Shown piece after piece: positions 1-41,972 of a stretch of DNA of 41,972 nucleotides (position 1 is the stretch's first letter; each line of letters starts with the position of its first letter). The position numbers and the translations under genes were made by a program. The notes below the pieces were generated by a model that was not told the origin of the DNA, did not search any database, and was given only the letters and a program-made list of their open reading frames with translations. Source of the DNA: Bacteroidetes Order II. bacterium (GTDB lineage: Bacteria > Bacteroidota > Rhodothermia > Rhodothermales > UBA2364); assembly GCA_016788705.1 (NCBI GenBank), contig JAEUSQ010000029.1, forward strand, positions 1 to 41,972, read 5' to 3'.

Positions 1-130
1 TGCGAAACGCTATGCCCGTATCGAATCCTTTATCCAAACCGCACGAAAACAAAAGCATAATGTCTTTCTACAACTCAAATATGCCTTACAAGGACACACT
101 TTCTTGACACATCCAAACCTGACCTCCTAA
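1..130 (+). CDS. 3' end of an IS66-like transposase (cut by window edge)
   Basis: An open frame enters from the left edge (first complete codon at base 2) and stops with TAA at 128-130, giving about 42 residues. The segment ARIESFIQTARKQKHNVF, followed by a stretch ending in ALQGHTFL, resembles the C-terminal end of IS66-family transposases, where a basic helix of the type 'tarkqGhnvf..L..al.G' closes the protein. Catalytic residues lie outside the window, so it cannot be judged whether the gene is intact. No clear terminal inverted repeat was found in the 150 bases that follow. The family call rests on a short stretch and is tentative; the protein could be another transposase type. Confidence 0.5.
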   Translation, partial: AKRYARIESFIQTARKQKHNVFLQLKYALQGHTFLTHPNLTS

Positions 131-220
131 ATAGATACAAAAAATAAATGATGTTTGCATCCAGAAAAAACGCAAATTTTAGCATTAAAGAACATAATGA
201 TGACTGGTGGACAGATACGA

Positions 221-263
221 AAAAGGTGGTATGACATAAGGATTAAGGATTACCACACCACCT
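221..263 (-). terminator. Probable terminator of ccmF
   Basis: About 20 bases past the ccmF stop on the minus strand, AGGTGGT and ACCACCT can form a 7-bp stem, followed by a TTTTT run. The loop is long (about 26 nt) and contains a short direct repeat (ATCCTTAATCCTT), so the hairpin is plausible but not strong. Confidence 0.5.
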
Positions 264-281
264 CGTTCTATTTGAATTGAA

Positions 282-2786
282 TCATTCTGAAATGGCGCGT
301 CCCATTTTTTTTCGTTCATTCTGTTCTTGCCAGCGGCGGTAATAGGCAATGCCAAACCCTGCAAAAAGGATAAGACAGCCCAGCCAGAGCAGGTTAATGA
401 AAGGTTTTTCGTATGCTTGTACAATCAGCCAGTCTTCGGCGGAAGTTACGTCTGCGCCTTCCAATACCAGTCTGATTTGCCCATTCTTGCCGTCTTTGGA
501 GAGTTCCATTCCTGCAAAGGTGAAGGTGACGCCCCAGTCCGCTACTTTGTTCTGGATGTATTGTTGGGTATTTTTACCATCATCCAAGATGATGTAAATG
601 GGTTTGAGTTCTCTGGTTTCTTTGGTTTGGGTGTTGGTCACACTCAAGACAGAAGCGACCGCAATTTGGGTTTTAACATTCCCTACCATTTTGGGGTCGG
701 GCTGTAAGTCGAAGCGTTGGAAACGGATGACATACTTCCCATTATCAATGGTTTTGGTATCGCCCATCGCCATTTTAAGCTCACCTGCTGTTTTATTACC
801 GCTTTCTTGGTTTTCCAAAACGCTTTGGCTGGGTGTCACTGCGACATAAACGTCTTTCTCGAAAAATGGCTTGATGTCGGGGTGTAAAATCCACTGATTT
901 TTACGGCTTTTATAGGCAACCGGAAAGACCGTGAATTGGCGCCCGCGTGCATCGGTCATCTCTAGTTGATAGGTGGTATGGCCGTCGTTGTTCGGGAAGT
1001 GCTTTACATACCGTACTTTATAGCCCTCCACTTGAATGGTCTGATTTCGGCTGACCACAAAATTGTTGCGTTGGGTAGAGCCTTCTACGGGTATGCTATT
1101 GTTTTCATCACCAACGATGGCATTGTTGAAACTGGAAGAGGTGATGATGCCCAATAACATCAGTGCCAGACCAATGTGTGTGACCGCGCCTCCTACCAAG
1201 CGTGGGTTGCCGCGACCAATGCGCCATAAAACCATGCCATTCCCAAATAGTGCAAAAAATGAAGTGAACACCAAAAGCATAAGCAACAAACTTTGGCCGT
1301 ATTGGTCCCACATCATGCCGAGATTGGCCAACATTCCCGCTTGTGAAACCGACTGGACGGCTGCTTGTACCGGACGCACAGTTTCTCTAACGAATGGGGT
1401 CAGTAGCAAGACCGCCGAGGTCGCTATCATTGCCAACAGCATCGGTTTCATTAACACCCGATTTAGGCTCTCTACCTTCATCTTGTGCCACCAAAACAAT
1501 TGCCCGACTCCCGCCAAAAAGGCGAGTATAATGGCCAGCGGGAGCGACCAAGCATCGTAGAACTCGATGGGTACAGCCGAGGGGCTGTCTCGAAATAAGC
1601 GTCCGGTTATGGGTGCTGATGTGCCTAAGATGATGACGGCTGCCAGTGCCGTAAGTACCATTGCCCCAGAAAAAATCATAAATTCTCGTGACATTACCTC
1701 CGATTCTTGCTGGGGGCGCGGCAATTCCTTCCACCGGTATGCCATCATACCAAATCCCAACACGGCCATAGTCAATATCCATAGCAATAATTGGTTGTAG
1801 AGGCCAAGATCCACAAAGGAGTGTACCGAGATTTCGCCAAGTATGCCGCTTCGTGTTAAAAAGGTGGAATATACGACCAGAATAAAAGCGAGAATATTGA
1901 GGAAAATGGACGCTTTTTGGCTACTAGCACTCCGCTTTTGGGCAATCATGGTGTGTAAACCAGCCACGCCGATGAGCCAAGGAACCAAAGAGGCATTTTC
2001 TACCGGATCCCATGCCCAATATCCACCAAAAGAAAGGGTTACATATGCCCAATATCCACCCATTGCAATGCCAATCATCAAAACCAAGTTGGCGATGATC
2101 GTCCAAGGAAGTGCTGGTTTCACCCATTGCGTATATTCTCGGCGCCAGAGGCCCGCGATGGCAAAGGCAAAGGGGACGATCATCAGGGTAAACCCTATGA
2201 AGAGGGTAGGTGGATGAATCATCATCCAGTAGTTCTGCAATAAATCGTTTAAACCTTGCCCATCACTTGGTATAAAGCCAGGTGTTTGTAGTACGGGTGC
2301 CTCAGGAAAAGCATCGGCTGTGGTGATGAACGGAGACGCGCCAATCTGAAAAGTACCGAATTTGAAGCCCGTTACCATTGCGAGTAGAAATATTTGACAC
2401 AATCCAATGATGCTCATGATATAAGGCTCGTATGAGCGGGCACTTCGCATCAAAAGTAGTCCTAAGATGGCTGTCCATAACAACCAGATCAGGAAAGAAC
2501 CTTCCTGACCTGCCCAGAGCGCTGAGAGTAAATAATTGAGATTTAAGTCTTTAGAGGAATAACGGAATACATAGCTGTATTGAAATTGGTGTGTGGCCAA
2601 TAAATACAGCAATAGCCCAGTAGAAACCAAAAGGGCTCCAGTCATAACAGCCCAACTCCAGCGGCCTAAGGCACGCCATTGTGGGTCGTTAGAGGCTCTG
2701 GTTGCGAAAAAATAGGAAACCGCGGAGAGCAAACCGGCAACAAAGGCTATTGTAAGCATTAAATAGCCAATCGTTCCAATGGTCAT
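282..2786 (-). CDS. ccmF: Cytochrome c maturation heme lyase CcmF/NrfE family
   Basis: This 834-residue integral membrane protein belongs to the heme-handling (HHP) family. CcmF works with CcmH to attach heme to apocytochrome c on the outer face of the inner membrane. The first 550 residues are mostly membrane helices. The tryptophan-rich WWD signature is at about 242-272 (FGGYWAWDPVENASLVPW). Candidate heme-ligand histidines are H191 (in HPPTLF), H278, H322 (in EISVHSF) and one near 536 (AVTHIG). A soluble periplasmic region occupies about 560-795, and a last membrane helix lies near 800-820. Length and ends suit a full gene. It is alone: no ccmE, ccmH or thioredoxin-like gene flanks it, and the IS66-like fragment lies just beyond its 3' end, so other ccm genes must be elsewhere or were separated. 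The ATG start is the first residue of the expected N-terminal helix. Confidence 0.93.
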   Translation of the reverse strand: MTIGTIGYLMLTIAFVAGLLSAVSYFFATRASNDPQWRALGRWSWAVMTGALLVSTGLLLYLLATHQFQYSYVFRYSSKDLNLNYLLSALWAGQEGSFLIWLLWTAILGLLLMRSARSYEPYIMSIIGLCQIFLLAMVTGFKFGTFQIGASPFITTADAFPEAPVLQTPGFIPSDGQGLNDLLQNYWMMIHPPTLFIGFTLMIVPFAFAIAGLWRREYTQWVKPALPWTIIANLVLMIGIAMGGYWAYVTLSFGGYWAWDPVENASLVPWLIGVAGLHTMIAQKRSASSQKASIFLNILAFILVVYSTFLTRSGILGEISVHSFVDLGLYNQLLLWILTMAVLGFGMMAYRWKELPRPQQESEVMSREFMIFSGAMVLTALAAVIILGTSAPITGRLFRDSPSAVPIEFYDAWSLPLAIILAFLAGVGQLFWWHKMKVESLNRVLMKPMLLAMIATSAVLLLTPFVRETVRPVQAAVQSVSQAGMLANLGMMWDQYGQSLLLMLLVFTSFFALFGNGMVLWRIGRGNPRLVGGAVTHIGLALMLLGIITSSSFNNAIVGDENNSIPVEGSTQRNNFVVSRNQTIQVEGYKVRYVKHFPNNDGHTTYQLEMTDARGRQFTVFPVAYKSRKNQWILHPDIKPFFEKDVYVAVTPSQSVLENQESGNKTAGELKMAMGDTKTIDNGKYVIRFQRFDLQPDPKMVGNVKTQIAVASVLSVTNTQTKETRELKPIYIILDDGKNTQQYIQNKVADWGVTFTFAGMELSKDGKNGQIRLVLEGADVTSAEDWLIVQAYEKPFINLLWLGCLILFAGFGIAYYRRWQEQNERKKMGRAISE

Positions 2787-2885
2787 AGTGACTTTTTTTG
2801 GTGAAAAGGGAAAACCAAATAAGCCTGCAACCTACGGGGTGGTTCCGTCTTCACGGAGGATTTCCAAAGAGGACTTTCTCCAATG

Positions 2886-2915
2886 AAAAACGGCTGCCAT
2901 ATAGACAGCCGTTTT
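2886..2915 (-). terminator. Terminator of rny
   Basis: A perfect 10-bp inverted repeat, AAAACGGCTG / CAGCCGTTTT with a 9-nt loop, lies 24 bases past the rny stop. On the minus strand the stem runs straight into TTTTT, as in an intrinsic terminator. It also separates rny from ccmF transcription. Confidence 0.85.
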
Positions 2916-2939
2916 AGTACAAATATTAAAACATTGCGG

Positions 2940-4625
2940 TTATTTTGCAAAGGAGACGGCCCTGAGTTCCCGAATGACGGTCACTTTGATCTGGCCGGGA
3001 TATTGCATTTCATTTTCGATTTTCTTCGAGATGTCCGAAGCTAATTGTTCGGCAAGGGCATCATTCACAAGGTGATGGTTGACAATCACTCGGATTTCGC
3101 GGCCTGCTTGAATGGCATAGACCCGTTCAACACCTTTAAAACCACCTGCCAACTCCTCTAATTTTTCCAGACGCTTGATGTAGCTCTCCAATGCTTCGCG
3201 GCGTGCCCCTGGACGTGCGCCCGAAATGGCGTCGGCAGACTGGATGATGGGAGAAATGGTGCTGGTCATTTCAATTTCATCGTGGTGTGCACCAATTGCA
3301 TTACATACATCCGGATGTTCTTTGTACTTTTTGGCCAATTCCATCCCTACGATTGCGTGGGGGCTTTCCAAATCGCCCTCAACCACTTTCCCGATGTCGT
3401 GTAATAACCCGGCGCGTCGTGCTTTTTTGGCATCTATACCAAGCTCGGATGCCATGATGGAGGATATTTTGGCGACTTCTATGGAGTGGGAAAGCAGGTT
3501 TTGGCCATAACTACTACGATAGCGCATCCGTCCGACCAATCGGATTAACTCCGGATGGAGTCCCTGAAGCCCCAAATCAATGGCGGTTTGTTCTCCCGTT
3601 TCAATGATTTCATCCTCAATTTCTTTGGTCACTTTTTCGACAACCTCCTCAATCCGTGCAGGGTGAATCCGGCCATCCTGAATCAACTTCAACAAAGAAA
3701 TGCGGGCAATTTCTCGGCGAACGGGGTCAAAACCGGATAGAATAACCGCTTCCGGCGTGTCATCTACAATGACCTCCACGCCCGTTGCAGCCTCGAATGC
3801 CCGAATATTCCGGCCTTCGCGCCCGATAATGCGGCCTTTCATTTCGTCGGATTTGATGTCCACCACCGAAACAGTGTTCTCGATGGCATGGCTGGCTGCG
3901 GTTCGTTGGATGGTAGTAAGAACGATCTTCCGTGCTTGTCGGCTTGCCTGTAGTTTGGCCTCGTCCCGCACTTCCTTTACCATTGCGGCAGATTCTAAGC
4001 GCGCCTCGCCAATCATCTCGTCAATCAGCATTTTGCGGGCTTCGGCTCGGGTCATGCCAGAAAGGTCTTCTAACTTCTGTAGGCTTTGTTGGATCAGCGC
4101 TTGTAGTTCCGCTTCATTCTGATCCAAAGCCTCTTTTTTCTTGACCCATTCAACTTCTTTTTTATCGAGGCCAGCAAGTTGGCGTTTGCCATCTTCAAAG
4201 AGTGTTTGGGCGTTTTGAACTAATTTTTCGGTTTCTCGTTGTTGTTTTTCGGTTTGCCGCCGAAGGGCTTCGATGGCCTCGGAAGCCTTTTGAAGTACCG
4301 TTTCGCGCTCATTGACGCGTTGGATACGGTTATTAAGTTTGGATTGGCTAATTTCTAGCCGTTCCTTGTTGCGCTTGAGTGCGGCTTTTGCCTCAGAAAT
4401 TTCTTGTTCAAATTGTTTACGCTTGGCATTAAACTCCGTTTGTAGTTCCTGAACCGTTTTGGCATTTAACTGAGCTGCTTCATCACGCGCTGTTGCCAAA
4501 AGTTTATCGGCCTCCACGCTGGCTTCCGCCAAACGTTGGTTTCCAATTTTAATTTTCAGAAATCTTCCAATAGAAAATCCGAGGATAGCCGCGATCACCG
4601 CTGTTGCAAGGATCGCATATATCAT
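2940..4625 (-). CDS. rny: Ribonuclease Y
   Basis: RNase Y is a membrane-anchored endoribonuclease that starts mRNA decay and processes some transcripts. The 561-residue product shows the full family order: one N-terminal membrane helix (about 3-20), a long charged coiled coil (about 30-235), a KH RNA-binding domain from about 254 with the [15 protein letters not shown] core, and an HD phosphohydrolase domain with H380 and the metal-binding H409-D410 pair (LLHDIGK). It is somewhat longer than the usual 510-520 residues, mainly because of the coiled coil. The ATG start places the membrane helix at the very N-terminus, as expected. Upstream lies a 540-base stretch without a gene that is full of inverted repeats and could be a leader or a separate RNA. 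Downstream is a strong terminator, so it is probably transcribed alone. Confidence 0.97.
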
Positions 4626-4749
4626 GTATGTAAAAATTTGTAATACTGGCTAAGATGGCCTGCGGTCTTATAGCGGAGAAGAGCAGAGATCTATCTATAG
4701 CCAAATGGCGAATAATAGTTGTAACGAATCAGATCAACTGACCTGTCCG

Positions 4750-5047
4750 CCGTTTCAAAATACCCCGATTTTTGCGTCGCGAGACCTAAATCAGGGTACT
4801 TTAAAACGGGTACACAGACCCTGCGCTATGAAGAACCTTGCTTCATATACACAAGGGGTACGCCTCGTTTCCCGCCTTCTTCCGCGGCTCACACCCGAAG
4901 GCAGAAATTTGACAAACAAACTGCGGCCTGTAGTTGGAATCCGAAGGGTGGCACCCACGAGAATCAAAATTGTAAGGTTCTTATGAGTCTCGGGCCTGTG
5001 TGTTGCAGCCGAAGCTACCATGGACGGTAGTACCGACGAGGCTTTTT
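4750..5047 (+). ncRNA. Candidate structured RNA, unidentified
   Basis: The 544 bases between rny and the DUF6702-like gene hold no convincing gene but many complementary segments. (1) CCGTTT 4750-4755 pairs with AAACGG 4804-4809, enclosing TACCCCGATTT 4761-4771 with AAATCAGGGTA 4788-4798 (one mismatch), capped by GTC-GCGA-GAC 4776-4785. (2) A 7-bp hairpin, TATGAAG 4827-4833 / CTTCATA 4841-4847, has loop AACCTTG complementary to AAGGTT 4974-4979; the wider match AAGAACCTT/AAGGTTCTT is 9 bp. (3) ACACAG 4812-4817 pairs with CTGTGT 4996-5001, outside that helix. (4) GCCTTC 4874-4879 pairs with GAAGGC 4897-4902. A T-run follows a hairpin at 5047 on the plus strand, and the GNRA-type loop is also on that strand, which favours plus. 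A structured leader of rny on the minus strand is the main alternative. I do not see signatures of tmRNA, RNase P or SRP RNA. A 6S-type RNA is possible but unproven. Confidence 0.38.
5007..5047 (+). terminator. Possible terminator of the candidate RNA
   Basis: On the plus strand AGCC 5007-5010 can pair with GGCT 5040-5043 around an inner CTACC 5015-5019 / GGTAG 5026-5030 hairpin, followed by TTTTT and then AT-rich sequence. A competing palindrome, CGGTAGTACCG, overlaps the inner stem. No plus-strand protein gene precedes it, so if real it ends a non-coding transcript. Confidence 0.4.
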
Positions 5048-5169
5048 AATACCCCGATGCAATACTTGTTCCACATAAGTAAATTAATGTATAAACCCTT
5101 CGTCGCAAAATGCTTTTTAAAGAAGTGTAACCAATAGCCCCTTTCTTTTTAATGGAATTGCCTAAATGT

Positions 5170-5676
5170 TTATAAAATGACAGTTTGATGGCGTACACCT
5201 GCACCAAAAAAGAGGGACTGTTCCGTATCGCTGGGAAGTTTGACCAACTTCAGAACATTTCGTTGGTCGTCGAATACCTCCATGAGGACAATGTACTCCA
5301 GATCGAACCGGTGGATAGGCTGGCTTGCCGAGTATTCTGCCACAAAAACTGTCATGATGTCTTGCTCATACACCTCAATAATTTTTCCAGAGATTTGTTT
5401 CCCATTCTTTTTGATGATAAACTTCCAATTCAGGTATTTCTGAAAATACCTCATGGTTTCTTCATTGTATTTAAGGGCAATGGAGGGGTCTTTGTGGAAT
5501 TGTTGGAGCGCCAAGGTGATGTCATCGCTAAAGACGCGGATGCTTAGGTACGCTTTTTTGCCCTCTATTGCCATTTTTGCATAGCTTGCATGTACGTCAT
5601 GGCGTTTGGATAGCGTCAGACCAGAGGTTGACAGCAGTACCAGAGCAAGCAGCAGGATCGCAAAAAGTCTTTTCAT
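5170..5676 (-). CDS. DUF6702-like secreted protein
   Basis: This is a 168-residue protein with a clear N-terminal signal sequence (about residues 1-23, MKRLFAILLLALVLL), so it is exported. The mature part starts with a HDVHASYAKMAI segment, followed by a beta-rich region with IRVFSDDITLAL. This pattern resembles the Bacteroidota DUF6702 family, where 'H-x-[yf]-vs...e...l.i..kiF.dD' is typical and the function is unknown. It is the last gene of the minus-strand run, 46 bases after cinA. No membrane anchor or lipobox is visible, so it is likely periplasmic or peripherally bound. The family call rests on pattern resemblance only. Confidence 0.7.
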   Translation of the reverse strand: MKRLFAILLLALVLLSTSGLTLSKRHDVHASYAKMAIEGKKAYLSIRVFSDDITLALQQFHKDPSIALKYNEETMRYFQKYLNWKFIIKKNGKQISGKIIEVYEQDIMTVFVAEYSASQPIHRFDLEYIVLMEVFDDQRNVLKLVKLPSDTEQSLFFGAGVRHQTVIL

Positions 5677-5722
5677 GATTTTGGGCAGTTCAAACGAATT
5701 TATCCTCAGACGTATGTGGGGT

Positions 5723-7000
5723 CTAAGACGTTACAGAGCCATCTACATCTAATAGGTTTAACCGTTTTCGGACAAAGTCAAGCACGAGGGTAGTGGTAAA
5801 TTCCTTGTTCAAAACGCGGTCTTTAAATAGACGAAGCATTTTCGCCTCTGTTCCGTTCGCATCAGCCAGTGCAATCCAGATAGTTCCCACTGGTTTGTCA
5901 GGTGTCCCACCATCCGGGCCAGCCACACCGGAAGTCGAGATTCCGATGTCTGCTCCGGTCAGGGTCCGAATACCTTCAGCCATTTGCTTAACCACTGTTT
6001 CAGAAACGGCCCCAAAGCGCGACAAATCGGCTTCCGAAACACCGAGGAGGTTCATTTTAACGGAATTGCAATAAGCCACCACACCGCCAAGTAGATATGC
6101 AGAAGATCCGGGAATGTCCGACAAACGGTCTGCAATATGTCCACCAGTACAACTTTCGGCGGTGGCAATGGTTTTTTTTAGTTTTCGGAGGAGCTCCCCA
6201 ACCACTATTTCAGGGAGTGTATTACCCTCGCCATAGATGTAGTGGTGGGCACGCTCCCAAAGATGGGCCACCCCTTTCCCCAAGACCGCTTCTGCTTTGG
6301 CCATTGTTTCTGAACGAACAGAAAGGCGAAGTTTTACGCCTGTTTTGGGCCCTGGTAAAAAGGCCAGTGTAGCCCCTTTGCCCAAAAAAGTACGAACGTC
6401 TCCAATTTTTTCGGCCAAGTCCGATTCACCAATCCCTACGGTAAGCAACGTTTTATGAACAATCACCTCTTGTGCGTGTGCGGCCAGTCGGGGGAGGAAA
6501 GATTGTTGCATGATGGCCTTCATCTCGAATGGTACACCGGGCATCATCCCCAAGTATCTCTTTTTTCCATTTTGCTCAAATTCGTACCACAATCCGGGAG
6601 CTGTCCCCATAGAATTCGGAATTACCTCAAATCCTTGTGGGACCAAGGCTTGAACCCGGTTTAGTTCGGACGTTTTGCGGCCACGGCTTTCCAGAAGCTG
6701 GCGGATGTGTTCAAAAATCGGAGGCTGGTATTCGAGGTCTTTGCCAAAAAAAGAGGCAATTGCTTGTTTGGTCAGGTCGTCGTGGGTCGGCCCAAGGCCA
6801 CCTGTTGTGAGTACTAATTCAGCTTCCAAAAAAGCGGTACGTAGGGCGTCATGAATGTCGGCTGGTGTGTCTCCGACGGTCACCATTCTAACCACATCTA
6901 TACCAATCTGGTTCAACTCGGTGGCCATCCATGCCACGTTGGTATTATTGATCTGACCAATGAGGATTTCGTCTCCAACGGTGACCAAATGAGCCTTCAT
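5723..7000 (-). CDS. cinA: CinA: competence/damage-inducible protein with nicotinamide-nucleotide amidase domain
   Basis: This 425-residue two-domain protein has an N-terminal MoaB/Mog-like (MoCF) domain with GDEIL at 9-13 and TTGGLGPTHDD at about 65-75. In CinA proteins this domain has ADP-ribose pyrophosphatase activity. The C-terminal PncC-type domain (about 265-415) carries ATAESCTGGHIADRLSDIPG and a later STSGVAGPDGG segment. It converts nicotinamide mononucleotide to nicotinate mononucleotide in NAD salvage. The length is normal for the full-length family. The gene lies 24 bases after pyrE on the same strand, so they are probably co-transcribed; both act on phosphoribosyl nucleotides. 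Despite the name, a role in competence is not implied here. Confidence 0.95.
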   Translation of the reverse strand: MKAHLVTVGDEILIGQINNTNVAWMATELNQIGIDVVRMVTVGDTPADIHDALRTAFLEAELVLTTGGLGPTHDDLTKQAIASFFGKDLEYQPPIFEHIRQLLESRGRKTSELNRVQALVPQGFEVIPNSMGTAPGLWYEFEQNGKKRYLGMMPGVPFEMKAIMQQSFLPRLAAHAQEVIVHKTLLTVGIGESDLAEKIGDVRTFLGKGATLAFLPGPKTGVKLRLSVRSETMAKAEAVLGKGVAHLWERAHHYIYGEGNTLPEIVVGELLRKLKKTIATAESCTGGHIADRLSDIPGSSAYLLGGVVAYCNSVKMNLLGVSEADLSRFGAVSETVVKQMAEGIRTLTGADIGISTSGVAGPDGGTPDKPVGTIWIALADANGTEAKMLRLFKDRVLNKEFTTTLVLDFVRKRLNLLDVDGSVTS

Positions 7001-7024
7001 ACGGTTACGTGGTAGGTTTTTAGA

Positions 7025-7663
7025 TTAGAGGCCAGAAGGCATCCAGTTAAATGGATCGTTTTGCCAGTCTCGGACTTCCTGTTCTTCGGAGTAGCGCAAT
7101 GTTCCCATTAGATCCGCATAATCAAGGAGGGCGTCTAAGTCGGTAAGGGTATAAACAGGAATGCCTATGGATTCAAATTTCTCCTCGGCAACGGGTAGTT
7201 GATAGGAGAAGACCGCAAAAACGGCCAATACTTCCACGCCAGCCTCCTGCAAAGCGGTTATGCACTGCAAAACAGATCCACCTGTCGAAATAAGGTCTTC
7301 TACTACGATGGCTTTTTGGCCTTTTTGGAAGACGCCTTCTATCTGATTGTTTTTACCATGTTCTTTAGCGGAAGCCCTCACATAAGCCATCGGCAACGAT
7401 AGGCGATCGGCGAGCCATGCTGCATGGGGAATGCCAGCGGTGGCTGTACCAATGATTATATCTACTTGTTCAAAGGCGCGGGCCATTTCGGCGAATGTGT
7501 CCGCAATTTGGGTACGGATTTCAGGATACCCCATTGTGAGTCGGTTATCGCAGTATAGGGGGGCTTTAATGCCGGAAGTCCATGTGTAGGGTTGATCCAT
7601 CGAGAAGGATACGGCCTTGATGTTAACCAAGGATTCGGCGAGCGATTGGCTGATATCTTGCAT
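7025..7663 (-). CDS. pyrE: Orotate phosphoribosyltransferase
   Basis: This enzyme joins orotate to PRPP to give orotidine 5'-monophosphate in de novo pyrimidine synthesis. The 212-residue product has the PRPP-binding loop KAIVVEDLISTGGS and the upstream SGIKAPLYCDNR segment typical of PyrE, plus the catalytic-loop region around ASAKEHGKNNQIEG. The start is placed at the ATG 7661-7663 (MQDISQSLAESL). The frame stays open 26 codons further to a TTG at 7741 that overlaps the preceding gene's stop, but that extension looks unlike PyrE. It lies 74 bases after the pseudokinase gene and 24 before cinA, within the minus-strand run from pgsA. Confidence 0.95.
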   Translation of the reverse strand: MQDISQSLAESLVNIKAVSFSMDQPYTWTSGIKAPLYCDNRLTMGYPEIRTQIADTFAEMARAFEQVDIIIGTATAGIPHAAWLADRLSLPMAYVRASAKEHGKNNQIEGVFQKGQKAIVVEDLISTGGSVLQCITALQEAGVEVLAVFAVFSYQLPVAEEKFESIGIPVYTLTDLDALLDYADLMGTLRYSEEQEVRDWQNDPFNWMPSGL

Positions 7664-7737
7664 ATTATCGTTTTGTTTTTGGCATCTAACATGTTCGGAA
7701 GTTACCCTCTTAAGGGCAATGTTGCGGGTTGGCAAAA

Positions 7738-9960
7738 TCAATTATTTGGCGGCTGGTTACCTTCCTTATTGCCCTTAATGCGGTCCCGTAAACGTTCTAA
7801 AACGGTTTTTTTCGGTTTGGGCTGTTCCGTTTGTGTGGGTTGTGGTGCGGGTGTTGCAGGTGAAGGAACCGGTGTGGGCGAGGCCGTTGGTTTTTGCTGA
7901 ACAGGTTTGGACTGCTGAACCGACGGTGCAACTGGTTTCGGTGTATTGCTTGTAGAAGGCTTTAGTCGCGAAGTGGTATTGGATTTTGGAGGTATTGTTG
8001 GTTTGTTGACCACGCCAGGGTTTGTGGATTTGGGGGCTGCGGGTATTACGACCGTGGCTTTTTTGGTCTTGACCAAGGAGTCGGTTAAAACGGTTGTGGT
8101 TTGGGCATCAAATTCCCTTGTTAGCGCGTCATACCCATTCAGGGTGTAGATCAAGGTGTGCGATCGGGCAGAAACCGTAAGTTGTGTGGGCGTTATCTTG
8201 CCAGTATCGGTTCCATCAAGGGTAATACTGGCACCAGTCGGAATGGAGTTCACCTGAATAGATACCTCATTTGGGAGGATTGGTGTCATATTCAGTGCGA
8301 CTTTTTGAGGGGTACTACCCTGACCTTGGGCCACTACCAAAAGCCAATTCAAGTCCTCGAATCCATCTTTAAAGGCAGAAACTTGATATTTACCAGGCGC
8401 GAGCATTAGGCTTGCAGGAGATTGGGTGCTGAATGTTTCGCCTGTTTCTACAGATCGTATATTGAGTTTTGCACCTGTAACCGGATTGGTACCTAACACC
8501 ACTTGGGTTTTATTGTTGTGATTAAGATACCACCAACCGCCTGCGGTGACACCACCAATGCCCAGCAGCAGGATCAAAAAGACCGGCCAGATGTTTTTCT
8601 TTTTCTGCGGCGGGGTAGCTACCTTCGGTACTGCATCCGGAATGGGCTTGGCTTCAACCGTATCCATCGGAAAGAGGCGTCCTCCCAAATCCTCGGATGT
8701 TAACCCTGAAGTGGACTTGCTCGCTTGCCATTCTGTAGGGGTATTGGGTGGAGCCGATGAAGGGGTATTCCACGCGCCGGATGCAGGCTTTTCCCAGTTG
8801 TTTTGGCTCGTCGGTACGGGGGGCTCGTCCCAATCGCTTGGGGGTGGTTCGGTAAAAGCCGGAATTTGGGGAGCGGTTTGAATTGGCGGTGTTATGGGTG
8901 CATCCATAGCTGGCAACGGTTGACGCCCAGTTGATTTCCAGTCTTCGCGGAATGCTGGTATAGCAGCTTGAGTGTCTGCCGTTCCAGACGGTTTGGTTTG
9001 TGGAAAAGGCAACAAAACCACTGGGCTTGAAGCACCCAGAAAGGTGGGTTTGGGTGGTATCTGACCTTGAATCACTGCCTTATAAATGGGCTGAAGAACC
9101 TTTGCAAATTCACCTACCGAGGCAAAACGGTCTTTGGGTTCGGGAGATAACAATTTTATAATCACCATTTCCAAGGCTTCCGAAATTTCCGGATTCAGCG
9201 AACGCGGCGGTGTGAGGTTATCTACTGGAATCCGTTCGGAGGCGGGAGCAGGTTGCTGGCCTGTTAGGGCGGTATAGAGGATCCCGCCAAAACTATATAA
9301 ATCCGTCCATGGTCCTTGTTCCATTCCTTTATGAAAAAGCTCTGGCGCATCATATCCAGTAGAAGCATAGGGGTGCGGCAAAACCGGATCATACAGTCCA
9401 TCGTTCACAAGGATCATTTTTCCGGCAGCGGGCATATAAATTTGTTCCGGCTTAATGCCTTTATGGACCACTTTTCGGTCGTGTATGGCTTTTAGACCTG
9501 TAAGGGCCAGTAGGGCATTTTCTAGCGCCATGCGTTCCGCAAGACGCCCACCATGCTTCATGATTAAGTCGGAAAGCGTGCGCCCTTCGTAGTAAGCACT
9601 CACGACATAGGCCGTCGAGTTGGAGGCAAAAGTTTCTTGAATTTTTGCAACACTGGGGTGGTTTACTTGTTGTAAGGCGTCTCCTTCCCGAAGCATCATT
9701 TCGATCCCGCCCGAAAGGTCAAACACCGCTTGGGTAGTCATAGGTCTGACTTCGGTTTCTCCTAAGTTTCTGGAGACGAGGTGTTTGGGGAATAATTCCT
9801 GAACCACCACCAACCGATCATTGGGGTCTTTTGCGAGGTAGGTAAATCCATTGCCACTCTGCCGAAGTACCCGACCTACTGTATATTCGCCATTTAGGGT
9901 AGTATTGAGGGGGAGCGCCTGATCGCTTCGTGGGGTAACGTCTTCAAATAGACTGTCCAT
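7738..9960 (-). CDS. Membrane-anchored pseudokinase with C-terminal PEGA domains
   Basis: In this 740-residue protein the N-terminal part (about 24-290) follows the Hanks-type Ser/Thr kinase fold: a glycine-loop-like SGNGFTYLA, the alpha-C glutamate in MLREGDAL (about E92), and an intact APE (205-207) followed by WTDLYSFGGILY. The three catalytic signatures are altered. The VAIK lysine is Gln54 (LVVVQELFP), HRD is HKG (166-168, IKPEQI following), and DFG is NDG (186-188). A Pro-rich linker follows (about 300-450), then one membrane helix (about 456-474), beta-rich PEGA-type repeats (about 480-635) outside the cell membrane, and a Pro/Thr-rich tail. Loss of phosphotransfer is inferred, with a likely scaffold or sensor role. 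The ATG at 9960 is preferred; the frame extends to 10104, but the extra 48 residues look unlike a kinase N-terminus. It lies between pgsA and pyrE. Confidence 0.88.
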   Translation of the reverse strand: MDSLFEDVTPRSDQALPLNTTLNGEYTVGRVLRQSGNGFTYLAKDPNDRLVVVQELFPKHLVSRNLGETEVRPMTTQAVFDLSGGIEMMLREGDALQQVNHPSVAKIQETFASNSTAYVVSAYYEGRTLSDLIMKHGGRLAERMALENALLALTGLKAIHDRKVVHKGIKPEQIYMPAAGKMILVNDGLYDPVLPHPYASTGYDAPELFHKGMEQGPWTDLYSFGGILYTALTGQQPAPASERIPVDNLTPPRSLNPEISEALEMVIIKLLSPEPKDRFASVGEFAKVLQPIYKAVIQGQIPPKPTFLGASSPVVLLPFPQTKPSGTADTQAAIPAFREDWKSTGRQPLPAMDAPITPPIQTAPQIPAFTEPPPSDWDEPPVPTSQNNWEKPASGAWNTPSSAPPNTPTEWQASKSTSGLTSEDLGGRLFPMDTVEAKPIPDAVPKVATPPQKKKNIWPVFLILLLGIGGVTAGGWWYLNHNNKTQVVLGTNPVTGAKLNIRSVETGETFSTQSPASLMLAPGKYQVSAFKDGFEDLNWLLVVAQGQGSTPQKVALNMTPILPNEVSIQVNSIPTGASITLDGTDTGKITPTQLTVSARSHTLIYTLNGYDALTREFDAQTTTVLTDSLVKTKKATVVIPAAPKSTNPGVVNKPTIPPKSNTTSRLKPSTSNTPKPVAPSVQQSKPVQQKPTASPTPVPSPATPAPQPTQTEQPKPKKTVLERLRDRIKGNKEGNQPPNN

Positions 9961-10111
9961 GGCTAAAGGAACGATATGGTGGAAAGAAATAATGACATGC
10001 AGGAAACCAGCATTGCGAAGGTTTCGGAATATACGGCAACGTGGCACATGAATCCATCCCGCCGATATAAATCTTAAACGTAAAGAACACGAAAAAGTCT
10101 CCAAAGAGCTA

Positions 10112-10702
10112 TTAGGGCGATGATTCTTGCGAGGGTAAAGGATTTAGGGCATATTGGGCATACTGAAGCCCCGTAACGACGGTGGAAAGGAGGGTGACCC
10201 ACATCAAAAGCGACATCGGCCACTGGGTAAGTAGGTATTTACTGATGCCTGCAATGGGAGGAATATGGGTACAAATCAACCAAACCAGCACCCATCCCAG
10301 ATAAACAAATTGAAGGGTGGTTTTTACTTTTGCGCTATATAATGTGGGAATGGAGGTGCTTTGGGCCTCAGCCCAAGAACGGAGTGCCGTAACAGAGAGG
10401 TCACGAATACCAATCACGATCACAAACCACCAAGGAATCTCTGGAACTAAAAAAGGCAGTACCAGAAAGGTGCCAAGAACAAATATTTTATCCGCCAACG
10501 GGTCTAAAAACTGACCAAAACGCGATTTCGCCTTCCATTGACGTGCCAATTTGCCGTCCCAGTAATCTGATAATCCTGCAATAATAAACACCATACCGCC
10601 CAAAAGTCTTTTTTCCAACGTCGGGGTGAGGATCAGCCAAATAAAAACGGGCGTCAGCACAATCCGGCTGAGGCTTAAAAAATTAGGAAGTTTTTTGGTC
10701 AC
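10112..10702 (-). CDS. pgsA: CDP-diacylglycerol-glycerol-3-phosphate 3-phosphatidyltransferase
   Basis: This enzyme makes phosphatidylglycerophosphate, the first committed step to phosphatidylglycerol, in the inner membrane. The 196-residue product has the CDP-alcohol phosphotransferase motif D-x2-DG-x2-AR-x8-G-x3-D-x3-D with D46, D49, G50, A53, R54, G63, D67 and D71 all present. Several hydrophobic helices follow, as the family requires. The start codon is GTG at 10700-10702; the next in-frame Met would remove the first membrane helix. It heads the minus-strand run pgsA, pseudokinase, pyrE, cinA and DUF6702, and is divergent from dnaK. Phosphatidylserine synthase is a less likely alternative given length and motif spacing. 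Confidence 0.93.
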   Translation of the reverse strand: MTKKLPNFLSLSRIVLTPVFIWLILTPTLEKRLLGGMVFIIAGLSDYWDGKLARQWKAKSRFGQFLDPLADKIFVLGTFLVLPFLVPEIPWWFVIVIGIRDLSVTALRSWAEAQSTSIPTLYSAKVKTTLQFVYLGWVLVWLICTHIPPIAGISKYLLTQWPMSLLMWVTLLSTVVTGLQYAQYALNPLPSQESSP

Positions 10703-10959
10703 AGGATAAGGTCATTCTGGTTGATGCTGTCAGGGTGCTTTTATGGCAGAAGTACTGCTTTGTTCAGGCGTCATTCCACATACTATCTGCTAAAGCTAAT
10801 ACTTTTTCGTCATACCAAGTTGCGGAGTTGTAAAGAATTATCAAACAGAATAAATGGGGTGTGACATTCTGGCATGAAAAAGAGAATCGGCACACTGCTT
10901 GGGAGAGATATGTGCAAATCATAAACTTGTATAACAATCAACCTCAGAACATCAATATC

Positions 10960-12858
10960 ATGGGAAAGATCATTGGAATTGACCTCGGTACCACCAATTC
11001 GGTTGTGGCTGTAATGGAAGGTAACGAACCAATTGTAATTGCGAATGCCGAGGGTGGACGCACCACGCCTTCGGTTGTAGGATTTAAAAAAGATGGCGAG
11101 CGCCTCGTGGGTGCGCCTGCAAAACGTCAGGCTATTACCAATCCACAAAATACAGTTTTCTCCGTCAAGCGTTTCATGGGACGTGGGTACGATGAAGTGG
11201 GAGAAGAACTCAAACAGGTTCCTTATCAGGTAGTACGGGGCGATAATGGCACCGCACGGGTTAAAATTGAGGAAAAAATTTACACACCTCAAGAAGTCTC
11301 GGCGATGATCCTCCAAAAATTGAAGCAAACGGCAGAAGATTATTTGGGTGAAAAAGTAACCGAGGCGGTAATTACTGTACCTGCATACTTCAACGACTCG
11401 CAGCGTAAGGCCACCAAAGAAGCGGGTGAAATTGCCGGATTGACGGTAAAGCGTATCATTAATGAGCCGACAGCTGCCGCCTTGGCATATGGTTTAGACA
11501 AGAAAAAAAGCCATATGAAAGTGGCTGTTTATGACTTGGGCGGTGGAACCTACGATATCTCGGTTTTGGAGTTGGGTGACGGCGTCTTTGAAGTACTCTC
11601 GACAAATGGCGATACCCATCTTGGGGGGGATAACTTTGACCAAGTTCTCATAGACTACTTGGCCGATACCTTTAAAAAGGAAGAGGGCGTGGACCTTCGG
11701 AAAGACCCAATGGCCCTTCAACGGTTGAAGGAAGCGGCTGAAAAAGCCAAAATCGAATTGTCTTCTGCCACCAATACCTCTATCAACCTGCCGTTTATTA
11801 CAGCCACTGCCGATGGCCCCAAACACCTGAATATGGAAATGAGCCGGGGCAAATTTGAGCAATTGGTGGACCATTTGATTCAGCGGACGCTCGATCCGAT
11901 GAAGAAAGCCTTGGCCGACGCCAAGTTAAAACCAACGGAAGTGGATGAGGTGATTTTGGTAGGTGGTTCTACCCGTATTCCAAAAGTACAAGAAGTGGTG
12001 GAAAACTTCTTTGGCAAAAAACCAGACCGCTCGGTTAACCCAGACGAGGTGGTGGCCATTGGCGCATCGGTTCAAGGGGGGGTTTTGTCGGGGGATGTTA
12101 CAGATATCTTATTGTTAGACGTAACCCCACTTAACCTCAGTATTGAAACATTAGGCGGTGTTGCCACCGTAATGATTCCGGCCAATACCACCATCCCTAC
12201 CAAAAAATCAGAACGTTTCTCGACGGCTGCCGATAACCAGCCTTCGGTAGAGATTCACGTTTTGCAAGGGGATCGTTCCATGGCCATAGACAACAAGTCT
12301 CTTGGCAAATTTTACCTTGAAGGGATTCCCCCTGCGCCACGAGGTATCCCGGCCATCGAAGTGATTTTCGATATTGATGCTAACGGAATTTTGTCGGTAA
12401 CAGCAAAAGACCAAGCAACGGGCAAAGAAAAGAATATTCGGATAGAATCTTCATCGGGTCTTTCTGAGCAAGAAATCCAAAAAATGCGGGATGCCGCCGC
12501 CCAGCACGCCGAAGAGGACAAAAAACGCCGAGAAGAAGTGGAAAAATTCAATGGTGCCGACACCCTCATTTTCTCTTCGGAAAAGAACCTGAAGGATTAT
12601 GGAGACAAAATCTCGCCGGATAAAAAAGAGGCAATAGAAACAGCCTTAGCGAAGTTGAAGGAAGTCCATGCAGCCCGTAATGGTAGTGAATTGGAAGGCG
12701 CCGTCAATGCCCTTAACGAGGCATGGAGTGCCGCCAGCGAAGAGTTATACAAGGCACAATCAGAAGAAGCGGCAGCACAACAAGCCGCAACAACTGAACC
12801 TGCTGATGCTCCGGGTGATGCAGGAGTAGAAGATGCCAACTTTACCGAAGTGAAATAA
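10960..12858 (+). CDS. dnaK: Molecular chaperone DnaK (Hsp70)
   Basis: DnaK is an ATP-dependent chaperone that binds exposed hydrophobic segments with DnaJ and GrpE. The 632-residue product starts at [20 protein letters not shown], the normal Hsp70 N-terminus. An open frame extends 33 codons upstream but has no Hsp70 character. The ATPase domain shows the phosphate loops ([16 protein letters not shown]) and the adenosine motif ([16 protein letters not shown]). The substrate-binding domain has [14 protein letters not shown], followed by a helical lid and an acidic tail ending in FTEVK. It stands alone between divergent pgsA and a strong terminator; dnaJ and grpE are not adjacent. I saw no CIRCE-type repeat upstream, so the heat-shock control is unclear. 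Confidence 0.98.
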
Positions 12859-12876
12859 TCACTCCGCACTCAAATG

Positions 12877-12912
12877 AAAACGCCGAAAGACCCGCTCCTT
12901 CGGCGTTTTTTG
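12877..12912 (+). terminator. Bidirectional terminator after dnaK
   Basis: AAAACGCCGAA 12877-12887 pairs with TTCGGCGTTTT 12899-12909 around an 11-nt loop, and more T residues follow on the plus strand. The A-run on the 5' side gives a shorter T-run on the minus strand, so it can also stop the TonB-dependent receptor transcript coming from the right. Confidence 0.9.
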
Positions 12913-13018
12913 TTTATAAGTCTTTATGCCTATCGGATGTCCGAAAAATACCATTTTACCATAGAAGACACGTGAAATCCCGCTTATCGTTGACGTTCTC
13001 TGTTGGCAAATACCTTAC

Positions 13019-15427
13019 TTAGAAGTGTGCTTGTAATGAAAACAAAAGGTTTCGACCAGGTGCAGCCAATCCGGCACTATATGGGCGGTAGCGTTGGTCT
13101 GTGAGGTTTTCTATGCCAGCGCTAACCGTCCAGTTTGTATGAAATGGATAAATGGCCTTAAAATTGAGGGTGTACCACGCAGGGGAAAATGGATTGCCAT
13201 CAGCATCTTTGGCATAAAGGCTTGGTTTTTGGCGCTCTTCCTCGTTTAGGTTTTGGTACGAAACTTCTGCGCAATATGCAAGGCTGCCTTCCAATGTCAG
13301 TTTCCCTCGGTTAAAGGAGATGCGGGTGATGCCGAAGGCCGGGGCAGCATGTCGTGAGGCGCTTAGGTTGCCATTGTCCATTTCTTCTTTGCCCAATTGG
13401 TAATTATACCGAGAAGTCCATTGGAAACCTGCGGGCAATTTAATTGCTAACGCGGTTTGTATCCCATAAACAGTGCCATATGCGGCATTCTGAATGGCAT
13501 ATACTGTACTCGGTTGCCCATTATAGAGGATATTGCCCTGGCCATTTACCGTAAATGGACGCCGTACCATTGCATTGTCTAAGTACGTATAAAAACCAGT
13601 TATATCCCACTTAGCCAGTTTGCCAAATTGCTTTGCGAGGCCCAACTCTGCATTATAGGCATATTCTGCCTTTAAATTGGTGTTTGGCACCACCACTTCG
13701 CCACTGGCAAAGTCGAAAATTTTCCCAATGTCATCCACATTCGGTGCCCTGAATCCAGTACTGACAACGGCGCTGACTTTTAAGGTTGGATCAGGACTAA
13801 AGACCATTCCTATACTCCCCGTTGTGGCCGCATTGTGTATGGACGAGCGCGTGAAATCGAATGGGAAAAAAGAAAGATGGCGGGTAAAATCCGAAAAAAT
13901 ATCAAATACATTTGCCCGGATACCAGTCTGTGCCATCAACCGTTTGGAAACCTCAAACTGGAAATTTACATAAAGGGCATAACTTTTCCAGTCGGATTTT
14001 GGATACCGATCGGGAACCAAAATCGGTATGCCGCTGCGAATGTCCACCGCCGTTCCGGTAGAAGTGACCCGGTTTAATACATATTCCACACCATAAAATA
14101 CTCGATTCTTTTGGATATTTTTCTCAAAATCAAGGTTTGCGGAATAGGCTTTAACTTGTTCCAAATTGGTACGTAATCGGAAATGATTAAACCGCCGATC
14201 TATCCGACTTTCTTCAAAATATTGTTCGGCCAATCGGGTGGACATTCGGTCATAGACCTTGTTGTAGCTGTTGTGGGTAATGGTTAGCTGGTTCATTCGC
14301 CAGATTTGAGGACCATATTTCCAAACGGCTGAACTGGGCAAACCACTAGACGTTTCAATTAATCGGTCGTATCTTGCGTATTCGGAGGTTTCGGAATAAT
14401 GAAAACCATAGTGTAAATCCCATTTAGATGCCGGGGTATATTGTATTTTTTGCATTAGGTTTATTTGTGAATACCCACTTGGATTTTGAGTCAGTGGATT
14501 AGAATTTTCTACCATCCTATCTACATGGTCAATGCGTTCTACATAAAATGTTTTTAGGTATTGATCTGGCCCATTCCTACCCATTTTAAGGTCTCCAAAT
14601 TTAGAATAGGTAAAACTACTCACCGATGCCCATTTTTGCCCACCAATACGGGTATCAAAATGATGTGTGGTCTCTTGATTGGCCGAAGAAAAACGAGATA
14701 CTGTTTTTCCTGATATCAACACACTTTGATCTAATGAAAGTTGTGGGGATAATGTATGGAAACTCATTACCGCGCCAATCGCATCACTCCCATAAATAAT
14801 AGACCCAGGCCCAAAATAGATTTCGGTGTTTTCGATAGCAAGCGGGTCTAATGAAATGACATTTTGAATGTTTCCAGCTCGAAAAATGGCCGAATTCATC
14901 CGGACACCATCTACGGTGTAAAGTAACCGATTGGTGGCAAAGCCTCGAATCATTGGGCTTCCTCCGCCTTGCTGGCTTTTTTGGATAAATACTTCTCCCG
15001 ATGTACCCAAAAGGTCCGCCGTCGTTTGTGGGTTATACAAAGCAACATCAGCGGCAGAAATGTGAGAAATTTTGGCTGAAATCTCTTTCGCATCCTGGCG
15101 CCATCGGGTAGCAGAAACCACCACTGCATCCAATTCTGTAGCGGAAGTGGTTAAAAAAAATTCAAAATTCATAGATTCTAATGCCGCATAAGTAACGATT
15201 TCGGTCTTATATCCGATAACGCGGATCTCTATTTTGGAAGAGGATTTAAAACCAGAAATATCTACTTGACCATTTACATTGGTCAGGGCATAGCCCTTAG
15301 GCGTCTCACTACTGAGGCTTGCCAGATTTATGGGTGCGTTGGTCTCTTTGTCTTTAACGGTGAGGGTTTGTGCATAACTTACACAGGCCGAAAAGACGAA
15401 GAATGTAATATAGAATATGTGTTTCAT
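13019..15427 (-). CDS. TonB-dependent outer-membrane receptor
   Basis: This 802-residue receptor takes up a large ligand across the outer membrane using TonB energy. Residues 1-20 are a signal peptide ending in AQ. A carboxypeptidase-regulatory-like domain (about 22-93) follows, then the plug (about 105-225, with VVVSATRWRQDAKE, SPMIRGFATNRLLYTVDGVR and GPGSIIYGSDAIGAV), then the 22-strand barrel ending in the aromatic FSLQAHF. The plug pattern is close to the hemoglobin/transferrin/vitamin B12-type receptors, so heme, iron-siderophore or cobalamin are candidate ligands; the sequence alone does not decide. An inverted repeat abutting a TATAAT box lies just upstream, and an AT-rich membrane-protein gene precedes it on the same strand. 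Confidence 0.93.
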   Translation of the reverse strand: MKHIFYITFFVFSACVSYAQTLTVKDKETNAPINLASLSSETPKGYALTNVNGQVDISGFKSSSKIEIRVIGYKTEIVTYAALESMNFEFFLTTSATELDAVVVSATRWRQDAKEISAKISHISAADVALYNPQTTADLLGTSGEVFIQKSQQGGGSPMIRGFATNRLLYTVDGVRMNSAIFRAGNIQNVISLDPLAIENTEIYFGPGSIIYGSDAIGAVMSFHTLSPQLSLDQSVLISGKTVSRFSSANQETTHHFDTRIGGQKWASVSSFTYSKFGDLKMGRNGPDQYLKTFYVERIDHVDRMVENSNPLTQNPSGYSQINLMQKIQYTPASKWDLHYGFHYSETSEYARYDRLIETSSGLPSSAVWKYGPQIWRMNQLTITHNSYNKVYDRMSTRLAEQYFEESRIDRRFNHFRLRTNLEQVKAYSANLDFEKNIQKNRVFYGVEYVLNRVTSTGTAVDIRSGIPILVPDRYPKSDWKSYALYVNFQFEVSKRLMAQTGIRANVFDIFSDFTRHLSFFPFDFTRSSIHNAATTGSIGMVFSPDPTLKVSAVVSTGFRAPNVDDIGKIFDFASGEVVVPNTNLKAEYAYNAELGLAKQFGKLAKWDITGFYTYLDNAMVRRPFTVNGQGNILYNGQPSTVYAIQNAAYGTVYGIQTALAIKLPAGFQWTSRYNYQLGKEEMDNGNLSASRHAAPAFGITRISFNRGKLTLEGSLAYCAEVSYQNLNEEERQKPSLYAKDADGNPFSPAWYTLNFKAIYPFHTNWTVSAGIENLTDQRYRPYSAGLAAPGRNLLFSLQAHF

Positions 15428-15458
15428 GTGTCAATTTTTTTTACGTTTAAGCAATACA

Positions 15459-15490
15459 ATTATAGTCCACCTTTACACGGAAAAGTGGAC
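15459..15490 (-). promoter_or_regulatory. Candidate promoter with palindromic operator for the TonB-dependent receptor
   Basis: On the minus strand GTCCAC and GTGGAC form a 26-bp dyad (15465-15490) with additional TTT/AAA symmetry inside. It is followed without a gap by TATAAT (15464-15459), 31 bases before the receptor's ATG. No good -35 hexamer is present. The spacing fits a short leader, and the dyad would overlap polymerase binding, as a repressor operator does. It lacks a T-run, so a terminator for the upstream gene is less likely. The identity of any regulator is unknown. Confidence 0.4.
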
Positions 15491-15510
15491 AGTAATCTAA
15501 TCGTAACTGT

Positions 15511-16158
15511 TTAAACTGCTTCAGGCGGTGGAACAGCGGGAGATATAAAGAAGGATTGGTACAGGGTTACTTTCCAGGAAAATAGTTGAGGATAATCTGC
15601 TTTGTTAAAAAAAATCCATTCGGTACTTTCAGGAAAGTAAAGGGTTTTTAGATAATGATAAATCTGAACAACCGTTTGTTGATCAGTTTGTTTTTCTTTA
15701 GAAATATATAGGGCTAAGGAATTTAATTTGTTGTTGATCTCTGTCTCTTCTTCATCCCACCAACACCAATAATAGGTAGTATCCCCCTCCACGCTGGTTT
15801 TTATAATATCGTACATGTTTCCTCGATACTCAAACTCTCTTTCATGCTCCCATCGTAATATTCTTTTTTGTTCTAAAGAGGTGAATTTTAATAAAACCAA
15901 TTCTTTCTCTTGGATACCATGTATGCGAAGTGTCTGAACTTCTTGTCTAATGATGCTTTTTTGGTGATAAAGCAGTATCCAAAGAGTTGTGGTTGGAAAA
16001 AATACGATGAGTAATATAAGAAAATATAATATTGAATAAAATATATTAATTTGAAAAATGTTTTTACACTTAAAGTCGAAAATTAATATTTTTTTATATA
16101 TCTTATCTATAATATATTGGAATTTTTTGAGAAAATATTCAAGTAATGGGTTATACAT
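15511..16158 (-). CDS. AT-rich single-pass membrane protein of unknown function
   Basis: This is a 215-residue hypothetical protein that I cannot assign to a family. The N-terminus is lysine- and isoleucine-rich, and one membrane helix follows at about 40-62 (FYSILYFLILLIVFF). The rest is a soluble domain with a notable EFEYRGNMYDIIK stretch, a GDTTYYWCWWDEEET stretch rich in aromatic and acidic residues, and a Pro-rich end (SPAVPPPEAV). The ATG at 16156-16158 is used; the frame extends nine codons to a TTG. Codon use is much richer in A and T than its neighbours, especially in the first third, which suggests weak selection or recent arrival. It lies 83 bases upstream of the TonB-dependent receptor on the same strand, so a link to that uptake system is possible. 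Confidence 0.75.
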   Translation of the reverse strand: MYNPLLEYFLKKFQYIIDKIYKKILIFDFKCKNIFQINIFYSILYFLILLIVFFPTTTLWILLYHQKSIIRQEVQTLRIHGIQEKELVLLKFTSLEQKRILRWEHEREFEYRGNMYDIIKTSVEGDTTYYWCWWDEEETEINNKLNSLALYISKEKQTDQQTVVQIYHYLKTLYFPESTEWIFFNKADYPQLFSWKVTLYQSFFISPAVPPPEAV

Positions 16159-16360
16159 TTTAAGGAAAAGGATTCTGGCGTACAACTTGGCCTAAAAGGT
16201 AAGATGATCAGGTAAAGGGTAATTATGCGTTCTCTATTTGGCCCTTTTGTATAGGATTTTTAATCAGATCCTCGGTCTTGGTTAGGTCATACGACCGTCG
16301 TTTAGAAACATCGTCTCCAATATAAGAAGTAAACTACCAGAATATGACCACTTGCGATAC

Positions 16361-16394
16361 AAAAAAGGAACCCCCATAATAGGAGGCTCCTTTT
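16361..16394 (-). terminator. Terminator of the universal stress protein gene
   Basis: On the minus strand AAAGGAGCC and GGTTCCTTT form a stem with one mismatch and end in TTTTTT. It lies 20 bases past the stop at 16415. The region 16186-16360 shows nothing else I can name. Confidence 0.75.
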
Positions 16395-16414
16395 GAAGAA
16401 AACGTCATACCCGA

Positions 16415-17323
16415 TTAAGCAACATGCGCTGCGGTAGTACCCCCTAGCCATGTATCGTCATTGTTGCCCGTTTTTACGGGCCGCATCGTCCACATAGGGA
16501 CATCGCTGGTGCGTACCAACTTTTCAGTTACGCTTCCGATCAATTCTTCCCATTCACTGGTTACTCCATGTGTGGCGATCACCACAAGGTCTCCATTGAC
16601 TTCGGCAGCGTGTGCCCGAATGCTATTGACAATCGTTCCAAAATGAACCGAAAGAGCATGTTCAACTTCTGGTCCTGGTGTGGAGGCATAGAATTTTTTT
16701 AGGGATTCCTCTGCCATTTGATTCATTTCCGGATTGGTCTCGGCCAAGGAAGGCAATTGCATTCCAAAGATATGTGGATAATACCATTCTTCGATGACAT
16801 ACAAGGCATCTACCATAGCACCATAAGCAGCAGCCAAGTGTTTGGCTTGCGTGAGTGCGGTACGGCTGTGATCCGAGAAATCAACCGGAACAATGATTCG
16901 TTTGATTTCTGCGGAGCCTTTTTGATTTTCATGAAGGGTAATAACCGGACAAGTTGCGGTGCGAACCAATTCTTCAGCAACCGATCCGAGTAGGAAGCGG
17001 CGCATACCACGTAGGCCGTGGGTACCCATCACAATCAAATCAATGCCATTTTCAGCCGCATATTCGGCAAGAGCAGGAGCGGCATGAATGTGGCCTTGGA
17101 TGAGGCGATACGTGAACGGAAGGACTTCGTTGGCAGGTTTTTCTACATGCTTCAGTTTGTCCATCAGTTCATCGTCATTCGTGACTTCACCATACAGATC
17201 CACATGCACCAAATGCATCTCTTGCGCGTCGAGCGTATGTGCGACTTTTAAGGCATAATTGAGTGCAAAGTCTGCGTTCGTAGAGAAGTCGGTCGGGACG
17301 AGGATTTTGTTGATCTTCAACAT
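16415..17323 (-). CDS. Tandem-domain universal stress protein
   Basis: This 302-residue cytoplasmic protein contains two UspA domains. The first (about 4-131) has the ATP-binding signature G-x2-G-x9-GS at 100-114 (GTHGLRG...LLGS). The second (about 140-281) has the same pattern at 250-264, but the first glycine is alanine (ATHGVTSEWEELIGS). Each domain begins with the usual I-[LI]-VP-[TV]-DFS segment, at about residues 7-14 and 143-150. Such proteins bind ATP and support survival under stress, but the precise role varies. The second site may bind nucleotide less well; that is inference. It is transcribed alone, with a terminator after it and a 351-base region upstream shared with a divergent gene. 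Confidence 0.92.
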   Translation of the reverse strand: MLKINKILVPTDFSTNADFALNYALKVAHTLDAQEMHLVHVDLYGEVTNDDELMDKLKHVEKPANEVLPFTYRLIQGHIHAAPALAEYAAENGIDLIVMGTHGLRGMRRFLLGSVAEELVRTATCPVITLHENQKGSAEIKRIIVPVDFSDHSRTALTQAKHLAAAYGAMVDALYVIEEWYYPHIFGMQLPSLAETNPEMNQMAEESLKKFYASTPGPEVEHALSVHFGTIVNSIRAHAAEVNGDLVVIATHGVTSEWEELIGSVTEKLVRTSDVPMWTMRPVKTGNNDDTWLGGTTAAHVA

Positions 17324-17674
17324 GGTTTTGGGGGCTTATAGGTTTATGGATCTGGGGTGATCTTTTGAGAGTAAGATGCGGAATTGGAAAAAGGTTCGCT
17401 GTATGCCAATCTCTATTTGCGCGTACTACATATCACCCATAAAATCTGTAAGCGTTTTTCTTACAACCGTTCAACCCGTCAAATGATCGTTTCGGGGAAG
17501 GACTGTTCCGGATAGGGGTGGATTTGTTTATCTTGGGCGGCATGTAGGCAAAACCAAATACAAAAACTTTGTACACCATCCCATTTTCAAAAAGTTTTAT
17601 GCGATAAAGGGCGAATAGGTTCATCAAGTTCGTAAATAAAGCACTCGTGCCTGCTGCATCAAGTTACCGCGCAT
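17324..17674. other. Divergent intergenic region, 351 bp
   Basis: This region lies between the universal stress protein gene (-) and the metallopeptidase/Omp85 gene (+) and must contain both promoters. I see two short dyads: GTAAG-N7-CTTAC at 17448-17464, and TACAAA-AAC-TTTGTA at 17559-17573. Either could be an operator, but neither matches a known site well. No open frame of gene quality and no RNA gene was recognised. Confidence 0.4.
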
Positions 17675-20548
17675 ATGAAGAAAATCCTATTATGGGGCAT
17701 GTGGCTCCTTTTGATGTTCCTGCCAGATGTATCTCCGGCACAGGTGGGCTATACGTTTGGAAGGAATAAAATCCGATATACCGACTTTAACTGGCAAATC
17801 TTAAAGACGGAGCATTTTGACTTTTATTATTATCCCGAAATGGAAGAATTGGCTCAGGTAGGGGCGGCCATTGCGGAAGAATGCTATTTAGAATTACAGA
17901 ATAAGTTCAATTTCTCGCTCTCCACGCGGGTCCCAATGATTTTTTATGCCACCAATTTGCATTTCCGGCAGACCAATACCATAGATGGCTTTATTCCGGA
18001 TGGGGTGGGGGGCTTTTTTGAATTTATGAAAGGCCGTGTGGTTATTCCAGCAAATGGAGATTTGAACCGATTTCGGAGGGTCATACGGCACGAATTGGTA
18101 CATGTATTTACGTTTAATAAATTAGCCAGGGTCATGCGAGATTATCGTAAGCCGCCGGATCGCTTGCCGCCTCTGTGGTTTACAGAAGGACTGGCCGAGT
18201 TTTGGTCTGGGGAGGCCGATCACCAACACGAGATGATGATTCGGGATGCCATTGCCTCAAATGCTTTGGTTCCGCTCGAAGACATAGACCGGATTTATGG
18301 GACGTATTTGATGTATAAACAAGGCGAATCGGTTTGTCGGTTCATCGCCGAAAAGTGGGGGGACGAATATTTGCTTCGCCTGATCGAAGATTTTTGGAAG
18401 GAAACTTATTTTGACAAATTAATTGAGCGCACCCTAAAGATCCCGTATCGGAAGTTTGGTGAGGATTGGGAGGCATGGCTAAAAGCCCAATACTACCCAG
18501 AACTACAGTCCAACTTACCGGCCTCACGGGTCTCGGTACCTGTTTATTGGCGGGGCTATTTTATGAAACCAGTGGCTTATACCGATGCAAAAGGCCAACG
18601 TTGGGTACTGGCAAATGGGAGTTCAGGATCTACGGGTAGCCTTTTTAAAACAAAGGTTAATGAACGTTATGTGGTTGAAAAGAAGCCCTCGGTGATCCTT
18701 AAAGGGGAAAGGAACGAGCGGTTCGAGGCATTTCATTTTTTTGAAAGCCGGATGTCGGTCAACAAAAAAGGACAATTGGCGTTTGTGACCAAGAGCGGGG
18801 AACAGGACGTGGTGCATGTGATGGACGTAAACCGGAACGCCGTAATAAATACCATTCGAATTCCGGAACTGGTGGCCATATATTCCCCGGCATGGCATCC
18901 TGACGGCAAACAATTGGTTATGACTGGTATAGAGAAAAGTGGTTTTTCGGATATTTATACTTATCATTTGGAAACGGGCGAAACCCATAAACTAACCCAC
19001 GATTCACATGATGACCGCGATCCAGACTGGGCGCCGGATGGTGCGCACATTGTGTTTTCCAGTGATCGTTCTGGATACGGGAAGGGGTCTTATAATTTGT
19101 TTTTGATAGAACCCACATCGGGTCAAATACAATATTTAACGCAAGGCCCACAATTAGACCTTAGCCCTCGGTTTAGCCCAGATGGTCAGTCGGTGGTGTT
19201 TATCCGAACCGAGAAAGAGCAACAAAAATGGCAAGCACAGAATGCTTGGGTGGTTTCGGTGAAGGAGCAATGGCGGCAAACACGTCTCACCCATACCACA
19301 TCGGTTTTGTTTGATCCCTATTGGACCTCGGATGGACAGTTGTTGGCGACAGCCATGGATGGTTTCCGGTTTCAAGTTCGGGCTTTTGGGAAGATAGATT
19401 CCCTGCTCCAAGTGCAAGAGGGTCCCTTGTTACGACCAGTAACCAAGGCATTACCATCCCCTGTATGGGCAAAGCTGGAATCTGGACAAGTCGAGGTCTC
19501 CAATAGTCCATATCGTCGCCGATATAGCCTTGATGCAGCACAAACGGTCATTAATCAGACTGCTTTGTATGGTACCAATGGCGGAGGGTATATGGTGTTT
19601 TCCGATATGCTGGGGAACGATTATTTTCTTGTAACCTTATACAATACGTCCAGAAATCAGCGAGACTTTTTGCGTTCCATGAGTTTTTCCGTTTCCCGTT
19701 ATCAATTCCAAAAACGCACGAGCACGGCCTATGGGATTTACCGGAATGGGGGGTTGCGCTACGACCTCACCGATCCAGATGCGGCGGCGGTCTATCCGGC
19801 TGTTTGGGAGAACGAATTGGGTGGCTATGGCGCGCTTTCGTACCCGATCAGTTTTTTTGACCGTTTCGAGATTGTTACCGGATTGAACTGGAGTGATAAA
19901 CAAGTTTTAACCAAAGACCTCCGCCGAAAGGCGTTGTTGCTCTCGAATGCGGTTTCCTTTGTTCACGATTCGGCGTTGTATGGGATGAATGGCCCGATAG
20001 ATGGTTTTCGTGCCAACCTGTCAGCTGGATATACCACCGATGTTTGGCGCTCTAATGTGAGTTATTATACGTTAATCGCCGATGTGCGTAAGTATTTCCG
20101 GCTTACACCAAGCATCACGTTTGCCATTCGGGGTATGGGGCGAATGAACGAAGGGCGCGAAGCCCGTCTGTTTTATATGGGTGGGTCATGGGACTTGCGC
20201 GGCTACCCCTTATTTGATATTCGGGGCAGCAAAACGTGGTTTGGTTCTGCGGAACTGCGGTTCCCACTTCTCGAAAATCCTCAGGTTGTTGCACCTGTTT
20301 TGGCGCCCTTTGGTATTGCAAATTTGCGAAGCGCCCTCTTCTTTGATGCCGGCCACGCATGGAATAAGGGCTACCGGTTTCAGGAATCTCAACTGCTTAC
20401 AGGAAAAACCCATTTTTCAACGGGTTTCGGATTTCGGCTAAACCTTTTTGGAGGTTTGTTGCTGCGCTACGATCTCGGTTGGCGGCTAAATGAAGCCCTT
20501 CGGGAAAAACAATGGTTTCGTCAGTTTTTATTCGGTTGGGATTTTTGA
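17675..20548 (+). CDS. Outer-membrane protein: metallopeptidase-like domain, TolB-like propeller, Omp85-like barrel
   Basis: This 957-residue protein has three parts. Residues 1-22 are a signal peptide. Residues about 25-280 form a peptidase-MA (gluzincin)-like domain with HELVH at 139-143 and a downstream FTEGLAEFW whose E171 fits the third zinc ligand. Residues about 400-565 carry PD40/TolB-type propeller blades (WHPDGKQ, WAPDGAHIVFSSDR, FSPDGQSVVF). The last 300 residues are a barrel with GGSWDLRGY (836-844) and a terminal Phe, like the BamA/TamA surface-antigen domain. Outer-membrane location is therefore likely. The activity and substrate are unknown; the zinc motif looks intact. It leads a tight operon with a BamB-like lipoprotein (11 bases later) and a PEGA-like protein. 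Confidence 0.88.
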   Translation: MKKILLWGMWLLLMFLPDVSPAQVGYTFGRNKIRYTDFNWQILKTEHFDFYYYPEMEELAQVGAAIAEECYLELQNKFNFSLSTRVPMIFYATNLHFRQTNTIDGFIPDGVGGFFEFMKGRVVIPANGDLNRFRRVIRHELVHVFTFNKLARVMRDYRKPPDRLPPLWFTEGLAEFWSGEADHQHEMMIRDAIASNALVPLEDIDRIYGTYLMYKQGESVCRFIAEKWGDEYLLRLIEDFWKETYFDKLIERTLKIPYRKFGEDWEAWLKAQYYPELQSNLPASRVSVPVYWRGYFMKPVAYTDAKGQRWVLANGSSGSTGSLFKTKVNERYVVEKKPSVILKGERNERFEAFHFFESRMSVNKKGQLAFVTKSGEQDVVHVMDVNRNAVINTIRIPELVAIYSPAWHPDGKQLVMTGIEKSGFSDIYTYHLETGETHKLTHDSHDDRDPDWAPDGAHIVFSSDRSGYGKGSYNLFLIEPTSGQIQYLTQGPQLDLSPRFSPDGQSVVFIRTEKEQQKWQAQNAWVVSVKEQWRQTRLTHTTSVLFDPYWTSDGQLLATAMDGFRFQVRAFGKIDSLLQVQEGPLLRPVTKALPSPVWAKLESGQVEVSNSPYRRRYSLDAAQTVINQTALYGTNGGGYMVFSDMLGNDYFLVTLYNTSRNQRDFLRSMSFSVSRYQFQKRTSTAYGIYRNGGLRYDLTDPDAAAVYPAVWENELGGYGALSYPISFFDRFEIVTGLNWSDKQVLTKDLRRKALLLSNAVSFVHDSALYGMNGPIDGFRANLSAGYTTDVWRSNVSYYTLIADVRKYFRLTPSITFAIRGMGRMNEGREARLFYMGGSWDLRGYPLFDIRGSKTWFGSAELRFPLLENPQVVAPVLAPFGIANLRSALFFDAGHAWNKGYRFQESQLLTGKTHFSTGFGFRLNLFGGLLLRYDLGWRLNEALREKQWFRQFLFGWDF

Positions 20549-20559
20549 GGACAAGCATC

Positions 20560-21762
20560 ATGCGTCTATTTAAACAGCATCTTATCGTGCCGAACGTCTC
20601 CCACCTATGGTTCGTGTTTCTTTTTGTCCTATGGGCTTTGTCCGGTTGTGCAAATGTAAAAATACCGGATGTACACCTGAAGAATGGAGACTGGATCAAG
20701 GAAGATGGGCCGGAGGCGGGTTATTATACCGCAGGGGCATTTAACGGCCCATTAGAAGTGGCTTGGCAATATAATATCGCCTCTGGCATGGGGCCCTCTA
20801 CAATAATGGCTTCAGGTGGGGTTTTATTGGCTGCTACACTGAAGGGAGAGGTACATGCCATTGGTACAGAACGCGGGAGAAAAATAGGGTATGTACCCCT
20901 TGGAGAAGGCATTCGTGGGATGCCCATTTTGGCTGATGACCTGATGTTGGTGGCTGGTACCAGTGGACGGTATCATCTGACAGCATACCAATACACCCGT
21001 GCTGCCATAAAATGGAGGCGGAAAGGACTGAAAAGCGAAACAGGCCTGCTAAAAGTTGGAAACAAGGTGTGTTTTGTGGACGCGAATGGGACCGTGTATG
21101 CAATAGACCCAACCGACGGACGCGAAATCTGGAAAACCACATGGTTAACACAACCCGCCGCCATCTATGGAACCCCCGTTTTGGAAAGTGGGAAAATCCT
21201 GCTGGCCTCGGCCTCTGGCGAAATTGGGGCTTTAAATGCCGAAACAGGTCAGGTTCTGTGGAAAAAAAAGGTGGAACAACCTGTTTTTGCAGCACTTTCG
21301 GTGCAAAAAGAAAAAGTGGCGGTTTCTACCATGCGCGGACGCTTATACTTTTTGAACGTCAACAACGGAGAAGAAATCTGGCAATACAACCTACATAACG
21401 AAGCGGTTCGGTTGGGGACTGCCGCACTTGGGCCGGATGGCCTGGTCTTCGGTGGAAGTGATGAGCAGATTCGCAAGCTAAACATCACAAATGGAGTTTT
21501 GGTCTGGACGTTAAAAACCGAAGGGGCTTGTACGGCGCCGCTGTTTTGGGCCGGAACCGAGGTGTTTGCGGGGTGTCAGGACAAAACCTTGTATCGGATT
21601 TTGGCTGCTTCGGGCGAATTGATAGACCGCTTGGTATTGAAGGGCCGCATAAAGTCGGTTCCTATATTGCACGATGGACGGCTTTTTGTGTCGTTTGAGC
21701 CTAATCAGTTGGTGGCAATCGGGCGCCCCGTCCAGAAATCTCGGTCCGCTAATCCAGATTAA
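20560..21762 (+). CDS. BamB-like PQQ-type beta-propeller lipoprotein
   Basis: This is a 400-residue lipoprotein with the lipobox LSGC at 27-30 (Cys30 as lipidated residue). Blade repeats of the PQQ/BamB type follow, for example AIDPTDGREIWKTTW, ALNAETGQVLWKKK, FLNVNNGEEIWQYN and LNITNGVLVW. BamB is a scaffold that helps BamA insert outer-membrane proteins; this protein shares the fold and lipid anchor but may serve the Omp85-like protein encoded just upstream. The ATG at 20560 is chosen: an alternative at 20512 lies inside the preceding gene and pushes the signal peptide inward. No quinoprotein dehydrogenase residues were recognised, so an enzyme role is unlikely. Confidence 0.85.
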   Translation: MRLFKQHLIVPNVSHLWFVFLFVLWALSGCANVKIPDVHLKNGDWIKEDGPEAGYYTAGAFNGPLEVAWQYNIASGMGPSTIMASGGVLLAATLKGEVHAIGTERGRKIGYVPLGEGIRGMPILADDLMLVAGTSGRYHLTAYQYTRAAIKWRRKGLKSETGLLKVGNKVCFVDANGTVYAIDPTDGREIWKTTWLTQPAAIYGTPVLESGKILLASASGEIGALNAETGQVLWKKKVEQPVFAALSVQKEKVAVSTMRGRLYFLNVNNGEEIWQYNLHNEAVRLGTAALGPDGLVFGGSDEQIRKLNITNGVLVWTLKTEGACTAPLFWAGTEVFAGCQDKTLYRILAASGELIDRLVLKGRIKSVPILHDGRLFVSFEPNQLVAIGRPVQKSRSANPD

Positions 21763-21767
21763 ATAAT

Positions 21768-22529
21768 ATGAAATACATTTTGGTATGGATCCTGATTTTT
21801 GCAGGATTAGAGCGGCTACAAGCACAAGAAATGAGCCGTCTTTCGATCCAAGCGAGCAGTACCCATGTGGTCTTTGTCCGTTTTCCAGACAAAAGCCTAA
21901 GGATTGAACGCGATACCGTGCTTACCGTACCCACCGGAGCCTATCCGGTAGGGGTATGGGTGCGATGTGGGGGGACTTTGGTTGAAAACGAAGCGATCAT
22001 AACGTTTGATTACACAATCCGATTGGTAGAAAATGAAGAGGCGGTGCTACAAGCCCATCGGTTTAGTCGTTTTGAACTCGCAAGCCTTCCATTTGGGGCA
22101 GAGGTGCGTTCGGGCTGGAAATACTTGGGCACAACGCCTATGACTCTTATCAGAGAACTCCAATCGTTGCCCGTCTCTGTACAAAAAAAAGGATTTATTC
22201 CGGCAGAAGCCACATTGTCTCCTTGTAAAACTACTACATTAAACCTTCAAAAAAAGCCTATAGACTCCCAAAAGATTTCTCTTTTGCAAAAAATACCTAC
22301 CAAAGAATACCGCTGGCTCTCGGTTTTAGGTGGAACAGCTACCATTGCCGGATTGGTATATTCGATTCAAAATAAGTTTAAGGCAGACGACCTGTATGAC
22401 CTATATAAGGTAAGCGGAGATCCCGCCTTGCGGCCCCAAATTAAAGCATTAGATACTAAAGCGGGCTGGGGTTTGGCCATTGCTCAAACTGGATTGGCTG
22501 TGGTTGCGATAAGGCTTGTCTTGAAGTGA
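21768..22529 (+). CDS. PEGA-like domain envelope protein
   Basis: This 253-residue protein has a signal peptide (1-19, ending in LQAQ). Two beta-rich regions follow: the first (about 25-85) and a PEGA-like segment (about 95-160, with SLPFGAEVRSGWKYLGTTPMT, VSVQKKGFIPAE and TLNLQKK). The C-terminal region has two hydrophobic stretches (about 186-200 and 235-250) that may be membrane helices. PEGA domains occur in surface and periplasmic proteins and are thought to bind ligands or the envelope. It starts 5 bases after the BamB-like gene and is surely co-transcribed with it. The role is unknown. Confidence 0.75.
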   Translation: MKYILVWILIFAGLERLQAQEMSRLSIQASSTHVVFVRFPDKSLRIERDTVLTVPTGAYPVGVWVRCGGTLVENEAIITFDYTIRLVENEEAVLQAHRFSRFELASLPFGAEVRSGWKYLGTTPMTLIRELQSLPVSVQKKGFIPAEATLSPCKTTTLNLQKKPIDSQKISLLQKIPTKEYRWLSVLGGTATIAGLVYSIQNKFKADDLYDLYKVSGDPALRPQIKALDTKAGWGLAIAQTGLAVVAIRLVLK

Positions 22530-22619
22530 GCGGTACTATGTTCATTCAATATATGAAGATGTGTTTTTTCGGAACCACCTTTTCTCCCCATCGTTAGCCA
22601 ATACCAAAAACCAAATACC

Positions 22620-23075
22620 ATGAGCTTAAAAGCCAAACTTTCAGAAGAACTCAAACAGGCGCTTCGGGCCAAAGACCAAGCCAAACTCCGCACCCTTCGG
22701 GCACTCATTTCGGCGTTACAGCTAAAAGAAATAGAAGATCGGCAAGGCGGCGAGGCGGTTTTGACGGAGCAACAAGAATTGGCCGTACTCCAAAAACAGG
22801 CCAAGCAACGCAACGACTCTATCGCCCAATTTCGGGCTGCCGGACGTGAGGACTTAGCTAAAACCGAAGAAGAAGAGCTTCAGATCATCCAATCGTATTT
22901 ACCTGCAGAATTGAGCGACGAAGAAATTGCTCAGGTGGTTCAAGAAACCATGAACACATTGGGTATTTCATCGGCCAAAGAAATGGGTAAGTTGATGGGG
23001 GCCGTGATGGGAAAACTGAAAGGCAAGGCGGATGGTAAACGCATACAGGCAACGGTGAAGTCGTTGCTTTCGTAA
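22620..23075 (+). CDS. yqeY: GatB/YqeY domain protein
   Basis: This 151-residue cytoplasmic protein belongs to the YqeY family, a stand-alone form of the tRNA-binding tail domain of GatB. It matches end to end: MSLKAKLSEELKQALRAKD at the start, then QLKEIE, the AKQRNDSIAQFRAAGREDL segment, the ETEEEELQIIQSYLP-type segment, and a C-terminal MGKLMGAVMGKLKGKADG with KRIQATVK. The role in cells is unsettled; tRNA-linked functions are proposed from the fold. It begins 90 bases after the PEGA-like gene and is followed 27 bases later by the esterase gene. Confidence 0.93.
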   Translation: MSLKAKLSEELKQALRAKDQAKLRTLRALISALQLKEIEDRQGGEAVLTEQQELAVLQKQAKQRNDSIAQFRAAGREDLAKTEEEELQIIQSYLPAELSDEEIAQVVQETMNTLGISSAKEMGKLMGAVMGKLKGKADGKRIQATVKSLLS

Positions 23076-23102
23076 CGGCGAATCAATCCAGAGAACACCC
23101 AT

Positions 23103-24050
23103 ATGAACAACTTATCCCGCTCCTCCTTTCTATTGCTTTTCGCATTGCTGGGAAGTGTTGTAACCATGCGCGCCCAACAAGTTTCGGAGGGAAAGATACA
23201 CCATTTTCCGAAATTCAATTCCAAGTATGTGGATCCGCGACCTATTGCGGTTTGGCTTCCGGAAGGATATTCGCCGAAGAAGAAATATGCCGTTTTGTAT
23301 ATGCACGATGGGCAAATGTTGTTCGATTCCACCACTACTTGGAATAAACAGGAATGGGGGGTTGATGAAACCATGAGTGAACTGATCCGAGGTAAAAAAA
23401 TTCGTGAAACCATTGTGGTAGGCATTTGGAATAATGGCTCTAAGCGCCATAGTGAATATTTCCCACAAAAGCCTTTTGAGTCTATGCCGAAAGCGCGTCA
23501 AGACTCTCTTTATGCGTCTAACCGAACCAACGGGAATACGCTTTTCTCCGCAAAAATACAATCCGATCAATATCTTCGTTTTTTGGTGTATGAGTTAAAG
23601 CCGTTTATAGACCGTAGGTTTTCTACATACAAAGGACGGGCGCATACTTTTATTGCTGGCTCGAGTATGGGTGGTCTTATTTCCTTTTACGCCATCAGTG
23701 AATACCCGCATGTTTTTGGTGGTGCTGCGTGTATTTCCACCCATTGGCCGGGGGCTTTTGCGCCGGAAATGAATCCGATACCCGCGACGTTTATGGCTTA
23801 TATGCAGGAAAAGCTACCCTCGCCCCAAACACACAAATTATATTTTGATTTTGGAACCGCTACGTTGGATGCGTTATATGAGCCGTATCAACAAAAGGCG
23901 GATGCGATTTTAAAAGCAAAAGGATACAACTCGGAAAACTGGCAAACCCTGAAATTTGAAGGCGAGGATCATTCGGAGCGGGCATGGCGTAAAAGATTTC
24001 ATCTTCCGCTTCTTTTCCTACTGGGGACACCTAAATCCGCACGACCATAA
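23103..24050 (+). CDS. Secreted alpha/beta-hydrolase esterase (Esterase D/Fes-like)
   Basis: This 315-residue protein has a signal peptide (1-25, ending in MRAQ). It carries features of the putative-esterase family: VLYMHDGQMLFD near the start of the domain, the nucleophile elbow AGSSMGGLISFYA with the catalytic Ser in GxSxG, and GEDHSERAWRKRF near the end supplying the His. Enzymes of this group hydrolyse esters, including siderophore or acetylated sugar esters; the substrate here cannot be told. The stop overlaps the next gene's start by one base (TAATG), indicating translational coupling with the reductase-family gene. Confidence 0.9.
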   Translation: MNNLSRSSFLLLFALLGSVVTMRAQQVSEGKIHHFPKFNSKYVDPRPIAVWLPEGYSPKKKYAVLYMHDGQMLFDSTTTWNKQEWGVDETMSELIRGKKIRETIVVGIWNNGSKRHSEYFPQKPFESMPKARQDSLYASNRTNGNTLFSAKIQSDQYLRFLVYELKPFIDRRFSTYKGRAHTFIAGSSMGGLISFYAISEYPHVFGGAACISTHWPGAFAPEMNPIPATFMAYMQEKLPSPQTHKLYFDFGTATLDALYEPYQQKADAILKAKGYNSENWQTLKFEGEDHSERAWRKRFHLPLLFLLGTPKSARP

Positions 24051-24598
24051 TGGGCCGAGTCGTATTGTACATCGCCACCAGCATAGATGGCTATATTGCG
24101 GGCGAACAAGGAGAAATGAACTGGTTAGAACAATTCCCGAATCCGGAAAAAGAAGACTATGGCTATGTCCATTTCTTGTCTGGCGTAGAGGCGGTGGTTA
24201 TGGGACGGAAAACGTATGAGCACATTTTGTCTTTAGGTGTTGATTGGCCTTATCCAGAACAGAAAACCTATGTGGCTTCTCGAAATGGTTTTTTTAAGGT
24301 TAATACGCCGCATACGGAGGTGGTCACCTCGGAGGTAGGGCACTTTCTAAGAGGCTTGCAAGAAAAAGCCATTCAAGATATATGGCTCGTGGGCGGGGGT
24401 GAATTAAACGCCTATTGTCTGGAAGAAGGAGTTATTGACCAAATGATCCTTACCCTCATTCCCATCCTCTTGGGCAAAGGAAGGCCCTTATTTCTGCGCA
24501 CACCTCAAGGCACGCCTCAAGCGTCGTCGTGGCATCTGGATCAGGTTATATCCTATCAAAATGGGGTGGTTCAGTTGATGTATCATGTCGCTACTTAA
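24050..24598 (+). CDS. Dihydrofolate reductase family / RibD C-terminal-like protein
   Basis: This 182-residue protein starts with VVLYIATSIDGYIAGEQGEM, the typical start of the DHFR-like RibD C-terminal family. It has VVMGRKTYEHIL (NADPH-binding loop region) and IWLVGGGELNAY further on. Members reduce pyrimidine- or pteridine-type substrates with NADPH. They are often annotated as dihydrofolate reductase although many are not the essential FolA. The context (esterase upstream, DUF547 downstream) gives no pathway. The frame is coupled to the upstream gene by a one-base overlap. Confidence 0.9.
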   Translation: MGRVVLYIATSIDGYIAGEQGEMNWLEQFPNPEKEDYGYVHFLSGVEAVVMGRKTYEHILSLGVDWPYPEQKTYVASRNGFFKVNTPHTEVVTSEVGHFLRGLQEKAIQDIWLVGGGELNAYCLEEGVIDQMILTLIPILLGKGRPLFLRTPQGTPQASSWHLDQVISYQNGVVQLMYHVAT

Positions 24599-24629
24599 TT
24601 CTTTTTTGCAGATTTTAACGGAGCATCTG

Positions 24630-25496
24630 ATGAAAAAAATCTGGTTGATCGTGTTGCTATGGGTCGTGGTTGCCGAAAGTAGCTCTTCGCAGCCCAAAAG
24701 CCGGGCAAATGGGGTGTCTGCAAGCAAAGAGTGGGTGTCTGATTACGAAGGCTTGTTGACAAAGATCGTCACGAAAGACGGGTTGATTCGTTACCAGGTT
24801 CTCCAAAAAGAAACAACCGTTTTCCATTCCGTGCTACGTGCGATCGAAACCTATGATGCCCTAAAACTCCGTACAGATGAGCAGAAATTGGCTTTTTGGG
24901 CAGATGCGTATAATGTGCTCATGCTTAAGAACCTACTTGAGTCGCCCCATATTGCCGATATTGTCCGTTCGGGCAAGGCCGATGCTTTTTTTAAAACGCC
25001 ATTTTTGGTGGGGGGAATGGGGTTGAGTTTAGACGAGATTGAGCATGGAATTTTGCGCAGACAAGCAAGCAGCCAGGTGCCAGCGTACCTACGTGTAGGA
25101 AAAGTAGATCCACGTCTTCATGTGGTTTTGAATTGTGGGGCTTTGTCTTGTCCGGCTTTTTTGCCTGCCCCACTAAGTAAGGGACCAATGGAGTTACAAC
25201 TCAAAAAAGCAATGGCTGCTTTTGTAAATAGTCCGCAGCATTTTCGATTGGACAGACAAAAAAACGAATGGGTTGTTACTTCGTTAGTTCAATGGTTTGG
25301 GCCGGACTTCGATCTTTCGGGTAAAAAAGCGGGAGATTTTTTGATAGGGTTTATGTCTTCTAATCGTTCAGATTATGTCCTTCTGAAAAAAATGCTCTCT
25401 GGAAAAGAGGGAAAAACCCTTGCGGCCTTAACGCAATTCGAGGGAAAAAAAGTTCGCTTCGACTATAATTGGCAGCCCAATCGCGCCAAGGAATGA
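24630..25496 (+). CDS. DUF547 family secreted protein
   Basis: This is a 288-residue protein with a signal peptide (1-20, MKKIWLIVLLWVVVAE). It carries the DUF547 core: AFWADAYNVLMLKNLLE early in the domain and VVLNCGALSCPAFLPAP with the conserved Cys pair later. A long C-terminal part ends in a basic tail. DUF547 proteins are common in Bacteroidota; the function is unknown. The ATG at 24630, preceded by GGAG about 7 bases upstream, is preferred because it begins the signal peptide. An earlier ATG at 24585 lies inside the previous gene. It is convergent with the FHA gene, with one base between the stops. Confidence 0.88.
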   Translation: MKKIWLIVLLWVVVAESSSSQPKSRANGVSASKEWVSDYEGLLTKIVTKDGLIRYQVLQKETTVFHSVLRAIETYDALKLRTDEQKLAFWADAYNVLMLKNLLESPHIADIVRSGKADAFFKTPFLVGGMGLSLDEIEHGILRRQASSQVPAYLRVGKVDPRLHVVLNCGALSCPAFLPAPLSKGPMELQLKKAMAAFVNSPQHFRLDRQKNEWVVTSLVQWFGPDFDLSGKKAGDFLIGFMSSNRSDYVLLKKMLSGKEGKTLAALTQFEGKKVRFDYNWQPNRAKE

Positions 25497-25497
25497 C

Positions 25498-26115
25498 TTA
25501 GCGACGGAGTACAGCCCGCAAAAACCGCCCAATTTCACCACCCCGGATGTCTTGCGTCCCGTCTGTAAATACTTCGATCAGGTACGCCAAGTGGGCATCC
25601 TCGTCTAAAGTTGCTGCATATTCGTTAATGGCGTTTAATAAATCTCGAAGTTGCTTACCATGTAATGTAGCAGGGGAGGCAGGGTCTTGCTCTTGGATCC
25701 AGTGGGCAACTGTTTGATGGAGTGGTGCTTCGGATGCGGTATTGATCGCTTGATAGGTCCCCAAAGAATCGCCGGAAGGGGTCATGAGCATTGGCTTAGA
25801 CAGCACAGGAGATGTTTTTTGGAGGAAAATAGGCTCTATCAGAATGCGTCCCAAAACGATAGCCGATTGCGGGTTTAGGGGGTATGGGAGATGGGGTGTC
25901 AGACGTTTTCCATCCAACCAAGTACCGTTATGGCTCCCCAAGTCCATAATATGCCAGAGTTCGTTTTCTAAATAGATGCGGGCATGTTTACGGCTGAGCA
26001 GGCATCCAGGGTCATCAAGCTGGATTTCGCATTGTGCCGATCGGCCCAGCGTAACCACTTCTTTTTGTATTTGAACCTCTTGAAGAAGGCCATTCAGCGT
26101 ATATTTCAGTAACAT
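25498..26115 (-). CDS. FHA-domain protein
   Basis: This 205-residue cytoplasmic protein has an N-terminal forkhead-associated domain (about 5-90) showing GRS (24-26), SRKHARI (41-47) and GSHNGTWLDGKRL (60-72). These are the conserved phosphothreonine-binding residues. The rest (about 100-205) is mainly helical and not recognised; it may be an effector or oligomerisation part. FHA domains read phosphorylation by Ser/Thr kinases. The window's only kinase-like gene (7.7-10 kb) appears inactive, so an active partner must be elsewhere. The stop is one base from that of the DUF547 gene, with no terminator between them. Confidence 0.88.
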   Translation of the reverse strand: MLLKYTLNGLLQEVQIQKEVVTLGRSAQCEIQLDDPGCLLSRKHARIYLENELWHIMDLGSHNGTWLDGKRLTPHLPYPLNPQSAIVLGRILIEPIFLQKTSPVLSKPMLMTPSGDSLGTYQAINTASEAPLHQTVAHWIQEQDPASPATLHGKQLRDLLNAINEYAATLDEDAHLAYLIEVFTDGTQDIRGGEIGRFLRAVLRR

Positions 26116-26181
26116 ATCAGCAGAAATTCCTTGGTAGCAAACAAATAAGATTCAAATCTCATGCCATAGTTTAGCAAGCAT

Positions 26182-26218
26182 AAAAAAAAGATCGCCCATT
26201 GGTGGAATGAACGATCTT
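26182..26218 (-). terminator. Terminator of the NlpC/P60 gene
   Basis: On the minus strand AAGATCG and CGATCTT form a perfect 7-bp stem around a 17-nt loop, followed by a run of eight T. It lies 24 bases past the stop at 26242. Confidence 0.85.
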
Positions 26219-26241
26219 CTTAGAAGGCTGGATGGGTCCTT

Positions 26242-26892
26242 TTAGAAAGCAGCGCTTCCCGCAAGAACTACCCGTTGCATCGTTTTGGTAGCGATCATCG
26301 GGAGGGCCAAGGGGTTGGTTTCTTCTGGCAATTCAAAGTTTGGTTCGTCGGCATCCAACTTCACAACACGGCGTGCTTGTGAAAAACGGAGGCCGGGCGA
26401 GTTGCCATAGCTGTCCAGATTTGCAATAACCACCCGATTTCGGGTTGAGGAGATATGGAGGAATTCGTTATCGCCCACATAGATCCCTACATGACGGCCA
26501 CTGCTGCTGTAGCGGGAAGAAAACAAGATGAGGTCACCAGGCTGAAGTTGACCTTTGGAAACACGTTCGCCTGCGCCAGATTGTCCGCTGGTGTTGCGGG
26601 GTACCGAAACGTCAAAAACATCTTGCATCACTTGTTGAACAAACGCCGAACAGTCAATACCACGCCGGGAAGTTCCCCCAAAACGATACGGAACACCGCG
26701 CCATTTATCCGGCATTGTACGAAGCATTGCCTTGGCACGAGAGATCGGCATCGGTTTAGGGCCGGGCATTTCCATGACCAATCCATTAACTGCACGATTT
26801 GTTACAACAACGGCGGCGGAAGAAGTTCCAACGCTTGAGAAGGCCACCAACACAACCAGACTGAGAGCAGACAATAATCGGGATGAATCCAT
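26242..26892 (-). CDS. NlpC/P60-family peptidoglycan endopeptidase
   Basis: This 216-residue protein has a signal peptide (1-27), a short linker, and an NlpC/P60 domain. The catalytic Cys is C81 (GIDCSAFVQ). The His is H134 (SGRHVGIYVGD), and a third polar residue is H146 (FLHISS). Such enzymes cleave peptide stems of peptidoglycan, usually between D-Glu and the diamino acid. The ATG at 26892 (MDSSRLLSALSL) gives a normal signal peptide; the frame extends nine codons upstream. It is transcribed alone and shares a 320-base upstream region with the divergent subtilase gene. Confidence 0.92.
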   Translation of the reverse strand: MDSSRLLSALSLVVLVAFSSVGTSSAAVVVTNRAVNGLVMEMPGPKPMPISRAKAMLRTMPDKWRGVPYRFGGTSRRGIDCSAFVQQVMQDVFDVSVPRNTSGQSGAGERVSKGQLQPGDLILFSSRYSSSGRHVGIYVGDNEFLHISSTRNRVVIANLDSYGNSPGLRFSQARRVVKLDADEPNFELPEETNPLALPMIATKTMQRVVLAGSAAF

Positions 26893-27212
26893 AAAAAATA
26901 AGTTTTTGACAATCCACATGAAGATGACTGCACGTGGAACATCGGTGTAAGGAAACGATTTAGACTGCTGGTCTTAATAATGGGGTTTAAAACACATATG
27001 CAAAGATAGGCGTTTTCGGGAACCTAAACCAAATCCACAAGACGATTAAGGGGAGATGGTTCATGTTTTCTTCACTGAAAATGGACTAATTAATTAAATC
27101 TTGGCCGGAAATTTGCAAAAGAACGATCCTTCATCCGCAACATTTTCGTGTTTGTCCTTTACTTTGTATTGGCCGTTCGCGGCTATTCGCTTATATCCAT
27201 TCCTAAAATCTT
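26893..27212. other. Divergent intergenic region, 320 bp
   Basis: This region lies between the NlpC/P60 gene (-) and the subtilase gene (+). It is AT-rich near 27085-27105 (TAATTAATTAAAT) and has a near match to the Bacteroidota -7 element (TTACTTTG at 27160-27167), but no convincing -33 element. No open frame of gene quality, RNA gene or repeat was recognised. Confidence 0.4.
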
Positions 27213-28997
27213 ATGATAATGCGTTTAATTCGTCCATGCTATCTCTGGACCATTGCCCTGTTTTTCTTTGGTACCCCCTTTCTATACGGTCAGGCTTCAT
27301 CCACTAAAATCACGGATATGGTTTTGACAGATATACAGGATGATGCCGCTGATGTACTTGTATTGTTTCGCGAAGTGCCAGACTTTTCGGAAGTAGCAAC
27401 ATTGCCCACCAAGCAGGCAATGGCCGAGATGGTATATGCCCGCCTCCGGTTGGCCGCAGACCAGTCGCAGCAGGTGGTCAAGGCTTGGTTAGACCTACAC
27501 CAATTATCATACAAGGCATTTTGGGTGGTTAATGCCCTTTCGGTGACGGTTAACCGTGAACAATTAGAACAGATAGCCGCATTCCCCGAAGTTCAGCACA
27601 TTACCAGTGATCGGGCGGGAATTCATATGGCCAACGTCCAGATGGAGCCTGCTGCTCCCCCTACGGGCATAGAATGGGGCATTAGCAAGACTCGTGCCGA
27701 CCAAGTTTGGAGCAGCTTAGGTGTTAAGGGAAAAGGAGCGGTTGTGGGTGGATTAGATACAGGCTTTAAATGGGACCATCCGGCAATCAAATTGCAATAC
27801 CGAGGTTGGGATGGGGTAAACGCATCACATGACTATAACTGGTTTGATGGTGTTAAGCAGAACAGTCCTTTGAATACAAGCGGTTCCAATCCATGCGGAT
27901 TAGACCTTAAAGTACCTTGCGATGACGACAATCACGGCACGCATACGATGGGCACGATGGTTGGATTGGATGGTGAAAATGTGATTGGAATGGCGCCGGA
28001 AGCGAAATGGGTGGCCTGTCGTAATATGGAACGTGGATGGGGAGCGCCTTCTTTTTATCTGGCTTGTTTCCAGTGGATGCTGGCGCCTACCGATGTAAAT
28101 GGCCAAAATCCAGACCCTTCCAAAGCCCCGCACGTGATTAATAATTCGTGGTACTGCGCACCGGAAGAAGGGTGTCCGTCGCTTACTGAACTGATTCCGT
28201 TCGAGGCTGCCGTAAATAACCTGCGTTCATCGGGTGTTATGGTGGTGGTGTCTGCCGGAAACTCTGGCCCCACCTGCGGGACGGTCCAGTATGGCCCTGC
28301 TATTTTTGAAAAATCGTTTAGTGTGGCTGCAACAAATGTGAACAACGAAGCGGCTTCTTTTAGTTCACGTGGATTGGTCACTTTTGATGCCAGCAACCGG
28401 ATGAAGCCCAATATTGCTGCACCCGGACACAATGTGCGTTCTAGTATTAGAGGCGATGCTTATGCGGCGTTTAGTGGAACCAGCATGGCGGGTCCGCATG
28501 TGGCTGGCATGGTTGCATTGATGATCTCGGCGAATCCCAAATTGGCGGGACATGTGGATCAGATCGAACAAATTATTAAAGAGACAGCCGTACCCCATAC
28601 AACTACCGAGATCTGTGGTGGTGTTCCAGGTTCGCAAATCCCCAATCCGGTTTTTGGATATGGGCGAATAGACGCCTTAGCGGCAGTAAATAAGGCCCTT
28701 TTGGTTGCTAATGAAACCGAAGAGCAGCCTCAGCAATTTGTCCTTACGCCTCCTTATCCCAATCCATTTAATCCTGTTACCCGATTAACCCTTACGGTTG
28801 AAAAGGCAGAACGGGTAAATGTGTCGGTTTTTGATGCGCTTGGTCGGAAAGTAGCAGAACTCTTTAATGGCGTATTGGCTGCACAGGAAACCAAGTCCTT
28901 TTTGTTTGAAGCCGAGAACTTGGCGAATGGCCTTTACTTCATTCGTGCAACGGGCACCACGCAATCGCACGTCCGATCGGCCACACTGCTTAAATAA
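27213..28997 (+). CDS. Subtilisin-like S8 serine protease with T9SS sorting tail
   Basis: This 594-residue secreted protease has a signal peptide (1-27) and a propeptide-like region (about 28-135). The peptidase domain has D182 (GGLDTGFKWDHP), H241 (DDNHGTHTMGT), the oxyanion Asn350 (SAGNSG) and S424 (SGTSMAGPHVAG), so all catalytic residues are present. The end (about 510-594) is a type A sorting domain starting near PPYPNPFNPVTRL and ending in SATLLK, which targets cargo of the type IX secretion system. The T9SS machinery itself is not in this window. A second gene follows 10 bases after the stop, suggesting an operon. Confidence 0.95.
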   Translation: MIMRLIRPCYLWTIALFFFGTPFLYGQASSTKITDMVLTDIQDDAADVLVLFREVPDFSEVATLPTKQAMAEMVYARLRLAADQSQQVVKAWLDLHQLSYKAFWVVNALSVTVNREQLEQIAAFPEVQHITSDRAGIHMANVQMEPAAPPTGIEWGISKTRADQVWSSLGVKGKGAVVGGLDTGFKWDHPAIKLQYRGWDGVNASHDYNWFDGVKQNSPLNTSGSNPCGLDLKVPCDDDNHGTHTMGTMVGLDGENVIGMAPEAKWVACRNMERGWGAPSFYLACFQWMLAPTDVNGQNPDPSKAPHVINNSWYCAPEEGCPSLTELIPFEAAVNNLRSSGVMVVVSAGNSGPTCGTVQYGPAIFEKSFSVAATNVNNEAASFSSRGLVTFDASNRMKPNIAAPGHNVRSSIRGDAYAAFSGTSMAGPHVAGMVALMISANPKLAGHVDQIEQIIKETAVPHTTTEICGGVPGSQIPNPVFGYGRIDALAAVNKALLVANETEEQPQQFVLTPPYPNPFNPVTRLTLTVEKAERVNVSVFDALGRKVAELFNGVLAAQETKSFLFEAENLANGLYFIRATGTTQSHVRSATLLK

Positions 28998-29007
28998 TGA
29001 GAGGGAC

Positions 29008-30393
29008 ATGGGGCCGCAAACCGTCGTTTCGGAAGATTGGTTGCAAGCGCGGCTTGCAGAAGTGTTGGGACATCCAAGGGCGCCAAAGTGGAATTTTTCC
29101 TGTTCCGACCAATTAACCCCTTCCGATGCAATACCCTTACGGATGTTAGGGCAAAAAATGCAGATGTATGCCGATAGAAAGACTGCGGATTTGCCGTTTC
29201 TGCCAGATTGGCTCTTGTCTTGGTTATTGGAGAAGCGGGAGGTAACACCTGCTTTGCAAGAACGAATCCCTGTGGGCTTTGGTGTCTTAACTCATTGGAT
29301 GGATTTACCCACTTCCAGTCGAGGCGACCTGGTAGCGCATCTGGCACAGTGGGTTGCGGAAGATGTGTCATACGATCAAATGATGATTTACGGAAGTTCC
29401 GGTACAACGGGTACGCCGTTATTGATCCCTAAGACGCCTTATGCTGTTGCTCGCTATCAGTTGGCCCTTCAATGCGCCTTTTTGGCATATGGAATAGATC
29501 TTACATTTCATGCAGGAACGGTGGGCAATGCGCTATTGTGCGCACAGCGAAATACCATTATGTATGCGGCTCCGCTATCAACATGGGGAAGCAGCATTCA
29601 TATGAAGGTTAACCTCCATGATAATGCTTGGCGACACCCTTCTGACCGCATCGCATTTTTGACCGAATATGATCCACCTGTTTTGACCGGAGACCCCATT
29701 TCCTTTGCCGAGTTGTTGCGGTTAGCGATACCTTTACGTCCCAAGGTCTTTGTTTCTACGGCGCTCCAGATGTCTTCTTCCCTCAAAAATGCTCTTACCG
29801 ATCGCTATGGATGCCCTGTGATTGATTTTTATGCGATGAACGAAACAGGGCCGATTGCCTTTGCTTGTCCGAATGATCAAGGATTTCATGTATGTATGCC
29901 GGATCTATTTGTGGAAGTTTTGGATGATTTGGGTGTGCCTGTGGGGGAGGAGGAATGCGGCGAAGTGACGGTTACGGGTGGCGGGAATGATTTTTTGCCG
30001 CTATTGCGTTATCGAACGGGAGATAGGGCGCAGTACGTGACGGGAAGGTGTATTTGTGGCAGTCACTTGCCCCGACTATATGGGTTACAAGGTCGCAAAG
30101 CCGTTCCGCTTTTCCATAAAAACGGAACATTGGTGAACGAAGTGGATGTCTCTAAAATTATCCGTTATTGGCCAGTGGTGGCTTTTTCATTATACCAAAA
30201 CCAACATTTGGACGTACAGATTTCTATTCGCTGGCTAGAACATCCGCCCGCAGATGTTTCGGGGCTGGTGTCGGAATTAGCGGTCTTGTTTGGTGGGGTG
30301 CGGGTTACCCTACATAAGGATAAAAAAATAGGGCAAGAACGAAAGCCCTTGCCCTTTAATTCGTGGTATGAGGACGTCCCCCGTTCGTCCTAA
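29008..30393 (+). CDS. PaaK-like adenylate-forming enzyme
   Basis: This 461-residue cytoplasmic protein of the ANL superfamily is closest in pattern to phenylacetate-CoA ligases. It has the P-loop-like [16 protein letters not shown] (128-143), the core FYAMNETGP (274-282), YRTGD (335-339), and a GRK near 361-363 that begins the small C-terminal domain. A CICG motif lies between them. Such enzymes activate a carboxylic acid as an acyl-AMP and transfer it to CoA or a carrier. No carrier or catabolic genes are near, so the substrate is unknown. The ATG at 29008 begins 10 bases after the subtilase stop; an earlier in-frame ATG lies inside that gene. It overlaps lepB by 4 bases at the convergent 3' ends. 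Confidence 0.82.
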
Positions 30394-31427
30394 AGCTCGT
30401 TCCGAATGATGCGGAAGAAATGGTCGAATCGAGGGCGGGCTTTCTCGATATCCCAAGAGAACAAGATGAAAATAGCTTTCCCCACGATGTGGTTTTCTGG
30501 GACAAATCCCCAGAAACGGCTGTCTTCCGAGTCGTCGCGGTTATCCCCCATCATCCAGTAATAGTTCATGCTAAACGTATAACGATTGGTTTTTACCCCG
30601 TCTATTTCGAAGGTGTTGTTGCCAAGGTATTTAAGTTGATGGCCTTCATATGTTGTAATGACGCGGTAGAACATCAACCAATTTTCCTCCGTCAGGGTAA
30701 TGGTTGAGCCAGCTTTAGGAATCCAGACTGGACCAAATTGGTGTGGATTCCAGTTATTGCCTTTGGGAAACATGATGGAGGGCATGGCCACATCTTTTTC
30801 GTATAACGCAGGTGTCACCGAGGTGATGTAACCATCCTGAATCATTTTTTGTGCTTCATTCCACGTCATGTTGTCGTCCAAAGTGGTTTTATTGCCGTCT
30901 TGATAATTAATGGTCCACTTTTGTTGCATATTTAAGGGCTGGTTCAATTTCTTGCCATTAATAAACACCTGCTTATTTTCGATTTTCAGGGAATCTCCGG
31001 GCATACCAATCAGGCGTTTAAGGTAGGGCGTTTTGTAGTCCACAACATTTTCTTCAGGGGGCAGGTTGAAAATCACCACATCACCCCGTTTGATGCTACT
31101 GAAGCCGGGTAAACGGTAATAGGGGAACGTGATGGATTTTATGGGGATATTTATCAAGGGAATTCCCAACGTCATGGGCAGGCGTGGGCCATAGTGCAAA
31201 TTGGAGGAAATGATGTACTCGCCCGCCATTACCTCACCTTCCATCGAGGGAGTCGGGACGACAAAAAAGCCGAAGAGCAGATTTCGAAAAATCACCACAA
31301 ACGTAACGGCAAAAACAATGGTCTCAACCCACTCGCGTAGAACACTTTTCTTGGGTTGGTTTTTTTCCGCTTCCCTTGATTGGCGGCGGGAGATGGTTGG
31401 GGTTTTGGTCTTATTTGGGGTTGACAT
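30390..31427 (-). CDS. lepB: Signal peptidase I (first copy)
   Basis: This 345-residue enzyme cleaves signal peptides of Sec-exported proteins on the outer side of the inner membrane. It has one membrane helix (about 34-57). The catalytic Ser61 is in VPTPSMEG, and Lys137 is in [13 protein letters not shown]. The box near the end reads [18 protein letters not shown] large insert between the last two boxes (about 150-270) is typical of the long Bacteroidota form. The N-terminal 30 residues are charged and cytoplasmic. It follows a second, divergent lepB by 74 bases and overlaps the PaaK-like gene's 3' end by 4 bases. Confidence 0.95.
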
Positions 31428-31501
31428 CAGAAGAAAAAAGTTTTATGTACATTAAACAATGGTTCGGCTTACGCAAACGAACGAGAATGTTGCACATTCG
31501 G

Positions 31502-32548
31502 TTACTCGATTTTCAGGAAGATACGCTCCATTCGAGGGATTCCTGTTTGCGAATCTGACGAATACAATACCCGTGTTGCTTTTCCGATAAGGTGATCTTC
31601 CGGAACAAATCCCCAAGACTTGCTATCAGAAGAAGCGTCGCGGTTGTCACCCAAGACAAAATAATAATTTTGACGGAAGGTGTATGTTCGGATGTGTTTG
31701 CCGTTGATCCACAGTTGTTGGTTTTTCCAAACAACCTTCTTGTTTCTCTCAAACCGAGTAATTATGGCTTGATACAAGGGCCAATTATTATTATCTACTT
31801 CTACTTGTTGATTTTTACGTGGGATATTGATGGGTCCATATTCATCATATGAGAACCCCGAATGTGCGGGGAAAATCTGGTCTGGCAAGGCTTTTCGAAT
31901 GTATGGAGCGGCCATCGAGACATAGGGCAATCTTTTGAGGGATTCGATGGCGGCCACCGATGCCGAGACCAGTAAAACATTGGGCGAAATGCGGTAACGA
32001 ATCTTTAGGTCCAACGCTTCGATACGTGCAGGAGGAAGGACCGTTTCTTCGTCAATAAGTGTGACGAGCCATTCTTGCGTTTGTAGAGACGTAAGTGGAA
32101 CAGGCTTTCCGTTGATGCTTAGTTGCTTTTCACGTATCTGTAGCGAGTCGCCGGGCATCCCCACCACCCGTTTAACATAGGCCGTTTTGAGGTCTGTGGT
32201 GCGGTTTTCGGGCGGGTAATTGAAGACAATGATGTCATTACGCTGGATATTGCCTAAGCCTGGCAAACGGAAATAAGGCAAAACATCCTCCGACAACACC
32301 CAATTGGTAAAAGGAACCGACAGGGATTGGGGAAGTCTGGCACCATACGCCACCTTCGAGACCAGAATCAGGTCTCCACTTAACAAACTATAAGACATCG
32401 AAGAAGAGGAAACGCCAAAAGGGACAAACAGGAACAACCGCACTAGAAAAGACACCAGCAAAAAAAACAAGGCTATCCTGAAGGATCTGCGAAGATCCCT
32501 CAGGAAGGGCCTCTTTGGAATAGGTGGTTCGGTTTTGTGGGTTAGCAT
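31502..32548 (-). CDS. lepB: Signal peptidase I (second, divergent copy)
   Basis: This 348-residue paralogue of the neighbouring lepB has a membrane helix at about 25-44. The catalytic Ser50 lies in a serine-rich GVSSSSMSYSL rather than the usual PTPSM-type motif, followed by SGDLILVSK. The general base is Lys126 in YVKRVVGMPGDSL, and the last box is VLGDNRDASSDSKSWGF. All key residues are present. The large insert and overall plan match the first copy, so the pair arose by duplication and then drifted. It lies 157 bases from secA, separated by a terminator. Different substrate preference is a reasonable inference from the altered Ser region. Confidence 0.93.
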   Translation of the reverse strand: MLTHKTEPPIPKRPFLRDLRRSFRIALFFLLVSFLVRLFLFVPFGVSSSSMSYSLLSGDLILVSKVAYGARLPQSLSVPFTNWVLSEDVLPYFRLPGLGNIQRNDIIVFNYPPENRTTDLKTAYVKRVVGMPGDSLQIREKQLSINGKPVPLTSLQTQEWLVTLIDEETVLPPARIEALDLKIRYRISPNVLLVSASVAAIESLKRLPYVSMAAPYIRKALPDQIFPAHSGFSYDEYGPINIPRKNQQVEVDNNNWPLYQAIITRFERNKKVVWKNQQLWINGKHIRTYTFRQNYYFVLGDNRDASSDSKSWGFVPEDHLIGKATRVLYSSDSQTGIPRMERIFLKIE

Positions 32549-32657
32549 ATAGGGGCGTTATAATCGGTAGGCCGCTCCGTAAATTCCAGACCGACAGACC
32601 TATTGCACAAGATGGATCGTCTGGGCTGTTTTCTTGATAGAGTAGCCGCGTGTAACA

Positions 32658-32688
32658 AAGAAAAAGGCGCACACAAGTACGCCCTTTT
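32658..32688 (-). terminator. Terminator of secA
   Basis: On the minus strand AAAAGGGCG and CGCCTTTT form a stem with a single bulged base and a 10-nt loop, followed by TTTCTTTG. It lies about 20 bases past the secA stop and separates it from the lepB pair. Confidence 0.75.
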
Positions 32689-32705
32689 GCATGTTAATAA
32701 AGGGC

Positions 32706-35700
32706 TTACCGGACTAAGCTCCATCCTTTCTGAATCATTTGCTGGGCCTTTTTGTACTTCACTTCTACTACTTCACCGGTTGTCGGGTTCATAACCTTCA
32801 CTTGGTCGTTTCGGCTGATTTTTTCTTCTTTGTTCCGAACAATAGGGGCTTGTTTAACGGTTGGGTCTTCTTTTGCCTGACCTTCCTTGTACACATCATC
32901 GGCGCCTACCCCAAAGCCGCTTTCTGCTTTTGCTTGCGTTGCCTTTGCGCGTTTACTATCGAGACGGGATGTTTTCCTAATCGTTTCGGCGCGTTCCCGT
33001 TCTTGTACCAACAGGCCAGAACGGAATACAATACTGAGTGCTTGTTTGTTCAGGTCGTTTAACAAGTCGGAAAAGAGGCTAAAAGCTTCCACTTTATATT
33101 CAACCAAGGGGTCTTTCTGACCATAGGCACGAAGGTAAATGCCTTCTTTCAGGTCATCCAATTCTCGGAGGTGTTCCACCCAACGGTCATCAATGGTGGA
33201 AAGAATGGCAGCACGTTCCAGTGCATCGTTCACTTCTTGGCCACCAGTAGCCAGCACTTGTGCTACGTCCACCACCACCCGCAGGATTTTTAGCCCGTCG
33301 GTAAAGTCCACCACAATCTTTTCTGGTGGTTCTACCGCATTTTTAATCATTTGCTGAACGCCATGATGAAAACTCTCGGCTAGCAGTTGGCGTTTGGCAT
33401 GGTAGGCCGCTTCTGCTTGTTTATAGACAGATTGCGCGAGGGCTTTTTCGGTAATGCTTTGGAATGTAGCCGCGTCTAACTCCAAGATAAGGGCAAACTG
33501 TCGCAAGACTTCATCGCGCAAGCCATCGAAGTCTTTCGAGGGCACATATTGGCGGGCAATCTCGTCACAGGTATCTTGAAGCATCTGCAAAACATCGCCT
33601 CGTAGCCGTTCCCCTTTTAAGGCGTGCATCCGACGGTCATAGATTACATGGCGTTGTGCATTCAAAACATCATCAAATTCCAACTGACGCTTCCGGGTAG
33701 AAAAATGGTTTTGTTCCACCTTGGTCTGTGCACGCTCTATGCTCTTGGTCACCCAAGGGTGCGTAATGACCTCTCCTTCCTCCATGCCCATTTTGTCCAT
33801 CACCTTAGCCGTTCGGTCGTGTCCGAAAAGCCGCATGAGGTCATCTTCTAACGAGACATAAAACTGACTCTCCCCCGGATCGCCTTGGCGCCCAGAACGT
33901 CCGCGTAATTGGAGGTCTATTCGACGGCTTTCGTGGCGCTCGGTACCCAAAATCGCCAATCCACCCAAATTGGAAATACCTTGTGCCAATTTTATATCCG
34001 TTCCCCGTCCCGCCATGTTGGTGGCAATGGTTACTGCACCACGCTGGCCAGCCTCTGCAACAATGAGCGCTTCCGCTTTGGCCCGATCCACTTTTGCATT
34101 CAAAACATTGTGTTTAATGCCTTTACGCGTAAGCAAACGGCTAAGCATTTCGGAAACTTCAACCGAAGTGGTACCGACAAGAACGGGTTGCCCGCGTTGT
34201 TGGTATTCCGCAATTTTGTCTAATACCGCGTTATACTTCTCGCGTTTGGTCCGGAAAACCAAGTCTTCCAAATCCTTACGGGTAATGTTGCGGTTGGTCG
34301 GGATAACATTTACTTCCAACTTGTAAATAGAGAAGAATTCAGCTGATTCGGTCTCGGCGGTACCTGTCATACCCGCAAGTTTGGCATAGAGCCGGAAATA
34401 GTTTTGCAGCGTAATGGTGGCATAGGTTTGGGTAGCCGCCTGTACCTTCACATTCTCTTTGGCCTCTATTGCTTGGTGTAATCCATCGGAGTAACGGCGT
34501 CCGGGCAAAACCCGTCCGGTTTGTTCATCTACAATCAGGATTTTATCTTCTTCTACAATGTACTCAACGTCTTTTTCGTAATAGGTATATGCGCGGAGTA
34601 ATTGGTTAATGGCATGTATGCGGTCTGCCTTTTCCGAGACCTCGGCATACAATTGACGTTCCTTTTCCTGACGATTTAGTTCGGCCCGCCGCAGGATTTC
34701 TCGTCGGACGTTGTCCCGTTCTTCGCCCTCGAGATCGGTCCAGTCTTTGTCGGCGGCAGCGATTTCAACCTCAATTTCGGCTTTAATACGGGCAATGCCT
34801 TCGCCTACATCGGGGAGTACAAAGAAGTTCTCGTCGTGATTGGCCAATTGTGCCACATACTTCCGACCCATTTCGGTCATTTCTAACGAGTGGTTTTTCT
34901 CGTCAACGGCATAATATAGAGCTTCATCTACCTCTGGCATGCGCTTAGCATTGTCCTGCAAGTAGAAATACTCGGTTTTTTGTAGAAGTGGAGAAACGCC
35001 AGATTCTGTCTTTAGCTTGGTGAGGGCTTTGTTTTTGGGAAATCCTCGGTGCGCACGTAACAAGGCCAAGCCAGCCTCATCGGTTTTATTGGCTGCGAGG
35101 TGTTTTTCGGCATCGGCCACAAAACGTGCTACCAATCGGACTTGGGCATCTACAAGTTTTTGTACAAAAGGTTTATATTGCGCAAATTGGCCTTCGGTGG
35201 CTTGAGGAACTGGTCCGGAGATGATCAGTGGTGTTCTTGCCTCATCAATCAATACTGAGTCAATTTCGTCCACAATGGCAAAGTTGTGCGCTCGCTGCAT
35301 CAAGTGTTCGGGCTCAACCACAAAAGAGTTATCCCGTAGATAGTCAAAACCAAATTCGTTATTCGTTCCATAGGTGATATCCGCATCGTAGGCCGCTTTA
35401 CGGCTTTCCGAATGAGGCTCACTTTGGTCAATACATCCAACCTTAAGGTCATGGAACTCGAAAATGGGACGCATCCACTCCATGTCCCGTTGAGCCAGAT
35501 ATGGGTTAACCGTAACAAGGTGTACTCCACGCCCCGAAAGTGCATTTAAATAAACAGGAGCAACGGCAACCAAGGTCTTGCCTTCACCCGTTTTCATTTC
35601 TGCAATCCGTCCTTTGTGAAGGACAATACCACCGAGTAACTGAACATCGTAGGGTACCATGTCCCACCGGATCATGGTGCCGCCAGCCATCCATTCTTTC

Positions 35701-36104
35701 CCCACAAAACGCCGACAGGTTTCTTTAATCACTGCAAAGGCCTCGGGTAGGATCTGATCTAAGGTTATTTGCAAGGTATCTTGCCATTCCTTGTCTAATT
35801 TCTCGATTTCCTGATACAAGGCCATTCGGTCTTCCAAAGACAATTCTGCTACGGGAGCGCCATCGCCGCTACTATCCAGCATCCCGCGTAGGCGCAACTC
35901 AATGGCTTGTTTGTCGGCTTCAATCTCTTCAAGGGCCTTTCGGATGACGGATTTGAACCCGACGGTTTTGGCCCGCAATTCCTCATCGGTTAGGTTTTGG
36001 AGTGTATTATAGTGGTCGTTAATTTCGTCCACAAGGGGCCAAAGTTTCTTGAGTTCCCGTTCATTTGGCGAACCGCCAAAAACCTTTTGAATGAATTTTA
36101 ACAT
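32706..36104 (-). CDS. secA: Preprotein translocase ATPase SecA
   Basis: SecA drives preproteins through SecYEG using ATP. The 1132-residue product is longer than the E. coli protein (901) but normal for Bacteroidota. The first nucleotide-binding domain has Walker A MKTGEGKT (170-177) and the DEID box (279-282, IVDEIDSVLIDEART). The second has NMAGRGTDIKL and the LQLRGRSGRQGDPGES segment. The long scaffold and wing region is present. The C-terminus ends in KAQQMIQKGWSLVR with no cysteines, so the zinc-binding SecB-interaction tail is missing. The ATG is the first plausible start (MLKFIQKVFG). The neighbouring two lepB genes make this an export cluster. Confidence 0.98.
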   Translation of the reverse strand: MLKFIQKVFGGSPNERELKKLWPLVDEINDHYNTLQNLTDEELRAKTVGFKSVIRKALEEIEADKQAIELRLRGMLDSSGDGAPVAELSLEDRMALYQEIEKLDKEWQDTLQITLDQILPEAFAVIKETCRRFVGKEWMAGGTMIRWDMVPYDVQLLGGIVLHKGRIAEMKTGEGKTLVAVAPVYLNALSGRGVHLVTVNPYLAQRDMEWMRPIFEFHDLKVGCIDQSEPHSESRKAAYDADITYGTNNEFGFDYLRDNSFVVEPEHLMQRAHNFAIVDEIDSVLIDEARTPLIISGPVPQATEGQFAQYKPFVQKLVDAQVRLVARFVADAEKHLAANKTDEAGLALLRAHRGFPKNKALTKLKTESGVSPLLQKTEYFYLQDNAKRMPEVDEALYYAVDEKNHSLEMTEMGRKYVAQLANHDENFFVLPDVGEGIARIKAEIEVEIAAADKDWTDLEGEERDNVRREILRRAELNRQEKERQLYAEVSEKADRIHAINQLLRAYTYYEKDVEYIVEEDKILIVDEQTGRVLPGRRYSDGLHQAIEAKENVKVQAATQTYATITLQNYFRLYAKLAGMTGTAETESAEFFSIYKLEVNVIPTNRNITRKDLEDLVFRTKREKYNAVLDKIAEYQQRGQPVLVGTTSVEVSEMLSRLLTRKGIKHNVLNAKVDRAKAEALIVAEAGQRGAVTIATNMAGRGTDIKLAQGISNLGGLAILGTERHESRRIDLQLRGRSGRQGDPGESQFYVSLEDDLMRLFGHDRTAKVMDKMGMEEGEVITHPWVTKSIERAQTKVEQNHFSTRKRQLEFDDVLNAQRHVIYDRRMHALKGERLRGDVLQMLQDTCDEIARQYVPSKDFDGLRDEVLRQFALILELDAATFQSITEKALAQSVYKQAEAAYHAKRQLLAESFHHGVQQMIKNAVEPPEKIVVDFTDGLKILRVVVDVAQVLATGGQEVNDALERAAILSTIDDRWVEHLRELDDLKEGIYLRAYGQKDPLVEYKVEAFSLFSDLLNDLNKQALSIVFRSGLLVQERERAETIRKTSRLDSKRAKATQAKAESGFGVGADDVYKEGQAKEDPTVKQAPIVRNKEEKISRNDQVKVMNPTTGEVVEVKYKKAQQMIQKGWSLVR

Positions 36105-36315
36105 GTTGAATCTTTATCGAATGGTCATCGCCAGAGCGATTATTTTGAATACAGTCTTTTAAAATAAGAAAAATGAAACCAAATTTGGATTCAAATAAAG
36201 CCCATAAGACGTAATTTTAGCCGATACGTTCCATTCTTCCGGCGCGGCCTTCTGAAATAGACGGTTTTTTCATGTGTGGCAGGCGGGAGGCTCCACCGTT
36301 TAACCCCTAAAATTG

Positions 36316-37311
36316 ATGCAACAGGTATTGTTATACATGGTTCAACTGGTTGGGTTGGCTTGTCTCATTGGGGGGAGTATGGGGTGCGAACAATTTAATC
36401 AGCCGGTGACGCTCGATGCGTTGCCTTTGCCGAAGTTATTGATTATCAATAGTATTTTTTCTCCAGATACGTTTTGGGAAGTATCTGTCACTCTTCCGAA
36501 GGAGCGGTTTGAAGACGATACCGCCACGTCGTATTTTGCAGATGCTACCGTTCGGATTTTTGGGAATGACCAATTGGTAGAAACGCTTCCTTTTGTCGTA
36601 TCCTGTGCGTGTTATCGTTCTTCCTCCCAAAAACCGCAGCCCGGAGTGGGGTATCGTCTGGAAGTGTCCGCTTCGGGATATCCTACCGCAACAGCCTTTA
36701 GCCAACTTCCACAACGGTTGACGTTAGACCAAGAGACGGTTGTTATGAGCCACTCGACCGAACGGGGGCCACAAAATACCGTAAATCGGCGATTATCGGC
36801 TTTGGTCGCTATGACCTTTACCGATTCGCCTGTGGTGGGTGATCGGTATATGATTGCCATATCGCAGGAAACAGACACCGCATCGGGGAATCATACGTTT
36901 CCGACAGTGGTTACAGGTTATCGTTTTAAAACAACCAGTGAATGGTTGGCGACCTCTGGTGCGTTTAACGACGAACTATCCGGCGACGAAGACCGAAGGC
37001 GCATCGCGCCCTTTTTAGATACGGGGATGGAAGGGCAGCAAATCAAAATTCCTATTACATTTTCTGGTTATACCCTGCGATATCGGGAAGCCCAGACCAC
37101 CGATGGAGCCAAATTGTTTACCGACCGCATGAAATACCGGATAATGATTGCCCGTCTCTCCCCTGAGTTGTACTTGTATGAGCGCTCGGTGATAGACCAG
37201 CGGACGTTCTCGGATGTTCCTATCGTAGAACCTGTTCCAATATATTCCAATATAAGTGATGGAATTGGTGTCTTTGCTGGTTATGCTGGAACGTCTATCA
37301 CGGTTCAGTAG
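36316..37311 (+). CDS. DUF4249-type lipoprotein
   Basis: This is a 331-residue exported lipoprotein. The signal sequence ends in GGSMGC with the lipidated Cys at residue 24. The mature protein is beta-rich: an early SIFSPDTFWEVSVT segment, a middle GYRLEVSASGYPTATAFSQLP segment, and an end near GVFAGYAGTSITV. This layout resembles the DUF4249 family of Bacteroidota, which often sits beside TonB-dependent receptors; none is adjacent here. The function is unknown. The ATG at 36316 is preferred over the TTG at 36313. The 3' end overlaps the convergent DUF971 gene by 14 bases. Confidence 0.82.
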   Translation: MQQVLLYMVQLVGLACLIGGSMGCEQFNQPVTLDALPLPKLLIINSIFSPDTFWEVSVTLPKERFEDDTATSYFADATVRIFGNDQLVETLPFVVSCACYRSSSQKPQPGVGYRLEVSASGYPTATAFSQLPQRLTLDQETVVMSHSTERGPQNTVNRRLSALVAMTFTDSPVVGDRYMIAISQETDTASGNHTFPTVVTGYRFKTTSEWLATSGAFNDELSGDEDRRRIAPFLDTGMEGQQIKIPITFSGYTLRYREAQTTDGAKLFTDRMKYRIMIARLSPELYLYERSVIDQRTFSDVPIVEPVPIYSNISDGIGVFAGYAGTSITVQ

Positions 37312-37654
37312 CCGGAGGTATAAAACAGGCGTCGCAGGGGCAAGCCGTTCGTAATAAATCCCAGCGATACATGCCTGCATTGTGTCCATCTTCCCAAGTA
37401 ATCCGCATCGCGTGATGACCGATGGGTTCTACTTTTGAAATAGAATGAACTTGTAGTGCGGGCAACCGGAAGAGTATCACGTCAAACGAGTCACGCATGT
37501 TTTCGTGCCCGCCACGACATCCGGCACAAGGACACTCTCGCCGTAAGCCATCTAATGGGTAAACACTGCTATGGCCGTCTGTCCAGATAATTTCTAATAC
37601 TTGATCCGAAGTTTTAACTTTTACCGATCGGGGAGTGAATGTTGTCATATGCAT
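37298..37654 (-). CDS. DUF971 (GBBH-like) protein
   Basis: This 118-residue cytoplasmic protein is a single DUF971 domain, related to the N-terminal domain of gamma-butyrobetaine hydroxylase. Two cysteine groups, ECPCAGCRGG (about 40-49) and ACPCDACF (about 104-111), suggest metal or Fe-S binding. In other bacteria the domain is linked to iron-sulfur cluster assembly proteins. Either ATG at 37654 or 37648 could start it. The first directly abuts the TAG stop of the gene before it on this strand, so translation is likely coupled. The 3' end overlaps the convergent DUF4249 gene. Confidence 0.85.
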   Translation of the reverse strand: MHMTTFTPRSVKVKTSDQVLEIIWTDGHSSVYPLDGLRRECPCAGCRGGHENMRDSFDVILFRLPALQVHSISKVEPIGHHAMRITWEDGHNAGMYRWDLLRTACPCDACFIPPATEP

Positions 37655-39217
37655 CTATTTACGAACCTGAAACGTGCCTGTACGTACTGTGGGCCCTGCC
37701 TGAATACGGTATAGGTATAGTCCGGCAGGCCAATTTTGGGCGCGAATCGGCCATTCATGTGTACCCGAGGGCATATAGCCAGTTTGAAGTGTGCCGACTT
37801 CGCGGCCAAGTACATCAAAGATTGCCACACCAACGTGCTGCGCCTGATCAAGGGTCAGCCGCAGTTGTGCTTGTGTGGAAAAAGGATTGGGGAAGACCGA
37901 AATTTGACCAAACGATGATGGAACCTCCTGTTCATTGTCAACCAAATTGCTCTTTGGTCGGACAATGAAGACGCCCTGGTTGATGCAGTTTATGGTGATG
38001 GCATCATTTTTATGAAAAGCATACACATTCCAAGCGCCATCATAAACGGGGGAATCATTTTCCGGTACACAATCAAAATAACCTATTTCTTTGGGATTGT
38101 TTGGATCTATGACATCCAAAATTCTTAACCCTGCGGTATAATTTGCCTGATATAAATAACGGCCTTTTACATATTGATTGTGGTCAATGGCAGATGAAAA
38201 GCTAAAGTACTCCTTTGCGAGAACCGGCCGCAAGAGGTCTTCTACATTCATGATAATGGTTCGGGTGGCATTGCCCGTATAACCTCTCGATTCATCAAAC
38301 TCGTCGTCTATAAAAATATATCGGTGGTCTGGGGTGATCCAGCCTTGATGAACATATCCGACGTTCGGATACGTGGTGACAGAGAGGGATTTGGCGTTGG
38401 ATTTATCTGTAACATCAATGATATTGACAGCCGTTTCGGCATAAGCAAAACATAGCTCTCGTCCAGTATAGCGGGTATCCGGTCCATGGTAATGGATACA
38501 TTGGGCGTCATGGATGTACCCCGTTCCCGCCCCTCCGGTTCTGGGTTCCGAAAAACACCCCACAAACTGGGGTTGGAGTGGGTTTCGGATATCCACCATA
38601 TGCAAACCGCCTCCACAACTGGGGCTGGAACCATTCGTTCCTACCAGATAAGCAAATCCAGAAGTTTCATTGATCACAATGTCATGTACATTGGCGGCTC
38701 CGGTGTAATGTGCAGACGCGCTAAAGGTTACCGGTGGGCTTAGCACGCCAAGCAATTGATGCAAATCGAAAACCTGCATTCCATGTGGCCCTGCTGCATC
38801 TCCCACGATAAAGGCATAATGCTGATAGGTTTTGATTTCCCGCCAAATATTGGGTATCGTACCAGTGGGAATAGGCAACATACCCAAATAAACAGGCTTT
38901 TCCGGATTGGTAATCTCGATGAAAGAGGTCCCGTCAGACGTTCCTGCCAGCATAAACTCTCTTCCCGACCCAGGATCGGTCCAACCCCAACTACCAGACA
39001 ATTCGCCCTCCACAGTGCCATCTTTTACCTTTAGTCCCACTGCATGTCTAGGAAGATAAGCAAGTAGGTCTATATTTTTACATGGGTATCCAGAGGCAAA
39101 TTCGTTGTTACAGGAAACTTTTCCAAGAATCGGACTGGTAAGGCCCTGGGCGGGTAGGGTTTGGCGATGTGCGCCGAAGCACAAGAGAATAATGGCAATA
39201 AATCGGAATTTGTTCAT
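37655..39217 (-). CDS. Choice-of-anchor B / LVIVD-repeat protein with T9SS sorting tail
   Basis: This 520-residue exported protein has a signal peptide (1-23). Six or so LVIVD-type propeller repeats follow (for example AGTSDGTSFIEITNPEKPVYLG, VDIRNPLQPQFVGCF and RILDVIDPNNPKEIGYF). The body matches the choice-of-anchor B family, in which one body is paired with different C-terminal anchors. Here the anchor is a T9SS type A sorting domain (about 435-520, with VFPNPFSTQAQLRLT and GLYLYRIQ). It is therefore surface-bound or released cargo. The function is unknown. The gene is divergent from the antiporter and directly followed by the DUF971 gene. Confidence 0.88.
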   Translation of the reverse strand: MNKFRFIAIILLCFGAHRQTLPAQGLTSPILGKVSCNNEFASGYPCKNIDLLAYLPRHAVGLKVKDGTVEGELSGSWGWTDPGSGREFMLAGTSDGTSFIEITNPEKPVYLGMLPIPTGTIPNIWREIKTYQHYAFIVGDAAGPHGMQVFDLHQLLGVLSPPVTFSASAHYTGAANVHDIVINETSGFAYLVGTNGSSPSCGGGLHMVDIRNPLQPQFVGCFSEPRTGGAGTGYIHDAQCIHYHGPDTRYTGRELCFAYAETAVNIIDVTDKSNAKSLSVTTYPNVGYVHQGWITPDHRYIFIDDEFDESRGYTGNATRTIIMNVEDLLRPVLAKEYFSFSSAIDHNQYVKGRYLYQANYTAGLRILDVIDPNNPKEIGYFDCVPENDSPVYDGAWNVYAFHKNDAITINCINQGVFIVRPKSNLVDNEQEVPSSFGQISVFPNPFSTQAQLRLTLDQAQHVGVAIFDVLGREVGTLQTGYMPSGTHEWPIRAQNWPAGLYLYRIQAGPTVRTGTFQVRK

Positions 39218-39421
39218 AGCGGCAACGTGAATCGGGGATCGGTTTTGTTATTTTTGTATCAAACCCATAAACTACGGTGTTTCCAAAGAGGTTGCCAAAT
39301 TTTCTGGACATCCCCCTTGCTGTTTTGTTTTATAGCGGGCGGTACGCTAAAAACATTGCCTTAACGGAAGATGCTTTACCAGCAAATTTGACGTATCTTT
39401 CGCCAACCTCACGATGTTTCC

Positions 39422-41356
39422 ATGCCGATCAACCTCCAATACATTTTATCCTTTGTTGTATTGTGCTTTTCTGCACACTATATCGGAAAGTTGTTTTCGG
39501 CTTTCCGTTTGCCCTATATCACGGGTTATTTATTTGCCGGGGCTTTGGTAGGATCTTCGGGCTTGGGTCTGTTGCCCCACGAAGCGAATGCATCATTACT
39601 CTTTATCAATCAAGCGGCCTTAGGGTTGATTGCATTTATTGCAGGGAGCGAGCTTTATCTAAGAGAACTCCGAAAACAGGTCAAAACCATCGTTCTGATT
39701 GCGGCGGGCATCATCAGTGTGATGCTTTTGGTGGGAAGCCCGCTCATCTTTTTGCTCAGTCACTATATTCCTTTTACACAAGGTTTTGATGCCTCTTCCA
39801 AATGGGCTGTTGCTTTATTGGGGGCCACCATCTTGCTGGCTTTGTCGCCCCCATCAACCATTGCTGTGATAAAGGAAGTGCGTGCAAAAGGACCCTTTAC
39901 ACGGACGGCACTAAGTGTCACGGTGGTAATAGATGTGGCCATCGTTTTTTGTTTTGCCCTTAGTGTAAACTTTGTAGAACCGCTGTTGGATGCAAGTAAG
40001 GGTATTGATCTTCGGTTTATTTTATTGATTATACTGGACTTAATGCTTGCTCTGGGTGTTGGATATTTGACCGGATTTGTCTTGAAACAAGTCTTGTTAT
40101 TCCGAATTCCGAATGCCAGTAAAATGGCGCTCATTTTGTTCTTGGGCTATGCCATTTTTTGGATGTCGAAAACCATTAAGGGCTATACCATTGCTCAGGG
40201 ACCTTTCCCAATACATATTGAGCCGCTGTTGACGGCGATGATTGCGGGGATTTATGTGACCAACTTTACGGCGCACCGCGATTTATTTGAGGAATTGCTG
40301 CACGACCTCAGTGTGCCGGTCTATGTGGCATTTTTTACGCTAACGGGCTTGGTACTCGAAGCCTCCTTGCTTTGGGCCATGTTGCCTTTTGCAGCCCTAT
40401 TGTTCGTTACCCGTGCATTGAGCATTTACATAGGATCGAACCTTGGGGGGCGATTGGCCAACGCGCCGAAGCAGTTTAGCGCCTTGTCTTGGATGGCGTT
40501 TATCACGCAAGCAGGCATTGCCCTGGGGCTTTCGGCAGAAGCCGCCATGCACTTCCCTAGATTGGGCATTGCTTTCCAAACCCTGATTGTCTCGGTGATT
40601 TTGCTGAATGAAATTTTTGGCCCACTTTTCCTTAAAAATGTACTTCGGATGGTGGGCGAGGCCAACGAACCTTCGGATGTGAAGGAAAAGCCCACCCAAA
40701 GACGGGCCGCTATTCTGGGGATTGATGGGCAATCTATCACGTTGGCGCGGCAGTTGGTACAAAGTGGATGGCAAGTTGTGATGTGCGATGCCGATTCGGT
40801 TCGGGTGCAATTGGTGTCGGGAAAATCCATCCAACCCGGGATCGAAGCGCAGCACATGTCTTTTTTAAGCAAACAGGCCATCGAGCGGCTTCTTTCCAAA
40901 GCCCCAGATGCCTTTGTGGTGATGTTAGAGACCGACCGAGAGAACTTACGGGCTTGCAAATGGGTGCGCGAAGAATCTGAACTCCGGCTCATTGTCCGCC
41001 TACACTCTGCTTCGGTGGCAGAACAATTCCGCTCGCTCAATGTATTTGTTTTGGATCAGACCTCGGCCATGGTAAACCTTATCCAACAAGCAGTCGTGGC
41101 CCCTCAGTCCACCGCCTTGCTCATGCACGAAGACACACAGCGGCAAATCCGGCAAATAAAAGTAACCAATACCAATATAGACAATACCTTGGTAAGGGAT
41201 TTGCGCCTCCCAGCAGATGTGCTGTTGCTGGATGTGATCCGTGAGGAGGCCGTGATGGTTCCCAATGGCTACACCCGCATCCGCGTCGGAGATGAAATGA
41301 CGGTTATTGGCCATCCAGAAGACTTGGATTTGGTGACGATGCGGCTGGGGTATTGA
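39422..41356 (+). CDS. CPA2-family cation/proton antiporter with RCK (TrkA) domains
   Basis: This 644-residue membrane protein has about 12 membrane helices in the first 410 residues, with the Na+/H+ exchanger fold (GYLFAGALVG near 35-44, SPPSTIAVIKE at 142-152, and a membrane Asp171 in TVVIDVAIV). A TrkA-N/RCK nucleotide-binding domain follows (about 427-545, AAILGIDGQSITLARQL). The end is a TrkA-C domain (about 565-644, LPADVLLLDVIREEAVMVPNGY). This is the KefB/GerN-type plan for exporting K+ or Na+ in exchange for protons. The residue before the ion-site Asp is Ile rather than Asn, Gln or Asp, so ion choice is uncertain. It is transcribed alone. Confidence 0.92.
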   Translation: MPINLQYILSFVVLCFSAHYIGKLFSAFRLPYITGYLFAGALVGSSGLGLLPHEANASLLFINQAALGLIAFIAGSELYLRELRKQVKTIVLIAAGIISVMLLVGSPLIFLLSHYIPFTQGFDASSKWAVALLGATILLALSPPSTIAVIKEVRAKGPFTRTALSVTVVIDVAIVFCFALSVNFVEPLLDASKGIDLRFILLIILDLMLALGVGYLTGFVLKQVLLFRIPNASKMALILFLGYAIFWMSKTIKGYTIAQGPFPIHIEPLLTAMIAGIYVTNFTAHRDLFEELLHDLSVPVYVAFFTLTGLVLEASLLWAMLPFAALLFVTRALSIYIGSNLGGRLANAPKQFSALSWMAFITQAGIALGLSAEAAMHFPRLGIAFQTLIVSVILLNEIFGPLFLKNVLRMVGEANEPSDVKEKPTQRRAAILGIDGQSITLARQLVQSGWQVVMCDADSVRVQLVSGKSIQPGIEAQHMSFLSKQAIERLLSKAPDAFVVMLETDRENLRACKWVREESELRLIVRLHSASVAEQFRSLNVFVLDQTSAMVNLIQQAVVAPQSTALLMHEDTQRQIRQIKVTNTNIDNTLVRDLRLPADVLLLDVIREEAVMVPNGYTRIRVGDEMTVIGHPEDLDLVTMRLGY

Positions 41357-41449
41357 TCGCTTTTGGTTTATCTGGATGACTTGTCCATATGCCTGCATTG
41401 GTATAAATTGGACACAAAATCACAAATTGTTCCCCATTTGCCGTTTTGT

Positions 41450-41626
41450 TTATGCGCCCAAACCCTGGAATCTTTCTTCACCCAAAAGCCGTGCTTTATT
41501 CTTTTCCCACCATGTTGCGTTAATTTCTTCGCTAAGTGCTTCAAAATCATCGCTAAGCTCCGCTTTTTGCACCAAAGAATTGAAACGATACATTTTAAGC
41601 ATTTCGATGACTTCGCTTTTATCCAT
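41450..41626 (-). CDS. Small acidic protein, possible antitoxin-like
   Basis: This is a 58-residue frame starting at ATG 41624-41626 (MDKSEVIEMLKMYRF); a TTG further up would add nine residues. The product is helical and acidic in the middle (ELSDDFEALSEEIN) and ends with a Trp-Trp and a basic stretch (WWEKNKARLLGEERF). Size and composition resemble small antitoxins or addiction-module subunits, but I see no known motif and no toxin partner. It lies 64 bases from the IS630-like transposase start and 93 from the antiporter stop. It could be a chance frame, but its amino-acid make-up is protein-like. Confidence 0.45.
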   Translation of the reverse strand: MDKSEVIEMLKMYRFNSLVQKAELSDDFEALSEEINATWWEKNKARLLGEERFQGLGA

Positions 41627-41690
41627 GATGTTTTTGTCTAAGTACGGGGACAAAAATAATTGACTACTATTTTAATACCCCTAAAAATAC

Positions 41691-41972
41691 ATGGGTAGAA
41701 AATTAGAGATCAATTTAAGCGCAAAACAGCGTGCAGAACTGGAACATGGCTATCGAAATGGCAAGAGCCACGCATTTCGTCAGCGTTGCCAGATGGTTTT
41801 GTTAAAATCGGAAAGTCGTTTTAGCAAAGACATCGCAGCGATGGTAGGGATTGAAAGCCAAACCCAGATTAATGCATGGGTTCGGCGTTACAAAGAAGGT
41901 TACGAAACGGAAGGTCTTCAGGTTTTGCATAACAAGGCGGGTCAGGGCCGGAAGCCCAAATTAGACGTGGTT
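41691..41972 (+). CDS. 5' end of an IS630-like transposase (cut by window edge)
   Basis: An ATG opens a frame that runs off the window after 94 codons. The segment FRQRCQMVLLKSESRFSKDI, followed by an AAMVG-containing helix-turn-helix with AWVRRYKEG and then NKAGQGRKPKL, is the N-terminal DNA-binding part of IS630/Tc1-mariner transposases. The DDE catalytic core lies beyond the window, so it cannot be said if the copy is intact. The left terminal repeat should lie just upstream (41640-41690), but its partner is outside the window. Confidence 0.85.
   Translation, partial: MGRKLEINLSAKQRAELEHGYRNGKSHAFRQRCQMVLLKSESRFSKDIAAMVGIESQTQINAWVRRYKEGYETEGLQVLHNKAGQGRKPKLDVV

Follow-up and report, generated by a model that had tools for sequence, protein, structure and literature searches.

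A gene on the 41,972-nucleotide stretch of DNA analysed here (the window) encodes a recognisable protein kinase fold in which the residues needed for catalysis have been replaced, and it sits between two housekeeping genes, pgsA and pyrE. This raises two questions: is the product really a dead kinase rather than a damaged gene, and if so, what is it for? Our best explanation for the whole, which we consider probable, is that the gene encodes an envelope-facing single-pass receptor whose non-catalytic head acts via protein contacts, i.e., as an adaptor.

Gene and protein architecture

The open reading frame lies on the minus strand, with an ATG at 9960 and a stop codon at 7738-7740. Comparison of the species shows frame-shifting indels ahead of the ATG, and a TTG 144 bp upstream (at 10104) was therefore rejected as the start. 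A kinase-fold head forms the N-terminal part of the protein; a Pro-rich linker leads from it to a single membrane helix, which is followed by two PEGA-type repeats and, at the C terminus, a Pro/Lys-rich tail:

7738..9960 (-): whole gene of the PEGA-receptor pseudokinase (740 aa, starting with ATG)
9076..9960 (-): head with the pseudokinase fold (residues 1-295)
8605..9075 (-): linker rich in Pro (residues 296-452), without a Pfam match
8518..8604 (-): region of the membrane helix (residues about 453-481, with the core at 457-475), KKK ahead of it
8280..8520 (-): PEGA-like repeat 1 (residues about 481-560), Pfam score below the threshold
8065..8280 (-): PEGA repeat 2 (residues about 561-632), Pfam match
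7741..8064 (-): Pro/Lys-rich tail with a conserved C-terminal KPKKTVLERLRDRIKGN helix

The whole protein matches the Pfam families Pkinase (71.2 bits, cut-off 31.7) and PEGA (PF08308, 47.5 bits, above the curated cut-off), and a Pfam scan found no other domain, including no TonB_C and no TPR. Taken alone, the first repeat scores 19.8 bits against a cut-off of 20.8 (E 7e-4); it has beta structure in a low-confidence model, and the ectodomain model as a whole (mean pLDDT 47) was too poor for a structure search. The linker contains short conserved motifs, e.g., LTSEDLGGRLFP and DTQAAxPAFREDWK. One transmembrane segment is predicted (residues about 457-475); a KKK stretch flanks it N-terminally. 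Positive charges are taken to lie inside, so the head is predicted to be cytoplasmic and the PEGA repeats periplasmic. This is the receptor-like topology that the sequence-only reading had proposed, and prediction of one membrane helix plus PEGA bears it out.

Fold and catalytic residues of the head

The head is a Hanks-type fold, as judged by its Pkinase profile match and bilobal structure. An AlphaFold2 model of residues 1-300, built from an alignment of 21 sequences, has a kinase fold with a mean pLDDT of 82 and superimposes well on PknA (Z 27.6, rmsd 2.6 over 256 residues) and PpkA (Z 26.3).

Alignment to active relatives places Gln54 in the column of the VAIK Lys, H166-K167-G168 (HKG) in that of HRD and N186-D187-G188 (NDG) in that of DFG, just as the sequence-only reading had claimed. 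The catalytic-loop Asn is also lost (Gln173), which goes beyond those three motifs. The alpha-C Glu (Glu92) and APE (A205-P206-E207), both correctly reported as retained, are accompanied by Lys170 and the alpha-F Asp220. The stretch from DFG to APE has 23 residues, six short of the 29 found in nearly all relatives, active or not (the remainder have 28-32).

Three genomes of the genus carry the gene: the source genome (G000), G001 and G002. Every catalytic-site change is identical in these separately assembled species, so a sequencing error at the motif codons, which had been raised as a possible explanation, is excluded. With Gln54, Gly168 and Asn186 in all three orthologues, the protein does not have the residues of an active Ser/Thr kinase, and we infer that the head lacks catalytic activity.

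Descent and a second group of pseudokinases

Among solved structures, the best phmmer match is PpkA (5hnv, E 6.7e-18, residues 10-290). Within the order, the nearest active relatives are 31-36% identical; they carry the motif K-E-(F/Y)-x-P and, together with PpkA, are the closest relatives by sequence. An N-terminal MDxxFxxxxxRxxxALP is common to the pseudokinase and these active kinases. Judged from its residues, the protein is a kinase fold of PpkA-like descent and not an active kinase. The source genome has 16 further Pkinase matches (15 above cut-off), and all of those aligned keep every motif. One of them, the C53 paralogue (L054:8112-10877), is an active PpkA-like kinase with a long right-handed beta-helix (NosD-like) after its membrane helix.

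The order also holds a second kind of pseudokinase. In at least 19 genomes from three other families (f6, f8 and f13), a pseudokinase head is followed by a membrane helix, TPR and TonB_C. In place of HRD they have HGG, HAG, HGR or the like, and most have lost the Asp or Gly of DFG, though two members retain both the Lys and the DFG Asp. Eight members were scanned for domains:

L041:7577-10414, TonB_C pseudokinase
L042:6854-9451, TonB_C pseudokinase
L046:9229-12057, TonB_C pseudokinase
L206:7058-9490, TonB_C pseudokinase
L210:3966-6638, TonB_C pseudokinase
L211:4855-7527, TonB_C pseudokinase
L213:1952-4855, TonB_C pseudokinase
L048:2234-4465, TonB_C pseudokinase, no detectable TPR

TonB_C was found behind the membrane helix in all eight and TPR in seven. 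In many genomes, the gene adjoins Lnb (DUF4105), an HhH-GPD endonuclease, gpmI and sppA, a conserved place that it occupies in L042, L206, L209, L211, L212 and L217. At L046, it is preceded by a gene for a TonB-dependent-receptor-like protein. The source genome has the Lnb-nth-gpmI block, followed by ddl, and no TonB_C pseudokinase at that locus. Two family f8 genomes each have at least three divergent pseudokinase paralogues (G030: L044, L046, L049; G009: L045, L047, L050). The fusion of a pseudokinase via a membrane helix to TPR and TonB_C is apparently an undescribed architecture: the open-licence literature yielded no paper joining TonB and pseudokinase, and none relevantly joining PEGA and pseudokinase.

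Could the PEGA protein and the TPR-TonB_C proteins be sister branches of one pseudokinase lineage that runs through the order, doing the same envelope-spanning job with different ectodomains? A maximum-likelihood tree contains a branch with all the pseudokinases to one side of it (support 97/94), and the split persists (96/92) when the glycine loop, VAIK, catalytic loop and activation segment are removed. Both kinds are predicted to be single-pass with a periplasmic interaction region, and VVV(x)E and HxG are common to many members. However, the PEGA pseudokinase scores higher against a profile of active kinases (224 bits) than against one of TonB_C pseudokinases (184 bits), the shared MDxxFxxxxxRxxxALP is missing in the TonB_C group, and the short activation segment is private to the PEGA protein. 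It also sits on a long branch, AU tests do not reject its grouping with several active kinases (p 0.15-0.17; 0.047 with the C53 paralogue), and an earlier tree with fewer relatives gave it no clear placement. We regard common descent with the TonB_C group as a real possibility but, on balance, a doubtful one.

The question of whether the nearest neighbours have intact catalytic residues, which the sequence-only reading had posed, is thus answered differently by the two methods: by profile, active PpkA-like kinases are the nearest outgroup, while the best tree puts the protein beside the other pseudokinase group. An active outgroup would not restore activity in any case, because all three orthologues are degenerate at all three motifs.

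A broader scenario is that a single conversion of a PpkA-like kinase in Rhodothermales-like bacteria gave rise to the non-catalytic heads of a lasting class of envelope-spanning transducers, most of which end in TPR and TonB_C, and that this genus re-equipped the head with PEGA. We offer this only tentatively and think it rather unlikely. If true, a pseudokinase would form the cytoplasmic end of a trans-envelope module for signalling or energy transduction.

Selection and conservation

The head has a dN/dS of 0.039 between the two nearest species, compared with 0.068 for pgsA, 0.080 for pyrE and 0.082 for cinA (against the third species, dS of the head is saturated). Identical changes in three species and strong purifying selection on the head together mean that the loss is neither error nor decay, and the earlier claim that it is maintained by selection holds.

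Across the three species, invariant positions make up 94% of the C-lobe, 80% of the N-lobe, 64% of the linker, 81% and 76% of the two PEGA repeats and 60% of the tail. Residues 142-237, which span the dead active site, are invariant at 94 of 96 positions (98%). The corresponding figures for active paralogues are 89-95% (residues 142-237) and 90-94% (N-lobe). Conservation of the dead active-site region is therefore as strict as that of a live one, and the N-lobe is somewhat freer. A strict dead site combined with a freer ATP-binding lobe suggests that the C-lobe carries a contact surface, and a ligand or contact may be confined to that lobe.

Such conservation could also mean that the head is an unusual enzyme rather than an adaptor, i.e., that it binds nucleotide or runs a different reaction, as SelO or SidJ does; these are precedents with altered kinase folds (PMC12599244). 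Nucleotide binding or unusual catalysis is conceivable because Glu92, Lys170 and Asp220 are kept, the pocket region is strictly conserved and the replacements at the lost sites are polar (K to Q, N to Q, D to N), with Gln173 and Asn186 being conservative. But all orthologues have lost both metal-binding positions and the catalytic base, and their activation segment is short, whereas SelO and SidJ retain an ATP-binding Lys and a metal Asp (PMC12599244). We consider an unusual enzyme unlikely.

Locus and distribution

The neighbouring genes are as follows:

10112..10702 (-): pgsA, CDP-alcohol phosphatidyltransferase (Pfam and conserved order)
9961..10111 (-): gap between pgsA and the pseudokinase gene, 151 bp
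7025..7663 (-): pyrE, orotate phosphoribosyltransferase (named from the earlier reading and sequence; conserved order)
5723..7000 (-): cinA (named from the earlier reading and sequence; conserved order)
5170-5676: DUF6702 gene, directly after cinA, present in all three species of the genus

G000, G001 and G002 all have the order pgsA-pseudokinase-pyrE-cinA-DUF6702 beside a divergent dnaK. G001 is Bacteroidetes bacterium UBA2364, which NCBI places in 'Bacteroidota Order II'; we take this to be the Rhodothermales group. No orthologue was found elsewhere in 114 genomes of the order, 244 of the class and 394 sampled from the phylum, and the next matches outside the genus are active kinases of ~35% identity. 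The gene is specific to one genus of uncultured Rhodothermales-like Bacteroidota.

For the rest of the order, we used the 49 other genomes with pgsA and pyrE on one contig and strand. All but one (G013, where the two genes are far apart) have pgsA directly before pyrE, with 13-201 bp between them, and a search for order-wide orthologues at this locus found none. At most inspected loci of the order, dnaK is divergent upstream and cinA follows pyrE. Since only this genus has a kinase between pgsA and pyrE, we conclude that the gene entered a housekeeping block that was already in place. The pgsA-pseudokinase-pyrE order, which the sequence-only reading had suggested checking for conservation, is kept within the genus and absent outside it.

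Because the neighbourhood is an inherited housekeeping block, position alone is weak evidence for a partner, and this bears on the suggestion that the pseudokinase regulates its neighbour PgsA and thereby phospholipid synthesis. The two genes are adjacent and co-oriented in all three species, but that suggestion comes from position alone. Elsewhere in the order, the pgsA-pyrE-cinA run exists without the kinase; neither pyrE nor cinA has a lipid link, and the 151-bp gap may hold a promoter for the pseudokinase gene itself, so we think regulation of PgsA very improbable. One stretch of this gap is strongly conserved in the three species and is a possible promoter or RNA element. A sigma-70 promoter scan gave matches no more numerous than in shuffled sequence and was thus uninformative.

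The window also encodes an FHA-domain protein at 25498-26115 (65.9 bits). The domain is real, but the proposed tie between this protein (at 25.5 kb) and the pseudokinase gained no support: we found nothing that connects the two genes. No type VI secretion gene was seen among the pseudokinase neighbours examined.

Proposed function

A decaying pseudogene or assembly artefact, for which the catalytic-residue loss and nothing else speaks, can be rejected as practically inconceivable, being contradicted by the open frame and identical motifs in three species and by the head's low dN/dS.

Selection maintains, on a membrane receptor, a head that is not expected to transfer phosphate, and the best reading of such a head is an adaptor or an allosteric partner. 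The gene product would be a single-pass inner-membrane receptor, with its periplasmic PEGA repeats and Pro/Lys-rich tail contacting the envelope. Its cytoplasmic head would transfer no phosphate and would instead bind another protein. The most plausible partner would be one of the active PpkA-like kinases of the same genome, or their targets; the further Pkinase matches offer candidates, but they name none. As for origin, the gene would derive from an active PpkA-like kinase; the ancestor of the genus acquired it between pgsA and pyrE, and strong selection has preserved it since. Non-catalytic bacterial pseudokinases have precedents in the EssB/YukC scaffold and in MviN-FhaA (PMC12599244).

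Comparison with known systems

PpkA (PDB 5hnv, 5x1r) is the best sequence match among solved structures and is also similar in structure (Z 26). Its beta-3 motif K-E-(F/Y)-x-P persists as Q-E-L-F-P in the pseudokinase. However, PpkA is active and belongs to type VI secretion, whereas the pseudokinase is without catalytic residues and has a PEGA ectodomain.

PASTA-type receptor kinases (PknB/Stk1) share the layout of a cytoplasmic kinase fold, one membrane helix and a repeat ectodomain, but they are active and carry PASTA rather than PEGA. The NCBIfam PknB model matches the pseudokinase at 83 bits, far under its cut-off of 450.

Three systems resemble it as membrane proteins with non-catalytic kinase folds. 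In MviN (MurJ)-FhaA of Mycobacterium (ActPs3), a membrane protein uses a non-catalytic cytoplasmic kinase fold for recruitment (PMC12599244). MviN, however, is a lipid flippase with a C-terminal pseudokinase, while here the head is N-terminal and joined to a single membrane helix and PEGA, and any phosphosite or FHA reader would be hypothetical. EssB/YukC is a single-pass membrane pseudokinase with a scaffold function (PMC12599244), but it is a component of Gram-positive type VII secretion, and no such neighbours were seen at our locus. The TPR-TonB_C pseudokinases have a degenerate PpkA-like head, a single membrane helix and a periplasmic interaction region; they differ in their TPR and TonB_C ectodomain, Lnb-nth-gpmI locus, normal activation-segment length and N-terminus.

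Nor does the protein have the defining features of two catalogued classes, CP1 and ActPs3. CP1 pseudokinases have no transmembrane segment and are fused to a COG3899 ATPase (PMC12599244), whereas ours has one such segment and no Pfam domain besides Pkinase and PEGA. ActPs3 proteins are actinobacterial, with the pseudokinase fused to a MurJ/MviN flippase (PMC12599244); ours comes from Bacteroidota and has no MurJ/MviN domain. For some of the families ActPs1, ActPs2, GLW, DLHK and DYD, the described taxa and motifs differ from ours (PMC12599244).

Most catalogued bacterial pseudokinases come from Actinobacteria, Firmicutes, Cyanobacteria and Proteobacteria, and very few have a known function (PMC12599244). 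What is new here is a receptor pseudokinase with a PEGA ectodomain, from a phylum not named in that review: a receptor-type example from Bacteroidota in which all catalytic positions have changed and which is nevertheless strongly conserved. The genus keeps about 15 other Pkinase-family proteins, so it can be tested directly whether an active kinase depends on a dead one.
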